A stretch of 64,000 bases of DNA from a virus: positions 29,683 to 93,682 of IMG/VR virus record IMGVR_UViG_3300031977_001295, one strand, 5' to 3'. Of the stretch, positions 1 through 64,000 are shown one piece after another. The stretch's first letter is position 1. Each line of letters starts with the position of its first letter. The notes under the pieces were generated by a model that saw nothing but the letters and a program-made list of their open reading frames with translations, did no database searches and was not told the origin of the DNA. The translations under genes and the position numbers were made by a program.

Positions 1-123
1 CCGCCAGTCAACACCGGCCTTTCTCATCATCTGCATAGGTGTCAGGTCAGAAGATACTTTCTCACCCAAACCATGCCAGGGTACTTCGCCAGCGTATGCC
101 ATTGTTTCAACTTCGTGTGACAT
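1..123 (-). CDS. DUF932-like phage/plasmid protein, N-terminal 41 codons (runs off window)
   Basis: Only the first 41 residues lie in the window. They begin MSHEVETMAYAGEVPWHGLG, the typical opening of the DUF932 (phage/plasmid-like TIGR03299) family, which occurs in many phages and plasmids and has no settled function. The start is the ATG at 123-121, with an AAGGA ribosome site about 8 bases upstream. An extended -10 promoter lies just before it. The family call rests on the N-terminal motif alone, because the rest of the gene is outside the window. Confidence 0.75.
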   Translation of the reverse strand, partial: MSHEVETMAYAGEVPWHGLGEKVSSDLTPMQMMRKAGVDWR

Positions 124-154
124 TTGTCATTCCTTTTTGATTATTTAAAAACAT

Positions 155-183
155 AGTATACCAAAAATATTTTGAAAACACAA
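155..183 (-). promoter_or_regulatory. Sigma-70-like extended -10 promoter for the DUF932-like gene
   Basis: On the minus strand a weak -35 box TTGTGT (183-178) is followed by 17 bases and TATACT (160-155), with TGG directly before the -10 box. The predicted start is about 25 bases before the ATG at 123. The same TGG-plus-hexamer arrangement is seen before uvsY and at 24831-24859. Confidence 0.55.
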
Positions 184-211
184 CAGCGAAATATGAAAAT
201 AAAATGGAAAT

Positions 212-1021
212 TTACTGAAAGAATTCTTCGAGCGTATTCACGTCAGTTTGATGTGCACAAACATTTTTCTTATTGTATTTAATATCTTCAAAGGTAAAAG
301 AAGGTTGTTCAATTTTCTTTTTTTCTTTTCGTACTGTGACATCCCACCATTCTAAATCTTTATCTTTGGGATAGTCCCTAGTCCAATTTAAATTAGAAGT
401 CTTCAACATCTTTTTAGCTTTCTTGTTCAGAGGGTAAATGTATCGAAACATGTATCCGTCAATTTTACGAATGCCCTTAGAAACCATAAAGTCGGAAGTC
501 AACCAGAAAATTTTCTTTCGGTTGCTGAAGACGGCGTTTTCCTTACACAGCTCTTTAGTTGAACGTGGATGCAGCTTCTCACCGTTCTCCATCATGTAAA
601 CGTTAGTCCAATACTTCTCACCAAAGTAGAAGTTAGATGCTTGATAAACATAACCACACTTACCCATGATACCGTCAGCCATAGTGTAGAGATAAAGTTT
701 ATTAGGATGATTCTCTTTAATCCATTTAACTGTTGCTGATAACATTTGAGATTCACTGTTCTTGGGCATATCAGGATGCATACACATCTTTCCAATTTCC
801 CAGTAGTCTTTTGACTCTAGACCAGTAAACATTTTATTGATTGTTGCTTTGGGTTGAGTTCCCCAACCTAGAGTAAGAACACCTACCAAATCATTCTCAA
901 GATAAAATCCGAGAAAGTGTTTGGTAAGTTTAGGCATAACTGGTGAGTAATGATACTTCTGAACAAACTCAGTCGCATCAAACTTTCTTAGTTCTTTGAC
1001 AGTGTAATTGAATTTAGACAT
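212..1021 (-). CDS. Mom-like GNAT-fold acyltransferase (possible DNA base modification)
   Basis: This 269-residue protein has the layout of the phage Mom family, whose Mu member modifies adenine in DNA. It has an early FVQKYHYSPVMPK stretch, a central GVLTLGWG strand, EIGKMCMHPD, NSESQMLS, then LYTMADGIMGKCGYVYQA and NFYFGEKY. Those blocks match the Mom/GNAT order: HYS-P, GVLTFG, NS-S, then D-GH-G-YQA. The basic C-terminal tail (about 180-269) is extra. Known from the family: a GNAT-type fold and transfer to DNA bases. Inferred here: protection of phage DNA from host nucleases. It could instead acylate another substrate. The start is the ATG at 1021. Confidence 0.6.
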   Translation of the reverse strand: MSKFNYTVKELRKFDATEFVQKYHYSPVMPKLTKHFLGFYLENDLVGVLTLGWGTQPKATINKMFTGLESKDYWEIGKMCMHPDMPKNSESQMLSATVKWIKENHPNKLYLYTMADGIMGKCGYVYQASNFYFGEKYWTNVYMMENGEKLHPRSTKELCKENAVFSNRKKIFWLTSDFMVSKGIRKIDGYMFRYIYPLNKKAKKMLKTSNLNWTRDYPKDKDLEWWDVTVRKEKKKIEQPSFTFEDIKYNKKNVCAHQTDVNTLEEFFQ

Positions 1022-1056
1022 TCTATTATAATATCACAAACTGATAGAACATTCAA

Positions 1057-2106
1057 TCATTCACCTACTGTATTACCGGCATATACTCCATTGAATTGAT
1101 TGTTAACTCTAATGAAAGTAGCACACTTACTTAATTGTTTTAATGTCCGGGCACCAACATAAGTGCAAGCAGAACGAAGACCACCAAGAATATCATGAAT
1201 GGTGGCGTCAACGGGCCCACGGTAAGGAATTTCCACAACCCGTCCTTCACTCGCTCGATAATCTTTGAATTCATCTCCTTGCGCTTCCTTTGAAGACATT
1301 CCGTAGAATTTAATTTTGTCACCTTCTACAGTTCCACCACCTTCATCATGACCAGCAAGCATTCCACCCAACATTACAAAGTCTGCACCTGCAGCGAACG
1401 CTTTTACGATATCGCCTGGAGATGAGCAGCCACCGTCAGCAATAATATGACCACCAAGGCCATGAGCTGCATCGGCACACTCAATAACAGCCGAGAGTTG
1501 AGGGTAACCAATGCCAGTCTTAATACGAGTAGTGCAAACGCTGCCAGGACCAATCCCAACTTTAACGATGTCAACTCCACGTAGAATTAACTCCTCTGTT
1601 ATATCCGGCGTAACCACGTTTCCGGCAATGATTGTTGTGTCTGGAAAGAGTTCACGAATCTCCGAGACTCTTTGAATAAATCTTTCACTATATCCGTTAG
1701 CAACATCTACACAGATAAAAGGTAAATCAAAACTGTTCTGTTCTATTTCATATTTATAGGTGAACAGTTTGTCCATGTCTTTATCACTAACACCTGTAGA
1801 TATCGCATACCAATTGTCTTGGATTTCTTGGTTAGAAGATTTTACTGAACGAATCACATCATAAAAGTCACAACTTTTTACAAGGCACGTAAACAACTTG
1901 TGTTTACTTAATTCAAGTGCCATACCAATTGTGCCTACACCATCCATGTTCGCAGCCATGATTGGAATACCACTATAGGTTCGACCACTATTTCTAAATG
2001 TATATTTTCTTTCTAATCCAACTTGGGACCGACTCCCCATTGTTGACCGTTTGGGTCTTAATAAAACATCACTATAGTCAAGTTTGACCTCATTATCAAT
2101 TCGCAT
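1057..2106 (-). CDS. guaC: GMP reductase
   Basis: This is a full-length (349-residue) member of the IMP dehydrogenase/GMP reductase TIM-barrel family. It reduces GMP to IMP and ammonia with NADPH. The catalytic loop is [11 protein letters not shown] with Cys191, followed by [28 protein letters not shown] and FYGMSSK. The flap [17 protein letters not shown] and the ending [15 protein letters not shown] are those of GuaC rather than GuaB, and there is no CBS-domain insert. The start follows directly after the stop of the upstream gene (TAA then ATG). A phage copy would move G nucleotides toward IMP and AMP, which suits AT-rich DNA synthesis (inference). Confidence 0.9.
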
Positions 2107-2430
2107 TTAACTAATCATCTCCGAAATTTCAGTGGCGTATTTTTTGTTGGTTACAGGAACAGCGTTGGATTTGTGGAGGGTTGCGATTCCGATAACGTAG
2201 TCTCCGGTGTATCTTGGAGATTCTTTACTATCTCCTCTCGCCTCTGTTGGAGAAGCCACGCACGATGCGTAGCGTTTTGTCTCAGCCGCTCGTTCTTGAG
2301 CGATTGACGGTTGCGGTTTCCATTCCTGAAACTTCGGCGGGACATATTTGACACAGACTTCTCCTTTTGGCTTGCGGGGTTTACGTTTGCGACCAAATTG
2401 GTCATACCGAAAACTATTATGTATATGCAT
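2107..2430 (-). CDS. Conserved phage protein with HKSNAVPV tail motif
   Basis: This 107-residue protein is basic in its first half (FGRKRKPRKPKGE) and ends with VIGIATLHKSNAVPV and a short tail. The HKSNAVPV motif recurs, as far as I recall, in uncharacterised proteins of marine T4-like phages. No function is known to me. A longer frame reaches back to 2559 but would overlap the upstream gene by 130 bases. The ATG at 2430 shares one base with the TAA of that gene (TAATG), so it is the better start. Confidence 0.7.
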   Translation of the reverse strand: MHIHNSFRYDQFGRKRKPRKPKGEVCVKYVPPKFQEWKPQPSIAQERAAETKRYASCVASPTEARGDSKESPRYTGDYVIGIATLHKSNAVPVTNKKYATEISEMIS

Positions 2431-2912
2431 TACGAATTCCAACAAATCTCTACACGTGAATCGCCTGAACCATTCCAGTGAACGGTACATCCACATTCTT
2501 CTATTAATGGTATCACATCTTTCAGGTTTTTGCAACCCTCTTCGGAACCATCGAAACAAAATAGCGAACCAACTGTTTCTTCAGGTGGATAACAAACAAA
2601 ACCTTCTACGGTAGTATCGGGTTCGAAGTCTGGTGTTTCATCAGACGGAAGATATCCAGAGCCACCACAATCTTCACAATCCACCCACTCCTGTTCATCG
2701 TCTTCGCCATAACTGCCGCCTTCGCCGTAACACGATACACACTCAGTATCAAAATCAACTTCGCAATCTTGTGAGTGATTGAATAAAACTTTGGACATAT
2801 CCGCTTCGTATGGAACATCATTCCAAGCACACGTCTGACAGCAAGGAAGATTCCAACCAACGAACCATCCCTCTTCGGTCAGTCGTTCCTGCAATTGTCT
2901 AAAACCGTTCAT
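2430..2912 (-). CDS. Acidic protein with DnaJ-type zinc-finger insert
   Basis: This 160-residue unknown protein begins MNGFRQLQERLTEEGW and has an early cysteine cluster (CCQTCAW). Its centre holds two CxxCxGxG repeats, CVSCYGEGG and CEDCGGSGY, separated by about 15 acidic residues, like half of the DnaJ zinc domain. The C-terminus has CGCTVHWNGSGDSRVEI. A GTG start at 2945 would also be open. The ATG at 2912 is preferred because it overlaps the TGA of the upstream 59-codon gene (ATGA), with AGG nine bases upstream. A zinc-binding role is likely, and the partner is unknown. Confidence 0.7.
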   Translation of the reverse strand: MNGFRQLQERLTEEGWFVGWNLPCCQTCAWNDVPYEADMSKVLFNHSQDCEVDFDTECVSCYGEGGSYGEDDEQEWVDCEDCGGSGYLPSDETPDFEPDTTVEGFVCYPPEETVGSLFCFDGSEEGCKNLKDVIPLIEECGCTVHWNGSGDSRVEICWNS

Positions 2913-3088
2913 TCCACTATACCTAAACTTTTTCCAATAGTGCACTCCAGCTCTTCTACAGAAACGGCATCCTGCATGGTTTCCAGAGCTCGACGCTTGG
3001 GGTTTATGTTAAACTTATCCTGAAACCAGAAATTGATACCGTCAAAAGTATCAACTAACCATCTAAAAATCTCTCGCCGTTTGATCAT
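2909..3088 (-). CDS. Small hypothetical protein (59 aa)
   Basis: A 59-residue frame begins MIKRREIFRWLVDTFDGINF and ends KSLGIVE. Its ATG overlaps the TGA of gp4 (ATGA at 3088-3085), and its own TGA overlaps the ATG of the zinc-finger gene (ATGA at 2912-2909). That double coupling is the main evidence that it is a real gene. The sequence is amphipathic and aromatic-rich without a signal peptide. No family is recognised. Confidence 0.65.
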   Translation of the reverse strand: MIKRREIFRWLVDTFDGINFWFQDKFNINPKRRALETMQDAVSVEELECTIGKSLGIVE

Positions 3089-3465
3089 TTTCCGTACAGT
3101 TCCTTTTTACCCAACACCATGAACTGCCAGCCGTTTGTTTTACACAGTTGCCTGGCGGATTCCCATTTAGCTTTGTTTATGTCCCACTTCCACTGAAATT
3201 GTGGTTTGATTTCCACCATGATGGTTCTGCCATCACGTGCTTCCACCAGAAAGTCTGGATAGTAATTATGCCAGCGATCGTCCTTGGGTGACACATAGGG
3301 TATGTGCAACTCTTCTGAACTCCAGCTCACTATCTGGTCTGACCTGTCACAATACAGCATGAACCTTCTTTCCCACAACGAGCGGTAGGTGATCTTTTTC
3401 ACATTACCAGTATACTTGTGTGGATTGGCAGGACAGAATCTTCCCTGGATTGCAGTTGTTTTCAT
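3085..3465 (-). CDS. 4: Head completion protein gp4 (TnsA-like nuclease fold)
   Basis: This 126-residue protein matches the T4 gp4 (also called gp50) head-completion family. It has FCPANPHKYTGNVKKITYRS, SLWERRFMLYCD, SWSSEELHIPYVSP and then the PD-(D/E)xK-like set HNYYPDFLVEARDG with MVEIKPQ. That order (an acidic PDF, then E-x-K) is the TnsA/Holliday-type endonuclease core. In T4, gp4 acts on filled heads before tail joining. It sits among small accessory genes rather than in the main virion block. SD AGGA lies ten bases before the ATG. Confidence 0.9.
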   Translation of the reverse strand: MKTTAIQGRFCPANPHKYTGNVKKITYRSLWERRFMLYCDRSDQIVSWSSEELHIPYVSPKDDRWHNYYPDFLVEARDGRTIMVEIKPQFQWKWDINKAKWESARQLCKTNGWQFMVLGKKELYGK

Positions 3466-3501
3466 GGCAGGTCGTTCCTGAAGTTTTTTCTAAAGCTCAT
3501 A

Positions 3502-3672
3502 TTATCCTTCCTCTTCATCTTCACCAATACAGATTGCTCGATGACGTTTCACCTCTAGATACGCCGCAATCAAATCACGATATTGGTCACCTATAAATGA
3601 CCATCGGTGTCTCTCAAAGATATCAAAAAAATCACGAGATAACGAGAGTTCTTGCATATGGTTTTGTTCCAT
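3502..3672 (-). CDS. Small hypothetical protein (56 aa), paralogue-like to its upstream neighbour
   Basis: A 56-residue frame begins MEQNHMQELSLSRDFFDIFE and ends CIGEDEEEG. The ATG overlaps the upstream stop (TAATG at 3672). It shares a layout with the 50-residue gene just before it: an N-terminal ExxLSR segment and a central IAAY motif (LIAAYLEVK here, AIAAYNALL there). This suggests a small duplicated helical family. The function is unknown. Confidence 0.6.
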   Translation of the reverse strand: MEQNHMQELSLSRDFFDIFERHRWSFIGDQYRDLIAAYLEVKRHRAICIGEDEEEG

Positions 3673-3824
3673 TATTGAACGCCCTCATCCATTTGTTTTT
3701 GATAATGATTCAGCAATGCGTTATACGCTGCAATAGCTTCCTTATGAAGATAGATTCTATCTTCTTCCAAGGCCCGCATTAAAGCACGAGACAATCGAAT
3801 CTCTTCGTAGTACGAATCTTCCAT
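3672..3824 (-). CDS. Small hypothetical helical protein (50 aa)
   Basis: A 50-residue frame begins MEDSYYEEIRLSRALMRALE and ends QKQMDEGVQ. It is coupled at both ends by TAATG overlaps (3824 and 3672). It is predicted to be mainly helical, with the IRLSR and AIAAY segments echoed in the next gene. No known family. Confidence 0.6.
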   Translation of the reverse strand: MEDSYYEEIRLSRALMRALEEDRIYLHKEAIAAYNALLNHYQKQMDEGVQ

Positions 3825-4264
3825 TAAGAATTCCTCCACTCTTCATAATCAACTTCATACTCTGCCATCAATTCGACAGCACGTTCAACCTCATATCCAA
3901 GGTCCATCAATCTATCAACGAAAGAACTGTCTTCTCTCAACGTAGGATAACCATGCAGTCTCCAATCAACCAAGATGTTCAGCTCAGCACGATCATATTG
4001 CTTAGGCATCGTTCTTGGAACTTTCCGAAACACGTTCGGCATCTCAGGACGATATCGGTCAATCAAAGATTCTGCTTGAGTCTCATACCCGCGAGCAACC
4101 AAAACGTTTTTCACGTAGTTGATTTCAGAAGCGCGTTGTGAACCACGATAGTAGGCATCGCCTTCTGCCATCTGGAAGTACCAGTCATGAGTCGCACACA
4201 GTTCCTTGAGATGATTCACGATTTCCATCGTGTGAGTCTCGGGAGTGATTTCAGTTAACAGCAT
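3824..4264 (-). CDS. Hypothetical protein (146 aa)
   Basis: The start is set by a strong ribosome site: AAGGAG (4276-4271) lies six bases before the ATG at 4264, just after the upstream stop. A longer frame to 4387 exists but lies inside the neighbour. The protein is acidic and helical, with HLKELCATHDWYFQMAEGD near the N-terminus, NVLVARGYE in the middle and LMAEYEVDYEEWRNS at the end. I do not recognise a family. It is the second gene of a short operon started by the promoter at 4855-4895. Confidence 0.7.
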   Translation of the reverse strand: MLLTEITPETHTMEIVNHLKELCATHDWYFQMAEGDAYYRGSQRASEINYVKNVLVARGYETQAESLIDRYRPEMPNVFRKVPRTMPKQYDRAELNILVDWRLHGYPTLREDSSFVDRLMDLGYEVERAVELMAEYEVDYEEWRNS

Positions 4265-4274
4265 TACGTTCTCC

Positions 4275-4826
4275 TTATGCATACCAGCTTCGGTAGAAGT
4301 CTTTACCCTCGGGGGCAGGACTTGCGTATTGACAATCGCTGATGTTAATACCACGACCAGTGATTCGCTTGGTGAACGCTTCACCAATAAAATGGTTCAA
4401 GACAGGAACAACTCGGTCACTCATATATTGTTCGCTACCTTCAATCGTTCGCAGGGCAATCTCACGAAGAGTCACAGTAGCACCCTTCTTAGCAACAACT
4501 TGGTAGGCATCAACGTTGGTCTGTTCCCAACCCCAAGTGGCGACGAAGATGTCACCCTTCTTGACGTTCTCTTGCGCTTCCTTACGAGCGGCAGCCTTCG
4601 CGGCTTTGCGCTCTGCCTTGTACTGTTCAGCACGTTCAAGTTTAGCGAGAAACTCTTCGCAGAACTCAATCCTTCGTGCTTCAGTCTTGAAGCGATAACA
4701 GAACTCGACCTTGTAACCCAGACGAGCACGTTTGGTGCGTCGAATACAGGTGGCGACAGGACGCTCTGCGTCGAACGTTAACTCGTAACCACGCTCTGCA
4801 AACTTCTCAATCAATTGTGCTTCCAT
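4275..4826 (-). CDS. Hypothetical protein with basic helix and WGWEQTNVDAYQV domain
   Basis: This 183-residue protein has three parts. Residues 1-60 are a compact domain (RLGYKVEFCYRFKTEAR). Residues 60-90 form a charged Ala/Lys/Arg helix (KAERKAAKAAARKEAQE). The C-terminal part has GDIFVATWGWEQTNVDAYQV followed by VTLREIALRTIE. The 'TWGxxQTNVDxYQV' motif appears, as far as I recall, in hypothetical proteins of many unrelated phages, and its function is unknown. This is the first gene after a repeated-type promoter (4855-4895). The ribosome site is a GAGAGTGAG stretch. Confidence 0.75.
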   Translation of the reverse strand: MEAQLIEKFAERGYELTFDAERPVATCIRRTKRARLGYKVEFCYRFKTEARRIEFCEEFLAKLERAEQYKAERKAAKAAARKEAQENVKKGDIFVATWGWEQTNVDAYQVVAKKGATVTLREIALRTIEGSEQYMSDRVVPVLNHFIGEAFTKRITGRGINISDCQYASPAPEGKDFYRSWYA

Positions 4827-4854
4827 AACTCACTCTCTCTCATTAATTTACTTG

Positions 4855-4895
4855 GTAATGATCTCATGGTTTGAGAACATAGTCAACACTTTTTT
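4855..4895 (-). promoter_or_regulatory. Repeated-type promoter element, copy 1
   Basis: The minus strand reads an A/T run, then GTGTTGACT (-35 TTGACT at 4886-4881), 17 bases, then GATCATTACC. The two blocks GTCAACACTTTTTT (4882-4895) and GTAATGATCTCATG (4855-4868, plus-strand text) recur exactly at 5881-5922 with one extra base between them. Both copies stand before a gene cluster. The -10 box is a poor match (GATCAT), so an activator may be needed. Confidence 0.55.
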
Positions 4896-4929
4896 CATGA
4901 ATTTTAGGAATACGTTATATTCCTGATTT

Positions 4930-5433
4930 TCATGAATAGTTAACTTTAATAGTTCGTCTTTTCTTGCCCTGATTGACAATTAGGTCACCACTAAAGTACG
5001 TAACTCTTTGATTATCAACAAGTTCTTTTTTACCGTAATGAGTAGCATAGTAGTTTTCACCGCCGCCTTTCCAATCAGACTCTAATAAAGGTGTACCGGC
5101 CACGAAAAATTTGGGTTCACCATCAACAATATCCCAACTGACGAAGATATAGTAGCCCGGTCTTTTTGAGAACTTACCACCACGCCAGTTATGACCATTA
5201 GTCGTTTTTATCTCGATTGGTTCGCCATGAAATCGAATATCGGGTTCACTGTCCAACTTAGGGGCAATAGCACCTTCAATCATCTTTTCGATGTTGTTTT
5301 CAAACAATCCGGAAATGTCCTCAGACAGTTGTTTGTTACTCTTTCGAAGACCCACCTCTTCATAGATAGACAACAATCTTTTTAGGTCTTTTTTTACGCC
5401 ATTCAGAACGTTTTCTTTGATTTGAATACTCAT
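4930..5433 (-). CDS. PD-(D/E)xK endonuclease-like protein
   Basis: This 167-residue protein has a candidate PD-(D/E)xK core, PDIRFHGEPIEIKTTNG, with Asp, then Glu-x-Lys 10-12 residues later. It is followed by WRGGKFSKRPGYYIFVSWD and a strand-rich C-terminus. Restriction-endonuclease-like proteins share this pattern, and the helical N-terminus with IEKMIEGAIAPKL is also common in them. The frame is open to a GTG at 5457. The ATG at 5433 overlaps the upstream TGA (ATGA) and follows GGAGGGAGG, so it is preferred. It may act in host DNA breakdown or superinfection control. The substrate is unknown. Confidence 0.6.
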   Translation of the reverse strand: MSIQIKENVLNGVKKDLKRLLSIYEEVGLRKSNKQLSEDISGLFENNIEKMIEGAIAPKLDSEPDIRFHGEPIEIKTTNGHNWRGGKFSKRPGYYIFVSWDIVDGEPKFFVAGTPLLESDWKGGGENYYATHYGKKELVDNQRVTYFSGDLIVNQGKKRRTIKVNYS

Positions 5434-5636
5434 AGTAACTTGCAAGCCTCCCTCCACGTTTCAGCATGAAAATGGGTGATATGCCCCTTGATTTGGGGAG
5501 CGGGTCCACCGTGTATTTCGATTACACGAGCAATACCTTGCGGAGACCTAGCACGACCTACCATCTCGTCGTTTTTGTAAAGATGGAAAACTGGAGTACC
5601 CCAGTCGGTATAAGCACACACAACTCGATTAATCAT
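5430..5636 (-). CDS. Small hypothetical protein (68 aa)
   Basis: This is a 68-residue soluble protein (MINRVVCAYTDWGTPVFHLY at the start, HFHAETWREACKLL at the end). It is locked between neighbours by TAATG (5636) and ATGA (5433-5430) overlaps. I do not recognise a family. The short beta-rich N-terminus and Trp/His-rich C-terminus give no motif. Confidence 0.65.
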   Translation of the reverse strand: MINRVVCAYTDWGTPVFHLYKNDEMVGRARSPQGIARVIEIHGGPAPQIKGHITHFHAETWREACKLL

Positions 5637-5854
5637 TACACACCCTCCGCAAGAAGATAAACACCAACCGCTGTGGGAACTTCACCCCAAGGATACTCAG
5701 CCGTCAACAATCGCCACTTGGCGTGGTACTTGATAGTACGGTCTGCGACACAAACAACGACCTGTTCACCACGATCTTCAACGACCACACCTTCTTCTTC
5801 ACCGTGGTGAGCACCGTAAACGTACTGAACCCTGCGACCTTCTAAACACTCCAT
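5636..5854 (-). CDS. Small hypothetical protein (72 aa), SH3-like pattern
   Basis: The ATG at 5854 is preferred over a GTG at 5863 because GAGGTGA lies five bases before it. The 72-residue protein (GRRVQYVYGAHHGEEEGVVV, then EQVVVCVADRTIKYHAKWRL) has the alternating strand pattern of small beta-barrel domains. That is only a fold impression. It is the first gene after the promoter at 5881-5922, and its stop overlaps the next start. Confidence 0.65.
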   Translation of the reverse strand: MECLEGRRVQYVYGAHHGEEEGVVVEDRGEQVVVCVADRTIKYHAKWRLLTAEYPWGEVPTAVGVYLLAEGV

Positions 5855-5880
5855 ATCAATCACCTCATCTCAATTACAAA

Positions 5881-5922
5881 GTAATGATCTCATGAAATGT
5901 TATGTTTTGTCAACACTTTTTT
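5881..5922 (-). promoter_or_regulatory. Repeated-type promoter element, copy 2
   Basis: This is the same two-block element as at 4855-4895. On the minus strand it reads an A run, then GTGTTGACA (perfect -35 TTGACA), 18 bases, then GATCATTAC. The conserved plus-strand blocks are 5909-5922 and 5881-5894. It drives the three-gene cluster 5854-4930 if it is active. Confidence 0.55.
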
Positions 5923-5957
5923 TAGATTATTTTGGAATAAGGATATAACTAAAAGTT

Positions 5958-6036
5958 TGGTCGGGGTGGAGGGATTCGAACCCCCGAAACCCCTCGCTCC
6001 CAAAGCGAGTGCTCTACCAGACTGAGCTACACCCCG
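5958..6036 (-). tRNA. tRNA-Pro (anticodon UGG), CCA encoded
   Basis: The minus strand folds into a full cloverleaf. The acceptor CGGGGTG pairs with CACCCCG. The anticodon stem CTCGC/GCGAG carries loop TTTGGGA (anticodon TGG). The T arm has GGTTCGAATCC, and the 3' end is A plus an encoded CCA (5960-5958). An encoded CCA lets the phage tRNA mature without the host nucleotidyltransferase. Confidence 0.95.
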
Positions 6037-6082
6037 AAAAACGAGAATTGTATATATAAACACAACTTACTCTCGTTTGAAA

Positions 6083-6232
6083 ATGGACTACAAGAAAGAA
6101 ATCTCAGAAAGATACAAACCAGCTGAAGGTCAGATATTTTACATTTACCGGACCTTCAGTGGTAAGGTGGTTGCCTTAAATTATAAGACAACTGCAGCAG
6201 AACTGTTACAGACGATTAAGTGGGCCGCTTAA
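6083..6232 (+). CDS. Small plus-strand hypothetical protein (49 aa)
   Basis: A plus-strand frame of 49 residues begins MDYKKEISERYKPAEGQIFY and ends LLQTIKWAA. Its composition looks coding, with a strand-rich middle (IYRTFSGKVVALNY) and a final helix. Its TAA overlaps the stop of the convergent cupin gene by four bases. A TATATATAAA box (6051-6060) lies 23 bases upstream and could serve as a late-type promoter. No good Shine-Dalgarno site is seen, so it remains tentative. Confidence 0.45.
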   Translation: MDYKKEISERYKPAEGQIFYIYRTFSGKVVALNYKTTAAELLQTIKWAA

Positions 6233-6645
6233 TCTGCGTTCAGGTCGGTCAAAGGATTGCCCGGATGACCCTCAATCATTGGCGTCTCTAAACGAACTCC
6301 TTGAGTACGTCGAACAATATCGTCTGAATTAAATTCTGACCAATACAATTCGAATGCAACGCCATCGTTAACACCTACAAACTGATGCCACTTGCCTGGA
6401 GGAACTTTATAGTAATCTCCAGCACGTAGAATAGTTTGGTCACACAAATGGGGTTGTTCGTCTGTCGGTTGGTCTGGCCATACTTTGACCATTAACGTTC
6501 CGGACTCCACGAAAAAACCATTCCACTTAGTTTGATGATAATGTTCTGAACAACAAACATTTGCTTTGAACTCGATTCGATGGAACTCAAACGAAGGTGT
6601 ATGTTCAACGAGTTCTGTAGTACCCCAAATTTTTCCTGACTTCAT
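6229..6645 (-). CDS. Cupin-domain protein
   Basis: This 138-residue single-domain cupin has both family motifs. Motif 1 is SEHYHQTKWNGFFVESG (His, His, a later acidic residue, Gly). Motif 2 is AGDYYKVPPGKWHQFVG (P-x-G-x-x-H). It resembles the metal-binding cupin half of mannose-6-phosphate isomerase-like proteins, and the Trp and Glu contents fit a small-molecule binding barrel. The substrate is unknown. It is the last gene of the peroxiredoxin-glyA-cytochrome series, and its ATG overlaps the cytochrome stop (TAATG). Confidence 0.8.
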   Translation of the reverse strand: MKSGKIWGTTELVEHTPSFEFHRIEFKANVCCSEHYHQTKWNGFFVESGTLMVKVWPDQPTDEQPHLCDQTILRAGDYYKVPPGKWHQFVGVNDGVAFELYWSEFNSDDIVRRTQGVRLETPMIEGHPGNPLTDLNAD

Positions 6646-7067
6646 TATAAACTCTCAATGTATTCTGATAACTGTTCTATATCTAGGTCACTCAATAAAC
6701 CTGCCTGACTCCACATCATAGATGACTGGCGACCAACACGCTCTCCATTCTTGTATGCGACCAGACGTTGTTTGATGTAGTCAGCAGTTTGACCCTGTAG
6801 TGCAGGACCAACACCACCCTCACCCTTCATACCATGACAAGCGATACAACCTGCATACTTTGCCTCGCCTGGCAATGCAACAACCTCTGCTACCTCAACT
6901 GCTTCACCAGCGATTACAACTCTGGGTTTAAACAAAGTGTAGTCAACCGTGGCTTTATCATTATCGTCTGGGCCCATCATGGGTGTAACACGAGTACCAA
7001 AAATTTTGTTAGGGTCACATCCACTAACCAAACTTAGCACCAGAATTAACGGAATCACTTTTAACAT
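6645..7067 (-). CDS. Lipoprotein c-type cytochrome (class I, c553/c4-like)
   Basis: The 140-residue protein starts with a lipoprotein signal (hydrophobic VIPLILVLSLVSGC, lipid-bearing Cys17). A heme site follows at 74-78 (CIACHG: Cys74, Cys77, His78), then GEGGVGPALQGQ. Near the end SSMMW (Met117/118) is the likely sixth heme ligand, followed by DIEQLSEYIESL, the usual last helix of class I cytochromes. The exported, membrane-anchored protein would sit in the periplasm of a Gram-negative host and carry electrons. Heme attachment would depend on host Ccm machinery. SD GGAGG lies ten bases before the ATG. A cytochrome c in a T4-like phage is unusual. Confidence 0.88.
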   Translation of the reverse strand: MLKVIPLILVLSLVSGCDPNKIFGTRVTPMMGPDDNDKATVDYTLFKPRVVIAGEAVEVAEVVALPGEAKYAGCIACHGMKGEGGVGPALQGQTADYIKQRLVAYKNGERVGRQSSMMWSQAGLLSDLDIEQLSEYIESL

Positions 7068-7152
7068 TTTTTCTATGCCTCCAAATTATAAAATGAAACG
7101 GGAACATTGTGATTAAATAAACCACGCTCAGATAAATTGCCCACTCAATCAC
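7024..7152 (-). CDS. Possible small membrane protein (42 aa, GTG start)
   Basis: A GTG overlaps the glyA stop (GTGA at 7152-7149), and GGAG lies five bases before it. The frame encodes a single membrane helix (IEWAIYLSVVYLITMFPFHF) followed by a basic IIWRHRKNVKSD tail, with the positive end predicted inside. Its 3' end overlaps the cytochrome start region by 44 bases in another frame. The position between glyA and a membrane cytochrome makes a helper role conceivable, but nothing shows it. Confidence 0.45.
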   Translation of the reverse strand: MIEWAIYLSVVYLITMFPFHFIIWRHRKNVKSDSVNSGAKFG

Positions 7153-8318
7153 GCTAACTCCATTACTGCGTTAGAAATTGTACGAGCGATTTCTCTAAAC
7201 CACTCTGCGTCTTTCCCTCTAGTTGTTTCAGCAGCAGTACCGATACGAATACCACTAGTGAATTTTGGTGGTAGTGGGTCACCAGGCACACTGTTTTTGT
7301 TCACCACAATCTGGTGGTCCTGCTCTAACCTGTCAGCAAGTTTAGACCCCATCACCTGATATTCTTTCAAGTCAAGCAGAATGATGTGACTATCTGTACC
7401 ATCCGTCACCACATACATTCCTTGTCGCCTAAACTCGTCTGCCATTTCCCATGCGTTGTCTACCACGTTCTTTGCATACTCTCGAAACTCTGGTTGCCGT
7501 GCTTCGTAGAATGCCTGAACCTTTGCAGCAACCTGATTCATCAACGGGCCACCTTGTGTGCCAGGAAATAAAGCTCCATTGATTTTCTTGGTATACTTAT
7601 CGTCCTGCCACATGATAACTCCGCCACGGGGTCCACGTAACGTCTTGTGGGTCGTTGAAGTGATAACATCGGCATAACCAAAGGGTGAAGGGTAAACGCC
7701 TCCAGCAATCAATCCTGAGTAATGTGCGATGTCTGCAAGCAGGATAGCACCTTCACGTTTTGCGATAAAGTTAAAGAATTCCCAGTTGATTCTTCTTGGA
7801 TATGCCGAGGCACCAGCGATAATCATCTTAGGTTCGTGTTTCGCAGCAAGCATATCCACTTGGTCTTCATCAATCCAACCTTGTGAGTCTACACCATACT
7901 GAATGATGTTGAATAGTTTGCCTGAGATGTTGACCTTGTGTCCGTGAGACAGATGTCCACCATCGCCAAGACTGAGTGAGAGGATGGTATCTCCTGGCTT
8001 CAGAAGACCCATCATCACTGCAAGATTGGCATTGGCACCCGAGTGTGGTTGAACATTGCATAAGAAATCTTCATCAAAACATCTCTGAAGTTCTCGCATT
8101 GCAAGATACTCAATATCGTCGTACCATTCACACCCGTTGTAGTATCGTTCGCCCGGATACCCTTCGGCATACTTGTTAGTCAGAATAGAACCAGACAACT
8201 CACGCACCTTTTCACTAGCAAAATTCTCACTAGCAATCAGTTGTGCATAATCTTCTTGTCTTGCCGCCTCTTTCTTCATGTAATTAACAAGAGTCGGGTT
8301 CATGCCAAGTTTCTTCAT
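7149..8318 (-). CDS. glyA: Serine hydroxymethyltransferase
   Basis: This 389-residue PLP enzyme converts serine and tetrahydrofolate to glycine and methylene-THF. Recognised blocks are LIASENFAS, LTNKYAEGYPG, NVQPHSGANAN, ADIAHYSGLIAGG, the PLP lysine site TSTTHKTLRGPRGG (Lys about 225), LFPGTQGG and the final SGIRIGT. It is somewhat shorter than the usual 410-420 residues. The ATG at 8318 overlaps the peroxiredoxin TGA (ATGA). A longer frame to 8345 lies inside that gene. The likely role is methylene-THF for thymidylate, plus glycine, during phage DNA synthesis (inference). Confidence 0.93.
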   Translation of the reverse strand: MKKLGMNPTLVNYMKKEAARQEDYAQLIASENFASEKVRELSGSILTNKYAEGYPGERYYNGCEWYDDIEYLAMRELQRCFDEDFLCNVQPHSGANANLAVMMGLLKPGDTILSLSLGDGGHLSHGHKVNISGKLFNIIQYGVDSQGWIDEDQVDMLAAKHEPKMIIAGASAYPRRINWEFFNFIAKREGAILLADIAHYSGLIAGGVYPSPFGYADVITSTTHKTLRGPRGGVIMWQDDKYTKKINGALFPGTQGGPLMNQVAAKVQAFYEARQPEFREYAKNVVDNAWEMADEFRRQGMYVVTDGTDSHIILLDLKEYQVMGSKLADRLEQDHQIVVNKNSVPGDPLPPKFTSGIRIGTAAETTRGKDAEWFREIARTISNAVMELA

Positions 8319-8863
8319 GCTACCTCTTTTACTGCACTTTGACAATATGCCAAAAGATTTTCTGGCGTAGAAACCTCATAAGGGTCATCATCAGCATTAT
8401 CTCGTTGACTCGCTTCAGGGAAAATTGCTTCCACCACACCATCATTTACAACCATCGCATATCGCCATGAACGTTGACCAAACCCGAGATTATCTTTACT
8501 CACTAGAGCTCCAACACCCTGAGTAAATAAACCGGAACCATCTGGAATTACTTTGACGTTCTCTAATTTTTGGTCTTTAGCCCAAGCATTCATCACGAAG
8601 GAATCGTTTACCGACATACAATAGATTTCATCGATACCCGTCTTTTGGAATTCACCAAAGTTGTTTTCGTATCCAGGCAACTGATACGTAGAACATGTTG
8701 GTGTAAACGCTCCGGGCAAACTAAACAACAACACCCTCTTACCAGAGAAATAATCGGCAGTTGTTTTATCTTCCCATCGATATGGGTTAGGTCCTTCAAT
8801 TGATTCGTCTCTTACACGAGTACGAAAAGTTACATCGGGTAGAGATTGTCCTTTTTTAATCAT
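8315..8863 (-). CDS. Peroxiredoxin (Prx5/type II-like)
   Basis: The 182-residue protein has the peroxidatic loop LPGAFTPTCSTYQLPGYE, matching the PxxxTxxC motif with catalytic Cys57, and the partner Arg in QRSWRYAMVV. VLLFSLPGAF and the absence of a C-terminal VCP resolving motif place it in the Prx5-like group, which is usually reduced by glutaredoxin or thioredoxin. It would remove peroxides formed in the infected cell. It heads a tightly coupled series with glyA, cytochrome c and cupin. The start overlaps the stop of a 43-residue gene (ATGA). Confidence 0.92.
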   Translation of the reverse strand: MIKKGQSLPDVTFRTRVRDESIEGPNPYRWEDKTTADYFSGKRVLLFSLPGAFTPTCSTYQLPGYENNFGEFQKTGIDEIYCMSVNDSFVMNAWAKDQKLENVKVIPDGSGLFTQGVGALVSKDNLGFGQRSWRYAMVVNDGVVEAIFPEASQRDNADDDPYEVSTPENLLAYCQSAVKEVA

Positions 8864-8991
8864 AGGTTTTTCCTTCTATAAAATGAAATAAATTCTGGCC
8901 ATCGAAACATTCCTTCACGAATACGACAATAAAATAACCCGTCATAAGGCGGGTCTAACTTTACTGGTATATCAAGTTCGGTCTGAACCAT
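8860..8991 (-). CDS. Small hypothetical protein (43 aa)
   Basis: A 43-residue frame begins MVQTELDIPVKLDPPYDGLF and ends EFISFYRRKNL. GAGG lies about ten bases before the ATG, and its TGA overlaps the peroxiredoxin ATG (ATGA at 8863-8860). It overlaps the 3' end of the membrane-protein gene by 20 bases. The pattern DPPYDGLFYCRIREGMFRWP looks like a folded small domain. No family is recognised. Confidence 0.6.
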   Translation of the reverse strand: MVQTELDIPVKLDPPYDGLFYCRIREGMFRWPEFISFYRRKNL

Positions 8992-9208
8992 ATCTATAAT
9001 CCCTCTTGTCTATGAAACTTCTTAAAATATATTTTCTAATTACAGCGAGAACAAATAAAACTGCCGTAATAAAAAAGGTCATTTCTGCGGCAGTCATACC
9101 TAAACGCAAACCCAAACTTATTAGAACAAAGTTGATAAAAAGATTTAAAGGGGTTGCAGCTATGGTATCGACTACAGCGAATTTTAGATTTGTTTTATCT
9201 AAACTCAT
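8972..9208 (-). CDS. Small membrane protein with two helices
   Basis: The protein of about 78 residues has two predicted membrane segments (AATPLNLFINFVLISLGLRL and MTFFITAVLFVLAVIRKYIL) and a charged C-terminus. Several in-frame ATGs (9214, 9211, 9208) lie over the GATGATGATGAG end of the upstream gene. 9208 is taken as the simplest, and a TTG at 9217 is also open. It resembles small two-helix phage membrane proteins of unknown function. The start overlaps the previous coding region by 14 bases. Confidence 0.6.
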   Translation of the reverse strand: MSLDKTNLKFAVVDTIAATPLNLFINFVLISLGLRLGMTAAEMTFFITAVLFVLAVIRKYILRSFIDKRDYRYGSDRT

Positions 9209-9404
9209 CATCATCAAATTCTAAATCCAAAGAAAAGGTCGTTGTATCTAGGTCATAACCTTCTGTTACATTATATGACATTTCTTTGGTCATTTCAAGG
9301 TCTCGAACAAATTCATCAATGAACCTTCTCTTCGCTCTTGTATAAGAAGCGAGTTCATCAAGTTTCTTCTGACGATAATCACAGAGACTAATCACATTAC
9401 TCAT
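9195..9404 (-). CDS. Small hypothetical protein (69 aa)
   Basis: A 69-residue frame begins MSNVISLCDYRQKKLDELAS and has a charged helix in the middle (RAKRRFIDEFVRDLEM) and an acidic tail (DLEFDDDEFR). AAAGG lies about eleven bases before the ATG. The 'VISLxDYRxKK' opening is often seen in short bacterial and phage proteins of unknown role. Confidence 0.6.
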   Translation of the reverse strand: MSNVISLCDYRQKKLDELASYTRAKRRFIDEFVRDLEMTKEMSYNVTEGYDLDTTTFSLDLEFDDDEFR

Positions 9405-9419
9405 AATATAAAATACCTT

Positions 9420-9608
9420 TTATTTTGAATGAGGGGGTTTTTTTACTTCGACAAACCACTCGTGTTTACGAGACTTAGGATTATACTTCTTCATCCTAAA
9501 TTTTTCGGGGTGCTTACGTTTCTTGTAAACGGTGTAGTGGTAATCGTGCGATTCCCTTGTTTGTCCTTCGGGAATCAGATATACCACATCGAGGTCTTTT
9601 CTAGCCAT
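9420..9608 (-). CDS. Ribosomal protein bL33-like
   Basis: The 62-residue basic protein aligns with bL33 along its second half. Its YTVYKKRKHPEKFRMKKY corresponds to bL33's YTTTKNKRTKPEKLELKKF, and NPKSRKHEWFVEVKK to DPVVRQHVIYKEAK. The spacing of Y-T, PEK, KK-[YF]-[ND]-P and R-x-H is the same. The N-terminus keeps MAR and a hydrophobic strand, with a four to five residue insert (RESHDY) where bL33 has TGH. There are no zinc cysteines, as in C-minus bL33 forms. A phage copy may replace the host protein in the 50S subunit (inference). The ATG overlaps the upstream TAA. Confidence 0.72.
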   Translation of the reverse strand: MARKDLDVVYLIPEGQTRESHDYHYTVYKKRKHPEKFRMKKYNPKSRKHEWFVEVKKPPHSK

Positions 9609-9769
9609 TACTTAGGGTCTCCAGCTGGGGCTCTTACCAAAGAAAAAAGATGATTCTGAACTTCATGCCATTCTTCACGTTTATACGTAATTAGTGTACC
9701 ATCTGGTTCAATTAATTCAAAATCACCATCCCAATTACACTTCAATTCGATTGTCGTATTCGCCGACAT
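9608..9769 (-). CDS. Small hypothetical protein (53 aa)
   Basis: A 53-residue frame begins MSANTTIELKCNWDGDFELI and ends LVRAPAGDPK. Its TAA shares a base with the bL33-like ATG (TAATG at 9608). The middle EPDGTLITYKREEWHEVQNH looks like a small strand-strand-helix domain. No family is recognised. Confidence 0.6.
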   Translation of the reverse strand: MSANTTIELKCNWDGDFELIEPDGTLITYKREEWHEVQNHLFSLVRAPAGDPK

Positions 9770-9779
9770 TATATTAGAT

Positions 9780-10247
9780 TCAGACAAGGCCAGCTTTCTC
9801 CAGTGTCATATCAACGATGCCTTCTTCAATAAGTCGGCGACGATTAATCATATGTTGTGCTTGAACTTCTTCTTTACTACCACCAAAGTAAGGTACGCAA
9901 TGGCCCTCATCAATCATGACTTCGGTAACTGGACGCCATGAATCTTTGTTGAAATCGTAAACAGTAAAGTCACCTAAGATTCGACCGAACTTACCTTTCA
10001 TATCTTCGCCGTTTTTCGCAACTTGTGTTTTGAGAACACACTCTTTACCAAGTAACTCTTTTAGTCGTTTCTTTGCGGCAAGACCGAACGCCTTTTCAAC
10101 TTTATCTCTTGTACGAGATTCTGGTGTATCGATTCCCATGATACGTACACGTTCATCTTTTAACCAGATTCCGAAACCCAAGTCAATGTCAACATCTACA
10201 GTGTCGCCATCAACAACTTTAACCAGTTTACATCTATACTCGTGCAT
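9780..10247 (-). CDS. Thermonuclease (staphylococcal nuclease-like)
   Basis: This 155-residue protein has the SNase/OB-fold core. KVVDGDTVDVDIDLGFG holds the metal-binding Asp. RVRIMGIDTPESR holds the first catalytic Arg and the DTPE motif. FGLAAKKRLKELL, then GKFGRILGDF (second Arg) and EVMIDEGHCVPYFGG follow. SNase proteins cut DNA and RNA with calcium. No signal peptide is seen, so it is predicted to act in the cytoplasm, unlike secreted bacterial forms. It may help degrade host nucleic acid. It starts three bases after the upstream stop, with AGGTGA as ribosome site. Confidence 0.9.
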   Translation of the reverse strand: MHEYRCKLVKVVDGDTVDVDIDLGFGIWLKDERVRIMGIDTPESRTRDKVEKAFGLAAKKRLKELLGKECVLKTQVAKNGEDMKGKFGRILGDFTVYDFNKDSWRPVTEVMIDEGHCVPYFGGSKEEVQAQHMINRRRLIEEGIVDMTLEKAGLV

Positions 10248-10613
10248 TTAATGTTCACCTCTATTGTTAGTTAATTTGTTCCAATCATCAGGAGTAACAT
10301 TATCTATACTATGATGTCCAGGCGCAGGTTTGATAGCTTGTGTATATTCTTGGTCATGAATGAACAATTGAATCAGTGTATAATGTAAGACTTTCACCAA
10401 GTCTTTTCGCCATTCAGTTGGTGTCTCACCTTTCTTCCCATATCGTTTCAGATACTTTTTAGCATTACCAATACAAAATCCTGTACCGTGACCATCATCA
10501 ATAATGTCCTCAGTCGCTTGAATCTTGCCGCCAGCATAATGTTGGTCGTATGTTTGATCGACATACGCTTTCAACTCTTCAATGAGTTTGTCTTCATTAA
10601 ATTTGTAATTCAC
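10248..10613 (-). CDS. DUF3310-like protein
   Basis: This 121-residue protein has the DUF3310 pattern: DQHYAGGKIQATEDIIDD, then TGFCIGNAKKYLKRYGKKG, then WRKDLVKVLHYTLIQL. The family is common in phages and is sometimes annotated as nucleotide kinase-like, but its activity is unproven. The start is a GTG at 10613 with GAAGAG upstream. An ATG at 10597 in the next frame closes after a few codons. The start overlaps the cytidylyltransferase end by 17 bases. Confidence 0.65.
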   Translation of the reverse strand: MNYKFNEDKLIEELKAYVDQTYDQHYAGGKIQATEDIIDDGHGTGFCIGNAKKYLKRYGKKGETPTEWRKDLVKVLHYTLIQLFIHDQEYTQAIKPAPGHHSIDNVTPDDWNKLTNNRGEH

Positions 10614-11016
10614 TAACTCTTCTCCTCAAATCACTTGTAGAAAACCTATGGTCTCTTTTATTAAAGTAAACTTCAATTCCTCTTGAAGCACATATATCAC
10701 GGCCGGTGAAATTAGAGTCTTTATACTCTTCACCTATTATTCTAACATCTATGTTTACCATTTGCAAGATGTCTTCTAAATCAGTTTCACTTTGATATGG
10801 TATAATTTCATCCACATACTTAACACCAACCAGCTGTGTATATCTCTCCACCAAAGTTTGAACTGGTGAATTTTTTTCAGAACGGTCAAGTGAAGGGTCA
10901 ACCTGTAAACCACAAATCAAATAATCACATTGTTCTTTCGCTTCACGCAACATCGTAATATGACCAGCGTGAAGCAAGTCAAACGTACTGGCTGTAAACC
11001 CTACTACCTTTCCCAT
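10597..11016 (-). CDS. Cytidylyltransferase-like nucleotidyltransferase
   Basis: This 139-residue single-domain protein of the HxGH cytidylyltransferase superfamily has GFTASTFDLLHAGH (His16, His19), a middle RSEKNSPVQTLVERY and the ending STSDLRRRV, matching the ISTTxL-R region of TagD/RfaE-type enzymes. Such enzymes join CTP (or ATP) to a phospho-sugar or alcohol phosphate. The substrate cannot be told from sequence. Together with the epimerase at 19954-20682 it may modify surface sugars, but the genes are far apart. Confidence 0.82.
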   Translation of the reverse strand: MGKVVGFTASTFDLLHAGHITMLREAKEQCDYLICGLQVDPSLDRSEKNSPVQTLVERYTQLVGVKYVDEIIPYQSETDLEDILQMVNIDVRIIGEEYKDSNFTGRDICASRGIEVYFNKRDHRFSTSDLRRRVSELQI

Positions 11017-11645
11017 CGATAAAACTCATGTTGTCCAATTGTACCCGTGTATTCCATACCACGGTCTTTAACCCACTTAGGTCTAACTTGTAGTGAATGA
11101 TAATGGGTAGCACCCTCAGTTATTCCTCGCCAGTTACCTTTGTCGAAAACTTCTTCTGCCATCATATATGATTCTGCCCAAGCATCGGGGTCGCCAGGTT
11201 CGTCACTTACACCATCACAGAACCACGAGAACTGACACATGTGACGTTTAGGAACCATGTTACCTTTCCAGTTCTCAACCCAAACAGTTTGCTTTACAAC
11301 TTCACATACCGTGTTAGGATAGTATGAATCCTCAACACGATTCATTACAACATCCGCGACAGCAGACTGTCCAGCAAAACTGTCGCCGCGAGACTCATGA
11401 TAAATATTGAGAGCAAGGCAGTAACGTTCGTCTCTAAGGTACTCCTCTTCAACTGTTGGTCCAGTTGCTGTGACAACAACTTCCTCTTCAGTAATAATCT
11501 CTGTCTCTTCGACAGTTGCGACTTGTGATTGTTGAAAATTTTGTTTCGCATCAGAAACCACCCAATCAACGAAAAAGTACAAAACAAAAAACCAAAAAAC
11601 TCCGAAACAAGCGAAGGCTAGTTTCCATGTTATCGATTTTTTCAT
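11004..11645 (-). CDS. SleB-type cell wall hydrolase with membrane anchor (endolysin candidate)
   Basis: The 213-residue protein has an N-terminal hydrophobic helix (about 8-30, FACFGVFWFFVLYFFVDWVV), an acidic linker, and a Hydrolase_2 (SleB) domain from about residue 70. The domain has ALNIYHESRGDSFAGQ with the likely catalytic Glu84, then VADVVMNRV, CQFSWFCDG and ATHYHS, ending TGTIGQHEFYRW. SleB enzymes cut peptidoglycan glycan strands. The uncleaved N-terminal helix suggests a signal-anchor endolysin released late in infection (inference). It overlaps the cytidylyltransferase gene by 13 bases. Confidence 0.85.
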   Translation of the reverse strand: MKKSITWKLAFACFGVFWFFVLYFFVDWVVSDAKQNFQQSQVATVEETEIITEEEVVVTATGPTVEEEYLRDERYCLALNIYHESRGDSFAGQSAVADVVMNRVEDSYYPNTVCEVVKQTVWVENWKGNMVPKRHMCQFSWFCDGVSDEPGDPDAWAESYMMAEEVFDKGNWRGITEGATHYHSLQVRPKWVKDRGMEYTGTIGQHEFYRWER

Positions 11646-11878
11646 TAGACTATTTTCCTTTTCTTTCCTTCTATGTCTGTTGCTGTTATAGTATAAGAAG
11701 AAGTTTCATCAACGAATTCCGCAGTAAGTGTTTCTCCATCTCGACAAAAAGAGTTTGCCATGAATTGCCAATGACTTTCAAACGCTTTCTTAGCTCCAAT
11801 CGTGCGACCCCACCAATGAGCCGCCGTCATCCACACTAAGAACATCAAAGTTAATTCTGTCGGTGATAAATTGACCAT
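11645..11878 (-). CDS. Small membrane protein upstream of the hydrolase
   Basis: A 77-residue protein has one N-terminal membrane helix (LTLMFLVWMTAAHWWGRTIG) and a soluble C-terminus (ETLTAEFVDETSSYTITATD). Its stop overlaps the hydrolase start (TAATG at 11645). The pairing with a cell-wall hydrolase makes a holin or spanin-related role possible, but a single helix and no lipobox leave this open. Confidence 0.6.
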   Translation of the reverse strand: MVNLSPTELTLMFLVWMTAAHWWGRTIGAKKAFESHWQFMANSFCRDGETLTAEFVDETSSYTITATDIEGKKRKIV

Positions 11879-11892
11879 TTACCCTCTCCTTA

Positions 11893-13275
11893 CTATTGAA
11901 TACGTAAACCTTTCAACCGTTGACCAACATTTGAATTATCAAACACTGGACCATCATCAACCGTGTCATCTGTCAAATTTTGTTCAGACTGTTCTACATC
12001 ATACAACTTCATTTTACTTCTGTCAACCCCTATCACAAATCTTTTGTTTTGATTAGGGTCATTGTATCGGTTTTTAAGTTGTTTCACCATAATCTGATTT
12101 AGACTTTCCATCTCTTCACTGGTAACAAGAGCGAACATTAAATCAGCAGTAGCAGGTAGACCAAAAGATTCAGAGGTATCCTCAAGGCCTGGGTCAGAGT
12201 TTGCATAACCGGAACGAGTCGTTTGTGTTGCAGATAAAATAGGTACATCAAATTCTACTGCAAGTCCACGAATCTCTTCAGCAATTGATTTGATATATGA
12301 GTAAGAATTAATTGCACCCCCCATGCCCTTCATTCTAGATGACGCACATATATTTAGATAATCTATGAATACAATCTCAGGTTTAAACGATTTCTTTAAT
12401 CGAAGTTCGTTCATTAGGGCACGAAAGTGACCCGTGTGAGCCTGACCAGTTGGGTACTCCTTGATAATCAATTTACCTTCGGTTTTTTCTCGTATCGCCG
12501 AAACCCTATCCAAGAACATTGGTTTTGATAAATGGTCAAGTTGGTCAATAGGAACATTCAACAGATTCGCATCAATTCTTTCTGCGATTCGTTCCTCCGC
12601 CATCTCCATCGTAATATACAAAACATTGCGTCCTAGAGAAAGGCAGTTGGCGGCGCAATGACACATAAAAAGACTTTTACCCACGCCTGTACCAGCCAGT
12701 GCGATGTTCAGAGTCTTATTGGGGAGTCCACCTTTAGTGATTTCATTAAAGTATTCCAAGTCGAACGGAATTCTCTCCTCCTGCTCATGATAAAAGTCGT
12801 ATCGCTCTTCTACATTTTCTAGATAGTCATGTCCTACATTAGTGTCAAAGCAAACCGCCAGTGCCTTTTGTAACACATCAGGAATTGCATTTTTAGTCAA
12901 CTTCTGATGTTTGCCATCAATAATCTGAATCGATTCCATGATAGCATTATATACCGCTCGGTCTTGACACCATTTCTCGGTGGTCTCTAACAACCACTCT
13001 TCATCTTCATCTTTGGGTGTGAAGATATCAGGAAGGATATCAAGAGCGTGCGTATACATTTCTTCGTTCATCGTCGTAACTTCATCAAGTTCGATTTTGA
13101 ACGCTTCGAGTGTGGGTAGCTTGTTGTACTTGGTTACAAACTTGGTAACTTGGTCGAACAACTCACGATATACACCCTCGAAATATTTTTTCTGAACGAA
13201 GGGTAAAACCTTCCGCATAAAATTTTCTTGGGTAAGAATGTTACGTAGAATAGTTTTTTCTAATTCTATATTCAT
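11893..13275 (-). CDS. 41: Replicative DNA helicase gp41 (DnaB family)
   Basis: This 460-residue hexameric helicase carries a RecA-like core. It has Walker A GTGVGKS (195-201), VLYITMEMAEERIAERIDAN, Walker B-like IVFIDYLNICAS, ILSATQTTRSG, the ESFGLPATADLMFAL block and LKNRYNDPNQNKRF with the arginine finger region. The N-terminal 150 residues are the DnaB-type N domain. It unwinds DNA ahead of gp43 on the lagging strand and loads primase. It closes the uvsX-98aa-41 operon, joined by an ATGA overlap at 13275. Confidence 0.95.
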   Translation of the reverse strand: MNIELEKTILRNILTQENFMRKVLPFVQKKYFEGVYRELFDQVTKFVTKYNKLPTLEAFKIELDEVTTMNEEMYTHALDILPDIFTPKDEDEEWLLETTEKWCQDRAVYNAIMESIQIIDGKHQKLTKNAIPDVLQKALAVCFDTNVGHDYLENVEERYDFYHEQEERIPFDLEYFNEITKGGLPNKTLNIALAGTGVGKSLFMCHCAANCLSLGRNVLYITMEMAEERIAERIDANLLNVPIDQLDHLSKPMFLDRVSAIREKTEGKLIIKEYPTGQAHTGHFRALMNELRLKKSFKPEIVFIDYLNICASSRMKGMGGAINSYSYIKSIAEEIRGLAVEFDVPILSATQTTRSGYANSDPGLEDTSESFGLPATADLMFALVTSEEMESLNQIMVKQLKNRYNDPNQNKRFVIGVDRSKMKLYDVEQSEQNLTDDTVDDGPVFDNSNVGQRLKGLRIQ

Positions 13276-13568
13276 TTTGCCTCAAGGTCTTTAAATTTTA
13301 CATATCCATTTTCAACACCAACACGAAGAATATCTTGTAAAACTTCTGTAGCTTGATTTTCAAGCATCTGGTCGTTTTCTTCTACGTCTGGGTCTGGAGA
13401 GTAAATTATTTTATAATCAAACGTTAATCGTTTTTGGTTGCCATCAAATTTAACAACACCGTAACGAATAACTGTTTCAGGATATTCACCAGTTAGAAAT
13501 CTAACATCCCAACCATCTCCCATTTCAACTGGTGTTGGTATGAGTTGGTAGTCAATGTTTTCTTTCAT
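13272..13568 (-). CDS. Conserved hypothetical protein between uvsX and gene 41
   Basis: This 98-residue protein (MKENIDYQLIPTPVEMGDGW, then RFLTGEYPETVIRYGVVKFD) ends with a long helix. It is coupled by ATGA overlaps to uvsX upstream and gene 41 downstream. The position between recombinase and helicase suggests a part in the replisome, but no motif supports this. Homologues at this locus occur, as I recall, in other marine T4-like phages. Confidence 0.75.
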   Translation of the reverse strand: MKENIDYQLIPTPVEMGDGWDVRFLTGEYPETVIRYGVVKFDGNQKRLTFDYKIIYSPDPDVEENDQMLENQATEVLQDILRVGVENGYVKFKDLEAK

Positions 13569-14590
13569 TCTTCTTCCAATTCAAGTTCTAGTGAAGTTCC
13601 ATTATGACCTATTTTATACATCTTTTCAACATATTCCGTAAATGATTGGTTCTGAAGAATGTCAAGCCAGAAACTACCATCAAGTTCTGATGCTCGATAT
13701 TTTTTATCTTGTCCTTCTTTTTGATACCATCCGTTAGATGGTTTAGTAACATGACCGGAAGCCAAAGCAACATCGAGCAAACCACTGTACTTGTCAATAC
13801 CACCTTCCCACGAAACCGAGACAGGAATCTTAGACTTCTCTTTTACGTATCGAGACTTCTCTACGTTAATGATAAAATCATATCCGGTGATTTCAGTTCC
13901 AGTCTTGTTCTGTCGGCGTCCAAGAATCCAGATGTTATCAGCGGAGTAGTAAATACCTGTACCACCACCTACGATATCTTTCGGGAAGAGACCAATTTCT
14001 TTGTACGTATGATTGACTGCCAGCAAAGGGACATTCTTCATTGTCAAATAGGGTGTGGTCATACGAAACAAGCCTTTCAGTGCCTTAGCTCGTGACATAT
14101 CGGCAACTGACTTTTCGTCTAGTGCATCTTCGAGTTCTTTCTTAGATGCAAGGTTACCGATTGAATCGATGACCACAATGACCTTATCACCGTTCTCAAT
14201 GTTGTCAAGTTGATTGATAAGGTCAAACTTTAATTCTTCAACGTTTGTGATAGGAATATGCAAAACCCTAGAAGTGTCAATCTCAAACACATCAAAGTAC
14301 GATTGGGGTGAACCAAACTCTGAATCATAGAACAACATCACAGCTTCAGGGTCCGCTTTTAAATATGCAGAGGCAATCTTCAAGGCGAAAGATGTCTTGA
14401 AGTGTTTGGACGGACCAGCAAGAACGGTCAGACCGGGCGCAAGACCACCATCAAGAGAACCCGACAAAGCTGCGTTCAGCATAGGAACATCTGTTCGTAC
14501 CATTTCTTTCTTAGTGAAAAACTCAGACTTTTCCAACACTTCAGTGTGCTTGAGTTTGCTGTTCTTCTTCAGTTTATTTAATAGTGACAT
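13565..14590 (-). CDS. uvsX: RecA-like recombinase UvsX
   Basis: This 341-residue RecA/Rad51-family strand-exchange protein has Walker A GPSKHFKTS (59-67), as in the T4 family rather than GPESSGKT. It also has MLFYDSEFGSP, VIVVIDSIGNLASK (Walker B), VPLLAVNHTYKE and GGGTGIYYSAD. It forms filaments on single-stranded DNA with UvsY (30428-30871) and drives repair and recombination-dependent replication. The C-terminus is acidic (LELELEEE), a common feature of these recombinases. It sits six bases after the primase gene. Confidence 0.95.
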   Translation of the reverse strand: MSLLNKLKKNSKLKHTEVLEKSEFFTKKEMVRTDVPMLNAALSGSLDGGLAPGLTVLAGPSKHFKTSFALKIASAYLKADPEAVMLFYDSEFGSPQSYFDVFEIDTSRVLHIPITNVEELKFDLINQLDNIENGDKVIVVIDSIGNLASKKELEDALDEKSVADMSRAKALKGLFRMTTPYLTMKNVPLLAVNHTYKEIGLFPKDIVGGGTGIYYSADNIWILGRRQNKTGTEITGYDFIINVEKSRYVKEKSKIPVSVSWEGGIDKYSGLLDVALASGHVTKPSNGWYQKEGQDKKYRASELDGSFWLDILQNQSFTEYVEKMYKIGHNGTSLELELEEE

Positions 14591-14595
14591 ATATT

Positions 14596-15537
14596 TTAAT
14601 TCCTGTAAACGTATTCTATTGCGCTGTTAGCTTCAACTTCCAATGGTCTATTATCATACCAGTTTCCAGTGTCTTTGTCAAATTCTCGACATAGGTCTGC
14701 AATCTGTTTTGGTGTGATGGGATATTCAGACTTAACGGCGTTACCAGCAATCGCCACCATAATCTGATACATTTTGTGATACCATCCTGTGCCACTGAGT
14801 AACATATATTCTTGTCCTAGTTTCTTCGGAAAGAATGGACAGTCTTTATATGACACCCACGTGATTTCTGTGTTCTGTGCCTGTTCTTTTCGATACTTAA
14901 TCACTTCATCTCGAAGTTTCTCAGGCAACTTATCTAGAAAGTTTTTACCCTTCGGGGCCTCAAAGGTCCACTTGTCCATCAGGGTCTTAGGATGAACGTG
15001 TTGACCCGCATTGATAAAGAAGAAATTAAATGCGTCCGGATATTGTGCCGGAACATAATACATTCGTGACAAATCTTTTGTTTGTTTGTCACCAATGTCT
15101 TGCAGTTCTTTATTCAGAGCGTGCCAGAAATGTGGTATGTCATCAGCGTATACAATATCAACCAACGGAAACACCAATCGAAACTTAGGGTAGTTTGGTG
15201 TGCTGCTTGCGGTAGAGTAACATACGAAATGATACTGACCGCAAATATCCTGTAGAGACGGAACTAAATCGACAGGAAGTACGCTATCAGAAGAAAAGAA
15301 ATCGTCCACATCAACAGCAGCCCAACCACCCCAATAATCAACATTTTTATTAGACCTCGTAGTGTTGGGAAGATAATGAGCAGGAGTAATAAGAGGAGAA
15401 GAATTGTTTCCACCTTTCTGACCTTCTTTAACTGATAAACCTTTTAGTAATGATTCGAATTTTGCCCACGTGGTAAACTCCATAGTCCTATGGGTTTTGT
15501 TATCGAACTGATTTTGAAACATTGTGAGTGAGTACAT
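14596..15537 (-). CDS. Primase-polymerase-like protein (AEP superfamily candidate), in the gp61 position
   Basis: The 313-residue protein has AEP-type motifs: WGGWAAVDVDDFF (Asp-x-Asp-Asp metal site), HFVCYSTASSTPNYPKFRLV and FPLVDIVY. These resemble the DxD and 'YSTxS-PKxRLVhPL' blocks of phage primase-polymerases. A C-terminal helical part (YQIMVAIAGNAV, ITPKQIADLCREFD) resembles PriCT-like ends. It lacks the zinc finger and TOPRIM domain of T4 gp61. Its place between gene 43 and uvsX, and the lack of another primase in the window, support a priming role. It shares one base with the gp43 stop. Confidence 0.6.
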   Translation of the reverse strand: MYSLTMFQNQFDNKTHRTMEFTTWAKFESLLKGLSVKEGQKGGNNSSPLITPAHYLPNTTRSNKNVDYWGGWAAVDVDDFFSSDSVLPVDLVPSLQDICGQYHFVCYSTASSTPNYPKFRLVFPLVDIVYADDIPHFWHALNKELQDIGDKQTKDLSRMYYVPAQYPDAFNFFFINAGQHVHPKTLMDKWTFEAPKGKNFLDKLPEKLRDEVIKYRKEQAQNTEITWVSYKDCPFFPKKLGQEYMLLSGTGWYHKMYQIMVAIAGNAVKSEYPITPKQIADLCREFDKDTGNWYDNRPLEVEANSAIEYVYRN

Positions 15538-17966
15538 TATCCAAAGAAATCCTCAAGTGTTGCCTTTGGTTCTGCTTCCCAACCCACAGCCGAAAGAATC
15601 GGTTCCAGTGGGTCAAGGAATGTTTTAGCAAACATCTTATCATAATCAACGGATGATGTCAACCCCAGTTCTTTAGGAAATTGACCAGAGAAGGAAATAA
15701 TGTTTTCTTTGATTTTGTTGGGGACTCGCAGATAAATGAATTTGATTTTCTCCCCGTCCTGAATCTTTTCGTATTTGTTCTGAAGACCCTCGAACCGAAT
15801 GTAATGATTATATAGAAGCGCACCCCGAACGTGAATGGGTGTACCCTTACCATAGATGGTAGTCTTGTCTTCCCACTTACGCAACTCACTTACACCACGT
15901 GGAAAGGCCACATCTTCGGGTGGGAGTGATGAAAACTCTTGGCGAAACTTTCGAATAAATTCTTGAGTTTCTTCTTCGGTCCCAGTTACGATGATGGAGA
16001 ACAAATCCTTGAAACGTTCACGAACAATCTGGGGCGTCGATGACTTGACGGCCTCGATACCCATCATCTTGAGTTTGGGTTCCGCAAACCGAACACCCTC
16101 ACTATCGTGTACGTTGAGAATGTATCGTTTCTTTGCCATCCAGATACCACGGTCAGCAATCACCTCACGTTTCATCACCATACGATTGACATACGCATTG
16201 GTTTCTTTTGCGAGGTTGTCATACGCCTTCTCAATTACGTTTTCAAAATGTTCGCACACCTTGTCGAGGAAGTTAACGGGGTTCGCTGGGTTGTGTTGTT
16301 TCACCAACTGAGACATATTGATATAAACAGAGTCAGTATCAATCGCAATCACATAATCATCTTTTGTCCCTAGTAATTCCTGCATCTCATCGTTTACCGC
16401 CTTCTCAGCGCAACGTATCGCACGCTGGCCGGACAATGTGACACCCTCAGCAAGTCGATGGTCAAAGTAACGAAACCATTTGTTTGCGAGAGCACCATAG
16501 AGAGAGTTCATTAGAATCTTGATACCCGTCTGTTCAGTGTCAAGAGTATCAATCTTTATCGCAAGTTTCTTGGAAGGATTCTTTTCGTATTCTTGTTTCG
16601 CCTCCAACATCTCTTTCTTAATACCAACTCGACGGTCATAAAACTTACGAATAACTTTGGGTACAATACCTTCAAACTTATTAGAGTATCGTGTTCCGTT
16701 CGCAGCCTCACACACACCATCGTCACTAAGAGTTTCGGGGGACATATTGTATTGAACAATAATGTTAGGATACAGAGAGTTCAGGTCAAACGAACAGACC
16801 CAATCGTGAGCACCCACTTCGGGGTCTTTCACAAAACCACCAGCAATTTTATTATTGACTTCTGCAACGGGTGGTTTGGGTGGAATGACCTTACCCTCAG
16901 CAATCAACTCGTTATAGATGATTGCATCCCAGATAGCCGTGGTACCCAACGCATCACCAAGATTTGTTTTCGCACCATATGCCATCGTCATCACCAGAGT
17001 GATGATACCCAACTTCTCTTCGAGTCGATCAACCAGTTCAACGTCTTTTATGTTATAGTCGATAAACTTCTGAAAATCGTGTTTATATAATGAGTGCAGA
17101 GAACCATACTCATCATAAGAAAGTTTTCGTTCACCCAGTACGACATTTGCGATGTGGTCAAGTTTATAAGATTCTTGTTGTCCATATGTATTCCACGTGA
17201 ATTTTTTAAACAGGTCGAAGTAGTCTAGCTGAACGATACCATCAAGGTCATACGAGATTTGTTCTCGACCACCCAGTGTCGGAATCATTCTTTTGCGTAC
17301 CAACTTCCACGGCGACATTTCTAGATATTCGTTTGTGGTGAACAGATTCATCATTCGATTGACCAGATATGGTATATCAAACAACTTGGTGTTCCAACCC
17401 GTTACGATATCAGGGCAGTTACCTTTCCACCAACCTAAGAAGGATTGTAGAAGTGCCGGTTCATCAGTACACTTAAAATATTTAACATTTTTTTCAGATA
17501 AAGTTTCATCATAGTCATACAATCCAAAAACATAATAGGTACTGTCCTGATTGTTTTTGACTGTGATAGAAATGACAGGATGTTTTGCCTCATCGGGAGC
17601 TGGGAATCCCTCGTCTGATGCCACCTCGATATCAATTGTACAAACGTTTACCATATCCCTATCGAACTTAACTTCGTTCGGGAATTTGTTTGCGATGAAC
17701 TGAGTTACAAAGTTTGTCTGACCATAGACAGGAAAGTTCGGGACCGCCTTGTATCGTTGTTCGAACTCACGGGCGTCCTGCATCGAATCGAATTCGATTG
17801 GAGAAACTTTGTGTCCGTCAAGACTTCTATATTTGTTGGTCGCTTTGGGAGATTGTACAAAGAGTACTGGTTTGAATTTGATTTTTTCTTCAACCCTCTG
17901 TCCGTTTTTAAATCCACGATACAGAAGGTTGTTGCCGTATTTTGAGACTGATGTATAAAAATTCAT
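15537..17966 (-). CDS. 43: DNA polymerase gp43 (family B)
   Basis: This 809-residue replicative polymerase has an exonuclease ExoI of [12 protein letters not shown] and later [18 protein letters not shown]. The polymerase motifs are FDLNSLYPN (about 395), [10 protein letters not shown] (about 487) and AIDTDSVY (about 545). It copies phage DNA with clamp gp45 and loader gp44/62 encoded nearby. It is somewhat shorter than T4 gp43 (898). A TTGACT/TATAAT promoter ends seven bases before the ATG and there is no ribosome site, so the early mRNA may be leaderless. Confidence 0.97.
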
Positions 17967-17972
17967 AGACCC

Positions 17973-18001
17973 ATTATATGATAAAATTTATAGGAAGTCA
18001 A
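17973..18001 (-). promoter_or_regulatory. Sigma-70-like promoter for gene 43
   Basis: On the minus strand TTGACT (18001-17996) is followed by exactly 17 bases and TATAAT (17978-17973). With the last T at -7, +1 falls at 17966, the A of the gp43 start codon. Within the spacer, TATAAATT (17992-17985) is one base from the late box. The two signals overlap, so early and late use are both possible. Confidence 0.7.
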
Positions 18002-18042
18002 GGGTGGTGTGGCGTTTTTGGGAGGAACGCCACGGAAACCCT
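18001..18042 (-). promoter_or_regulatory. Hairpin upstream of gene 43
   Basis: An eight-base perfect stem (GTGGCGTT at 18009-18016, AACGCCAC at 18026-18033) encloses a nine-base loop. An outer AGGGT/ACCCT pair extends it. It overlaps the -35 end of the gp43 promoter by one base. No U run follows on the minus strand, so it is a poor intrinsic terminator. It could block read-through or bind a regulator, as T4 gp43 does on its own mRNA, but here it is 35-76 bases upstream of the start. Confidence 0.45.
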
Positions 18043-18048
18043 ACCACA

Positions 18049-18174
18049 TTAAATCATTGGCATATAAGTAGCGTTTACCATCAACTCAGGGTACATAATT
18101 GGACCCATAAATCCTAGTATACAGCCACCTACAACAATTGCTGCTAACGTGTAATTCCTGATTTTGATAATCAT
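18049..18174 (-). CDS. Small membrane protein (41 aa)
   Basis: A 41-residue frame begins MIIKIRNYTLAAIVVGGCIL and continues GFMGPIMYPELMV, a single membrane helix with a basic N-terminus. Its ATG overlaps the TGA of the preceding 32-residue gene (ATGA at 18174-18171). It is the last gene before the gp43 promoter. The function is unknown. Confidence 0.5.
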   Translation of the reverse strand: MIIKIRNYTLAAIVVGGCILGFMGPIMYPELMVNATYMPMI

Positions 18175-18269
18175 GATATCACCGTCAACACAATCATTGC
18201 TGGCGCAACTAATAATGCAGTAGCAAGCATGTAAACCGCTTGCGCTTCTTCGCTACATAAAACTTTCAT
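18171..18269 (-). CDS. Very small membrane protein (32 aa)
   Basis: A 32-residue frame begins MKVLCSEEAQAVYMLATALL and ends with hydrophobic VAPAMIVLTVIS. It has a very strong ribosome site, AAGGAGGAG, immediately before TAATG, which is shared with the secreted-protein stop. The frame is a single membrane helix with an acidic N-terminus. The SD site and both overlaps support it despite the size. Confidence 0.5.
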   Translation of the reverse strand: MKVLCSEEAQAVYMLATALLVAPAMIVLTVIS

Positions 18270-18502
18270 TACTCCTCCTTTGCAGATACCTTATAACCAG
18301 CGGCTTCCCATTGTTCAATGGTTCGACACTTCATTTTTTTAACAGTAAGACCAGCAGGTCCACGAACTTCTACTCGTGCACAAAACTTACCATCTTCGGT
18401 TGCCTTGGCAACATAGTCTTGTTCGTCTGCTTGTACAGGTTGAGCAACAAGTGATGCTGCGAAAATAACACCGCTACATGCGGTCATGATTTCTTTTTTC
18501 AT
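18269..18502 (-). CDS. Small exported protein with signal peptide
   Basis: This 77-residue protein has a signal peptide (MKKEIMTACSGVIFAASLVA, likely cleaved after QPVQA). The mature part holds two cysteines in FCARVEVRGPAG and KKMKCRTIEQWEAAGYKVS, possibly one disulfide. The 'CRT-EQW' ending is seen in small periplasmic proteins of proteobacteria, from which it may have been acquired (inference). It probably acts in the periplasm. Confidence 0.7.
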   Translation of the reverse strand: MKKEIMTACSGVIFAASLVAQPVQADEQDYVAKATEDGKFCARVEVRGPAGLTVKKMKCRTIEQWEAAGYKVSAKEE

Positions 18503-18520
18503 TTTAACGTCCTTATGAGA

Positions 18521-18949
18521 TTAGATTTTGATTTCGATCTTTCTCGGACGCTGTTCTTCGGGCAGTTCAACTCTCAATTTAATGACTAGTAAACCGTTGA
18601 CGAATCCAGCTCCATCAACGACAACATGGTCAGCGAGTCTAAATGTTTCCACGAATTTCTTGGTGGTAATCCCTTTATGAAGATACGTCTTACCTTCTTC
18701 TTCTTTTGGATTACCCTTGATGATTAGAACTCCAGGCTTTGCCTCGATTTCTAAATCAGCTCTTTCGTAACCACCCAGTGCAAGTTCGATGGCGTATTCC
18801 GTCTCACTATATTTTACAATATTGTGACGGGGAAAACCCTTCTCATTTGCGCCAATGGCGGTTAGTCTTTCTACCTCGTCCCATACATGGTCGAAACCAA
18901 TGAAACGAGAATGTGGGAACGAAAACACTTTGCTTCGTGTATTAACCAT
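18521..18949 (-). CDS. Small heat shock protein (Hsp20/alpha-crystallin family)
   Basis: This 142-residue protein has the alpha-crystallin domain. FPRHNIVKYSETEYAIELAL opens it, and YERADLEIEAKPGVLIIKGN and KGITTKKFVETFRLADHVVV follow. The family's A-x-x-x-N-G-L motif appears as GAGFVNGLLVIKL. The ending EEQRPRKIEIKI has the usual I-x-I tail for oligomer contacts. It holds unfolded proteins in an ATP-independent way, and phage copies are thought to aid virion protein folding. It has its own near-consensus sigma-70 promoter (19017-19045). Confidence 0.93.
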   Translation of the reverse strand: MVNTRSKVFSFPHSRFIGFDHVWDEVERLTAIGANEKGFPRHNIVKYSETEYAIELALGGYERADLEIEAKPGVLIIKGNPKEEEGKTYLHKGITTKKFVETFRLADHVVVDGAGFVNGLLVIKLRVELPEEQRPRKIEIKI

Positions 18950-19016
18950 AACGGTCTCCTTATCTTTAAGCGAGATTGTTGTCTAACTACCGGACCATTC
19001 CGCGTAGTCGTTAATA

Positions 19017-19045
19017 TATATAACACTTTTGTTTTTAAATGTCAA
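19017..19045 (-). promoter_or_regulatory. Near-consensus sigma-70 promoter for hsp20
   Basis: On the minus strand TTGACA (19045-19040), 17 bases, then TATATA (19022-19017). The predicted start near 19010 gives a leader of about 60 bases before the hsp20 ATG. This is among the strongest matches in the window and points to early, host-polymerase transcription. Confidence 0.7.
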
Positions 19046-19057
19046 CTATTTTCTTTT

Positions 19058-19744
19058 TTATCGATTATCAATTATCCAAAACCTTCTGAGGCCGTGTTCC
19101 CATCTTTTATCATTTTTAACAACCCAATCGTATCTATGTCCTTTATTGGGGTTATTTGACATGGTAGCATTAAGGTCCTTGTCATCATAACGAGTCCACT
19201 TACACCCGTTTTTATTTAATATTTTTTCAACAAAAGCTGGAGATGGTTTTGTTCCTTTACCATTAACCGCTTGGTCGTTGACAGCTTTAGGTTCTTGAAC
19301 TTTAATTTCAAAATCTGGGTCTAAACTATCACAAACCTCCGTTTCTAAAAACATAACATTAGTATGTGTTAAAGCACATTCAAGGTCTTGTTGCCAATTA
19401 TCTAAATGGTACAATACGCCCCAATGAATGATAAAATCAAACTTTTTTTCGAGGTTCCAAGGATTGTCTTGGTCTAACAACATTAGTTCTCTGTCTGGAT
19501 TTATTTTCGAAAACCCCTCTCTATGAATTTCATTTCCGTCAGTGAAAGTAATATCACAACTAAACCTTTCAATAAGTTCTTTTCCTGTATGACCGTATCC
19601 ACAACCAAGTTCAAGTCCGGTAGCCTCATGAAAAAAATTTTCACCCATGACAGAAACTATTTTTTTAATTCTAGATTCTCTCCACGGAATATATAAACCT
19701 TCGAATTGTGCGGTTTTTTTAAAATCACTGGGTTCGTTCGACAT
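19058..19744 (-). CDS. Class I SAM-dependent methyltransferase
   Basis: The 228-residue protein has motif I GLELGCGYGHTG (43-54), an acidic motif II end (ITFTDGNEIHRE), and motif IV FDFIIHWGVLYHLDNWQQDL, as in small-molecule methyltransferases of the UbiE/SmtA type. The C-terminus (KGTKPSPAFVEKILNKNGCK) resembles lid regions. The substrate is unknown. Its place beside a nucleotide-sugar epimerase suggests sugar or glycan modification (inference). It starts four bases after the upstream stop. Confidence 0.85.
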   Translation of the reverse strand: MSNEPSDFKKTAQFEGLYIPWRESRIKKIVSVMGENFFHEATGLELGCGYGHTGKELIERFSCDITFTDGNEIHREGFSKINPDRELMLLDQDNPWNLEKKFDFIIHWGVLYHLDNWQQDLECALTHTNVMFLETEVCDSLDPDFEIKVQEPKAVNDQAVNGKGTKPSPAFVEKILNKNGCKWTRYDDKDLNATMSNNPNKGHRYDWVVKNDKRWEHGLRRFWIIDNR

Positions 19745-19747
19745 AAC

Positions 19748-19954
19748 TTAAATCTCCATATTTTCTTCAATTAACCACTCTTTTTCACCAGCGAATGTTG
19801 GTGCGTCGGTTAATGCTTCGTCAATAAATTTACGAAGACGATACAACTTTTGTTTCTGTGGCCAATTAACAAACCCAGTCATATTTGGATCGTTCATGTT
19901 ATTAATCCACGTTCTCACATCTTTTTCCACTTGTTCATAACTAGAAATAATCAT
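19748..19954 (-). CDS. Small hypothetical protein (68 aa)
   Basis: A 68-residue protein (MIISSYEQVEKDVRTWINNM at the start, GEKEWLIEENMEI at the end) is coupled to the epimerase stop by TAATG at 19954. It is mainly helical and has no recognised family. It lies between epimerase and methyltransferase, so it may belong to the same pathway. Confidence 0.6.
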   Translation of the reverse strand: MIISSYEQVEKDVRTWINNMNDPNMTGFVNWPQKQKLYRLRKFIDEALTDAPTFAGEKEWLIEENMEI

Positions 19955-20682
19955 TATTTAATATCCTCTAATACATCATGTTCAGGTTCCCAACCATATT
20001 GGGACAAAATTGTGGGGTCAGCGCAAGTGTTTTCTCGTTCTCCCGTTACTTCACGAACAGGAAGGTTATTGTCTGGCCACAAATGGTCAGCAAGTTCTTT
20101 TACGGTATGGGGATTGCCATTACCAACATCAATTGCTTTATGCCAACTCAATTTATCGAAGTTTTCGATACAAAGGTCAATCGCAGAACACACATCGTAA
20201 ACGTGAGTCCAATCACGTGTGTGATTAGTGATATACTCTACATCTCTTCTCTTCAATTTATCGTATAACATATCAGGACGAGAATCTTCACCATATACCG
20301 TATGAAATCTTAGACCAAGTGTTCCATTAGGGGCAATCTCTTCGCAGACCTTTTTGGTTGTAGCATACGGAGATAACCACCACTCGTAGATACTTGAGGA
20401 TGATGCCCAGATAATTGGTTTACCATAATACTCATTAAAGATTCGGCGTGTACCTTCGACGTTCATGGACCAGAACTCTTCAGGAATCTGATGAGAACGC
20501 CTTACGCCAGCATATGCTCCAAGATGTACAACGGCATCAACTGTTGGGTCATAAACATGATTACGAATATCGTCGTTAATATCTTCTTTAATGTCTAAAC
20601 AAAGAAACTCATACTTTCCAATATATTGTTTAAAAAAGTTTCTACCTATAAAACCACTAGAACCAGTTAAAAGTATTTTCAT
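19954..20682 (-). CDS. NAD-dependent epimerase/dehydratase (extended SDR)
   Basis: The 242-residue protein has the Rossmann motif GSSGFIG (7-13), VVHLGAYAGVRRSHQIPEEF, NVEGTRRI, ASSSSIYE and the active-site pair Y106-K110 (SPYATTK). The AGVR-S segment is typical of UDP-glucuronate/UDP-galactose epimerase-like members. It is shorter than usual (about 310) and lacks part of the substrate domain. It probably acts on a nucleotide sugar, and the product is unknown. Confidence 0.87.
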   Translation of the reverse strand: MKILLTGSSGFIGRNFFKQYIGKYEFLCLDIKEDINDDIRNHVYDPTVDAVVHLGAYAGVRRSHQIPEEFWSMNVEGTRRIFNEYYGKPIIWASSSSIYEWWLSPYATTKKVCEEIAPNGTLGLRFHTVYGEDSRPDMLYDKLKRRDVEYITNHTRDWTHVYDVCSAIDLCIENFDKLSWHKAIDVGNGNPHTVKELADHLWPDNNLPVREVTGERENTCADPTILSQYGWEPEHDVLEDIK

Positions 20683-20697
20683 ATACTATGATGTAAT

Positions 20698-21102
20698 TCA
20701 CTTATTACCGATATTGTACTTAGGACACAGTTCCCACTGTTCTTTATCTCTATGGGAAATGATTTTAATTTGTCGCAACGGCGCACACACTTCAGCTTTC
20801 TTAGGATTATCTAATTTTAACAAACCCCAATCTGAAAGTAAAGTGGCAATCGTGTTTCTTCGTGCGATATCGTTTTCTTCTAGATTAGACTTCTTACCAT
20901 CAAGTAAGAACAGTTCTTTAAAGTGAACGATAAAATACCGGCCCTGTTTATGAAGAATGTGACAGGACTGATAAAGTTTTTGTTCTTTTCTTGAGGCAAC
21001 GCCAATGCGGGTTAATGTTTCACGAATCTTTAAAAAGTCATCGGGTTCATTCAATATAATTTCTAACAGGTCGTTAGGATTCCATAAACTATTTTCTTCC
21101 AC
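20698..21102 (-). CDS. regA: Translational repressor RegA
   Basis: This 134-residue orthologue of T4 RegA has DDFLKIRETLTRIGVASRKE, LYQSCHILHKQGRYFIVHFK, ARRNTIATLLSDWGLL and the final WELCPKYNIGN, collinear with the T4 protein (122 residues). RegA binds initiation regions of early phage mRNAs and stops their translation. The frame starts at a GTG (21102) that overlaps gene 62 by 14 bases. Homologues start about ten residues later, so the true start is uncertain. The gene order 44-62-regA is conserved apart from one insert. Confidence 0.95.
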   Translation of the reverse strand: MEENSLWNPNDLLEIILNEPDDFLKIRETLTRIGVASRKEQKLYQSCHILHKQGRYFIVHFKELFLLDGKKSNLEENDIARRNTIATLLSDWGLLKLDNPKKAEVCAPLRQIKIISHRDKEQWELCPKYNIGNK

Positions 21103-21466
21103 CTTTATACACCTTATTTCTAATTATTTCAATTTGTTCAGGTGTTAAAAGAGATATAGCAGAACGAGCCTTTTCATTGCTGTATCCATAAAACTCTTTA
21201 ACAACTTCCAAATCATCGACACCGGAAGGTTTACCCCATTTAGTAAAGCGCTTCCTTTTTCTAACTATATTTAGTAAAAAATGAAATTGTAACTTTTTGT
21301 CGATATGATGATACTTGTTCATCTCATTCGAGAGCATTACAGTATCTTGGAAATAGGAAAGTTGACGATTTACAATAAACGGTAGATATTCTTTCTCCGC
21401 TTCATCATCAATCATAATATCTTCTTTAGTATAGTTAATACTATTCACAAATTCAAATGGATTCAT
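21089..21466 (-). CDS. 62: Clamp loader small subunit gp62
   Basis: This 125-residue protein has the gp62 core: KEYLPFIVNRQLSYFQDTVM, LSNEMNKYHHIDKKLQFHFL and RKRKRFTKWGK. It is shorter than T4 gp62 (187), in line with marine relatives. One copy joins four gp44 subunits to load clamp gp45 on DNA. It overlaps the inserted membrane-protein gene upstream by ATGA (21466-21463) and regA downstream. Confidence 0.92.
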   Translation of the reverse strand: MNPFEFVNSINYTKEDIMIDDEAEKEYLPFIVNRQLSYFQDTVMLSNEMNKYHHIDKKLQFHFLLNIVRKRKRFTKWGKPSGVDDLEVVKEFYGYSNEKARSAISLLTPEQIEIIRNKVYKGGRK

Positions 21467-22488
21467 TTTTTGTTCTTTTCATACATCTCATTAATTAAGT
21501 CAGCTTGTTCTTGTGTCATCTTACGACTATCAAGTAGTTCGCCAGTCTTAGTGACATAACCCCTAGTAGTAGCGATTGCATCTTTCACCCACTTGGGCCT
21601 TTTTAGTTGTTTCGCATTAAATTTAGGTTTGGGTGGTGGTTCCGATACCGACACTTCCTGCACAGTTTCTTCTTGTATAGTTTCTACTGGCGTTTCTTTA
21701 ATATCGTCTAAAACCAAAACCTCTTTTGTTTTAACAGTCGTAGGTGTTTCCTCTCTTCTGGTCGCAATCGCTTTGGTACTTGCTATTAGTAATACCACAG
21801 CGAGTGGGTCAAAGACAAACACCAACGAAAGAATAACACCTCTCACAGCCTTGTCATAGTAGTTCTGTGCTTCGTCGCCGTAGATTAATTCTGCGATATA
21901 TTTAATCGCACCAATCTCTAACTCAAACGCAATATTTTCTCTCTTTAATTCTAACTCTTCTTCTTGTAGTTTGTCAATTGTTTGGGAGATTTCTTCTCGT
22001 GAAGCTTCTAATTGTGTGCGTTCTGTTTTCTGTTCTTCCCTTGCCTTTAAACCTCTGGTTATATACCCCCTTTCGATATACTCGTCAAGCGCAGCATCTA
22101 AAGAACCTAGTTGTTTGTCTATCGCATCTAAACGACGAGTTTCTGCTGACAATTTTCTTTGTACATTTTCTAGTTTAACATCATTATTAGATGTCTTGGT
22201 TTCCTGTTCTAAATGTGCCCTAGAAAGATAACCAAAAATACCCATACTGGTGATAAACATTAACACCACCACAGCGAGAGTTAGATACGATTTGATTGGA
22301 ATACTGATTCGTTTCCACTCAAGATGTAACCATGCGGCCGTTACAAGTTTACCCACTTCGAGTGCACTGGCCATAATCACTACTGACCAGAACGCACCAG
22401 AAAATATCGTGGACAAACCTATAATCGAAAAGAATGCCGCAATCACCGCAAGCGTGATTGATGTTATAAACGCAAGGTAATTTGTCAA
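21463..22488 (-). CDS. Membrane protein with central coiled coil, inserted between genes 44 and 62
   Basis: The 341-residue protein has about four membrane segments: near residues 5-30, 32-52 and 66-86 (VVVLMFITSMGIFGYL), and a last one near 216-238 (VILSLVFVFDPLAVVLLIAS). Between them is a charged coiled coil (about 95-200), and a soluble Pro/Lys-rich tail ends the protein. The start is a TTG at 22488 with no clear SD site. The sequence resembles conserved membrane proteins of other marine T4-like phages (from memory). Its role is unknown, and a membrane link for replication or lysis timing is speculation. A late box lies at 22519-22526. Confidence 0.75.
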   Translation of the reverse strand: MTNYLAFITSITLAVIAAFFSIIGLSTIFSGAFWSVVIMASALEVGKLVTAAWLHLEWKRISIPIKSYLTLAVVVLMFITSMGIFGYLSRAHLEQETKTSNNDVKLENVQRKLSAETRRLDAIDKQLGSLDAALDEYIERGYITRGLKAREEQKTERTQLEASREEISQTIDKLQEEELELKRENIAFELEIGAIKYIAELIYGDEAQNYYDKAVRGVILSLVFVFDPLAVVLLIASTKAIATRREETPTTVKTKEVLVLDDIKETPVETIQEETVQEVSVSEPPPKPKFNAKQLKRPKWVKDAIATTRGYVTKTGELLDSRKMTQEQADLINEMYEKNKK

Positions 22489-22510
22489 AATAGAAACTTA
22501 CTTTGAAGGA

Positions 22511-23449
22511 CTATTTTATATTTATATTAGCCATAAGTTCTGTAAGACAGGCGACCATATTTAACTCGTGGTCGGCAACAAACGCATTCTTGTACTGATA
22601 GTCAGCCAGAATCAATACCAGATTAGGAATTGTACTGGTTTCTACGTTATCATACATTCTGTCATAGATACCACGAAAGATTGTGTTTGGGTCAACGTCC
22701 ACATTATTCACAACCCATGTTCTCATTTTCTTAAAGTCTTTATCTTTAAGAGCCTTGAACAACAAGTCATAATCGTTGTTATCAGCAGCATTCAACACAA
22801 CCGTTTCGAGTTGACCACCAATAGAATGTCTCTGACACTCATTGATAACACGACGCCAATCAGGAGCGTGTCTCATAATTAACTGTACTAATGTTTCAGT
22901 TTTATATTCAACAAGTTCTTTGTCTAGAATATTTTTCAAACGTGCAAGAAAGGTTCCACAGAGTTCCGCAAGTTCTTTCTTGGTGGTGTTGAATTCGTAC
23001 ACACCACATCGAGAATGTAGTGGTTCGATGATACGATTCTTGAAGTTACAAGTAAGAATGAAACGACAGTTATCAGCAAACTCTTCAATAAACCCACGCA
23101 ACGCTGGTTGGGTAGATTGGGGATTTAGGTAATCAGCCTCGTCTAAGATGACCACCTTGTATCCACCTTGCAAAGAGATTGAAGATGCAAACTGTTTTAT
23201 CTTTCCTCGCAATGTGTCAATGTTGCCTTCTTCAGACCCGTTAATAACAATGTGGTCTAAGTCGAGTTCATTACACAATGCTTTTGCAACGGTAGTCTTA
23301 CCCAGTCCCGCTGTTCCGGTGAACAACATATTAGGCAAGTCACCATTGGCAACTATTTTTTCAAAAACGTTTTTTAAGGATTGTGGAAGAACACAATCAT
23401 CAATTGATTGAGGGCGATATTTTTCCACCCATAGAAAGTCGGATGACAT
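22511..23449 (-). CDS. 44: Clamp loader large subunit gp44 (AAA+ ATPase)
   Basis: This 312-residue AAA+ protein has VEKYRPQSIDDCVLP, Walker A TGTAGLGKTT (44-53), Walker B VVILDEADYLNP (DEAD 103-106), sensor I ILTCNFKNRI and the SRC arginine-finger motif (PLHSRCGVYEF). It is the RFC/DnaX-like ATPase that opens clamp gp45. Gene 62 normally follows, but here a membrane-protein gene lies between. tRNA-Gly lies immediately upstream. Confidence 0.96.
   Translation of the reverse strand: MSSDFLWVEKYRPQSIDDCVLPQSLKNVFEKIVANGDLPNMLFTGTAGLGKTTVAKALCNELDLDHIVINGSEEGNIDTLRGKIKQFASSISLQGGYKVVILDEADYLNPQSTQPALRGFIEEFADNCRFILTCNFKNRIIEPLHSRCGVYEFNTTKKELAELCGTFLARLKNILDKELVEYKTETLVQLIMRHAPDWRRVINECQRHSIGGQLETVVLNAADNNDYDLLFKALKDKDFKKMRTWVVNNVDVDPNTIFRGIYDRMYDNVETSTIPNLVLILADYQYKNAFVADHELNMVACLTELMANINIK
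22519..22526 (-). promoter_or_regulatory. T4-type late promoter box inside the 3' end of gene 44
   Basis: TATAAATA on the minus strand, 31 bases before the TTG start of the coiled-coil membrane protein. An exact match to the late consensus within coding DNA could be chance. The position suits late expression of that gene separately from the clamp loader. Confidence 0.35.
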
Positions 23450-23485
23450 TTAACTTTTCTCCATAAAACATAATATAAAAAAGAT

Positions 23486-23561
23486 TGGAGCGGGATGCGA
23501 GGTTCGAACTCACGACCTCAACCTTGGCAAGGTTGCGCTCTACCAACTGAGCTAATCCCGC
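23486..23561 (-). tRNA. tRNA-Gly (anticodon GCC), CCA encoded
   Basis: A full cloverleaf is seen on the minus strand. The acceptor GCGGGAT pairs with ATCCCGC. The D arm is TAGCTCAGTTGGTAGA. The anticodon stem CAACC/GGTTG has loop TTGCCAA. The T arm has AGTTCGAACCT, then discriminator T and an encoded CCA (23488-23486). It sits between genes 45 and 44, an unusual place for a tRNA within the replication operon. Confidence 0.95.
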
Positions 23562-23588
23562 TAAAATCATCAGGAGTAAAAGAAAAAT

Positions 23589-23804
23589 TTATACTTCATC
23601 GGGGATAGGTTCTGGGCCTGGTCCCTGTTCTCCTTCGTTCTCAAGCAACTGAATCAGTGCAATGCTTTGGTCACGCAATTGACCAATCGTAGCCAATTCT
23701 TCACCACGAAAACCTCCACGTGCAGCAACTGTGTCAATTACAGCAACTGTGCTGCGAGTAACTCTGTTCGCAAGATCAGTGATTTGTTCAATGTTATCTG
23801 ACAT
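23589..23804 (-). CDS. Small conserved protein, paralogue of 24504-24791
   Basis: This 71-residue protein has a core VIDTVAARGGFRGEELATIG that matches IIDIVSQRGAFKGEELESVG in the gene on the other side of gp45. The ATG at 23804 is chosen over an upstream frame (23837) because CGGAGT lies eight bases before it, directly after the gp45 stop. The RG-F-GEEL family is found in other marine T4-like phages (from memory) and its function is unknown. Confidence 0.75.
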   Translation of the reverse strand: MSDNIEQITDLANRVTRSTVAVIDTVAARGGFRGEELATIGQLRDQSIALIQLLENEGEQGPGPEPIPDEV

Positions 23805-23808
23805 TATT

Positions 23809-24483
23809 TTATACTCCGTAAGTACTAGATTTTTCAAGCGCTACCCAATATTCAGTAGCAGTTTCAATATTCACAAAATGTGAAATTAATTTAGAAGAAA
23901 TTCCAACCTCATAATCACCATCAACCATTTTCAGATTGCTGATATTAAAAACGAAATTGAAACTCTCGTCTCCAAATGTTCCGTCCACATCAATAGAAAA
24001 AACATTAGATGTAGTATCTTTACTATCAATTACAGACAAACATACAACACCGCTTGAATTACTCACAGAAAGTTCTGTGTGTCCAAGCACAGAAGATGCA
24101 CGTTTGATTTTTGATAGTGTCTGTCTATCTAGTGTGAATTTAACATCTGCATCAGGCATTATAATATCTTTTGATGGTTTTGTCAAGATGTCTAGGTCAG
24201 AGTAGTGATACTTTGTCCTAGACCGTCCTGAGTTGTCAATCACCAAAACATAGTTCTGTTCGAACTTCAGCCGTGGACTGTCCACTAGAGACAGCACACT
24301 GATAAATTCGTTTAGGTCATAAATGCCAAAGGTCTCGGGAAAATCGATATCCAGTTTAGAAGAACTCAAAACATTCTTCGCTTCGGAAATAGTTTTTACC
24401 ACGTTACCCTTTTCAATCACAATGTTAGGATTGATTGTCGCATAGTTCTTAAGAACCGACATTGTTTTTTCAGAAAGTTCCAT
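23809..24483 (-). CDS. 45: Sliding clamp gp45
   Basis: The 224-residue protein is the size of T4 gp45 (228) and collinear with it: MELSEKTMSVLKNYATINPN at the start, TFGIYDLNEFISVLSL, SDLDILTKPSKDIIMPDADV and a C-terminal ETATEYWVALEKSS. It forms a trimeric ring that tethers gp43 and, in T4, also activates late transcription with gp55. The gene is flanked by the two RG-F-GEEL paralogues. Confidence 0.95.
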   Translation of the reverse strand: MELSEKTMSVLKNYATINPNIVIEKGNVVKTISEAKNVLSSSKLDIDFPETFGIYDLNEFISVLSLVDSPRLKFEQNYVLVIDNSGRSRTKYHYSDLDILTKPSKDIIMPDADVKFTLDRQTLSKIKRASSVLGHTELSVSNSSGVVCLSVIDSKDTTSNVFSIDVDGTFGDESFNFVFNISNLKMVDGDYEVGISSKLISHFVNIETATEYWVALEKSSTYGV

Positions 24484-24503
24484 AATATAATTTCTCTAAA
24501 GTT

Positions 24504-24791
24504 TTACTCTTCAGTAGTTACCTCTTCGACAACAACTTCTTCGGTTGCATCTGATGCACCTTCTTCCTCAGCTGCAGGTTGTTGTTGTGGTGATGCTGCT
24601 TGAACAAAGTTCACTAAACGGTTGCGTACACGACCAACTGATTCTAATTCTTCGCCCTTGAAAGCACCACGTTGTGACACAATATCAATGATATTGATCA
24701 TAGCAGTAAAGTCTTGCAGAGAAATTGAAACTTTAACAGTTTCACCTTCTGGTGCCTGATCTACTACATCTACATTTTCTACTTCACTCAT
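24504..24791 (-). CDS. Small acidic conserved protein, paralogue of 23589-23804
   Basis: This 95-residue protein has VKVSISLQDFTAMIN, then the IIDIVSQRGAFKGEELESVG core and a Gln/Glu-rich acidic tail (about 68-95). It is longer than its paralogue because of the added N-terminus and tail. It is driven by a strong sigma-70-like promoter (24831-24859), and its stop is 21 bases from gene 45. The function is unknown, but clamp-adjacent placement of both copies is notable. Confidence 0.78.
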   Translation of the reverse strand: MSEVENVDVVDQAPEGETVKVSISLQDFTAMINIIDIVSQRGAFKGEELESVGRVRNRLVNFVQAASPQQQPAAEEEGASDATEEVVVEEVTTEE

Positions 24792-24830
24792 TTTTTACTC
24801 CTGTATTGAATTTTGAGTTGCAGTTAATAT

Positions 24831-24859
24831 ATAGTACCAAATTAAATAATAAATGTCAA
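24831..24859 (-). promoter_or_regulatory. Sigma-70-like promoter upstream of the clamp gene cluster
   Basis: On the minus strand TTGACA (24859-24854), 17 bases, then TACTAT (24836-24831), with TTTGG before the -10 box. The leader to the ATG at 24791 is about 33 bases, with AGGAG upstream of that start. It would drive the 95aa-45-71aa-tRNA-44 operon early in infection. Confidence 0.7.
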
Positions 24860-26562
24860 ATAATTTTGCTGAAATTTTTAGATTTTGTAAACTCAATCTT
24901 TCTCTCAAACTTATTATCTAACAGTTCGCCTTTGTGAGAAATAATAAACACGTTCGTTTCATCATCAAGCGTGTCTAATATCTTCAACAAATTTTCTACA
25001 CCATCAGCATCCAAACTTGAATCGAACGTTTCGTCTAGAATCAATAGGTTGGTTGCAACAGAGTTTTTCATTCTAGCCACCTGTCTCCAAGTGAAAAGTA
25101 ATGCTAAGTCTATTCGTTGTTTCTCTCCCTCACTGAAAGACGAATAGGAAAAGACATCTCTGTGTCTTGAACGTATGGTCTCGTTGAACCCCTCATCCAA
25201 GTCAAAGTGAACATAGAAGTCTAGGACTTGTAGGTATTGGTTTGTGAGTTTATTAATAACGGGCAAGTATTGTTTGATGATTTTGGTTTTGATGCCGGAG
25301 TCTTTGAGCATTTCTGTGATAACATTATTGTATTCCCGTTCCTCTGCGAGCTCCATTTTCCCCTGCACGAACGTCTCACGAGATCTTCGTAAATCTTCAA
25401 GCGTAGATTTTGCGGTTTGCAAACTATCCACGTGCATCCCCCCTGCGGATAGAGTATCTTGTAAACTTGCAATTCTGGCTTTGGTGGTTCTAATGTCACG
25501 CCTGTGCATTTCGACATCTTGAAACTCAGATGTTTCTTCACGCAAAAGGTTTTCATATTTTGTCATCTCATCGTATTGCGTTGATATTTGAAGTTCGAGT
25601 TTGAGTTTGGCGTCTTCGATTTCTCCCTTTGCGTCGATGGTTTCATTGATTTTTTTACTTTTGGTATCAGTGGTGATCTCTTGATCGCAGGTGGGACATG
25701 TGTCGTTATCCTCATAGAACGCTACATCCTTATCGAACTTCTTAATCTTCTGATCAAACTGAAAATCAAATTTCTCAAGTTTATCAATTTGTTTCTTGGT
25801 TGCAAACAGCAACTTCTCAACTTCTCGTAACTTGGTATCAGTATACCCATCAACGAGTTTCTCCAGGCGGGCCAACTCTGCTTGCTGCTCAATTAGTTCA
25901 TCTTCATATTTACTTTTGGCAGATTCAGAGATTTTTTCTAGTTCAAAGATATGATCTTCTTGTGTATCTATCTTAGAATTAACTAAGTCCAGATTGTGTG
26001 AGTTCTCAACAACCTTTTCCTTAAGTACAGCAATCTTTTCTTTTAGAATAGTATTCATTTTAGAAAAGACATTAATATCCAGTAAGTCTTCAATAACATC
26101 CCTTCGATGTTGGGCTGGCAGTTGCATGAAAGGAATAAACGACGAACTACCCAACACTACGATTTGATGAAAGGATTTATGATTAAGTTTAAGAATGTTC
26201 TGTTCCAAAACTTTTTGATATTCTTTGGCATGGGAATCTTGATTTATCATCGTTCCATCTTGCCATATCTCAAACTTTGCGGGTTTTATTCCACGAATGA
26301 TTTTAAATTGTTGACCTAATGCTTCAAACTCGACTTCAACTAGGCAGTCTTTGTTGTTTACAGAATTAACCAATTGAGGTTTATTCACATTACGATGTGC
26401 CTTACCGAACAGAACGAACGATAAGGCATCCAACATCGTTGACTTACCCGAACCATTCTGACCAACAATAAGAGTAGACTTGACCAACTCTAGGTTGATT
26501 GTTGTCCATTGGTCTCCAGTGGAAAGAAAGTTTTTATATTTCAGTTGTCGAAATTTAATCAT
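24856..26562 (-). CDS. 46: Recombination endonuclease subunit gp46 (Rad50/SbcC-like)
   Basis: This 568-residue SMC-type ATPase has Walker A GQNGSGKST (34-42), Q-loop VVLGSSSFIPFMQL, long coiled coils with a zinc-hook CPTCDQ in the middle, signature FSEGEKQRIDLALL and Walker B LLILDETFDSSLD. With gp47 it processes DNA ends for recombination and helps break down host DNA. The stop lies against the clamp-cluster promoter. The ATG overlaps gene 47 (ATGA at 26562-26559). Confidence 0.96.
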   Translation of the reverse strand: MIKFRQLKYKNFLSTGDQWTTINLELVKSTLIVGQNGSGKSTMLDALSFVLFGKAHRNVNKPQLVNSVNNKDCLVEVEFEALGQQFKIIRGIKPAKFEIWQDGTMINQDSHAKEYQKVLEQNILKLNHKSFHQIVVLGSSSFIPFMQLPAQHRRDVIEDLLDINVFSKMNTILKEKIAVLKEKVVENSHNLDLVNSKIDTQEDHIFELEKISESAKSKYEDELIEQQAELARLEKLVDGYTDTKLREVEKLLFATKKQIDKLEKFDFQFDQKIKKFDKDVAFYEDNDTCPTCDQEITTDTKSKKINETIDAKGEIEDAKLKLELQISTQYDEMTKYENLLREETSEFQDVEMHRRDIRTTKARIASLQDTLSAGGMHVDSLQTAKSTLEDLRRSRETFVQGKMELAEEREYNNVITEMLKDSGIKTKIIKQYLPVINKLTNQYLQVLDFYVHFDLDEGFNETIRSRHRDVFSYSSFSEGEKQRIDLALLFTWRQVARMKNSVATNLLILDETFDSSLDADGVENLLKILDTLDDETNVFIISHKGELLDNKFERKIEFTKSKNFSKII

Positions 26563-27620
26563 ACGATTTCTAAGCTTTGCGCCTCAACCATTAACTCGTG
26601 TACTTTATTTTTGATACGGTCCTTGTCTAAGTCAGTGTCAACCGCATCTATGTAAGTATACAACAATTTATCTGTCGATTCAATAGAAATATTTTCGTCT
26701 TCAACTTGTGCTCCGGCAAAGTCCTGAAAGTTCTCAGCAATCTGTAATCCGTATATCTTCTTAGAATTAATACGGTCAATAAACTTTTCAAACTCAGCGG
26801 GTTTGGATTTATTAATCACAATTACCTTTACGAATTTGTTATCGAGATGCGATACCTTAGTAAGGGCTTGTTTGGATGTTGTATCATCATACAAAATCTT
26901 TTCGAATATTGTAATCGGATTTTCTACAGCAGTTAGTTCTCGTGTGTCGGTATCGAACACATGGAAATATTTTTTGTCGTTACAGTCAGACCAAAAGAAT
27001 TCCATCTGTGAACCAAGGTAGTGAATGTTGTTATTCTGAGACTTTGTGTGAAAGTGACCGGACAATACCATGTCAAACTTTGAGAATAAACCAGCGTCCA
27101 TGCCATCTGTGCAGGGAATACCCATCTGCATATCAAATCCATTTAACTCTAGATGTGCACCGCAGATATCAGCTTTACAAGTCGCAATGAAATCTCTTAC
27201 ACGTTTCTCGTTCTCGTTATTAATCCAAGGGAGCAACGCAACTTTACATCCGTCATAGTCAACCACTTCGGGTTCTTCGATGATACGAACTTCCGACATA
27301 TAATGACCAAGAAGTTCTTTCAAAGCATTTAATCGATTGGTATTCTTGAAGTAACAATCGTGATTGCCCGGAATAATATCCATATGAATACCATAGTCCC
27401 TGAGTTTGTCAAGGAATATTCTTCGATTGTGATGTAACGCTTTAAAATTAATCGAAGTACGGTTTTCATAATAATCTCCAAGATGGAGAATCTTTTTGAT
27501 ATTATGTTCCTTTAGATACGGAAAGAAAACATCGGTATAGAACCGTGATTGATATTCCATAAAAATTTCAGAAGAGTTTCGAATACCACAATGGGTATCA
27601 TTCAGTATTGCGATTTTCAC
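26559..27620 (-). CDS. 47: Recombination endonuclease subunit gp47 (Mre11/SbcD-like)
   Basis: This 353-residue phosphoesterase has the metal motifs NDTHCG (with DTH), LHLGDYYENR, IPGNHDCYFKN and LSGHFHTKSQ. It is the nuclease partner of gp46. The start is a GTG at 27620 that overlaps the stop of a 52-residue membrane-protein gene (GTGA). Genes 46.1 and 46.2 of T4 are absent here. Confidence 0.96.
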   Translation of the reverse strand: MKIAILNDTHCGIRNSSEIFMEYQSRFYTDVFFPYLKEHNIKKILHLGDYYENRTSINFKALHHNRRIFLDKLRDYGIHMDIIPGNHDCYFKNTNRLNALKELLGHYMSEVRIIEEPEVVDYDGCKVALLPWINNENEKRVRDFIATCKADICGAHLELNGFDMQMGIPCTDGMDAGLFSKFDMVLSGHFHTKSQNNNIHYLGSQMEFFWSDCNDKKYFHVFDTDTRELTAVENPITIFEKILYDDTTSKQALTKVSHLDNKFVKVIVINKSKPAEFEKFIDRINSKKIYGLQIAENFQDFAGAQVEDENISIESTDKLLYTYIDAVDTDLDKDRIKNKVHELMVEAQSLEIV

Positions 27621-27775
27621 CAGTTATGCACCACGTTTGCCATTATAAAAAAACACGTAAGAAAATTAACCCCCACAATAATAGTGCGTAGGAGTGCAAC
27701 ATAATTATCGTAAGGTTCCGTCTTATCATCAGAGAATCCACCAAGGGCGTACTTCCAAATAGTCCAGAGTTTCAT
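27617..27775 (-). CDS. Small conserved membrane protein between genes 55 and 47 (52 aa)
   Basis: A 52-residue frame begins MKLWTIWKYALGGFSDDKTE and has one membrane helix (TIIVGVNFLTCFFIMANVV). It starts three bases after the gp55 stop and ends in a GTGA overlap with gene 47. Related small proteins with 'WxLWKYALG-FSDxKT' occur at this place in other marine T4-like phages (from memory). The function is unknown. Confidence 0.7.
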   Translation of the reverse strand: MKLWTIWKYALGGFSDDKTEPYDNYVALLRTIIVGVNFLTCFFIMANVVHNW

Positions 27776-27778
27776 ATA

Positions 27779-28363
27779 TTATACCAAAAAATCTGAAAGA
27801 TCGGAATCAGCGTGTCGGGTTCTCTTCTTTCGTTCTTTCTTTGAATACTCTTTTATAGCCTCATCACTTTCTTTCACTGCGTCAATACGTTCACGCAGGT
27901 CATCAATGAATGCCTGTGTTTGTTTTGCAGCTGGGTTGTTCTCAAATTCTTCTGCGACCAGTTGTTCCAAACCTGTTTCAGATAAGTATCGAAGTTTGAT
28001 ATCTTGTTGTTTCTTTTCTTTCTGAATCCTACGCAGGAATGCGTACCACGAAATCTGTGTAAAGTATGCGAACGCATTTGGTTTACCAGTACGTGTAGCG
28101 GTCTCTATGTTGTAGTTATCAATCGCCTTGAGACAGTTCTCTACAGCATCCATCACCATCTCTTCACGATAGGTGTAACGAACAAAGTTTGCCTTGTGTG
28201 ATAAACCCTCAGCAATTTTTAGAAAACATCGGGCGATGTAATCTGGAATCATAGGCTTAGGTTTTCCACGTGCTACAAATTCATTTGCACTCTTTACATG
28301 GTCCACAACCGCTTGGGAAAACTGTGCGTTGTTTACGTAATGTGGTTTTTCTTCTTTCTTCAT
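27779..28363 (-). CDS. 55: RNA polymerase sigma factor for late transcription gp55
   Basis: This 194-residue protein is collinear with T4 gp55 (185): KPHYVNNAQFSQAVVDHVKS near the start, GKPKPMIPDYIARCFLKIAE, YREEMVMDAVENCLKAIDNY, then FAYFTQISWYAFLRRIQKEK, a sigma region 2-like helix. It directs host RNA polymerase to TATAAATA boxes with clamp gp45. A TTG frame extends to 28384. The ATG at 28363 fits homologues better. Eight such boxes are seen in this window. Confidence 0.93.
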   Translation of the reverse strand: MKKEEKPHYVNNAQFSQAVVDHVKSANEFVARGKPKPMIPDYIARCFLKIAEGLSHKANFVRYTYREEMVMDAVENCLKAIDNYNIETATRTGKPNAFAYFTQISWYAFLRRIQKEKKQQDIKLRYLSETGLEQLVAEEFENNPAAKQTQAFIDDLRERIDAVKESDEAIKEYSKKERKKRTRHADSDLSDFLV

Positions 28364-28395
28364 ATAACAAATCTCATAAATCAAAACATAAATTA

Positions 28396-28424
28396 ATTAT
28401 TACATAAAATTTTTTTCTTATCAA
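28396..28424 (-). promoter_or_regulatory. Sigma-70-like promoter for gene 55
   Basis: On the minus strand TTGATA (28424-28419), 17 bases, then AATAAT (28401-28396) with TGT before it, or TAATAA with a 16-base spacer. The leader to the ATG at 28363 is about 27 bases. It lies downstream of the palindromic repeat array at 28478-28511. Confidence 0.5.
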
Positions 28425-28477
28425 GCTTGACTTTTTAAAAAAAATATGTTACCCTAAAGCTTAACACGCCAGGGATA

Positions 28478-28511
28478 ATATACCTAATGATTAGGTGTAT
28501 ATACCTAATGA
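28478..28511. repeat. Operator-like repeat: two direct 13-mers with an inverted half-site between
   Basis: ATATACCTAATGA occurs exactly at 28478-28490 and 28499-28511, 21 bp (two helix turns) apart. The inverted half ATTAGGT lies between at 28490-28496. ACCTAATGATTAGGT is a perfect odd palindrome. The array overlaps the stop codon of the upstream gene and lies about 55 bp before the gene 55 promoter, a layout expected of a regulator-binding site. Confidence 0.55.
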
Positions 28512-28954
28512 ATTAAGGGTGGAAATGGAATGATATTACTGGGTTTATCGGAATCTGAACTTCCTTCCATATCTTTTTTTGTTAGTTCTAAAAGGTAATC
28601 AGCAAGTTTTTGATATTTTCTTTTTCTCTCATAAGAGTATTCTTCACGTCGGTCATCACCAGACTCATTCATATCTTTAACAGCAACATCGTATTGGTAT
28701 ACCAAATATTCTGTAGGTTCAGCAGTTGAGATAATGTGGTCTGAATTAATTATAATTAAATCTTCAGTAAGTTCTTGATAATGCATCCAAGGCTTGAACA
28801 TATATATTCTTTGTTCATTACTGTGCATCCAAACAATTTCCATACAATTACGAACAACAATTTCAGAAAAATTTTCTTCAGCCCATTCAATTACATCACA
28901 AACAATTTCTTGTCCGTTTGTTAAAATAAATTGTTTTACATTTCTTTTTTTCAT
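28505..28954 (-). CDS. Conserved hypothetical protein next to UvsW, LSm-like N-terminus
   Basis: The 149-residue protein begins FILTNGQEIVCDVIEWAEEN and continues EIVVRNCMEIVWMHS, YMFKPWMHYQELTEDLIIIN. This is a five-strand pattern like Sm/LSm folds, often seen in small proteins beside uvsW in T4-like phages (from memory). The C-terminus is charged and helical. Its ATG overlaps the uvsW stop (TGATG). The function is unknown, and RNA binding is only a guess from fold impression. Confidence 0.7.
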   Translation of the reverse strand: MKKRNVKQFILTNGQEIVCDVIEWAEENFSEIVVRNCMEIVWMHSNEQRIYMFKPWMHYQELTEDLIIINSDHIISTAEPTEYLVYQYDVAVKDMNESGDDRREEYSYERKRKYQKLADYLLELTKKDMEGSSDSDKPSNIIPFPPLIH

Positions 28955-30426
28955 CAGATTTTTATTTCATGCATCTTATAAGGAAACTCTTCAGAATTAT
29001 ATATCTTAACTCTTTCAGCGCTGTGTCTCAAGGTGAAGTTTGGTTTTCCTCTGCTACGCAAGTCATCCGCAACATCGTATAGTTTAGTTGTTCTTCCGTC
29101 ATCGGAGACTCGCAAACCTCTTCCAATCGATTGTAAGACTCGTATTTGTGATTTACTAGGACTAGCGAATATAATGTTATGGATATTACGAATGTTGATA
29201 CCAGTACTGAAGGTTCCCAAGGATGCAAGAACAATTGAGTTAGTTTGTTTTTCAACAATTTTCCTAACGGCCTCTCTGTCGTTTGTTTTCGTTTCGCCTG
29301 ACACGTAAAATAATCTTCGTCCATCATCTAATTTATTCTCAATCAACTCTCTTAGAACTTTACCATGTTTCTCTACTAAATTAAATAAAACTAGTGTGTT
29401 ACCGTCAAGACTACAAGCAAGATTGCGAAGAAAACGGTTTCTAGCTTCACATGTAACTAAGAAATCAATTTCCTCTTGATAGGTAATGTTAGAAAGTTTT
29501 TCTCTAATTTCTTTATCGTATTTAAGTAACAGTATATCTATATCTAACTTTGCTAGAGTTTTTTGTTCTTGAAGTTTTGCTGTAGTGGTCACTTTGTGTA
29601 CAGGCCCAAATAAACCTTCAAGTACCATCTTGTTTGTTTGAGTACCGTCTAAAGTTCCAGTTGTGCCAAATCGATACTCAGCGTTAACTGCTTTGTTCAT
29701 AATAGAGGAAAGAGATTTGGCTTTAAACCCGTGACACTCATCTCCAATCACCATACCGAACTTTTCGAACCAACGTGGACCTAGTTTATGAATTGACTGC
29801 CACGTACTAATCATTACAGATTTTTCGGTGTCTTTATCTTTACCGGAATAAATGAGATGACAATTATTTTCGGCATCAAAGTTATAACTATTAAAGTCGG
29901 AATACATCTGTTCCACCAGACTAGTAGTTGGAACAATCAACAAAACTTTTTTATCTTTATATCGGTCAAGATACCATCTAAGAAGAAGATAGATGATAAA
30001 AGATTTACCGGAACCTGTAGGAGACACCAGAACACTTCTTTTATTTTCTAATGCATGTATGAAGGCATCATACTGATAGTCACGAGGCATAAACGGCAGA
30101 TTGATTTTTTCAATCCATCGCATAAGGTCCATATGGTTTAGTTTGTTTTTAGTGCCAGGCCATCCATAAGGCGTTTCTTCATATTTCAACGGTACGCCTT
30201 TTCGATAGACAAACTTTTCTATTTCTGATAGAAGACCGGCATTGATTTCGCCGTTCATACGATTCAACAGATGAATCTTACCATCCCACCTTCGTGATTT
30301 AAATGCGGGCATGTATTTTGCGCCTGGCACGTCAAAAGAAAAATAATCATACAACTCCTGAGCCAGTGAAGTTTCACACTCCACTAACTGTAACATCGCA
30401 TGATTTTTTAACTTCAACTTAATCAC
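28954..30426 (-). CDS. uvsW: DNA/RNA helicase UvsW
   Basis: This SF2 helicase of about 490 residues has Walker A SPTGSGKSFIIYLLL, motif II GDECHGFK (DECH), motif III TTGTLDGT, and C-terminal motifs VSGETKTNDRE, LASLGTFSTGINIRNIHNII and QSIGRGLRVSDDG. UvsW unwinds R-loops and branched DNA and ends origin-type replication in T4. A TTG start at 30459 would lie inside uvsY. The GTG at 30426, two bases after the uvsY stop, matches the N-terminus of relatives and is preferred, though unproven. Confidence 0.94.
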   Translation of the reverse strand: MIKLKLKNHAMLQLVECETSLAQELYDYFSFDVPGAKYMPAFKSRRWDGKIHLLNRMNGEINAGLLSEIEKFVYRKGVPLKYEETPYGWPGTKNKLNHMDLMRWIEKINLPFMPRDYQYDAFIHALENKRSVLVSPTGSGKSFIIYLLLRWYLDRYKDKKVLLIVPTTSLVEQMYSDFNSYNFDAENNCHLIYSGKDKDTEKSVMISTWQSIHKLGPRWFEKFGMVIGDECHGFKAKSLSSIMNKAVNAEYRFGTTGTLDGTQTNKMVLEGLFGPVHKVTTTAKLQEQKTLAKLDIDILLLKYDKEIREKLSNITYQEEIDFLVTCEARNRFLRNLACSLDGNTLVLFNLVEKHGKVLRELIENKLDDGRRLFYVSGETKTNDREAVRKIVEKQTNSIVLASLGTFSTGINIRNIHNIIFASPSKSQIRVLQSIGRGLRVSDDGRTTKLYDVADDLRSRGKPNFTLRHSAERVKIYNSEEFPYKMHEIKI

Positions 30427-30427
30427 A

Positions 30428-30871
30428 TTAGAAACCAGCTTCAAACTTCTTATAGTCAATCATATTCTTAATGGTCTGATGTCGCCAGTTAAGATTGTTA
30501 ATAATTTCAGATAGTGTATCTATCACAGTTTTAATGTATTGAATTTTTGCTTCGGATTGTTGAAGTTCAGGGTCACTCTCATAGTAGTGTTCCATTTCAC
30601 CTTTCAGAATCTTTAGACCATTGAAGGGGTCTGGGTCCCAACCTTTTTCTTCTATTGACTTTTGGTCTAACTTTCCATTATAATATAACCACTTATCTTT
30701 CAGAAGGATTTTCTGTTTGAACTCCGCATCTTTCATCTTTAACTTAGCATCAGCTAGAATAGACAAATACTTAGAATGTAGTGCGGGAGTGTTACGAGAT
30801 GTTTCATCTAGGTGTGCTGAAGGAATTTTACTATCCTCTTCCCACATAGACAAGATATCTTTTAAATCCAT
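30428..30871 (-). CDS. uvsY: Recombination mediator UvsY
   Basis: The 147-residue protein matches T4 UvsY (137) in its central block (KYLSILADAKLKMKDAEFKQ, LLKDKWLYYNGKL, then KGWDPDPFNGLKILKGEMEH) and helical C-terminus. It loads UvsX on gp32-coated single-stranded DNA. It has its own extended -10 promoter and a clear AGGAAG ribosome site eight bases upstream of the ATG. uvsW follows after a two-base gap. Confidence 0.94.
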   Translation of the reverse strand: MDLKDILSMWEEDSKIPSAHLDETSRNTPALHSKYLSILADAKLKMKDAEFKQKILLKDKWLYYNGKLDQKSIEEKGWDPDPFNGLKILKGEMEHYYESDPELQQSEAKIQYIKTVIDTLSEIINNLNWRHQTIKNMIDYKKFEAGF

Positions 30872-30899
30872 TGTGTTGACTTCCTAGTAATTTTCTGGT

Positions 30900-30928
30900 A
30901 TTATACCACACTTAACTAGGAGATTCAA
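30900..30928 (-). promoter_or_regulatory. Extended -10 promoter for uvsY-uvsW
   Basis: On the minus strand TTGAAT (30928-30923), 17 bases, then a perfect TATAAT (30905-30900) preceded by TGTGG, giving an extended -10. The leader to the uvsY ATG is about 22 bases. It lies just before the stop of the upstream tail-tube-like gene. Confidence 0.7.
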
Positions 30929-30929
30929 G

Positions 30930-31427
30930 TTATAGTAATTCGAAATAGGAGTACCTAAAACCAGCACTAAATGTTAGGGGTGAAATTTCTGTGTTTGTTG
31001 CAGCAAATTCGATACCTGTTACGTTGACAGGAAACGCATTGACATAACGAATTTGTTTCTTTGCATTGTTGTGACTAGAAAGAATGGTTACTGTAATATC
31101 AGCTTCAGAACCAATACCAGATAAAAGAGTTCCAGCTGAGGTTTTATATTCATCATTGACAATACGATTCAACCAAGCAAACATTTCTTCGTATGATTTC
31201 ATATCTTCATCAACTAGGAAAGTGAACTGCACTTCATCAAACAATATTTTATCCCCAATGATGGGCACATTCCTTCTCTGGTATGGTGCCTCTACTTCCG
31301 AGACAGAGACGCTAGGGTGTGATACGGACTGTGCAAAGTACTGGATATTAGGATAGTTCTCCTTAGAGATAGAGACCGCAAATCCAGTAGGTTGAAGATA
31401 GTTAATGTTGCTTGTCAGTTCTGCCAC
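30930..31427 (-). CDS. Tail-tube-like structural protein (gp19-fold)
   Basis: This 165-residue protein has VSHPSVSVSEVEAPYQRRNV, PIIGDKILFDEVQFTFLVDE and YEEMFAWLNRI, the layout of the gp19/gp54 tube-fold family. It is close in size to gp19 (175 here) but clearly different from it, so it may be a baseplate tube initiator or a second tube-fold component. The start is a GTG at 31427. A perfect late box stands 28 bases upstream, so it is expressed late although it sits beside uvsY. Confidence 0.65.
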   Translation of the reverse strand: MAELTSNINYLQPTGFAVSISKENYPNIQYFAQSVSHPSVSVSEVEAPYQRRNVPIIGDKILFDEVQFTFLVDEDMKSYEEMFAWLNRIVNDEYKTSAGTLLSGIGSEADITVTILSSHNNAKKQIRYVNAFPVNVTGIEFAATNTEISPLTFSAGFRYSYFELL

Positions 31428-31454
31428 GGTATGTAAACCTTTAATCGTTTCTTC

Positions 31455-31462
31455 TATTTATA
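31455..31462 (-). promoter_or_regulatory. T4-type late promoter (TATAAATA)
   Basis: TATAAATA on the minus strand, with the predicted start about 22 bases before the GTG of the tail-tube-like gene. It lies two bases from the -35 box of the divergent plus-strand promoter, so the two promoters share this 90-base gap. Confidence 0.75.
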
Positions 31463-31464
31463 CC

Positions 31465-31493
31465 TTGACACACTGGTAAAAATGCTATATACT
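31465..31493 (+). promoter_or_regulatory. Sigma-70 promoter of the plus-strand pair
   Basis: TTGACA (31465-31470), 17 bases, then TATACT (31488-31493). The predicted start near 31500 gives a short leader to the ATG at 31521. It is the clearest sigma-70 promoter on the plus strand and implies early expression of the two genes that follow. Confidence 0.75.
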
Positions 31494-31520
31494 ATTCCTA
31501 TTGTTTGAGAATTTATTTTT

Positions 31521-32651
31521 ATGATTTTATCCAAATCCGATGCTTACTACGCAGCAAATGTGTTCGAAGAGTTCTTTAGTAACTTCGAACGTATTGATGA
31601 TTATATGCGTACTGTTAAAATGGAACGCATGGAATCTTTTCCACATTCACTTCCAGGCATGGGCCCTGAGAGTGACCTTTTCAGTAACTTCAATATTCAC
31701 CCGAACGATATGAACATTGGATTTTATGAATGTTCACAAGAAAAATTTATGCGTTACATGGAGATTACTACCTCGGCTCCTGTAGAGGCAAGTATCCCAG
31801 GCAAACAAATGTTATGGATAGTAACTGAAAAAAATACTGACACTATTATCGGTATGATTCGTTTCGGTTCACCAACAATAAACTCTCGTCCACGCAACGA
31901 ATGGTTGGGCGGTCCTCTTGATACAATGAATCCTGATGTGATGAAACGATTTAACAAATCTGTTATTATGGGTTTCAACATTGTACCTACACAACCGTTT
32001 GGGTTCAACTATCTTGGTGGTAAATTACTGGCAGCGATTTGTTGTTCTCACACTGTACGTGAAGCACTGAATAAAAAATACGATGCGAACATTTGTATGT
32101 TCGAAACAACTTCTTTGTATGGTTCTACCAAAGCTGCCTCGCAGTATGATGGTATGAAACCACTACTAAGGTTTAACGGTCTGACAGACTCAAACTTCGC
32201 GCCATTGATAAATGATGATAATTTTCGTAAGTTAAACGAATGGTTTAGAAAACGAAATGATGGTGAATCCTTGGTACCTGCTGATGCATCCTCTCGCAAG
32301 TTAAAGACCCAGACCAAGATGGTAGGTATCATCAAAGCCTCTCTCAAACAATATGATGAAACTGCCTATGCGAAGTTCTGTCAGACCTTCTCTGATGCCA
32401 AAGGATTGACTGAAAAGAAGCGTTCTTTTTATTCAACCTACGGGTATGACAATGTGCCACAGTATCTCAACATGGAGACAGACACATTGGTTAAGAAGGA
32501 TAACTTTGATCGCTTTGAACTTGAGTCAGTCATTGACTGGTGGCGTAACAAGGCGGGCAAACGTTATGAGTCTCTGAAGTCAGACGGTAGACTGCGTTCC
32601 GTTGTGGAGACTTGGAATACTAACGCAGAAGGCATAGACATCATAAGATGA
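31521..32651 (+). CDS. DUF4338/DruA-like core protein
   Basis: The 376-residue protein has a central block GFNYLGGKLLAAICCSHTVR, then KYDANICMFETTSLYG and SQYDGMKPLLRFNG. This resembles the DUF4338 (DruA-type) core, where N-LGS/GG-K-LL is followed by a YG-x-LET-hhh segment, a GNAT-like fold. The N-terminal 120 residues and the C-terminal WWRNKAGKRYESLKSDGRLR are extra. DruA belongs to a bacterial defence system, but phage members are uncharacterised. Its early promoter and plus-strand placement set it apart from the neighbours. The family call is tentative. Confidence 0.55.
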   Translation: MILSKSDAYYAANVFEEFFSNFERIDDYMRTVKMERMESFPHSLPGMGPESDLFSNFNIHPNDMNIGFYECSQEKFMRYMEITTSAPVEASIPGKQMLWIVTEKNTDTIIGMIRFGSPTINSRPRNEWLGGPLDTMNPDVMKRFNKSVIMGFNIVPTQPFGFNYLGGKLLAAICCSHTVREALNKKYDANICMFETTSLYGSTKAASQYDGMKPLLRFNGLTDSNFAPLINDDNFRKLNEWFRKRNDGESLVPADASSRKLKTQTKMVGIIKASLKQYDETAYAKFCQTFSDAKGLTEKKRSFYSTYGYDNVPQYLNMETDTLVKKDNFDRFELESVIDWWRNKAGKRYESLKSDGRLRSVVETWNTNAEGIDIIR

Positions 32652-32665
32652 CTATATACTAATAT

Positions 32666-32684
32666 GAGATACATGTTGTATCTC
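32666..32684 (+). promoter_or_regulatory. Perfect hairpin in the leader of the ParB-like gene
   Basis: GAGATACA (32666-32673) and TGTATCTC (32677-32684) form an eight-base stem with a three-base loop, 18 bases before AAGGAG and 28 before the ATG. There is no T run, so it is not a classic terminator. It may be an RNA-processing or stability element between the two genes. Confidence 0.4.
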
Positions 32685-32711
32685 TACTAAAAATAATACA
32701 AGGAGTATTAT

Positions 32712-33701
32712 ATGCGTAAGAGCACTAAACATAGTGAAGTCTCAGGTGAGCTCGCTAACCTAAAGGGTACAGTCCGTATCCAAGACATTATCGATGCGAT
32801 TCTCCGTATCGAAAACTTCAAGACCAAGACCCTAGCTGGTATGATCTCAAATGCAGTTTATGACCCTAAAGAAGTGGGTGTGGTTGCAATCGATGAGATT
32901 TGGGTTGACATGACGTATCAACGTATTGTCCGTTTGAAGAAACTCATCAACAAACTTCAAAAGATGAACGGGTTTGATCCATACTCAGCTGGAGTAGTGG
33001 ACATCGCAATCCGGCCGTCCGGAAAGAAGTTTTGTTGGGACGGTCTCCGCCGTATTATCATGGCGGGTCTGTGTGGTTTGACTCACATCAAGACTTCACA
33101 GTTGGTACACAAACAGTTTATGACTGACCTAGATTGCCAAAAAGAAGAAGCGCGTTACTTCAAGTCACGTAACGCTGATCAGGAGTCTATGAAAGCAGAA
33201 GAAATTTTTAAGTCTGAGGTTGTCTTTGGTGATCCGGATGCTCTAAAACTTTTGAACGTTTTCAAAAACTGTGAACTTGACGTAGAGGGACTAAACCCAA
33301 TTGGAAAGTCTTTGGGTGGTTTTGTTGAAGTCAAGACCAATTATTTCCGAAAGGACGGTATACCCGAAGAGTACTTCATTGAGTCTTCTCGTATCATTCA
33401 AAAAGTTTATGATAGAGAACCAACCGTTTCCGGTTATTTACTTACAGGTCTTGCATATCTTTTAATGAAGAACGAAGATGTCGATCATTCTTACAGTATT
33501 GATGAGATTGTAGAAAGTTTGGTAAATTTCAAACGTACCAATCCAAAACAAACTAATCTTATTAAGGGACGTTTGGCTGGCAATGCACGTGCAAGTATTG
33601 CATACTTAATTACTAGACGAGCATTAAATGATAATAATGGGTTGTTAAACTCTATAGGTCTTGATGATGAGACTATGGAAATAATCGATCAAGCTGCATA
33701 A
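32712..33701 (+). CDS. ParB-like nuclease-domain protein
   Basis: The 329-residue protein has a ParB/Srx-like N-terminal part: VAIDEIWVDMTYQRIVRLKK (hydrophobic strand, then YQR), VVDIAIRPSGKKFCWDGLRR (strand plus DG-RR), then AGLCGLTHIKTSQLV. The DG-x-R motif is the usual nucleotide or nuclease site of this superfamily. The rest is helical and may bind DNA. AAGGAG sits six bases before the ATG. It pairs with the DUF4338-like gene and ends at a two-way terminator. It may act on host DNA or transcription, but the role is unknown. Confidence 0.65.
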   Translation: MRKSTKHSEVSGELANLKGTVRIQDIIDAILRIENFKTKTLAGMISNAVYDPKEVGVVAIDEIWVDMTYQRIVRLKKLINKLQKMNGFDPYSAGVVDIAIRPSGKKFCWDGLRRIIMAGLCGLTHIKTSQLVHKQFMTDLDCQKEEARYFKSRNADQESMKAEEIFKSEVVFGDPDALKLLNVFKNCELDVEGLNPIGKSLGGFVEVKTNYFRKDGIPEEYFIESSRIIQKVYDREPTVSGYLLTGLAYLLMKNEDVDHSYSIDEIVESLVNFKRTNPKQTNLIKGRLAGNARASIAYLITRRALNDNNGLLNSIGLDDETMEIIDQAA

Positions 33702-33706
33702 AAAAA

Positions 33707-33724
33707 GGGGCACCGAAGTGCCCC
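33707..33724. terminator. Two-way intrinsic terminator between the plus-strand pair and gene 23
   Basis: GGGGCAC (33707-33713), CGAA, GTGCCCC (33718-33724) forms a seven-base G/C stem. On the minus strand the loop is UUCG and the A run before it (33699-33706) reads as U. On the plus strand ATTTTT follows. It should end both the ParB-like and the gene 23 transcripts. Confidence 0.85.
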
Positions 33725-33751
33725 AAATTTTTATAACTATCGTTATTTTTA

Positions 33752-35116
33752 TTAGTCGAGGATGTTATCCACGCGGAAAATACGATAGTACTGGTTAGCA
33801 CGTACTGTGTTAGCCAAGTCACTCTGAGGTGAACCTGTACCAGCATATGGGTTAGCGATCATGCCGTAACGAGTCTTGAACCCGATACGTGGTTGGAAGT
33901 CATTCTCACCAACCGCACGTACCATCTGGAGAGGAACGTATGGGCAGTAGAAAACGCCTGAGTCGTAAGGATTCGTACCCTTATAACCTACAGTCACGTA
34001 GTCTGTGTCAGCATATGGGTCGATGTAAACACGTGTACGACCATTCAATACACCAGCAAACGTGTTGCCTGTGTCATCTACTTGAAGGTTAGTAGAAAGA
34101 GCAGGTGAGTAATCAAGCATACCAGCAGCAGCGAGAGCAGTAGCAACATCTGAAGAACAGATTACTACGTTACCCTTACCACGACGAGTGTCCTTAGCAA
34201 TTACGTTACACTCACGCTCGATCTGTACCAACATACCCTTGAACTTCTCAACTGACCAACGACCATCAGCGTCCGTAGACAAGTCGAAGATACCCTTAGT
34301 AGTCATGTTAGATTGAAGAGCACCAATCTTAGCTTGAGAGTTGATAGTACGGATAACTTCACGGTTGATTTCCGCAAGAATTTCCGTAGACAGAATGTTA
34401 GCAAGTTCTGTCTCAGCGTCAAGACCATGAATAGCCTTGAGGTCTTGAGCGAGTTCAAGCGTATATTCTGCTTTCAAAGCACGTGATACCGCAGTAACCG
34501 TTGCCTTCTCGATGGTGAAACCCATTTCATGGAAAGAGTTACCACCAGTAGTACCAAGAGCTTCAGCAGTAGCAGTTGACATACCACGGCCGATATCAAC
34601 AGTAGTTGTTTCGTCAGCAATAGAAGAGTCACCAGCGCCTGGGTTAGTATTAGTTACACCTTTAAGACCTGAAGGACCACGAGTGTCAGCCAAGTCAGTT
34701 GAAGAGTCACCAGAATATGGAGTTGGTGCTTCGTTGAACAGAGCTTCTGTATCAACAGCACCAGCACCAGCATTAGGTCCAGTCTTAAAACGTGACTTCA
34801 TAGCGAAGATAAGACCAGTAGGACCAGTCATAGGCTGAACGCCACAAACGTCATATGCCATCAAGTTAGGCATAGCACGACGAACGAGGGCGATAAGGAT
34901 GGGGTCCCAGTTTGCACCACTTGAACCAGCAGCTTGGGTTACAGAAGTGTTTGTGTTTACTTCGTTAAGTTGAGCTTGTTCCATGAACGCCTTCTCTTGG
35001 TTTTCCAAGATAGCAGCAGTTACAGCACGACGATGAGAATCTTTGATCTCACCCGCTGACTCTTCATTCAGAACTGGAGCCCACTTCTCAACGAGTCTAT
35101 CGTAAGAAATTTCCAT
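33752..35116 (-). CDS. 23: Major capsid protein gp23
   Basis: This 454-residue protein of the T4 gp23 family opens with EKWAPVLNEESAGEIKDSHR and continues ILIALVRRAMPNLMAYDVCG and QPMTGPTGLIFAMKSRF. Its central body has GFTIEKATVTAVSRALKAEY and TGNTFAGVLNGRTRVYIDPY, and it ends with YGMIANPYAG and RIFRVDNIL. gp21 normally removes the N-terminal peptide (around residue 60) during head maturation. AAGGAG precedes the ATG. The gene ends at a strong terminator, as suits the most abundant virion mRNA. Confidence 0.97.
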   Translation of the reverse strand: MEISYDRLVEKWAPVLNEESAGEIKDSHRRAVTAAILENQEKAFMEQAQLNEVNTNTSVTQAAGSSGANWDPILIALVRRAMPNLMAYDVCGVQPMTGPTGLIFAMKSRFKTGPNAGAGAVDTEALFNEAPTPYSGDSSTDLADTRGPSGLKGVTNTNPGAGDSSIADETTTVDIGRGMSTATAEALGTTGGNSFHEMGFTIEKATVTAVSRALKAEYTLELAQDLKAIHGLDAETELANILSTEILAEINREVIRTINSQAKIGALQSNMTTKGIFDLSTDADGRWSVEKFKGMLVQIERECNVIAKDTRRGKGNVVICSSDVATALAAAGMLDYSPALSTNLQVDDTGNTFAGVLNGRTRVYIDPYADTDYVTVGYKGTNPYDSGVFYCPYVPLQMVRAVGENDFQPRIGFKTRYGMIANPYAGTGSPQSDLANTVRANQYYRIFRVDNILD

Positions 35117-35134
35117 TTAAATACTCCTTAAATG

Positions 35135-36154
35135 TTACTTTTTAGTTCTTTTGATTGCATTGAGATACATATCCATAGTAGAATTAGATTCAACTGTGGC
35201 ATCCGTATCCCAATCTTCTTCGATTACTTCTTCGGTTGAAGTTACTTCTTTCTTGAAGTAAGACTCTTTCACAGTTTTAACTTTTTCTGTGAATGACTCT
35301 TCGTCTTCAAAGTCGAGAGAAGAAACCAAAGAACGTAATTTTTCTACTTGCGTGTCTGCAAGGTCACGAGCGCTTTCACGGATAACCGTTTCACGCTGGT
35401 ACTCTTCCAACTTCTCACGCATTTCTAATACTGAACCAGTTTGGTCGTTGAGTTTTTCTTCCAACTCTTCCACTGATGCAGCGAGTTCATCAACAAGGTC
35501 TACCTTAGACTCAGGTACTTCGATGTAAGACTCAACGAACAACTCTTTCAAGTTATTCATGAAACCTTCAGCAATCTCAGTACGGAGACCAGACTCGACA
35601 GCGAGTTTGTTCTCTTCCATCCAAGTTTCAACCACATAGTTGAGGTAGTTATCAACCTTCTCAACGAGGTCTTCACGCGTTGCGTTCAGTTCTTCGTCAA
35701 GACGAGATTGATATTCATCTTCCAAACGTTCTACTTCTTCAGTAAGTTTGGAACGAATAGCAGTTTCGAAGATTACAGCAGTTTTCGCTTTGAATTCATC
35801 TGACAATGTTGCCTCTGATTCAACCAATGCCTTGAGTTCATCAGTAACAGAAAATTCTGGCAACTCAACCGCTTCGCCTTCTTCTTCTGACATTTCAACT
35901 TCTTCCTGCATTTTTGCGTACATAGCTTGAAGTTCATGCTTTTTCATAGCATGCATCTTGCCGTACATTGCGTTGATCATACCTGCTTTAGTCTTCGGAG
36001 CAGCGGCTTGCTTAGTAGCATCGCCAGCCTTATCTACTGAATCTACTGAGTCTTTCTCAGCACCTTCAGGATCGTGACCTTTCGCTTCCTCGATTTGGTC
36101 CTCAGACGCCTCAGGAAGTTCAACATCATCAATCATGTTTTCTTGATCAGACAT
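35135..36154 (-). CDS. 22: Prohead core scaffold gp22
   Basis: The 339-residue, highly acidic and helical protein (Glu/Asp-rich from 1 to 120, coiled coil around 150-280) lies between genes 21 and 23, as in T4. KTKAGMINAMYGKMHAMKKH and WMEENKLAVESGLRTEIAEG match gp22-type scaffolds. It forms the prohead core and is later cut by gp21. AAGGAG lies before the ATG. It is longer than T4 gp22 (269). Confidence 0.9.
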   Translation of the reverse strand: MSDQENMIDDVELPEASEDQIEEAKGHDPEGAEKDSVDSVDKAGDATKQAAAPKTKAGMINAMYGKMHAMKKHELQAMYAKMQEEVEMSEEEGEAVELPEFSVTDELKALVESEATLSDEFKAKTAVIFETAIRSKLTEEVERLEDEYQSRLDEELNATREDLVEKVDNYLNYVVETWMEENKLAVESGLRTEIAEGFMNNLKELFVESYIEVPESKVDLVDELAASVEELEEKLNDQTGSVLEMREKLEEYQRETVIRESARDLADTQVEKLRSLVSSLDFEDEESFTEKVKTVKESYFKKEVTSTEEVIEEDWDTDATVESNSTMDMYLNAIKRTKK

Positions 36155-36157
36155 GTT

Positions 36158-36823
36158 TTACTCCTTAAAGTTTGTTTTGAGTAACGAGAGGAAATTTTTA
36201 AACTCACGAACCTGAGTCTCGTAGAGATCAGTACGTGGAGCCTTTTTAATTTCTGTCTCCATTTTTTCAATTTCTTGAGGTTGAATGATACCATTGTTCC
36301 ACACCCAATCAACACCTTCCATGATGCCGTTAACAAACGCACCAGGCGCTGAAGGGTCTTGAACAATATCTACTGTGTTAAGAAGAAAATCTTCTTTCAC
36401 ATACATTGTGCCATTCCTGTTCTCAAGACTACCCATACCACGAGTTGAAACACCTAGTTTGACTCCCCCATCGAGTAGACCTTTAACAATCTGACCATTA
36501 GGAGTATCAAGAATAGATGCTTTTCCTACCACATTATTACCTTCCCATTGAAGGTCTGTAATGAGGTGAGAAACTTTATCTAGGTTAACTGTTGGGCCTT
36601 CAGGATGATTCAATTCACCAACTGACCTTTTTTGTTTAACCTGTTCATTTACGTACTTATCTACCGCCTTTTCCATAATGGTTTTAGGATAGATACGTCC
36701 GTTTCGATTCTTTTGTTCTGCTTGTGCGAACACGCCTTCAATGACATATGACTTACCGCCACCTTCTTTCGCTTCAGTGATAACGGTTAAATCTTGTTCT
36801 ACATATTCGGCAATAAGTTTCAT
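36158..36823 (-). CDS. 21: Prohead protease gp21
   Basis: This 221-residue herpes-type serine protease fold protein has GRIYPKTIMEKAVDKYV, then GELNHPEGPTVNLDKVSHLI with catalytic His73, and KLGVSTRGMGS with Ser126. It cleaves scaffold and capsid proteins during head maturation. It starts three bases after the small 69-residue gene and ends just before gene 22, the standard T4 order. Confidence 0.95.
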   Translation of the reverse strand: MKLIAEYVEQDLTVITEAKEGGGKSYVIEGVFAQAEQKNRNGRIYPKTIMEKAVDKYVNEQVKQKRSVGELNHPEGPTVNLDKVSHLITDLQWEGNNVVGKASILDTPNGQIVKGLLDGGVKLGVSTRGMGSLENRNGTMYVKEDFLLNTVDIVQDPSAPGAFVNGIMEGVDWVWNNGIIQPQEIEKMETEIKKAPRTDLYETQVREFKNFLSLLKTNFKE

Positions 36824-36826
36824 TGG

Positions 36827-37036
36827 TTACATTTCCTTTGCAAATGTGACACCCATCTTCTCAGCTTCTTTCTGAGAACGATAAGTGTCTAATTTTTCGC
36901 CGTCAATATAAACGGTGAAACCCTTTGTATTTTTGTGCACCATAACGTGCACCTTACCTACCTTTTTATCGAACACATGTTCGCCAGGTGGCATTTTTTT
37001 CTTAGAGGCTTCTCTAATTTCTTTAAAATTTTTCAT
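36827..37036 (-). CDS. Small basic protein next to gene 21 (prohead core candidate)
   Basis: A 69-residue basic protein (MKNFKEIREASKKKMPPGEH, then KVGKVHVMVHKNTKGFTVYI) forms a strand-rich domain with an IDGEKLD turn. It sits where T4 has gene 68 or 67. No close T4 match is clear, so it is called by position. A late box (37043-37050) stands seven bases before the ATG, which would give an almost leaderless mRNA. Confidence 0.65.
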   Translation of the reverse strand: MKNFKEIREASKKKMPPGEHVFDKKVGKVHVMVHKNTKGFTVYIDGEKLDTYRSQKEAEKMGVTFAKEM

Positions 37037-37042
37037 AATTAT

Positions 37043-37050
37043 TATTTATA
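37043..37050 (-). promoter_or_regulatory. T4-type late box before the 69-residue gene
   Basis: TATAAATA on the minus strand. The predicted start near 37037 is one base from the ATG, so it may give a leaderless transcript of the small gene or serve gene 21 downstream. The A/T-rich surroundings make a chance match possible. Confidence 0.45.
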
Positions 37051-37055
37051 AAAAA

Positions 37056-37397
37056 TTAATTTTCTGGTTCTTCTTCTGTTTCTAAATACTCTTCTTCATC
37101 TGTCTCAAGAGCATCTAGTTCTGTCTCGAACTCGTCATCACTAATATCGATATCGAGTTCACCATCTTCTTCTTCCGCCTCGGCAGTTTCCGGTTCGTTA
37201 TTAAATACCGATTGTGCCAGAGAAACTTTACGCTGGTCTAATGCAGTACTTAAACGGTCACCAATCAGATCATTAAAAGATTTTTCTGCATCTAAGTGAT
37301 TTTCTTTTTCGATAGCTGCCAACAAATCAGCAATACGATTGTTCGGTTCAATCGGGTCTGCTTCTACTTGTGCTACCATTACATCATCATCTGCCAT
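37056..37397 (-). CDS. Acidic prohead core protein (gp67-like)
   Basis: The 113-residue protein is strongly acidic, above all from 70 to the end (EEEDGELDIDISDDEFETEL). A helical middle part LLAAIEKENHLDAEKSFNDL continues into GDRLSTALDQRKVSL. The same DxRKxxLA-type segment and acidic tail occur in core proteins of T4-like phages, where gp67 is likewise a short acidic core component cut by gp21. The call rests on composition and the place between genes 20 and 21. Confidence 0.65.
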   Translation of the reverse strand: MADDDVMVAQVEADPIEPNNRIADLLAAIEKENHLDAEKSFNDLIGDRLSTALDQRKVSLAQSVFNNEPETAEAEEEDGELDIDISDDEFETELDALETDEEEYLETEEEPEN

Positions 37398-37408
37398 AAT
37401 TCAAACTC

Positions 37409-38032
37409 CTATTTGAGTGCCAAAAATTCACCTTTCTTCAAGGTGTTATCAACTTTAGTATCTACTACTGTTAAATCACTATCTATGTCTTTCACTAACT
37501 GTCCATATGTACTTGCACCAGTGTTCGGTGTAGTCGATCTAGCCCAAACATACGCAGCAATATTTTCATAATCCGCTTGAGTAATAGCTGCACTTGCAAC
37601 TAACTGGTCTACCAAGTTAGAACGTGTCAAGTTAACTGATACACCTTCTGCAAACAAGAATGGGTTACCACCCGCTTCTCTTGTATAAATGTTTCCGTTT
37701 ACCGTAAGAATATACGGATTCTTACTCGCAAATGGTTGTATTCTCCATCCATTCTCTAGGAAGAATGTCGAACCAACGTTCAACGTATCGTTCAACGGTT
37801 CACCACCGATAGCACTAATTGCTTCTAGTTGCCAAGATGGTAATGGATATTCTGGTGAATTTAGTACCCATTCTTTCCATGCAGAATATATGTCAATCTT
37901 TACATCAAGTACTGTAACACCTTCGTTTACATATATGATTTTTGCAAAAGCATCAAACGCAACCTTTTGATTAGGAAACAGATTAGGATCCCAATTCCAA
38001 TTATTACCATATTGGTGATGAATAAATGCCAT
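37409..38032 (-). CDS. Virion structural protein (neck/tail accessory candidate)
   Basis: The 207-residue protein has VTVLDVKIDIYSAWKEWVLN, then AISAIGGEPLNDT, STFFLENGWRIQPF and ILTVNGNIYTREAGGNPFLF. This 'DxYSxWKEWV ... GGxPL ... FFLxNGWRI' arrangement recurs in structural proteins of many tailed phages. Its exact place in the virion is unknown. It overlaps the next large structural gene by one base (TAATG). Confidence 0.65.
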   Translation of the reverse strand: MAFIHHQYGNNWNWDPNLFPNQKVAFDAFAKIIYVNEGVTVLDVKIDIYSAWKEWVLNSPEYPLPSWQLEAISAIGGEPLNDTLNVGSTFFLENGWRIQPFASKNPYILTVNGNIYTREAGGNPFLFAEGVSVNLTRSNLVDQLVASAAITQADYENIAAYVWARSTTPNTGASTYGQLVKDIDSDLTVVDTKVDNTLKKGEFLALK

Positions 38033-40515
38033 TACTGACTAAGTTCTTTCCACACAACATTGAATGTGATATAAGTTCGATCAGGTGCAGATGGTTGTGA
38101 TCCGCCTGGCTGGAACCCAAGATCGTCTCCACCGATTGGATTGTACATAAACGTCCAAACAGGAGCAGATGGTGGTTCTGCTTCGAGCGCACCTTCGTCT
38201 GCCAAATTGTATGCTGGATTACTCCAACCCGAAGAACTGTATGCATTCAAAGATGTCTTGTAATCTAACGGATATGCATTAACACCGTTCCTTCTAACAG
38301 AGCTCAACGTGGTACTCAACAATGTTGCTCCGGAACTATTCTTAACTGTGAATGCAGTACCACCCGCAAGATCTGAGTCCAACAAGGCATTGTTTCTACC
38401 TTCAAGGAATATTTGACCCGCATCTGAATCATAGTCGAGAACCAGTGCACTTCCCGCACCAGCAACTTGTGCACTGTCTTGACCACTTGGCGAAAGATTG
38501 TTAATCCCCACTGGAATAGTAGAAGGCGTGAAATTAATAATTCGAGTATTACGGTCATCTTCGAGCAATGACACGCCACCCGCATCACTGTCGTACAACC
38601 AAGCATCGTTACTTGACAAGAAAGACAAATAGAAGTTTTTGTTCAGTAATGTTTCGGGGCCATTGGTATCTGTAATGTCCTTGAACGTAATTAATTGTTT
38701 GTCTTCGAAGTAGTGAACATTCCCGCCTCGTTCTGGATCTTGACCAACCTGTATTTCAACACGTTGTACGCCACGACTATACCGATCTGTTTGACCAAAA
38801 ATATCTTGCAGAGGTTGTTTGCGTCTTGAAAGTCCTACTTCTGTGTTAGGTCTTACTGCGCCCCATTGAATACCGTCAAACAATTTTTCTAAGTTGACAT
38901 CAAGTACACCATTCCGAATTGGTGCTCGTATAATTTCTGGGCCGTGACCAATGTGATGCCCTTTGGCATTGTATACAGAACGAATACCATCTACGCTGGT
39001 AACTGCATCACCATCTCTTTGTATCGTAGCGTAACTGGGTGTTTCCCATTTCTCTCCTCGAAGAATACACTTCAAGAACACACGCAACTCTCCATCTGGG
39101 AAAGTCCCGTCTTCGTTAAAACAATTGAGACGAATTTGTTCTGGTGCATACAGAGAGTGGTTATCTTGTCCGGCGGCAGGAAAACCAGCAGGGTATTCAG
39201 CAACGGGACGCATTGAGGTGAGGTAATAAACACCCTGCGTATATGGAACACCCGCAGTAGTTACTTTGTTATCAATCATGAATACTTCATCAATAGACCC
39301 CGGCTTTCCCAATTCTTGAACGGGGTCAGTTCCCGCATCTGTCCAAACACCAGCACCTAACGCATAAAAATAATCAGCACTATCTTCTGTCGGCGCAGAC
39401 GTTCTCTTAGTTGCCCAACAAATAGGTCTTGCATTCAACCCGATAGCATTTGTTTGCCATCCGATGTCGGTTCGATTACTCATATCCATTTCATGACAGA
39501 TGATTCGTTCACCGTTGATGATAATACCCCAACGAATAGAACCCCCGCCTAAACTTTGATAATCGTAGAAATACTGGTTTGCCGTTGTGACATCAAGGGT
39601 TACGCCTGATCTGTTCCCGCCGCCACCACTACCGTCCAAACGATCACCATTCCAGTTTGACTGTGGTATGACTGTTTCGGTTTGAGTACCGTCAAAAGTT
39701 CTACGATGTACGACAGAGAGACCTGACCCAGTGAGACGGAACATAAACCCGTCAGTTGCATCAAATGGACCCCAGTTTCTCACACAGGTTGCTTTACCAG
39801 TATCAGGAATCATGGTTCCCATAATAACGAAGATACCAGAACCAAACGTTAACGGGTGATAAAGGTGTGAGGTGTTTGTTGCAAGGTCACCAGAAGCGCC
39901 ATTGCCAAGATTACCTTCTAAACCAAGACGTATCCATTTCTTACCTGAGTCCCATACAGCAGTGCCAGAACCCAAGAGAGAGTTTGCAAATTGTGAGGGC
40001 ATTGCATCAACGTCGAAAACATAATTAGCAAGAACCCTTGAGTCAGCAATACGCAGCTGACCATATGCCGCAAGTTCTGGTTGTCCTTCTGAGAATCTAA
40101 TGTTTGCCGCACCGAAACGGTCAATCTCTAATCCGTACTCTGGGTTGTCGTACCCCATAATGTGGGTAGTTGGTACGTATACGTCATATGCTTCTTTTAC
40201 TTTACAAATGTTTGTACCATCATAAGAAATGGTTTCACCAGCGGCAGGAACTGCATTTTCAAACTTTGCAGTTTTATTATAGTGAACCGCAAGAATACCA
40301 GTACCATCACCTTTATCATAAACGCCGTGTACGTGCACGTCACCACCTTGAAAATTGGTAATGTCGTATCTTTCGCCGATTTTCCAAACGTGATCAGTAT
40401 CTCCACCTTGTGCATCTAATTTCTGCTCGAATTCGATCTCAGCAGTGTGTATCATGTACAGACGATCGCCAGTGCTCTCTGGTGGTATTCTTGTATATCG
40501 TTTTTCACCTGCCAT
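38032..40515 (-). CDS. Large virion structural protein (827 aa)
   Basis: This large, beta-rich protein begins MAGEKRYTRIPPESTGDRLY. Its middle (about 300-400) has YFYDYQSLGGGSIRWGIIIN and GERIICHEMDMSN, a pattern seen in virion structural proteins of marine T4-like phages (from memory). A single late box (40552-40559) lies 37 bases upstream. The protein may be part of the fibre or whisker apparatus. It has no catalytic motif that I recognise. Confidence 0.7.
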   Translation of the reverse strand: MAGEKRYTRIPPESTGDRLYMIHTAEIEFEQKLDAQGGDTDHVWKIGERYDITNFQGGDVHVHGVYDKGDGTGILAVHYNKTAKFENAVPAAGETISYDGTNICKVKEAYDVYVPTTHIMGYDNPEYGLEIDRFGAANIRFSEGQPELAAYGQLRIADSRVLANYVFDVDAMPSQFANSLLGSGTAVWDSGKKWIRLGLEGNLGNGASGDLATNTSHLYHPLTFGSGIFVIMGTMIPDTGKATCVRNWGPFDATDGFMFRLTGSGLSVVHRRTFDGTQTETVIPQSNWNGDRLDGSGGGGNRSGVTLDVTTANQYFYDYQSLGGGSIRWGIIINGERIICHEMDMSNRTDIGWQTNAIGLNARPICWATKRTSAPTEDSADYFYALGAGVWTDAGTDPVQELGKPGSIDEVFMIDNKVTTAGVPYTQGVYYLTSMRPVAEYPAGFPAAGQDNHSLYAPEQIRLNCFNEDGTFPDGELRVFLKCILRGEKWETPSYATIQRDGDAVTSVDGIRSVYNAKGHHIGHGPEIIRAPIRNGVLDVNLEKLFDGIQWGAVRPNTEVGLSRRKQPLQDIFGQTDRYSRGVQRVEIQVGQDPERGGNVHYFEDKQLITFKDITDTNGPETLLNKNFYLSFLSSNDAWLYDSDAGGVSLLEDDRNTRIINFTPSTIPVGINNLSPSGQDSAQVAGAGSALVLDYDSDAGQIFLEGRNNALLDSDLAGGTAFTVKNSSGATLLSTTLSSVRRNGVNAYPLDYKTSLNAYSSSGWSNPAYNLADEGALEAEPPSAPVWTFMYNPIGGDDLGFQPGGSQPSAPDRTYITFNVVWKELSQ

Positions 40516-40551
40516 TTATTGCTCCAAAAAAATTCTTGCGTTAATACTCTT

Positions 40552-40559
40552 TATTTATA
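40552..40559 (-). promoter_or_regulatory. T4-type late promoter before the 827-residue structural gene
   Basis: TATAAATA on the minus strand in the 51-base gap. The predicted start lies about 31 bases before the ATG. No other promoter is seen in this gap. Confidence 0.7.
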
Positions 40560-40566
40560 AGTTTTT

Positions 40567-42624
40567 TTATGCTGGGTCTCGATAGTTTCTGTCACCGACC
40601 TGCGTCAGTGGTATGTTACCTGTTTCAGCTGAATTGTTTAATGATAGAATAGGGTTTGACCCAGTTCTAAATGCCAAGATATCTATCACGTTTCCTACCG
40701 GAGTTGAAAACTGAAACCTTGCGTCTACTTTCTCTACTGTGACTGTTTTAGAATTTGCACCAGTAATTGCGGTTCCAAACGCAGAAGTAAACCCAGAAGA
40801 AAGCGTTTTTGTTATTATCGAAGTTGTAGTCGGTGCTGTTGGGTCTGCATCAACCTCAAACTCATCAAACAATTGTAATGATGGGTTGGTATCATCATCT
40901 CGAACTACGATTCGTATCTTGTCACCATCGGCTAATGCTCTAGGATTAGTTGCGTTTGTGTCCTGTAACACGCCAGGGAAATTACTAAACACAGCAGAAC
41001 CTACTGCATCAATCGTAACGAATGTACCACCAGTATTGATTTGATAATAGTTTGTATTGTCTCCAACAAATGTGTCTGCACTTATTCTCTCAGTTGACGA
41101 AACAGTTGTCACACTCGGGGCGGGTAATGAAGTTGCAGAGTATGGGGATGGATTGTCTAGTACACTAATCTCTGTGTTACCTAACAAACGAGTTAAAGAA
41201 ACCGTAGCGGCTTCAACAATCGAAACTGTCCCTGCTCCAAGATTTTGAATTGATGGTACGGTAGAATTGTTAACTATGTTGATTGTTAATGTTTGACTTG
41301 TTGCTACATTAACTTCTATTGCTGCACTATCTGTTCCAGTCGTACCAACAAAATCTCCAGTAGTCCCCGCAGTATAACCCGAAAGTGTGTTATTTGAAAA
41401 GTTAATTGATTTGGTTTGTGCAACCGACCCAAGACGTATTGCGTGATTAGATCTATTGGGAGTTGAGGTAAAACTACAACCAGTTATTAGACTTATATCA
41501 TTTCCTGAATCACTTACGTGCAATGCGTGAGCTGAATCGTGTGTTGTTTCAAAATCACAATTGGTAAAGGTCGCACCATTTTGTCTAACAACATCAGCTC
41601 TTCGAAAGGTTACATCCTGATTCGTAGAATTAGAACCAAAGTTAAAGAAACCCATATCGGTAAATGAACAACCTTTAAAGTTCGTAGCTGCGTTATCGTT
41701 AACAATTAGATTTCCTCTCGCAGAATCAATTGTAGTACCATACGCACTTCCTTTGGAGAATACGATGTTTCCCCATATAATATTCGAATTTGCGTTACTA
41801 ATTTCAATCAGATTAAATTCAGGATAACAATATCGAGTATCATCAATCAAGATACTCTGATTCGAATCTTCAAATAGAAGCGATGTCGCGGATGTGCCTA
41901 GTTCTAGTCTTCCTTTATAAAGGTATCCTGCCGCAGTTTCTTGAAATATTCCCCAACGGTTAGCTTCCAAGTCGTTTTGTGTAGCCATATCATCGAAGGT
42001 ACCAGCGGGTGCTCCACCAGTAAATGTTATAGACGCTCTTCCCCAACGAACCGCATCTACTGCGTGACCCTGACCACGGTTCAAACCAATTCTAGGATTA
42101 GGTGTTGCGGTCAGTGCGGTATATGTTCCAGCGGTAGGCGTACCTTCTTGAATTGCCGCTTTAGTCGAAGCCGTTGAGGGGTCAATTGCGATATTAGTCC
42201 AACCACCATATGGATACGTACCGTAATCTCTTCCACCTACTGCCCAATGATAAGAATTACCATCACCAGAACCTATACCTAAAAAATATCCAGCCTCAGT
42301 GCCAGGCGCGTTCAGGCTTGGAAACGCTTGACCAAGACCTTGGGTTTCATTAAATGGGTTAAGTGCATTGGGAAAAAGAAAGTACCACCAAAGGAGAAAA
42401 ACGTCTGTCCCATCTGTGAAACCAGCGGGGTCAGTAACCGCTTGATACATTGCTCCACACGCACCAGATTTGTTCGCCCGAAGCGCTTGGGAACTACAAT
42501 CGTTTCCTTGCAGGTATGCTTCTGCATCAACAATTGGCGTCGAACCACCAGTGTCTCGGGCTGGTTCGCCCCAAGCACCATCGGTGTAGATATCGTTTAA
42601 GTCTGTGGTGGGTGTGTTAGCCAT
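40567..42624 (-). CDS. Virion protein with right-handed beta-helix part (685 aa)
   Basis: The N-terminal third looks like a particle-binding domain (NTPTTDLNDIYTDGAWGEPA at the start). From about 270 to 470 there are short repeated turns typical of parallel beta-helices (FKGCSFTDMGFFNFGS, TFTNCDFETTHDS, LITGCSFTSTPN, SINFSNNTLSG). It ends DRNYRDPA, nearly the same as the end of the 647-residue protein (ERNYSDPA). It may be a tail-spike-like or fibre-base protein. No enzyme motif is certain. Confidence 0.65.
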   Translation of the reverse strand: MANTPTTDLNDIYTDGAWGEPARDTGGSTPIVDAEAYLQGNDCSSQALRANKSGACGAMYQAVTDPAGFTDGTDVFLLWWYFLFPNALNPFNETQGLGQAFPSLNAPGTEAGYFLGIGSGDGNSYHWAVGGRDYGTYPYGGWTNIAIDPSTASTKAAIQEGTPTAGTYTALTATPNPRIGLNRGQGHAVDAVRWGRASITFTGGAPAGTFDDMATQNDLEANRWGIFQETAAGYLYKGRLELGTSATSLLFEDSNQSILIDDTRYCYPEFNLIEISNANSNIIWGNIVFSKGSAYGTTIDSARGNLIVNDNAATNFKGCSFTDMGFFNFGSNSTNQDVTFRRADVVRQNGATFTNCDFETTHDSAHALHVSDSGNDISLITGCSFTSTPNRSNHAIRLGSVAQTKSINFSNNTLSGYTAGTTGDFVGTTGTDSAAIEVNVATSQTLTINIVNNSTVPSIQNLGAGTVSIVEAATVSLTRLLGNTEISVLDNPSPYSATSLPAPSVTTVSSTERISADTFVGDNTNYYQINTGGTFVTIDAVGSAVFSNFPGVLQDTNATNPRALADGDKIRIVVRDDDTNPSLQLFDEFEVDADPTAPTTTSIITKTLSSGFTSAFGTAITGANSKTVTVEKVDARFQFSTPVGNVIDILAFRTGSNPILSLNNSAETGNIPLTQVGDRNYRDPA

Positions 42625-43087
42625 TGTTCATCTTTACCAATTTTAGAAATTTTTTGAGAAGATCAAATTTTTCCACACCATCACGGGGATATAACATAGG
42701 TTGTAATGTGTCGTGTTTTCTTAAAACTACACTGTATCCTTGTTGATTAAAAACTTTTATTTGATTCATACCGTGTTCACTTATTGTGACTTCTGCTCTC
42801 ACTGTTCCTATGAACATTTCTTCATCAATTTTTTCAAAAATAATTCCACACTTATCTGGTCGCATAAACAAAGGCGCCTTTTCGTGTTGTGCATAAGAAC
42901 AGAAAAAATCTCTACATATTTTCGGACGTTCTTCGTGCACTTTACAACCCACATTTTTCTCGCAATAACCGCACATTTCTCCTGCTGGAGAATCTATGAC
43001 AATTGTTTCAATAATATTACCTTGTGTTGCTTTTAATGATTTTACTTCAAGTAATTCGCAACATTCGGTGCATTCACCGCATTCCAT
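42617..43087 (-). CDS. YkgJ-type cysteine-cluster protein
   Basis: This 156-residue protein of the CxxCxxCC family has CGECTECCELLEVKSLK at the start, MCGYCEKNVGCKVHEERPKI, then CRDFFCSYAQ, with eight or more cysteines spaced as in YkgJ/Fe-S or zinc chelating proteins. It lies among virion genes, where a metal-binding enzyme is unexpected. It may act on a virion protein (for example, modify it) or be packaged. Its stop overlaps the start of the 685-residue gene by eight bases. Confidence 0.7.
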   Translation of the reverse strand: MECGECTECCELLEVKSLKATQGNIIETIVIDSPAGEMCGYCEKNVGCKVHEERPKICRDFFCSYAQHEKAPLFMRPDKCGIIFEKIDEEMFIGTVRAEVTISEHGMNQIKVFNQQGYSVVLRKHDTLQPMLYPRDGVEKFDLLKKFLKLVKMNNG

Positions 43088-43094
43088 AATATGC

Positions 43095-43361
43095 TCAATC
43101 GTTTAAATGACTTTCAATTTCCCCTACAAGACCCTCGTCCATTTCTTTTTTAAATGATAACACATCATCCAAATTGAACCACCATGTTGGTTCAGTTGTT
43201 TCAACATTTTCATTAAATGAAATTGTACCATCTTCATTGTAGTTTAATTCTTCATCACCAACAAGTTGAATCGGAAGCCGTTTCTCATTGTTCGCAATAT
43301 AAAGAACCTCATCGGCACTTCGATTAAGTATTTCACTGGCTTGTTCTAAAGATATTTTCAT
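43095..43361 (-). CDS. Small hypothetical protein (88 aa), possible winged-helix start
   Basis: The ATG at 43361 is preferred over a TTG at 43373 because AGGA lies five bases before it. MKISLEQASEILNRSADEVL followed by YIANNEKRLPIQLV resembles the opening of excisionase/MerR-like helix-turn-helix proteins (two helices then a wing). The rest is acidic. It lies directly after a strong terminator, so its mRNA must come from read-through or an unseen promoter. Confidence 0.6.
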   Translation of the reverse strand: MKISLEQASEILNRSADEVLYIANNEKRLPIQLVGDEELNYNEDGTISFNENVETTEPTWWFNLDDVLSFKKEMDEGLVGEIESHLND

Positions 43362-43384
43362 AATATTCCTCAAAAAAAAAATTA

Positions 43385-43404
43385 AGGGGCCCCGAAGGAC
43401 CCCT
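43385..43404 (-). terminator. Intrinsic terminator of the 647-residue structural gene
   Basis: On the minus strand AGGGGTCC-TTCG-GGGCCCCT forms an eight-base stem (one G-U) with a UUCG loop, followed by CTTAA and a run of nine Ts. This matches a canonical rho-independent terminator. Confidence 0.88.
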
Positions 43405-43417
43405 CGTGTTCATTTTA

Positions 43418-45361
43418 TTATGCTGGGTCAGAGTAGTTACGTTCTACAGCAGATACTACAGAGATACTATTTGTATTCTGTTCTGTAATCGTTGCAGTCT
43501 GTTCCACCCAAGTACCATTGTTCAATCCAATTGCACGAACGTTAACATCGAAAGGTTGTCCACCTTCTCTGTCTTTTTGTGAATTGTTATCAAACGCATA
43601 AGATACCACAAAACGGTTGTTTGTTAAACTACCAGATGCAAGGTCCGAAACGGCCGCCTGTGCAACATTATTTTCTGCTGTTGCACCAGCAGAGTCAAGT
43701 AACAATGCGCCCGGAGAGTTGATTGGGTGAGTGTAAATTGCATCGCCCGCTGTATTCAAAGTCTCATTAATTGGTGCAACCGTATCATCAAGTGTAATCG
43801 CCGCAAAGTTACTGGAATCGACTACAGAAGTTACTTTCCAAATAACGTTGTGATTAGCACCAGTACCACTAGCTTTATTTAAGCGGAAATATGCATTAGC
43901 ATCAGTTAAGGGGTCTAGACCCTCTGGGTTCTGAACAGTAGTGGTTGTCAATAAAGGTGTGAACGATACCGCACCATTTAAAGTAATGTTAGCACTGTCA
44001 AGATACGCATTAGTTGCTGACGGACCTACGTCAGCAAGTTGAATCGACGTTCCGATTTCACCACCAACAGCGTAATCACGTGTGTGGTCATAGTATACAA
44101 ACACTTTAGCGTTAGCACCATCATCCAAAATATCTTGAGAGAAACCAATACTAATTGCAGTAGAGAACGGGAATGATTGCAACGACCCACCAGTATTGAA
44201 CAACTGGGTGTTGTTGATATCATCAGCATTAACATTAGTAATCGCAACACCAGTTCTGGTACCGTTTTGGTCGATATTAGTTACTGGTTTAGTTGTTAAT
44301 GTATCACCAACAAAGGCCAACAATTCATCTGCCAGTTTACCACTCTTAACTGTACCTGCAGCAAATTCAATATCAGAATCTTGACGCAAGTTATATTGAA
44401 CCCAAGCATATAATTCTTGGTTAGTTAAAGGTGTTGTTCCATCAACGCCTGATGCAGATTTAATCTTAACACCAAAATTGAAAGGACCACCCAACAAGTC
44501 TTCTGAATAACCGAAAGTGTTAGATGCTTCATCTACCGCAAGATATTCAATGGTAGAACCGTCACCTGTAGTCGAGTACTTTTGACCATTTCCTTTTGCA
44601 GCTAAAATAGTTGCGTCACTTACACCACCAGCACCAGTAATTTTAAGGTCGTTACCTTCAACCAACGGGAATCGTTGAGTGTTATAAGGAAGAGTTGTAC
44701 CAGCTGACAAACCGATATCTACGGTGTCAGTTTGGTCGTATGTCTTACCTTCTTGACGAATGAACAAACGAAGAATATCTCCACGAAAATCAAGTTCTGC
44801 CGTTTGGTTTGCATCACTGTCTTTATAAGTCAGTACTGCTTGGTTAACTTCGCCGGGGAAGTTGTAGTCAAATGGACCAGCCTTTGATGTACCATTTGCA
44901 GAATCAAAAAATGCGTAATAAACGAAATCTTGGTCACCAGCACCGTCTTGGTTCTGATCACCATCGATATTACCTAGAGAAATTGTACCAATATACTGAC
45001 GTTTCAATGTGGTATCATCAGTACTAAATTCTCTCCATCCAGCAGTACGAATCAAAGAACGCGATGAATCGTCAGCAGGTGACCATCCGAAACGCCATTC
45101 GAACTGTTCTGGTGTAATAGCGACGAGTGGGAAAGGATAAGCAATCAACTGTTTACTGTTTGGGTCATCCTTCCATTCTTGTTTAAGAAAGCTGTAAAGT
45201 GCCTGAAGCGTCACCCCCGTTTCATCAAGAACGGGTCCCTTTGGCGCTGCACTGTTGTTACGAATCTTAATTGTTCGTAATGCAGTGTCGATGTGAATGT
45301 TCTTACCGGCGGAATCTCCACCAGTATCAAACAACCCATCTGGATCTACAATTGTTGGCAT
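43418..45361 (-). CDS. Virion structural protein (647 aa) with RNYSDPA end
   Basis: A 647-residue beta-rich protein opens LFDTGGDSAGKNIHIDTALR with a long globular middle (PITPEQ-type EWRFGWSPADDSSRSLIRTA) and ends AVERNYSDPA. The end is shared with the 685-residue protein (DRNYRDPA), so a common docking or processing tail is likely. It has its own late box (45423-45430) and terminator, which points to high late expression. No T4 counterpart is recognised. Confidence 0.7.
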   Translation of the reverse strand: MPTIVDPDGLFDTGGDSAGKNIHIDTALRTIKIRNNSAAPKGPVLDETGVTLQALYSFLKQEWKDDPNSKQLIAYPFPLVAITPEQFEWRFGWSPADDSSRSLIRTAGWREFSTDDTTLKRQYIGTISLGNIDGDQNQDGAGDQDFVYYAFFDSANGTSKAGPFDYNFPGEVNQAVLTYKDSDANQTAELDFRGDILRLFIRQEGKTYDQTDTVDIGLSAGTTLPYNTQRFPLVEGNDLKITGAGGVSDATILAAKGNGQKYSTTGDGSTIEYLAVDEASNTFGYSEDLLGGPFNFGVKIKSASGVDGTTPLTNQELYAWVQYNLRQDSDIEFAAGTVKSGKLADELLAFVGDTLTTKPVTNIDQNGTRTGVAITNVNADDINNTQLFNTGGSLQSFPFSTAISIGFSQDILDDGANAKVFVYYDHTRDYAVGGEIGTSIQLADVGPSATNAYLDSANITLNGAVSFTPLLTTTTVQNPEGLDPLTDANAYFRLNKASGTGANHNVIWKVTSVVDSSNFAAITLDDTVAPINETLNTAGDAIYTHPINSPGALLLDSAGATAENNVAQAAVSDLASGSLTNNRFVVSYAFDNNSQKDREGGQPFDVNVRAIGLNNGTWVEQTATITEQNTNSISVVSAVERNYSDPA

Positions 45362-45422
45362 TTCTATATCTCCTACGTAGAATAATTTTTATTACATGTA
45401 ATTTAAGGTTTGTGCACCCTGT

Positions 45423-45430
45423 TATTTATA
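45423..45430 (-). promoter_or_regulatory. T4-type late promoter before the 647-residue structural gene
   Basis: TATAAATA on the minus strand. The predicted start is about 56 bases before the ATG at 45361, and the box begins two bases after the upstream collagen-like stop. Confidence 0.72.
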
Positions 45431-45431
45431 A

Positions 45432-46517
45432 TTATGAATATGTAAACGTGATTCTATCATCCCATATTTTATCAAATTCAGCAGTTCCATCTGCCCATAA
45501 AATATTGTAGTCATTACCAATTTCTTCGATACGTTTGATTCGCCATTTAGGTTGATCCGTATTAGTACCAGGCAATGCCTCACCTATGTAATAAAACGTC
45601 CCTTCCTGATCTATTAATTTGTTATACTGCACTTCTAATTCCGCTTTTAATCTGTCCAATACATTTACGAAAGAATCCGCAATAAATTTTTTCTTGGTGG
45701 GGTCGTAGATTAATATCGCATCATCTACTACGCCCTTCAATGCAGCTTTATCAACATCTGCATTATCAACCAATTTGTAAGAACCACCACCTCCGATAGT
45801 GCTTAGAGATTGATTGATTCTATCAATCTGTTTCTGAATATTGTTATCAACTCTTGATGCATTTTCTGTCAGTCGTTGATTAAAATTCTTTAATGCTTCT
45901 TCGAACTCATTTCTGTAATCAGGTGCAGGAGTTCCGGGCTCACCTTTCTCTCCACGTTCACCTTTTTCACCTTGAGGGCCAGTTAATCCTCTCTCGCCTC
46001 GTTCGCCTCGTTCACCCTTTGCTCCTGCAACTCCTTGAGGGCCAGCAGGTCCGATTGCTCCGACAGGACCGGCGGGACCGATTGGGCCAGGTTCTCCTTT
46101 CTCACCACGAGCTCCAGTATCGCCTGTATCACCCTTCTCACCACGTTCTCCTTGGGGGCCAGTTAATCCCTGTAGGCCAGTGTCACCCTTTTCTCCTTGG
46201 AAACCTCTCTCGCCTTGTAATCCTTGTTCGCCTCTCTCGCCCTTTTCTCCACGAAGTCCAGTATCTCCCTTGTCTCCCCTGAGACCTTGAGCTCCTCGAT
46301 CTCCTTTTTCGCCACGGTCACCTTTGATACCTTGGTCACCTTTATCTCCCTTAACTCCTTTATCGCCTTTTGGGCCCTGTGGACCTTCAAACCCTTGCGG
46401 TCCTTGAAGTCCTTGAAGGTCTTCGAAAACATTAAATATTTTGTCTTCTAACTTTTCAATTTCTTTCTGCGTGTGTACTATGGAGAACGCAGTAGAAATT
46501 TTATCAATCTTGTTCAT
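45432..46517 (-). CDS. Collagen-like repeat protein (361 aa)
   Basis: After a helical start ([20 protein letters not shown]), residues about 35-200 form an almost unbroken Gly-X-Y run ([10 protein letters not shown] type, with many KGE, RGE and GPI triplets), which should form a collagen-like triple helix. Then come a trimeric coiled coil ([20 protein letters not shown]) and a C-terminal domain ending [20 protein letters not shown]. Such proteins often form fibres or head decorations. It follows the portal gene with a 14-base overlap, which suggests head or neck use. Confidence 0.9.
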
Positions 46518-48174
46518 TGATTCGTGCCATATACCTTGTCATTTCTTCAAGTAATTCATCTTCTTGTGAAGGTATATATTTTTCTTTTTTCTCCTCAGAT
46601 TCTTGAGGGGGTTCTTCATCAGAACTAGGTTCTGCCTTGGGTTCAGGCTTTGGTTTTTCTTCATCGTCACCACCACCCATTCCAGGCAACTCAACATCAC
46701 CGTCTTCACCTTCACTATCTATTTGTTTCTGCATGTCCTCAATATCTTCTTCAGACATTCTCAAAACATTTTTCCATATCCACTCTTTACTTACATAGTT
46801 ACCCACGAATTGGTCTACTTCATTCAGAAGACCAAACCGTTCACGCATAATTTCTGTTTCTTTGAGCTCAGTGAAGTGATTGTCTTTAACGTAATCAACG
46901 ATGATTTCGTTTCGCCATTCTTCCCAATCCTGTTCTGTGATAATACCTTTTAACAGAAGTTGTTTACGAAGAATGCCTAAGAATACCTGAGAAAACTTTC
47001 TACGAAGACGGTCAACAAACTTTTGTAGTTTCACTTCGTCTCGTGAAATCTCAGTAGAACGACCAAGAGAGAACTGAGCTTCCTGTTCCAAACGATTGAC
47101 AGGAACATTCAATGCACGATATAATCTCTTTTGGAAATAAATGATATCATCAATCTGACCAAGGTTGTCACCGCCAGGCAGAGTAGAAATCTCTGTACCA
47201 CGACCACCTTCTCGACGGGGTAACCAGAAGTCTTCAAGCATCGACATATGCTTGCGGTCATCTTTGAGTTCACCAGTGTTCGCATCGTATACCAGTTTGT
47301 TACGATACTTTGCCATAATATCTTTCATATACTGTTCAGACTTACCACGGGGCAAGTTACCCACGTCAATATAAAAGATACGTCTTTCTGGTGCACGTGC
47401 GAGACGATAGATGACTAGAGAGTCTTCCATCATTCTTAACTGATTGATTGGTTTTAGTGCCTTGTGTAGATGCGACACAACTTTCTTTTTTGTCTCATCA
47501 AGTAAACCAGATGTGACATAACTAATAGAATCTGTAGAAAGTTTAACCGCTGATGATTGTTGTCCAGGCTTCTCTTCGTAAATATAAAACTCGTCTACTG
47601 ACTCAACAATCTTTGCGCCCGTTGCAGGGTCTTTTTTGTATTTTACATTTTTAACTTTACGAATCTTTGCAGCATCGATGTGTCTAATTTCTTGAATACC
47701 TGCTTTGAGATTCGATTCGTTCACAAGTAGGTGATGATAGATTCTACCATCAACATACCACGAACGGAAAATATCGTGTCCATTGTCATTGAACTTCAAC
47801 ATAGACACAATATTTTTGAATTCTTCTTGAATTTGTTCTTTAATCTTATCGGGGGCTTCTACATCTTCTAGTGATAGTTCAAGGTTAGATGTTAGTTCAG
47901 AAGCAGTAATCGATTCGTTGACAATTTCTTCAATCGCCATATCTACTTCTGGATGTGTTGCAACTCCACGATAACGTAAGATAAGTTGGTGATTGTCTTT
48001 AGAATTATCACCATCCATATTGATATACTGACCATAGTGACCAGCAGCTGTAGTGACATACCCAGCACCATCGTCATCCGTAGGCGGAACAATGGAAGGA
48101 AGTTTTTCTTTCTTCTGTGCTTGTGTTCTGCGTAACTCAAAACCAAATAATTTAAAGATGCTATCGTCTGCCAT
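46504..48174 (-). CDS. 20: Portal protein gp20
   Basis: This portal of about 556 residues has [60 protein letters not shown] and [20 protein letters not shown], all typical of gp20. The C-terminus is acidic with Pro/Glu-rich stretches ([20 protein letters not shown]). Twelve copies form the DNA entry vertex, working with terminase. The ATG at 48174 has GGA seven bases before it. A TTG at 48186 is also open. It follows the gene 19 terminator. Confidence 0.96.
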
Positions 48175-48199
48175 ATCTGTGTCCAAAAAATAAAATAAA

Positions 48200-48219
48200 G
48201 GGACCTCCGGAGAGGTCCC
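48200..48219 (-). terminator. Intrinsic terminator after gene 19
   Basis: GGGACCTC (48200-48207), a four-base loop and GAGGTCCC (48212-48219) form a perfect eight-base stem. On the minus strand it is followed by TTTATTTTATTTTTT. It should strongly reduce gene 20 read-through from the tube operon. Confidence 0.85.
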
Positions 48220-48236
48220 AATTATTTAGTAGAGAT

Positions 48237-48764
48237 TTAAGATGTTGTATTTGATTCCCAGTACTGGACTTGGAATTCTACCGTAAATCTTTCAATCTCG
48301 TTTTCCGTTGTGTATGAAAGGTCAATTGCCTGAACGTTTGTCGGGAAACAACCACGGAAGTTGTAACGCTTGAGTGTTTCTCCATCTTTATCCAACTGAT
48401 CTACGAAGAGGTCAGCTTGATAATCTACTGGATTAACCAAACCCGTGTTTGCCGAATGAGCGTTCATTCCATTCATCCAACGTTCCATTGAATCTCGAAT
48501 TGTGAAATCAGTATCATTGATAATGGTTACTGTCCAAGGTTCGAAAGTTCTATCACCAGCTATTTTCAACTGGCGACCACGGAACGGAACTGTTACCAAT
48601 CCCATAGTTGAGGCAGGTAACTGAGCAGCTTCGCAAAGAAATGATGTTAATTCAACATCACCTCCAGCATAAGCTGGGAAGTTGACAGTTGCTTGGAACA
48701 GATTCGGCCTAGCACCACCACCTCTCAGCTTTGACTTAAAGTCATCGACTCCTAAAATTGCCAT
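48237..48764 (-). CDS. 19: Tail tube protein gp19
   Basis: The 175-residue protein has the tube fold pattern VPFRGRQLKIAGDRTFEPWT, VTIINDTDFTIRDSMERWMN, then YNFRGCFPTNVQAIDLSYTT and FTVEFQVQYWE. gp19 forms the inner tube inside the sheath. It lies between genes 18 and 20 as in T4 and ends at a strong terminator. A diverged relative is at 30930-31427. Confidence 0.94.
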   Translation of the reverse strand: MAILGVDDFKSKLRGGGARPNLFQATVNFPAYAGGDVELTSFLCEAAQLPASTMGLVTVPFRGRQLKIAGDRTFEPWTVTIINDTDFTIRDSMERWMNGMNAHSANTGLVNPVDYQADLFVDQLDKDGETLKRYNFRGCFPTNVQAIDLSYTTENEIERFTVEFQVQYWESNTTS

Positions 48765-48787
48765 TTAAATTCTCCTTATGGTTGTGC

Positions 48788-50569
48788 TTAAACCGTACCA
48801 ACCACTTCACTGAAATCAACTCCGGTGCGTACAGCAACAAAGTTAAGAGTGATGTAGTTAATAGAACGAGCAGGTTTGACAAAAACTGAACAAACAAACT
48901 CGTTACGGTCGATTACTGCAGCCGTATTGTTTGTTTCGTCACAAACCACTCGGAAATCTGTAATACCTCTTCGACCCTGAATTTCTCTCAGGAACGGTTC
49001 AACGATATTAACAAATTCTGCACGAGTGAATTCGTCATTGAATTCAAACATTACGTTTCTTGCAGCTCGTTCGATTGACCTTTCAATTGCGAGGAACAAT
49101 CGTCGGACATTAATACGATCGAAAGCTGATGGACGAGATTCTTTAGTCTTATCACCAAAAAGAATAATACCTTGTCCAGGCAAGTTTACAATCGGATTAA
49201 TTCCAGCTTTGTACAATGTATCTCTTTGTGCCTTACTAGCTGAATAAGCTAAGGAAGTAACTCCGAAATATTGACCCCTTCTTTGACCAGCAGGTGAGAA
49301 CCAAGGTGCAGCGACAGCATCAGTCGATGCCATCAAACCAGCAGTGCCAGGAGCAGCTGGGATAAACACATATTGGTCGTTATACTTGTCATATACCTTA
49401 AGGTAGTTGTTGTCTACAATCAGGTAAGATGAAGCTGTGAAATTTGCAACACCACCAGTTGTGTTTGTTACCGCGTCAGCAGCAGTTAAACCAACAACAT
49501 CTTCTCTAGCAGGTGAAGTAACAACAACACAGTCTTTACGCAAAGATGCGGCCGTACCTACAATGTCATTAACAACGGTAGTTTGGTCAGCAGTAGCGGA
49601 CATACCACGAGCGATTAAGAAATCCACCTGAATGTTTTCTTTACTTTCGAACTCGTCAAATCCTTTCGCAACATCACCAGTATCAATTGTTGGACCATTA
49701 GAACCACCGCCCAACTTAAACGTATGAATAGTTGGTGTAGCTGGTTCAAAGTCTGTTCCTGATGCGGTTGATGTGAAGTTATAATCTTCATCTGCTGCAC
49801 CGTCATGTTTGTTTAGGGATATTGCCCAAACATAACTTGAACGATTGTTAATAACATCAATAACGTGGTTATTAGAACCATCTACAGTCTTACCGTCCGT
49901 TGCAAAAGATAAGAACGGGAATGTTTCTAAAACAGCACCTACTGTACCAGTTAAAGTACCGTCTTCGTCTACTACGACAACGTGAACTTCATCGTCTGCA
50001 CCATTAACGTCAGAGGCGTACTGTGAAGTACCTGGCGCTGCATCGAAATAACTGGCGTATGCCCAACCATCAAACAAAGTTGTATCGTTTGACTTAGCAG
50101 GACACAGTTCTACTCTGAGACTGTTACCAGCTTCGCCGGGATATTTTGCGATGAAAGTATGGTTTTTTGCTGGAGCTTTGAGACCAGCTATTGTGTTCTG
50201 AATATCAAAATCGTCGGCATTCTTAACCAATGGTTTGCCAGATGACAAATCAATTATTTCATCTGAATCCCACGCATTTAACGCGCCGGTGTCAGCAGTA
50301 TCATCTACTGTACGTGACACATAAAGACTTGTTGAGTATTGCAAAAAGTTTGCGGCAGACAAAAAGTCTACTGCATTTGTGGTACTTGGAGACCCGAATG
50401 TCGAAACCAACGTTCCCTCGTTATCTACGAGAGTTGGTTGGTGTACGGGACCCCAAGAAAATTCTCCTACATAAGCACCCGTTGAAGTAGTGACTGAAGG
50501 GACAACACCCGTTAAGTCAATTTCTTTAACTGTAATGCTGGGAGACGCTGATGGGGTAAAAAGAGCCAT
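48788..50569 (-). CDS. 18: Tail sheath protein gp18
   Basis: The 593-residue protein opens ITVKEIDLTGVVPSVTTSTG and AYVGEFSWGPVHQPTLVDNE, the family start. The conserved C-terminal part has GYVTSLAYSASKAQ-type text (SLAYSASKAQRDTLYKAGIN), RINVRRLFLAIERSIERAAR, EFNDEFTRAEFVNIVEPFLR and ITDFRVVCDETNN. The sheath contracts during infection. It has a late box 63-70 bases upstream of the ATG and is the main late tail gene. Confidence 0.96.
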   Translation of the reverse strand: MALFTPSASPSITVKEIDLTGVVPSVTTSTGAYVGEFSWGPVHQPTLVDNEGTLVSTFGSPSTTNAVDFLSAANFLQYSTSLYVSRTVDDTADTGALNAWDSDEIIDLSSGKPLVKNADDFDIQNTIAGLKAPAKNHTFIAKYPGEAGNSLRVELCPAKSNDTTLFDGWAYASYFDAAPGTSQYASDVNGADDEVHVVVVDEDGTLTGTVGAVLETFPFLSFATDGKTVDGSNNHVIDVINNRSSYVWAISLNKHDGAADEDYNFTSTASGTDFEPATPTIHTFKLGGGSNGPTIDTGDVAKGFDEFESKENIQVDFLIARGMSATADQTTVVNDIVGTAASLRKDCVVVTSPAREDVVGLTAADAVTNTTGGVANFTASSYLIVDNNYLKVYDKYNDQYVFIPAAPGTAGLMASTDAVAAPWFSPAGQRRGQYFGVTSLAYSASKAQRDTLYKAGINPIVNLPGQGIILFGDKTKESRPSAFDRINVRRLFLAIERSIERAARNVMFEFNDEFTRAEFVNIVEPFLREIQGRRGITDFRVVCDETNNTAAVIDRNEFVCSVFVKPARSINYITLNFVAVRTGVDFSEVVGTV

Positions 50570-50631
50570 AATCGTTTCCTTTTTTTATTAGCTAATAATA
50601 AGATTTACATAATACGGATGTTCAATGTATT

Positions 50632-50639
50632 TATTTATA
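50632..50639 (-). promoter_or_regulatory. T4-type late promoter before gene 18
   Basis: TATAAATA on the minus strand in the 82-base gap between genes 17 and 18. The predicted start is about 57 bases upstream of the gene 18 ATG. Confidence 0.72.
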
Positions 50640-50651
50640 TTTGCGGGGTTT

Positions 50652-52250
50652 TTAGAAAGGATCGTGAAAAAGTTGCCATCCTTGTCGTTCCATTTCTTCT
50701 CGTTGTTCAATATAATCAATTTGAGATGAACCATCATCTATAAAACCAAATGGAACAACATCATCTTCTATCTCTTGCATTCTGTTTTCAAACATCATTT
50801 GTTTGAGATTAATATCAGTCATATCGGCGAACATTTGCGTTGTAACAAAGTAACCAAACATCACGAGGTTCATCATTAAATCATCGTGGTTACCGTCACT
50901 GGCCTGATAAGAAACTCCATTAGCAACAAACGTGGAGATTTCTAGAATAGTGTTATCATCGTGAATCGCAAGTTTCTTTTCTTCTAGAATATCTTTAATA
51001 GCAGAACAACCTAGTCGTTTTGTTTTACGGTTGATTTCAATACCAATTGAATTAGATTTTACAGCTGAAGAGAGATGAACGTTTTCGTATTCAAGGTCGT
51101 AGTATAAACCGTTACATACCACAGAACCTTGGTCATTTGATTCAACAACCACATAAGCGTTGTTATAAACGGTTGCGTACTTATATATAATATTAGGGAA
51201 GAGTATTGGAGAGATAGAGTTGTTCCGATACACAGCCACTTGTTCAAATGGGCGTGTCGAAATGTCGATGACAGTGAACGTAGAGTAGTCCTGACCTCTT
51301 CCTTTCGAGACATCAACGGTCATGATGTACTCGTGCTTGCTAGCAGGTTCGTTATAAACTTTTAGAAGACCGCCCTCTAAAACCCGCTGGGGCGTTTTTG
51401 CTCGTAAAGACAAGAGCGTCTCAGCGTTTATTAGGGTATCACCTGTTCCAAAAAAGGTATTACCAAATTCTTGGTCAAATTGGAGTGCTGATGTATTGGC
51501 AATTGTTTGTGCTTTCCATTCTTCATCTCTGCCCGGAACATCCCACCAGTCTACACGAAACGATTTAAATTCATTTATACCTTGTTCAGCGCCTTCCCAT
51601 ATTTTATGGAAGATGTTTCCGATACCGTTTGCGGTTGAGGTGATGATGACTTTGGTGTCTCGTCCAGCGGAGACAACAGGATACGTTGAAGTGTAAAACT
51701 CAGTTGCTCGCTCAACAAAAGCAAACTCATCGAGATAGAGCAAATTAACAGACATACCCCGAATAGAAGACCCGCTAGTGGCAGCAGCAATAATCCTAGA
51801 ATTATTAGAAAACTCGATTGAACCTTTATTAAGAGTTTTACAGCCAGGTTGTAAGAAGAATGGAAGATTCTCCAACATGAGAGTAACACGGGCGAGCATC
51901 TCTCGGGCAGTTGCTCCTTTATTCGCCAGTACAGCGATTGTTTTTTCGGGATGGAAAATGGCGTACCAAAGAAGGTAGGCAACCGACGATATTGACTTAC
52001 CAGACTGTCTACAAGCAAGAACGACATTAAACCGATTATTATTAAAATGTTCGAACATCCGTCTTTGATAATCGTAAAGATTAAACGGAACCAATCCACT
52101 ATCCAGAGAAATAATTTTAACATAGTGTTCGGCAAAATACGAAGGGTCATCCATGCATTTTTTATATTCACGTACTTGGTCCTTAGTCCATTCCTGAACT
52201 ATACCATCACGTTTTACATTGATATTGCCAAGATACGTTTCGTTATTCAT
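50652..52250 (-). CDS. 17: Terminase large subunit gp17
   Basis: This packaging ATPase/nuclease of about 532 residues has Walker A-like CRQSGKS in NVVLACRQSGKSISSVAYLL, Walker B LLYLDEFAFV, and the nuclease part IMTVDVSKGRGQDYSTFTVI with VVVESNDQGS. The ATG at 52250 (overlapping the gp16 stop by eight bases) is preferred over a longer GTG frame to 52277 that lies inside gene 16. It cuts concatemers and pumps DNA through gp20. Confidence 0.96.
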   Translation of the reverse strand: MNNETYLGNINVKRDGIVQEWTKDQVREYKKCMDDPSYFAEHYVKIISLDSGLVPFNLYDYQRRMFEHFNNNRFNVVLACRQSGKSISSVAYLLWYAIFHPEKTIAVLANKGATAREMLARVTLMLENLPFFLQPGCKTLNKGSIEFSNNSRIIAAATSGSSIRGMSVNLLYLDEFAFVERATEFYTSTYPVVSAGRDTKVIITSTANGIGNIFHKIWEGAEQGINEFKSFRVDWWDVPGRDEEWKAQTIANTSALQFDQEFGNTFFGTGDTLINAETLLSLRAKTPQRVLEGGLLKVYNEPASKHEYIMTVDVSKGRGQDYSTFTVIDISTRPFEQVAVYRNNSISPILFPNIIYKYATVYNNAYVVVESNDQGSVVCNGLYYDLEYENVHLSSAVKSNSIGIEINRKTKRLGCSAIKDILEEKKLAIHDDNTILEISTFVANGVSYQASDGNHDDLMMNLVMFGYFVTTQMFADMTDINLKQMMFENRMQEIEDDVVPFGFIDDGSSQIDYIEQREEMERQGWQLFHDPF

Positions 52251-52605
52251 TCTCAGTAACGAGTTTTGCATCATCACTAATCACCTTTTCTTCATTCTGT
52301 AGCAAGCGTTGCAAATCAGTAGTGCTTCCTAAAAACACATTATTGTTCGTGATTTGTTTTTGTTCAGGTATTTCTTCTTTCATCACGTCTTTATGTTTCT
52401 TGTTCAGTTCCATCAACTTGTCTGTGACATCAGCGATGTTTTTAATCATACCGGACAAAACTTCAAAAGCTCGTGGGTGTTCTGATTCACGTGCTACTTG
52501 TATCATCAACTCAAGGGATTCTTTACCACCTTCAATCAATTCGAGATACGTATCACGTGAAGTATCGTAATCGTCTTGTATATTCTTTGTATTGTTATCT
52601 TTCAT
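52243..52605 (-). CDS. 16: Terminase small subunit gp16
   Basis: The 120-residue helical protein has DDYDTSRDTYLELIEGGKES, SEHPRAFEVLSGMIKNIADV and TDKLMELNKKHKDV, collinear with gp16 of T4-like phages. It regulates gp17 at the start of packaging. It lies between genes 15 and 17, with a TAATG junction to gene 15 at 52605. Confidence 0.92.
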   Translation of the reverse strand: MKDNNTKNIQDDYDTSRDTYLELIEGGKESLELMIQVARESEHPRAFEVLSGMIKNIADVTDKLMELNKKHKDVMKEEIPEQKQITNNNVFLGSTTDLQRLLQNEEKVISDDAKLVTENE

Positions 52606-53405
52606 TATGTTACACTATCCAATGCACTAAAATATTCATAATTAAATCCATAATCACTATCAGGACTTACTGCTAAGGGGTTCGGAGTTGTTCGGAGTGT
52701 TTCAAGTAAAGTATCACTATCACCAGTAACTCCGGTACCTTGTTGATAAATCTGTCCATCAACCTGTCGAATGATAGGTCCAGTGGATAGAGGCCCATAG
52801 AAACTAACTTTCATGGAAAAGTCCATTGTGTAGATAATGGTTCTTCTAGCCTCTAATGGTCCTTCATAATCATCCTGAAAGTTCAACCCTTGCAGAATAA
52901 TAGGAACATCATCTGTGATATCAGTCAAGTCTTCAAGTGGTTTGACCGATACTGTATACTGCGGATTGAAAAAAGGAATAATCTGTTCAACAATCTGTAA
53001 CGCATCGTCCTGAGATTTGGCATAAGCATTTAATTGAAAATTGATATTGTAAGGTACAGAAGTGTACAGACGTGTTCTATCTGAAACTCCAGAACCAGAA
53101 GTCAATGCTTTTTGCCTAGAATTTATTTTAGGTAGTTGCCTAGAAATGTCGTATTCCATCGAAACAATTTCAAATGACATACGGGGTAACTTGATTGCAA
53201 TTTGCCTTTCCGCATCTTCCCCTTTGTTCATTTGTTCTATACGTTCAATGAAGTTTCTTTTAGGGGCATAAGAAAGAGGCACCTTGGCCTGACTAATAAC
53301 TTCGCCACTAGAATTCTTTCTTAAAACATAAATGTTATTAAACAATGAACCAAAAACAGCAACAGCTTTTCTAACCCGTTGATGATAAAAATATGTACCA
53401 AACAT
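52605..53405 (-). CDS. 15: Proximal tail sheath stabiliser gp15
   Basis: The 266-residue protein starts MFGTYFYHQRVRKAVAVFGS and has VPLSYAPKRNFIERI, LPRMSFEIVSMEYD, YAKSQDDALQIVEQIIPFFN and PQYTVSVKPLEDLTDITDDV, collinear with T4 gp15 (272). It caps the sheath and joins tail to neck. It overlaps the gene 14 stop by one base. Confidence 0.95.
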   Translation of the reverse strand: MFGTYFYHQRVRKAVAVFGSLFNNIYVLRKNSSGEVISQAKVPLSYAPKRNFIERIEQMNKGEDAERQIAIKLPRMSFEIVSMEYDISRQLPKINSRQKALTSGSGVSDRTRLYTSVPYNINFQLNAYAKSQDDALQIVEQIIPFFNPQYTVSVKPLEDLTDITDDVPIILQGLNFQDDYEGPLEARRTIIYTMDFSMKVSFYGPLSTGPIIRQVDGQIYQQGTGVTGDSDTLLETLRTTPNPLAVSPDSDYGFNYEYFSALDSVT

Positions 53406-54286
53406 TACTGTGGGTCTCCAAACGGATTAGATTCAGTGAAATCTAAGAAATCACTCTCAAATACATCAAAGATATCGTTCTGTGCTTCACGTTGAATATT
53501 TTGCAATTCTTCTACTAGGGTAGGTGTTCCAACTGCGCCAGAGGTTGCACCTACTACCTGAGCGGTTGTGGTGAATGTGTGGAATTCACCATCACTAGCT
53601 CCAACATGTGCCAGATACAGTTTATTATTCACAGCGTCCCAGTTCACCACTTCACCATTCATTGTATATTCACCGTTGTTTTGACTAACAGATTCACCAA
53701 CCTCAAAGGTTCCAGTGACAGAGGCAAATGTCATGACATATTGATACGCCGAGAAGTTTTCTACTTGGTCAATTTCTTCAATGTCTGTATCAAAGTCTTC
53801 GTCGTTATACTCAAATAGTTCACAACGCATTCTAAACGTTGGGAGATTCTTTAATTGAAAGAACGGTGTCTCTGTTTCTACCTTCATAATCTGAAACATA
53901 GATTGAGACAAAGGTAAATAGATTACATCGCCTTCACGAGGGCGAAAGAAAGGTACAACATCGGTGGCTTCGTTTTCTGCGACCACACTATTCCATCTTC
54001 TTCGTGAAACAATAAACGTGGCCGCATCACGAATCTCTACACCAAACTTGGTAAAGAGGTCTCCCTCACCGTCAAACCCTTCAGTGTTTTCAATGTACAT
54101 TTCAATTTTGTAAGCATCAGAAAAACGAGAAACAGAATCATCAACAAAGATATCATCTTTATTAACTAATTCTCTTGGTAGATAGTAAACATCCTGTCCG
54201 TACATCTTTAAGGATTCAACTACTAAATCCTCGTACAACAATTGTTCGCTTTTTCTACCCTGACTGAAATATGGATTAGTGGCCAT
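53405..54286 (-). CDS. 14: Neck protein gp14
   Basis: The 293-residue protein opens MATNPYFSQGRKSEQLLYED and continues VVESLKMYGQDVYYLPRELV, DIFVDDSVSRFSDAYKIEMY and FGVEIRDAATFIVSRRRWNS, all typical of gp14. The central REGDVIYLPLSQSMFQIMKV is the conserved body. It helps build the neck between head and tail. The order 13-14-15-16-17 is intact. Confidence 0.95.
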   Translation of the reverse strand: MATNPYFSQGRKSEQLLYEDLVVESLKMYGQDVYYLPRELVNKDDIFVDDSVSRFSDAYKIEMYIENTEGFDGEGDLFTKFGVEIRDAATFIVSRRRWNSVVAENEATDVVPFFRPREGDVIYLPLSQSMFQIMKVETETPFFQLKNLPTFRMRCELFEYNDEDFDTDIEEIDQVENFSAYQYVMTFASVTGTFEVGESVSQNNGEYTMNGEVVNWDAVNNKLYLAHVGASDGEFHTFTTTAQVVGATSGAVGTPTLVEELQNIQREAQNDIFDVFESDFLDFTESNPFGDPQ

Positions 54287-54293
54287 CTAATAG

Positions 54294-55046
54294 TTATCCA
54301 ATGAAAAAGTCGGGTGGTAATTCTTGTTCTAAACGAAGTTTCTCTTCTAGTTCTTTTAATTCTGTGTTAGCATCATCTAGAATCTGTCTGCCACTGATTG
54401 TCACACCGCCTGGCAACTGCATTCCCTCAAACTTGGACATATTCATACCCCACTGTTGTTTAATTAAAGCTGTGGTGTAATTTTTTACGAACATGTCATT
54501 ATAAACACTAGAGAATGTATCGGGGTCAACGGCTGTATATACTTCTGCGACAACATAATCACCAACATCTAAATCATCGTTCGACCATTCGCCCCAAATA
54601 TAAAGTCGGTCTTGATGTCGTGACCAAGTGGTTTGTGGATATCCAGATAATACCATATCTAAAAATTCTAGGTATTGCTGCATTTGATAGTAGTATGCCA
54701 TACCACCAGCAAAGTTCATAAAATCACCTAAACTATTCAACATCATTTGATAACGAATATCAAATAAATTAACAGAAGAAAACGTTGGGTTTAAAGGAAA
54801 CAACTGAGAAATGTACAATACGTTAGAATCTATAGGAATATAACCATTGTCTTTATCTGTCTGTGTGATAACGTGTTTTAAATATGTTCGATAGGTCGCA
54901 TCAGAATGAAACTCTTGATACATTTGCAAAGCATCATCAACCTTATCTTCAATCTGGTCATCATCAACATTGATTTCAATTACAGGCGCACCTAATCTGC
55001 GAAGACAGAAATCTATTAGTGATTGCCTTGAATTTGGTGTTGCCAT
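54294..55046 (-). CDS. 13: Neck protein gp13
   Basis: The 250-residue protein has SRQSLIDFCLRRLGAPVIEI, NVDDDQIEDKVDDALQMYQE and SQLFPLNPTFSSVNLFDIRY, collinear with T4 gp13 (309) though shorter. It joins the portal and gp14 in the neck. An AATAAATA box lies about 20-27 bases before the ATG and is one base from the late consensus. Confidence 0.94.
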   Translation of the reverse strand: MATPNSRQSLIDFCLRRLGAPVIEINVDDDQIEDKVDDALQMYQEFHSDATYRTYLKHVITQTDKDNGYIPIDSNVLYISQLFPLNPTFSSVNLFDIRYQMMLNSLGDFMNFAGGMAYYYQMQQYLEFLDMVLSGYPQTTWSRHQDRLYIWGEWSNDDLDVGDYVVAEVYTAVDPDTFSSVYNDMFVKNYTTALIKQQWGMNMSKFEGMQLPGGVTISGRQILDDANTELKELEEKLRLEQELPPDFFIG

Positions 55047-55081
55047 TATTGTTAATCCTTTTCTTCAATAATATTTATTGG

Positions 55082-55180
55082 TTAGTTTATAACGACCTTT
55101 TTAACCAAAGTATTTTTAGTAATGACAATCTTGTCAACCCTGGCCTTATTTTCTATTACTTTTTTAACTACAGTTGTCAT
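55082..55180 (-). CDS. Possible very small basic protein (32 aa)
   Basis: A 32-residue frame, MTTVVKKVIENKARVDKIVI followed by TKNTLVKKVVIN, starts one base after the stop of the upstream structural gene. It is basic, with alternating hydrophobic residues, and has no good ribosome site. It is the only frame in the 135-base gap between gene 13 and the next gene. It may be a remnant or a chance frame. Confidence 0.35.
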   Translation of the reverse strand: MTTVVKKVIENKARVDKIVITKNTLVKKVVIN

Positions 55181-55181
55181 A

Positions 55182-55547
55182 TTATAGATTCGGTAATTTA
55201 GTAACTGATGGGGTTACGAAAATCTGACCTTCCATAACTCGTTCGATTTCTGCAATTGAACCAGAACTATCTCTAGCAATCTCAAGGTCATATACGTACC
55301 TCTTATTTGCTTTGAGATTGTCCGTTTGAGTGTAGGATAACGCAAGATTAATAATTCCCGACGCAGCAGAATCTACTGTGCAAGTAAACACAGTGATATT
55401 ATCACTATCGAGATTATAGTTCGGACTGATGTGTGCAGTCGGCGTGTAATTAGTTAGATTCTTAGCCGTACCATCTTTGTTCGTAAGATAGACATCGATT
55501 GAAACTGAAGAACCTTGGTCAATCGTAAGGTCTTTATAATAGGACAT
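55182..55547 (-). CDS. Small virion structural protein (121 aa)
   Basis: A 121-residue beta-rich protein begins MSYYKDLTIDQGSSVSIDVY and has LTNYTPTAHISPNYNLDSDN, SAASGIINLALSYTQ and a RYVYDLEIARDSSGSIAEIE middle. This is the pattern of immunoglobulin-like fibre-associated proteins in T4-like phages. The ATG at 55547 is taken over a TTG at 55559. A late box stands at 55578-55585. Confidence 0.7.
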   Translation of the reverse strand: MSYYKDLTIDQGSSVSIDVYLTNKDGTAKNLTNYTPTAHISPNYNLDSDNITVFTCTVDSAASGIINLALSYTQTDNLKANKRYVYDLEIARDSSGSIAEIERVMEGQIFVTPSVTKLPNL

Positions 55548-55577
55548 ATCCCAACCCAATTTTTGGTGTATATGTCC

Positions 55578-55585
55578 TATTTATA
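55578..55585 (-). promoter_or_regulatory. T4-type late promoter before the 121-residue gene
   Basis: TATAAATA on the minus strand. The predicted start is about 25 bases before the ATG at 55547. It lies in the 50-base gap after the 254-residue gene. Confidence 0.7.
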
Positions 55586-55597
55586 TATTAAAGAATC

Positions 55598-56362
55598 TTA
55601 CGTTGAAGAACAGTCGTTAAAGGAAACTAAAAGATTACCTCCGCTTCCATCCCATATAGAGAGCATTTCATTCCACTGGGTTGTTCCAACGTCTGACTCA
55701 GTCCATGTATACCTTAGATAAAATGTCGTTGCACCGATGAGGGCTACACTTGCTAGCGACTGAGGAAACGTAACACATCTATAAAATAATGCTGGTAAAC
55801 CTGATGGTGCGCCCGTCGTTCCAACTTCACTAGTAGTTACACTAAATGAACCTATTATGTCTGTATGTCCAGAGAAAGATGCACTTGTACTTTTTAACCA
55901 AAGTTCAAATAATTGGTCGCCAGAGTCATATCCTATTTTATCAACGGTGACAGAAGCACCATTATGAGTAACAGCTACCGTATTTTCAGACAACTGATCA
56001 GCAGCGATTCCATTCGGGTTCCATCGCGTACCGTAACCGTATGTGCCAGCAGCAGCGTCGGCCGAATATCCATAATGGTTCGTTTCATATGTTCCTTGAG
56101 AAATAGCCCCGTCCGCTAATGCAGTGTCAATCGTATTAGATGCTTTCCATTCATCTCCGATAGTGAAACTATTAACTGAAGTATCACCTGATTTTCTCAT
56201 AGCACCATATCTCAATACCGCTAACGAACTAACGGTTTTATCGGGTCTGATATCTCCAACAAACGCTGCTAAATTAGGCTCCGCGTTGTAAATTGAAGTA
56301 AAATTGAAACCATAGTTGTATAGATCGGAAAATCTAACATTAGTTGATTTAACTAAACCCAT
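55598..56362 (-). CDS. Virion structural protein next to the tail fibre (254 aa)
   Basis: This 254-residue protein (MGLVKSTNVRFSDLYNYGFN, then VSSLAVLRYGAMRKSGDTSV) is rich in Ser, Thr and Gly and beta-type in pattern. The end is ATTFYLRYTWTESDVGTTQW. No family is recognised. It begins four bases after the stop of the large fibre gene, so it probably belongs to the same fibre or adhesin unit. Confidence 0.65.
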   Translation of the reverse strand: MGLVKSTNVRFSDLYNYGFNFTSIYNAEPNLAAFVGDIRPDKTVSSLAVLRYGAMRKSGDTSVNSFTIGDEWKASNTIDTALADGAISQGTYETNHYGYSADAAAGTYGYGTRWNPNGIAADQLSENTVAVTHNGASVTVDKIGYDSGDQLFELWLKSTSASFSGHTDIIGSFSVTTSEVGTTGAPSGLPALFYRCVTFPQSLASVALIGATTFYLRYTWTESDVGTTQWNEMLSIWDGSGGNLLVSFNDCSST

Positions 56363-56366
56363 CTAC

Positions 56367-59300
56367 TTACTCTCCCTTGAGTGCTTGAATTTCTTCACGG
56401 AGTTCATCAATCTGGGATTGTTGTTCTTTCATACCTTCGATAAGAACAGCAACAAGTTTTTCGTAGTCAACAGTTTTTGTCGGTAACCCATCAATTAGTT
56501 CTGCTTTTTTCTCCCGAACAATTTCTGGTATAACTGTTTCTACTTCTTGAGCTATAACACCGATGTCACGAACTCCTTCACGAGACCCTGCATTCCAAGT
56601 GAACGATACACCTCTCAATTGTAGAATCTTCTCTAACGATTTATCAAGTGTTTTTACATCATCTTTGAGGCGTTGGTCTGATAATGAGGTAGAGAAGGCA
56701 ATAATATCATTTTTTACGTGGAGATCGGAAGAACTATCTAACATCATATCAATATCAGTACCGTTACTACCAAATAATAATTTACCTATTCTACATGTTA
56801 TTCCAAAGTCATTGACTTTTCCACCACTGCCAAAAACATGATTTCCAGTACCTATATCAGCCATTGAGGTGGCACCACCGTATTCCCAAGTCAAGTATGA
56901 ACCAGTTGTGCCGTTGAAACGAGCTCGTTGATTTCCCTCGGAATTCAATACAATATTTAAGTCACCGGCATGGTACATTCTTGCTGTAACACCATCAGTA
57001 TTTTGTTGATGTATCCAGAATAAGTCATCGTCGGAACTACCTTTTAATCTTATACCATCATCATTTCCGCTGGCTTTTACTTCCAAGGTATCTGACGGAC
57101 TCGTCAGGCGGATGCCGACGTTGCCTGTGTTATCGATGGTCATTCTTTGAACTAATGTACCACCTGTCGTATCAGTCCAAAACCCCATCCTACCGCCACC
57201 GCCAGTGCCATAGTCAGATGTTATTCTAGATCTTTCATTATCATTAACAAATCTCAACGCGGCAGTGTTAAAGGTTCCATCGGCATCTACTACTAAATGC
57301 CCTCCTTTCACATACAGTTTATCAGAATCAGCTATAATATTTGTGCCGATGCCGACTTTGCCAAGCGCGTTGATTCGCATCGACTCAACTAGAGTGGTTG
57401 GCGGAAAGGTTTCAGCATAAGTAGTAAAAAATCTTATACCGCCGCTGCCTGGGTTAGCTGGGTCCGCAGTTTTATCTAGATAGAGTGATATCGCTGCGTT
57501 TGCAGCATAGTGAGGGTTCGTGGTCCCATTAGCAGCTATGATAGTAAATATATCTGAATCTTCATCACTATATGCCGGGAGTGCTGAGGCTTGCCCGATT
57601 CCAGCTAATATTGCTGGACTTCTTATATCAGATTCAGTCCCAGCTCCCCTCCTCGAGCTTTGGTAAAGTGTTAAATTAATTTTCTCATCCGTCGTAGTCG
57701 TGTCAGCCAAAGAACTATAACCCTGCGAGGAGAGCTCGTTAAACATGGTAATAGCACCATTGTGGTCAATTACCATTCTTGTAGGAGGATTTGTAGTATC
57801 GTGTCCAGTTCTAAAAGAGAGACCCCCGTAAGGAATATTCTGATTATTTAATATTTGTATAGCGTCTATTTGTGATGTTACGTCACCTTCAGTAAAAAAT
57901 TCTATTGAACCAAATATATCACCTCTATCCCAATCGGTATTTGTAGTAGTATTAGCGAAACGAAGATCAGGAGTGGCTTTACTAATTTGCAAATCAGCAT
58001 TTGGTGCACTAGTGCCTAGGCCTATATTACCATCAGAACCACGGACGAAAAACGCGTTCTGATCAACATTAGACTCAACTCTAAAATCGACATCCTGAGA
58101 CTGTTCATTAACAACTACTTCCGCCTGATTAATAGTTAAAGTTTCGTATAAGGTATCTGTTCCATCACGTGTAACCCATATTGATAATTCACCTGGCGCA
58201 TCCGTTGTATCTGTACTAGTACCCCATTCAGCATAAGCAGTTGCCTGAATCCTAACTGCTGTGTCCTGAACACTTTCATCTGTACCTTTAAATTCAATCC
58301 TACCTAACGATTCGTTTAGACCAATCGCATTATCTGCTGGAACATAGTTAAATGTAAGTTCAGGTTGTGAAGTCCCTTCAACTACAATCTGACCACCTTT
58401 AAACGTTTTCACACCACCAAAGTCTTGAGCTCCTGTGCTCACTACACCTACGACAGAAGCTGTAGCATTTGGCAATGTCCTCGTAGTGATGTTAGTTACA
58501 GAACCAATTGTATCAGACGTAAATACATCAAGAACATCTACACCAGATGTATTGATACTTCGCGTAGTGTATGTTGGGTGAGAATAGTTATTGTATGTTG
58601 CGGTGGTTACTGCTGTAACGTGACCCATTTCGTCTACGGTGATACTTGCAATACCAGCAGAACCTTGTGCACCACTAAGAGTAGATGTATCATGGTGTGC
58701 AAAGGTAATTGTATCACCAGTTTCAGAAATGTCAAGACCGTCAGTAGTACCAGTTTGTGCCACAGCCAATATAATATCGTCAGTTCCCGAACCAGAACCA
58801 CCAGCAGTTAATCGAATTTTTTCTGAGACGGCATCATCACCGGCTACTGTACTGATGGAGTACGTTGTGTTTGTATTATCACTTGCAGGGACCGTTACCG
58901 TTTTAACATTAGCAGCTGTAACGTGTCCACGTGCGTTAGTCGTTAACGAATCTATAACGGTAAATGTACCACCATATGCTGGGGTCGCAGTAGATGTCGT
59001 ATCAGTTCTTGTTATATTACTGTGATTAATGGTAATAGTTTCATTACCAGTTTGATTAGTTGTAAAATCACCAGCGGTATTTTGTAAATCAGTACCCCCT
59101 GCGATAGTAATTGTTGCATTACCGATTGAGGTCGTTGCACTTGTTATACCAGTGATGTGTCCATATGTGTCAAGCGTGATATCTTGAATGAATGTGTTTC
59201 CAGAATTATCGACACTTCCTTGAGATGATGTGTCGGTGTGTTCAATGGTAAGTCCGGTCGCACTGGTACGAGTAATTGTAATCGCACCCCCACCCGTAAG

Positions 59301-61172
59301 TGTTAAATCATCGTTTCCTGAACCAGAACCCCCAGCGGCTAATCTAATTGCTGGATTATCATCATTTCCACCTGTCTGAATGATTGATAAATCATACGTT
59401 GTATTTGTATTATCACTTGCAGGAATTGTTACTGTTTTAACATTAGCAGCAGTTACGTGGCCTCTGGCATTAGTCGTTAAAGAATCGATGACAGTGAATG
59501 TACCACCATATGCTGGAGTCGCAGTAGATGTCGTATCAGTTCTTGTTATATCAACATGTTGAAAACGAATAGCATCATTTGTGGCATCAACATCAACGTC
59601 AAAATCATTTCCACTAACAAATGTCAGCGTATCTGCATTGGTATCAGCGACAGCGGAACCTGTATCGGCCCAAGTATATTCAGTGTCAGTATCGTCAACA
59701 GTAAAGGTTTTGAAAATATTTTGTGCAGAACCTTTATCTGTGTTGGTTACACTAAAAGTCAAATCATATGGGTCAGCATCAGTACCATTGGAGACATCAG
59801 TCCAGTTAATATCAATAGAAGCACCATCTCCAGCACCCTCTACAAACTTCCACTCATTCGCCTGATTAATCGTAACTTCAGTACCATCACCATCTTCTAC
59901 TTGGAAAGACCTTATATACCTGTTGTCTAGGTTAGTTGTTACTACAGAAGCGGCAGTTGTGTGACCGTAAGTATCGAAGGTGAATGAAATATCTTGAAGT
60001 ACAGTACCGTTCGCATTATCAGAAGATAAGTTGCCCACTGATGATGTATCAGCGTGGTTAATGGTTACTGTATTTCCTTCCGCATTATTTGCTGTTTCGG
60101 AAATACTGATTGCGTCTCCCTGAACAATATCAGCAACATACGCACCTGTCGTGTCCGTACCTAACGCAACCGAGTTAGCGGCAATAGTAGTTGCAAAACT
60201 GATTGTCCCACTAGTCAAATCCGTGAGTGTGGTGTTTCCAGAACCAGTAACATCACCCGTTAAAGTAACAGTAACAACGGGGTCTGGTTTGTCTTGAATA
60301 TAACTCCAATTTAAATTCCCTATTAGTGTCGAAGCGTTGATAGTAGTAGCGCCAATAGAGTCTGCTTGCAAATTGCCCAGTGCTGGCGTATCAAACGCAC
60401 TATTTAATCTAACTTGCCAAGCATCAACTGTTTCGTTAAAAACGAAAGAAGCTGAATCTAACGTTCCTCTATCAATGAAAATACCTGATACTGCAAGTTC
60501 ACCTCCAGCACCACCATTAATACCTGCTAAAGTTTCACCATCGTTTAAGGTAATTTTTCTATCAGTGACAGAGAGGTCGTTCTGACTAATTGCGTCTAGT
60601 GTACCTGTTGCCTCAATGTCACCCGAAACCTTTAAATTACCAGTAATAAGAACATGTGGACTTACATTAGTTATTTCTATTCTTTCCGACCCACCAGCTA
60701 CAATTCTGAATTGGTCGGCTGCATGAAACTGAAGATACGTGTTTGTATCACCCGTAGAGATAATCTGGTCATCAATGTAGAGGTCTGTGATACCAGAAAC
60801 ATTACCTGTTAATTTTGTATCACCATTGACTTGTAATAGATTAGAACCATCATCAGTAGAAGTGCCGATTAACACATTGCCTGTGTTGGGATTTAATTGA
60901 ATTGTACCATCAAGTTCTACCAGAACGGCAGGAATACCTGAATTGTCGTTGATTGAGAAAGAATAACCATCACCATCACTATCGATGTTCGCAACACTGA
61001 ATAACTGACCCGTAGAAGCTTCAAACGAAAGAGTAGAAACTGTACCATCGTAACTGGCACTGAGAGTAATGGTATCATTACCACTAGCGTCTGCCCCAGT
61101 AAATTCTATCTTTGGTTCGTTGGCAGTACCAGTATTGGGTGTAATTAAAATATTTTTATCGTCAAGTGCCAT
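56367..61172 (-). CDS. Large tail fibre with S74 intramolecular chaperone end (1601 aa)
   Basis: The long Thr/Ser/Asp-rich shaft (about 30-900) has many GDVTGSGNTTLTDLTSGTIS-type beta repeats, including two near-identical 52-residue units. Residues about 1030-1480 hold fibre-head domains (VGIGTNIIADSDKLYVKGGH). The end is a Peptidase_S74 domain with SDQRLKDDVKTLDKSLEKIL (the Ser-Asp-Gln-Arg-Leu-Lys active segment), GVIAQEVETVIPEIV and a final coiled coil EQQSQIDELREEIQAL. S74 tails trimerise the fibre and then cut themselves off. It is the likely main receptor-binding fibre. Confidence 0.9.
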   Translation of the reverse strand: MALDDKNILITPNTGTANEPKIEFTGADASGNDTITLSASYDGTVSTLSFEASTGQLFSVANIDSDGDGYSFSINDNSGIPAVLVELDGTIQLNPNTGNVLIGTSTDDGSNLLQVNGDTKLTGNVSGITDLYIDDQIISTGDTNTYLQFHAADQFRIVAGGSERIEITNVSPHVLITGNLKVSGDIEATGTLDAISQNDLSVTDRKITLNDGETLAGINGGAGGELAVSGIFIDRGTLDSASFVFNETVDAWQVRLNSAFDTPALGNLQADSIGATTINASTLIGNLNWSYIQDKPDPVVTVTLTGDVTGSGNTTLTDLTSGTISFATTIAANSVALGTDTTGAYVADIVQGDAISISETANNAEGNTVTINHADTSSVGNLSSDNANGTVLQDISFTFDTYGHTTAASVVTTNLDNRYIRSFQVEDGDGTEVTINQANEWKFVEGAGDGASIDINWTDVSNGTDADPYDLTFSVTNTDKGSAQNIFKTFTVDDTDTEYTWADTGSAVADTNADTLTFVSGNDFDVDVDATNDAIRFQHVDITRTDTTSTATPAYGGTFTVIDSLTTNARGHVTAANVKTVTIPASDNTNTTYDLSIIQTGGNDDNPAIRLAAGGSGSGNDDLTLTGGGAITITRTSATGLTIEHTDTSSQGSVDNSGNTFIQDITLDTYGHITGITSATTSIGNATITIAGGTDLQNTAGDFTTNQTGNETITINHSNITRTDTTSTATPAYGGTFTVIDSLTTNARGHVTAANVKTVTVPASDNTNTTYSISTVAGDDAVSEKIRLTAGGSGSGTDDIILAVAQTGTTDGLDISETGDTITFAHHDTSTLSGAQGSAGIASITVDEMGHVTAVTTATYNNYSHPTYTTRSINTSGVDVLDVFTSDTIGSVTNITTRTLPNATASVVGVVSTGAQDFGGVKTFKGGQIVVEGTSQPELTFNYVPADNAIGLNESLGRIEFKGTDESVQDTAVRIQATAYAEWGTSTDTTDAPGELSIWVTRDGTDTLYETLTINQAEVVVNEQSQDVDFRVESNVDQNAFFVRGSDGNIGLGTSAPNADLQISKATPDLRFANTTTNTDWDRGDIFGSIEFFTEGDVTSQIDAIQILNNQNIPYGGLSFRTGHDTTNPPTRMVIDHNGAITMFNELSSQGYSSLADTTTTDEKINLTLYQSSRRGAGTESDIRSPAILAGIGQASALPAYSDEDSDIFTIIAANGTTNPHYAANAAISLYLDKTADPANPGSGGIRFFTTYAETFPPTTLVESMRINALGKVGIGTNIIADSDKLYVKGGHLVVDADGTFNTAALRFVNDNERSRITSDYGTGGGGRMGFWTDTTGGTLVQRMTIDNTGNVGIRLTSPSDTLEVKASGNDDGIRLKGSSDDDLFWIHQQNTDGVTARMYHAGDLNIVLNSEGNQRARFNGTTGSYLTWEYGGATSMADIGTGNHVFGSGGKVNDFGITCRIGKLLFGSNGTDIDMMLDSSSDLHVKNDIIAFSTSLSDQRLKDDVKTLDKSLEKILQLRGVSFTWNAGSREGVRDIGVIAQEVETVIPEIVREKKAELIDGLPTKTVDYEKLVAVLIEGMKEQQSQIDELREEIQALKGE
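58863..59018 (-). repeat. Direct repeat unit A within the tail fibre
   Basis: This 156-base unit closely matches 59397-59552, with the last 40 bases almost identical (CCACCATATGCTGG onward). Each encodes a unit ending in TTTSTAxPAYGGTF-type text on the protein. The pair is a recent internal duplication. Confidence 0.8.
59397..59552 (-). repeat. Direct repeat unit B within the tail fibre
   Basis: Second copy of the 156-base unit at 58863-59018, 534 bases apart start to start. The encoded segment reads DTTSTATPAYGGTFTVIDSL, with VKTVTIPASDNTNTTYDLS versus VKTVTVPASDNTNTTYSIS afterwards. Confidence 0.8.
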
Positions 61173-61210
61173 AGTGGATTATCCAAACTCGTTGAGGTTA
61201 CATTTCTATT

Positions 61211-61218
61211 TATTTATA
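61211..61218 (-). promoter_or_regulatory. T4-type late promoter before the tail fibre
   Basis: TATAAATA on the minus strand, about 33 bases upstream of the fibre ATG at 61172. It lies in the 53-base gap after the 413-residue adhesin-like gene. Confidence 0.72.
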
Positions 61219-61225
61219 TCGGTTT

Positions 61226-62467
61226 TTAAAGACCGAACTGTTTTCTGTGTGCGATAAAGTTTTGTTTTACTTCTGCTTCTGAGAGAGCTCTGCTGTAAAT
61301 TCTAAAAATAGGAATATCGTCTATACCATAATAAGCCCCAGATGGACTTCCCCCACTAAAATAAGTTCCAATCGGAAAAACGCCAGACTGCGTTACAGTT
61401 GTTTCTGTTTTAGAGAACGTCGATTTCACTCCATTTTTATACAGACTTACTACGCCCGCATTTATTGTGACACATATGTGTTGATAAATGTCATAATCAG
61501 CAGTGGGTCGAGTTCCAGTAAATCCATCATTCCAACCAAAGCCACCCCAACCTACATCCCAATTACTACCAGTAATCCCAATATAAAATCTTTCGCCGGA
61601 TACATTTTGATGCCCAACGGGTATTCTTGTTGTATCAGTATCGTCTATTGGTCTAATCCAAAACTCTACCGATGTGCTGACTGAACCTGTACCAAACGTT
61701 GTTGCAGCATTAGGTAGCGTTATATATTGACCATTACCAAATCTAAATGTGCCATCACTATTATACGTAAGAGAATTAGCTGTTACGGTTTCATTACCTG
61801 TCAAATCAATAATCGCTTGGGTATTACTTCTCGTCCCATCAATAAACGGAGTGGCGAAACTACTAGCTTCCAATTGAGGGTCAAGAATTAATACACCAGA
61901 ACCAGGCGTTCCAGCATACGCTACTAAACGAGTCGCAGAAGCGGAATTGATAACTGCATATGCCATTCTTCCTGCGCCAGGAGACGTACTAGTTTCTGTA
62001 TAGGTGCAACGATACCATCCAGAATATCGTCCACTTTTTATTAACTTAATTGTTGCCTTTGAAGCACCCGTACCCGAGATACTACCTTCTCCGGTCAAAG
62101 TGAAGTTAGCATATAAACTTACAGGAAATCCAGTTGAAGGTGATATTTGAAAATGTTCTCTCTCAACGGGCTTGACATAAATCGATTGTGTGTATTCAGT
62201 ATCGTCTGTTAACGTGGTGTCTTTTAAAACATAATGTCCCACGTTAGCCGAAGTTTCTGTCATTTTAACTTCTGGAAGCGGGTCGTAATATGTAAATTCT
62301 ATTGATGATGTGGTCCAAGTGTCGTATTGATTTACATATCCAGCAAACAAATTCGTCGTTGGTTTTCCTTTAAACGAACGAATCGTATTGGTCATATCGT
62401 AGTAAAAAATTAATGAACTATCATTAACGATTCTTTTACCAACCTGAGTTATTTTTGTCGTAGCCAT
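61226..62467 (-). CDS. LamG/concanavalin-like adhesin (413 aa)
   Basis: The 413-residue protein has an N-terminal carbohydrate-binding-like half (YTQSIYVKPVEREHFQISPS) and a LamG-type half: FGTGSVSTSVEFWIRPIDDT, WGGFGWNDGFTGT, DIYQHICVTINAGVVSLYKN. It ends IYSRALSEAEVKQNFIAHRK, matching the other two proteins upstream. The ATG at 62467 is preferred over a TTG at 62476. It is probably a tail-tip or fibre-linked binding protein. Confidence 0.75.
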   Translation of the reverse strand: MATTKITQVGKRIVNDSSLIFYYDMTNTIRSFKGKPTTNLFAGYVNQYDTWTTSSIEFTYYDPLPEVKMTETSANVGHYVLKDTTLTDDTEYTQSIYVKPVEREHFQISPSTGFPVSLYANFTLTGEGSISGTGASKATIKLIKSGRYSGWYRCTYTETSTSPGAGRMAYAVINSASATRLVAYAGTPGSGVLILDPQLEASSFATPFIDGTRSNTQAIIDLTGNETVTANSLTYNSDGTFRFGNGQYITLPNAATTFGTGSVSTSVEFWIRPIDDTDTTRIPVGHQNVSGERFYIGITGSNWDVGWGGFGWNDGFTGTRPTADYDIYQHICVTINAGVVSLYKNGVKSTFSKTETTVTQSGVFPIGTYFSGGSPSGAYYGIDDIPIFRIYSRALSEAEVKQNFIAHRKQFGL

Positions 62468-62501
62468 TATTGACAATACCTAAAGTTTATACTATATTTA
62501 T

Positions 62502-63224
62502 TCACAAACCAAACCTTGCTCGATGTGCTAAAAAGTTTTTACGAACCTCTGATTCTGACAATCCTTTATTATAAATTGAGAGTGGACCCATCTTGCCATC
62601 AAAAAATCCTGTAACACGGCCACTTGAGTTTCCTATGGTTATGTCTCCATAGGTACCCCCTAAGATGTAATAATCATCATTACCATCAAAACTTACAAGA
62701 CCAGTATCTAATTCACCATTCATATAAACGTTTGTGAAGGTATTGTGTTGTTTACACCAAACCACATGATACCACTGATTATAAGAAAATGTACTTCCAT
62801 AGAAATTATTGGTACTTCTAGCGCCAAAATTCATTCGAGGGTTTCCACCAGAAACCCCAACCTGCATACCTACGCCAACAGAAGTCGTAGAACCTATAAT
62901 ACTATCTGCACTTGTGGTAGTACCTTGAGATGTGCGAACGTATATCCAAGCTTCTAAAGTGTAGTCGCTTTGTCCTGTAGAACTTCCACTGGTTAAGGTA
63001 TTCGAGGTTTGATTAATATAAGAATTGTTCATATCAATCAGGTCATTAACGCCATCGAAATCAAACGTGCCGTCACTGATAGTAACGCCAGAGATTGTTC
63101 CGACTCGCCCACTTGCGACATCAGTAATACTAGAACCAGTCCCAGGATAGGACCTGAGACTGGCTGGGTCGATTCGCATTATCAAACCATCGGTTGTAAT
63201 CCTAGGCCCGTAACTAACTCCCAT
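62502..63224 (-). CDS. LamG-domain protein, tandem copy 2 (240 aa)
   Basis: This 240-residue protein starts MGVSYGPRITTDGLIMRIDP and has LamG strands (SDYTLEAWIYVRTSQGTTTS, YNQWYHVVWCKQHNTFTNVY). It ends IYNKGLSESEVRKNFLAHRA. It shares its start and end with copy 3 (63224-63931) and its end with the 413-residue protein. The middle is quite different, which fits exchange of binding domains. It overlaps the next gene by one base (TAATG). Confidence 0.8.
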   Translation of the reverse strand: MGVSYGPRITTDGLIMRIDPASLRSYPGTGSSITDVASGRVGTISGVTISDGTFDFDGVNDLIDMNNSYINQTSNTLTSGSSTGQSDYTLEAWIYVRTSQGTTTSADSIIGSTTSVGVGMQVGVSGGNPRMNFGARSTNNFYGSTFSYNQWYHVVWCKQHNTFTNVYMNGELDTGLVSFDGNDDYYILGGTYGDITIGNSSGRVTGFFDGKMGPLSIYNKGLSESEVRKNFLAHRARFGL

Positions 63225-63931
63225 TATACACCAAACCTTGCACGATGTGCTAAAAAGTTTTTACGAACTTCTCTTTCGGTCAAAACTCTAGAGTAGATTT
63301 TAATTGGGCCCATATAACCTGTCCATTCAGTTGATGTTGTGTAACGAGTTCCAATACGAAAGTTGGTTCGAATGTCTTCATCTACATTATTGTTACCTGA
63401 TACATTGGTTCTTTCTGTACCATCGATATACAATTTAGGACCAGTAGCATCACTTGTTATACAGAGATGTTGCCATCTATTAAGAAAATCGGCATTGTTG
63501 GCATCATAAGTGGTGTCAAAATTGTATATAAAATTATTATGAAAATTAATATTACCACTTGTGTAATTGGAAAGAAACCAATTACCATTTTGATTGCGTC
63601 CATCAAAGAAATATTGTGTAGCTGAAGAGTTTTTATAATACCAGACATCGATTGACATTGCACCACTAATATTTAAGTCTTCATCGATGTTCATTCCACG
63701 TCCACCCGCAAAATCGAACACTCCACCGTTGATGGCGTTATATGCAGGAAAGTTTGCGGTATTGGGAGTATGTGTTCCAGCGTTCGGTTGACCATTAGCA
63801 CCAGTCACCGCACCGCCTGTGATAATGTTAACACAAGAAGTATTGCCTGGCGTAAAACACCTAGTATTGCCAGCGTCTATGACAAACTTTAAACTGTCAC
63901 TGACAATACTAGGCCCGTAACTAACTCCCAT
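63224..63931 (-). CDS. LamG-domain protein, tandem copy 3 (235 aa)
   Basis: The 235-residue protein starts MGVSYGPSIVSDSLKFVIDA and has LamG features (ISGAMSIDVWYYKNSSATQY, NRWQHLCITSDATGPKLYID). It ends IYSRVLTEREVRKNFLAHRA. Copies 2 and 3 are a clear tandem duplication, with very similar DNA at both ends (62509-62560 and 63232-63280 on the plus strand). It is a likely receptor-binding or decoration protein. Confidence 0.8.
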   Translation of the reverse strand: MGVSYGPSIVSDSLKFVIDAGNTRCFTPGNTSCVNIITGGAVTGANGQPNAGTHTPNTANFPAYNAINGGVFDFAGGRGMNIDEDLNISGAMSIDVWYYKNSSATQYFFDGRNQNGNWFLSNYTSGNINFHNNFIYNFDTTYDANNADFLNRWQHLCITSDATGPKLYIDGTERTNVSGNNNVDEDIRTNFRIGTRYTTSTEWTGYMGPIKIYSRVLTEREVRKNFLAHRARFGV

Positions 63932-64000
63932 CGGCCGGAAACTCCACTTCTAGTTTCTCGACATCCTTACGTTCTGCGAGAACCATATAGAAGCAGTTCA
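63921..64000 (-). CDS. Partial gene at the window end (C-terminal 25 residues)
   Basis: The frame is open from the window edge and ends KLEVEFPADGS at a TAG that lies inside the start of the next gene (overlap 11 bases). The visible residues NCFYMVLAERKDVEKLEVEF give no family. It is the upstream member of the fibre/adhesin operon. Confidence 0.5.
   Translation of the reverse strand, partial: NCFYMVLAERKDVEKLEVEFPADGS

Follow-up and report, generated by a model that had tools for sequence, protein, structure and literature searches.

A cytochrome c lipoprotein gene in a T4-like genome

We analysed a 64,000-nucleotide stretch of DNA (the window; positions 29,683 to 93,682 of IMG/VR virus record IMGVR_UViG_3300031977_001295), which belongs to a 93,682-base virus record with a long series of T4-like core genes. 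Positions 6645–7067, on the minus strand, encode a 140-residue protein that ends in a TAA stop codon (6645–6647) and is recognised by the Pfam Cytochrom_C profile; these borders match exactly those of an earlier sequence-only reading, from which the strand was missing. A GGAGG that reads as ribosome-binding-like (7078–7082, minus strand) lies 10 nt ahead of the ATG. The gene stands in the succession peroxiredoxin, glyA, cytochrome, cupin, all on the minus strand. The peroxiredoxin gene forms the outer edge of the cassette (8315–8863; Pfam Redoxin 1.4e-25, phrog_2281 3.5e-66), glyA, encoding serine hydroxymethyltransferase, is the upstream partner (7149–8345; Pfam SHMT 9.9e-133), and the start codon of the cupin gene (6229–6645; Pfam Cupin_2 1.2e-7, phrog_7851 2.9e-12) overlaps the cytochrome stop codon (TAATG). 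A 42-residue ORF with a GTG start and one hydrophobic helix (7024–7152, minus strand) overlaps both glyA and the cytochrome gene and might encode a small membrane protein belonging to the cassette. Farther upstream in the same record lies a series of small proteins with, by eye, signal peptides or membrane helices (L007:8944-15392; L numbers denote loci).

The predicted protein opens with a 16-residue signal peptide (MLKVIPLILVLSLVSG) and the lipobox LVSGC at residues 13–17 (together 7017–7067, minus strand; found by reading the sequence and by pattern), the signature of a bacterial lipoprotein with a predicted lipidation site at Cys17. Asp occupies position +2 relative to this cysteine; in enterobacteria Asp at +2 retains lipoproteins in the inner membrane, and the host of this phage may differ. 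In alignment, the lipobox and the tag DPNK[IV]FGTRVTP after the cysteine are common to the window protein and two relatives (L003 and L113). A 48-residue linker follows (6873–7016, minus strand), with low pLDDT at residues 24–33 and 36–40 and the segment DPNKIFGTRVTPMMGPDD shared with L003 in the alignment, and leads into a 75-residue heme domain (residues 66–140; 6648–6872, minus strand) with a predicted class I cytochrome c fold (AlphaFold2 block pLDDT 84–97; Foldseek). Within it lie the CIACH heme attachment motif (residues 74–78, within CIACHG 74–79; 6834–6848, minus strand), of the CxACHG form found throughout the family described below, and a C-terminal part reading SSMMWSQAG, in which Met117–Met118 are encoded at 6714–6719. 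The lipobox and heme site were thus where the sequence-only reading had placed them. That reading had also proposed the Met-Met pair as source of the sixth heme ligand; the second methionine is the likely ligand because Met118 is invariant among relatives and Met117 is not, which narrows the proposal to Met118 (6714–6716, minus strand), followed by the invariant Trp119 at a spacing kept across the family.

Independent searches converged on the same assignment. Pfam PF00034 (Cytochrom_C) scored 37.8 bits against a curated cut-off of 21.3 (E = 4.9e-9), and phmmer against solved cytochromes reached a best E of 3.4e-14, the nearest chains (8yts, 2zzs, 1h1o, 1cno and c4) being small bacterial cytochromes. 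AlphaFold2, given 30 viral sequences as input, returned ten-residue blocks with mean pLDDT of 90–97 over residues 71–140. Foldseek with this model retrieved 2zzs (Vibrio c554, 6.9e-6) and 8yts (Thioalkalivibrio c546/556, 1.0e-5) as best matches, along with c553 and c552, and the model superposed on 2zzs with a TM-score of 0.85 by target length and an rmsd of 1.5, as expected for a class I fold. The two hallmarks of class I, CxxCH and a C-terminal Met, are represented by C74–H78 and M118, invariant in 30/30 aligned sequences. All nine matches to NCBIfam subfamily models (c550, c551, SoxX, CcoP and MoxG) fell under the curated cut-offs, with c550 at 28.2 against 125 needed and SoxX at 27.9 against 61 (E = 2.8e-6). 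The gene product is, by homology and predicted fold, a class I cytochrome c with predicted export and a predicted membrane tether, and its anatomy speaks for an exported, tethered protein with a redox function. The proposal of a complete, exported, phage-encoded class I cytochrome c is thereby well supported at the level of sequence (Pfam, phmmer and family conservation). Of the homologues anticipated, small bacterial cytochromes were recovered, with c4 further off, and matches in known phages were not: the window cytochrome had no match among 50,697 phage records (E 0.01), nor did a cousin (E 0.001). PHROGs likewise gave no match for the four family members tried, and predicted viral structures gave none to the window cytochrome at E 0.001.

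Phage origin of the gene

The T4-like character of the genome, as first read, was borne out by comparison with phage C48C1, whose DNA polymerase is the best match among phage records (55.9%); its record states no host, and we found nothing on this phage in the open-access literature. The window carries homologues of C48C1 replication genes (DNA polymerase, UvsX, replicative helicase, clamp, loaders, SbcCD-like 46/47, UvsW and UvsY) and of its late and structural genes (late sigma, capsid, scaffold, prohead protease, portal, terminase and neck proteins); the gp numbers on the window's T4-like genes are labels that we presume to apply. The cytochrome is 100% identical in two further IMG/VR contigs, 3300032087_003621 (146 kb) and 3300031841_002931 (15.6 kb), and the surrounding DNA agrees at 99.74% over 17.1 kb (the entire stretch compared) with the former and at 99.83% over 15.6 kb with the latter. 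Host contamination, which had been named as an outcome that would undo the reading, and likewise a chimera are ruled out because these two contigs have the same 15.6–17 kb phage flanks, and the phage origin of the predicted cytochrome gene is firm.

The cassette itself is variable. Close kin L157 (polymerase 94%) and L158 (83%) have peroxiredoxin, an 84- or 83-residue ORF and then cupin, with neither glyA nor the cytochrome. L102 and L103 have a short cytochrome of the same family, separated from a preceding glyA by one small ORF. A relative of L102 (L106:14860-16303) has the glyA and nuclease gene neighbours and, in the stretch examined, no family cytochrome, another possible gain or loss. 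Lying inside a phage genome, of a cellular metabolic type and belonging to a family under selection, the window's gene qualifies as a putative auxiliary metabolic gene.

A recurrent family of viral cytochromes

Scans of viral contigs and profile searches of ORFs yielded 33 distinct viral sequences. CxACHG was present in 33/33, as was an MW pair 44–45 residues past the first heme cysteine. Conservation of the MMW motif is partly built in because one cytochrome scan used it as its pattern; 15/33 sequences, however, entered only via a scan for alternative oxidase and so independently of that pattern, yet passed the family profile. An alignment of 30 had 16 invariant positions (C74, A76, C77, H78, G79, G82, G84, P88, L90, L102, Y105, S115, M118, W119, A122 and L125). 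Values of dN/dS were 0.08–0.38 in 13/16 pairs, the other three being saturated and the window–L113 pair near saturation, and they show the predicted family to be under purifying selection. Its members sit at different places in other T4-like contigs.

Three kinds of N terminus occur among the 33 sequences: 8 lipoproteins (the window, L003, L113, L027, L028, L032, L033 and L115), 15 forms with a membrane helix and 10 short forms with an apparent signal peptide, the latter two classes being assigned by eye and pattern (L108 is a membrane-helix form by eye, though the regular expression calls it a lipoprotein). Membrane-helix cytochromes (L076, L049, L050, L104 and others) have a conserved CxxxCY pair ahead of the heme domain, which the window's protein lacks; the cytochromes of L027 and L028 have a different cysteine pair there.

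The cytochrome gene abuts alternative oxidase in some related phages

Alternative oxidase (AOX) oxidises ubiquinol without pumping protons. In L027, the cytochrome gene, at its stop codon, shares 4 nt with the start of a gene matching Pfam AOX at 6.5e-65. An AOX scan of IMG/VR found 196 stretches encoding relatives, and the best 80 of these 196 were kept. The diiron motifs LET, NExxH and DExxH were present in 80/80 of these best 80, and a literal EEEA in 64/80, so that the partner genes in relatives combine the Pfam AOX match with the diiron ligand motifs. Within the same best 80 of 196, the cytochrome family was present in 27 loci and absent from 53; the two genes abutted in 16, overlapping by 4 nt in 15 cases and by 1 nt in the other. 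Of these 16 abutting pairs, 13 run cytochrome–AOX and 3 run AOX–cytochrome (L080, L097 and L104). Clustering the oxidases of these best 80 at 95% identity left 44 clusters, 13 with a cytochrome and 8 with it abutting. Pfam searches over whole AOX records found cytochrome c in 15/40 and 15/40. One further locus, L028, has both genes, non-abutting, and lies outside the 80.

As a control we took 80 loci matched by the window's DNA polymerase (0.90 Mb): one had the cytochrome (L151, the sibling contig itself) and none of the 80 had AOX. PF00034 was likewise found in 0/10 whole records (C48C1 and the records of nine control loci), one of which (behind L160) is near-identical to the window and ends inside glyA. 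A Fisher test of 27/80 against 0/79 gave p 1e-9, a value that overstates the case because the contigs are related, L151 was dropped from the control and the control loci are polymerase-centred; with related contigs and a control built around a different gene, the size of the enrichment is only rough.

Neither the window's own 93.7 kb record nor the 146 kb sibling, both possibly incomplete, contains AOX (PF01786), and no PTOX PHROG was found in these two records or in three other cytochrome records. AOX occurred in 3/32 records from the cytochrome scan; many of these are short, but records of 108, 78, 66 and 64 kb also lacked it. Such absences carry little weight because the records have no completeness estimate. 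Phage C48C1 shows the reverse state, with AOX present and the cytochrome absent; its AOX is annotated as a hypothetical protein (OQ984149.1 26279-26830) and is flanked by the genes for the sliding clamp and for a clamp loader, at a spot occupied in the window by tRNA-Gly and small ORFs. In one lineage an IscU/NifU-like iron–sulfur scaffold gene overlaps AOX (L027:2842-3228), and a gene resembling it is also present in the window's record (L007:7161-7571).

Other genes recur beside the cytochrome. At 57 cytochrome loci, which are not independent and from which 19 repeat loci or the window itself were skipped, the abutting gene was glutaredoxin in 19 (for example L049:8598-9274 and L127:9030-9553), AOX in 16 and an nrdB-like gene in 7. 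The glutaredoxin label follows a motif, which missed a 78-residue neighbour in L061. Neighbours vary by lineage: cupin in the window, spanins in L003, AOX in L076 and glutaredoxin in L127. No ferritin was found in the 146 kb sibling. Because glutaredoxin and nrdB-like neighbours recur, and AOX lies between nrdA and nrdB in L102, the cytochrome and AOX genes may both be prone to insertion at the nucleotide-reductase cluster, a hot spot that would explain part of the AOX association. The main new result is a recurrent family of predicted viral cytochromes that often adjoin AOX or glutaredoxin.

Setting of the phages

Judged by one marker, the photosystem reaction-centre family, these phages are not cyanophages: 0/37 records contained it (that of the window, that of C48C1 and 35 from IMG/VR carrying the cytochrome or AOX), against two copies in the control, Prochlorococcus phage MED4-213. 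The PTOX PHROG matched at 1.2e-94 in MED4-213; the three AOX records searched for it gave 2e-5 to 1.4e-4. A single scan of bacterial genomes for a source or host gave five weak matches in Bacteroidia, and a plasmid search with L003 gave one cytochrome from Palleronia (39% identity), adjoining a PQQ sugar dehydrogenase.

A respiratory role and its alternatives

Class I c-type cytochromes that are periplasmic and membrane-tethered carry electrons between the bc1 complex and a terminal oxidase. We consider it likely that the viral cytochrome has a respiratory role, and we favour, at somewhat better than even odds, a carrier that would add capacity between host bc1 and the terminal oxidase in infection, with a non-pumping AOX branch beside it in some relatives. 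We infer heme loading, partners, host, timing and benefit as follows. The export, lipidation and cytochrome c maturation machinery of the host would load heme on the phage cytochrome, which, tethered to the periplasmic side of the inner membrane, would carry electrons from host bc1 to the host terminal oxidase; the added carrier capacity could prolong respiration and ATP supply while host gene expression is shut down. Some related phages would translate the cytochrome together with AOX, a predicted non-pumping ubiquinol oxidase, and would then supply both sides of a branched chain: AOX to relieve pressure, and a carrier in support of the cytochrome branch. A phage with both could dispose of surplus reductant and still feed the pumping branch; one with the carrier alone, such as the window's, would have to plug into host complexes. 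The abutment of cytochrome and AOX in some related phages suggests that these viruses re-wire the host respiratory chain.

To our knowledge, AOX does not use cytochrome c, so the abutment would signify at most a shared programme and no electron path. More tentatively, at slightly under an even chance, T4-like phages of non-photosynthetic bacteria may carry a dedicated respiratory module, AOX plus an exported or membrane-anchored cytochrome c, in small cassettes gained and lost, that during infection would change how ubiquinol oxidation is divided between pumping and non-pumping branches; the window's gene would be the carrier half alone. The sequence-only reading had proposed that the phage steers electron transport at the host membrane, for example by bypassing a normal cytochrome step. 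The first part gains from the recurrent AOX abutment in relatives and is tempered by the other neighbours that recur too. The bypass finds no support for this protein: a cytochrome c would strengthen the cytochrome branch as an additional carrier, and a bypass would call for AOX, which was found neither in the record of the window nor in the 146 kb sibling.

The best-placed alternative, which we consider unlikely, is that the cytochrome serves a dedicated redox enzyme, such as a host periplasmic peroxidase or a dehydrogenase of sulfur compounds or organic substrates, and not the main chain. The SoxX match (2.8e-6, under its cut-off), the PQQ sugar dehydrogenase beside the 39% plasmid relative in Palleronia, the peroxiredoxin and cupin neighbours in the window and the glutaredoxin and nrdB-like neighbours in relatives would all fit. 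Yet no periplasmic dehydrogenase or cytochrome peroxidase was recognised by eye in the neighbourhoods read, and the neighbours change between lineages. Glutaredoxin resides in the cytoplasm. Its recurrence beside the cytochrome, like that of nrdB, would also fit the infection programme proposed for a respiratory carrier, as DNA-precursor synthesis would consume reductant and energy. The glutaredoxin count slightly lowers our confidence in the respiratory reading; the absence of photosystem genes pulls the opposite way.

We regard as improbable a decoy or brake, in which the apocytochrome would compete for heme or the Ccm machinery, or occupy bc1 or the oxidase, and so damp host respiration. 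A small, tethered protein would suit such a function, and co-translation with AOX would suit a switch away from the cytochrome branch, but a heme sink would need CxxCH only, whereas M118 and W119 are invariant in 33/33, suggesting that redox function is selected. More improbable still is a lysis-related lipoprotein, spanin-like or another envelope factor, with an incidental cytochrome fold. The idea draws on L003, L004 and L005, in which the cytochrome gene lies between, and overlaps, the i-spanin and o-spanin ORFs (PHROG 4.8e-13 and 9.1e-14 in L003); this overlap is confined to that lineage, however, the spanin look-alikes of the window's record (by resemblance only; L007:4683-5654) have no cytochrome between them, and complete heme-binding motifs are retained. 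Mis-assembled host DNA or a non-functional passenger gene has a negligible chance of being correct, for although the gene family is bacterial and the records are contigs of uncultured viruses, three contigs hold the same gene in 15.6–17 kb of near-identical phage DNA, family members lie elsewhere in other T4-like contigs and dN/dS is 0.08–0.38 in 13 pairs.

Comparison with known systems

Phage electron-transfer genes are best known from cyanophages and photosynthesis; if a respiratory carrier is the right reading, the idea would extend to aerobic respiration. In cyanophages, petE and PTOX are sporadic, cassette-borne electron-transport genes thought, in the part of the source available, to balance ATP and NADPH (PMC3037559). 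The likeness, on the same partial source, is that T4-like phages pair a diiron quinol oxidase with a small electron carrier, in part within a single mobile cassette, which is interpreted there as maintaining electron flow and the balance of ATP and NADPH during infection (PMC3037559). The differences are that the carrier here is a predicted heme cytochrome c and not a copper plastocyanin, that the oxidase of relatives falls in the AOX family (Pfam AOX 6.5e-65, PTOX PHROG only E 1e-3) and that the 37 records have no photosystem reaction-centre gene. The window's phage also has the carrier alone, with no diiron quinol oxidase found in its possibly incomplete record. By analogy, the viral cytochrome/AOX system would work like petE/PTOX, yet it is no member of it.

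Vibrio c554 (2zzs), Pseudomonas nautica c552 (1cno) and Thioalkalivibrio c546/556 (8yts) share with the window cytochrome the predicted fold, CxxCH and a C-terminal Met ligand; in structure alignment over the heme domain, identity was 43–47% with these class I cytochromes and 27–35% with cytochrome c4 domains. The viral protein differs from them in its predicted lipoprotein or membrane anchor, the viral MW motif, its phage genome and scores under every curated subfamily cut-off.

Among phage-borne proteins, SoxD also has cytochrome c motifs and serves host electron transfer, according to the accessible portion of the report (PMC8190135). As described there, phages encode soxC and soxD, SoxD is a sulfur-enzyme subunit, and its first cytochrome motif is missing in one phage copy and its second in two (PMC8190135); the window cytochrome is instead a stand-alone, predicted tethered carrier. 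Respiratory-chain genes have likewise been reported from viral fractions, namely cbb3 oxidase subunit I (PMC3474794) and CydAB, CoxA and PetB (PMC3877843). Unlike our gene, these are oxidase or bc1 subunits, and none described in the sections available encodes a cytochrome c carrier within a phage genome. A study of nitrogen-cycle phages states, in the part we could consult, that no cytochromes or other such electron carriers were seen in the phages it examined (PMC8115048). By word search, 'cytochrome' is absent from the main text, as far as it was available, of a pelagimyophage survey (PMC7029224) and of PMC4053976, PMC13079714, PMC9301287, PMC7785012 and PMC5332604. In the open-access literature, outside which many journals lie, we came across no description of phages that pair a cytochrome c carrier with AOX.

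AOX is not rare in virus collections, one scan having returned 196 IMG/VR stretches with AOX relatives, and some of the AOX genes counted in metagenomes may come from viruses. Expressible in a laboratory strain, the two genes offer a direct test of phage control over host respiration. Bacterial AOX operons encode the same AOX family, at 39–54% identity among the 20 plasmid matches listed. Unlike the phage loci, the three bacterial plasmid AOX neighbourhoods compared (L144, L145 and L146) have no abutting cytochrome c. These plasmid AOX genes instead have Rrf2-type regulators, flavohemoprotein, truncated hemoglobin or nirK alongside, suggesting an NO response.
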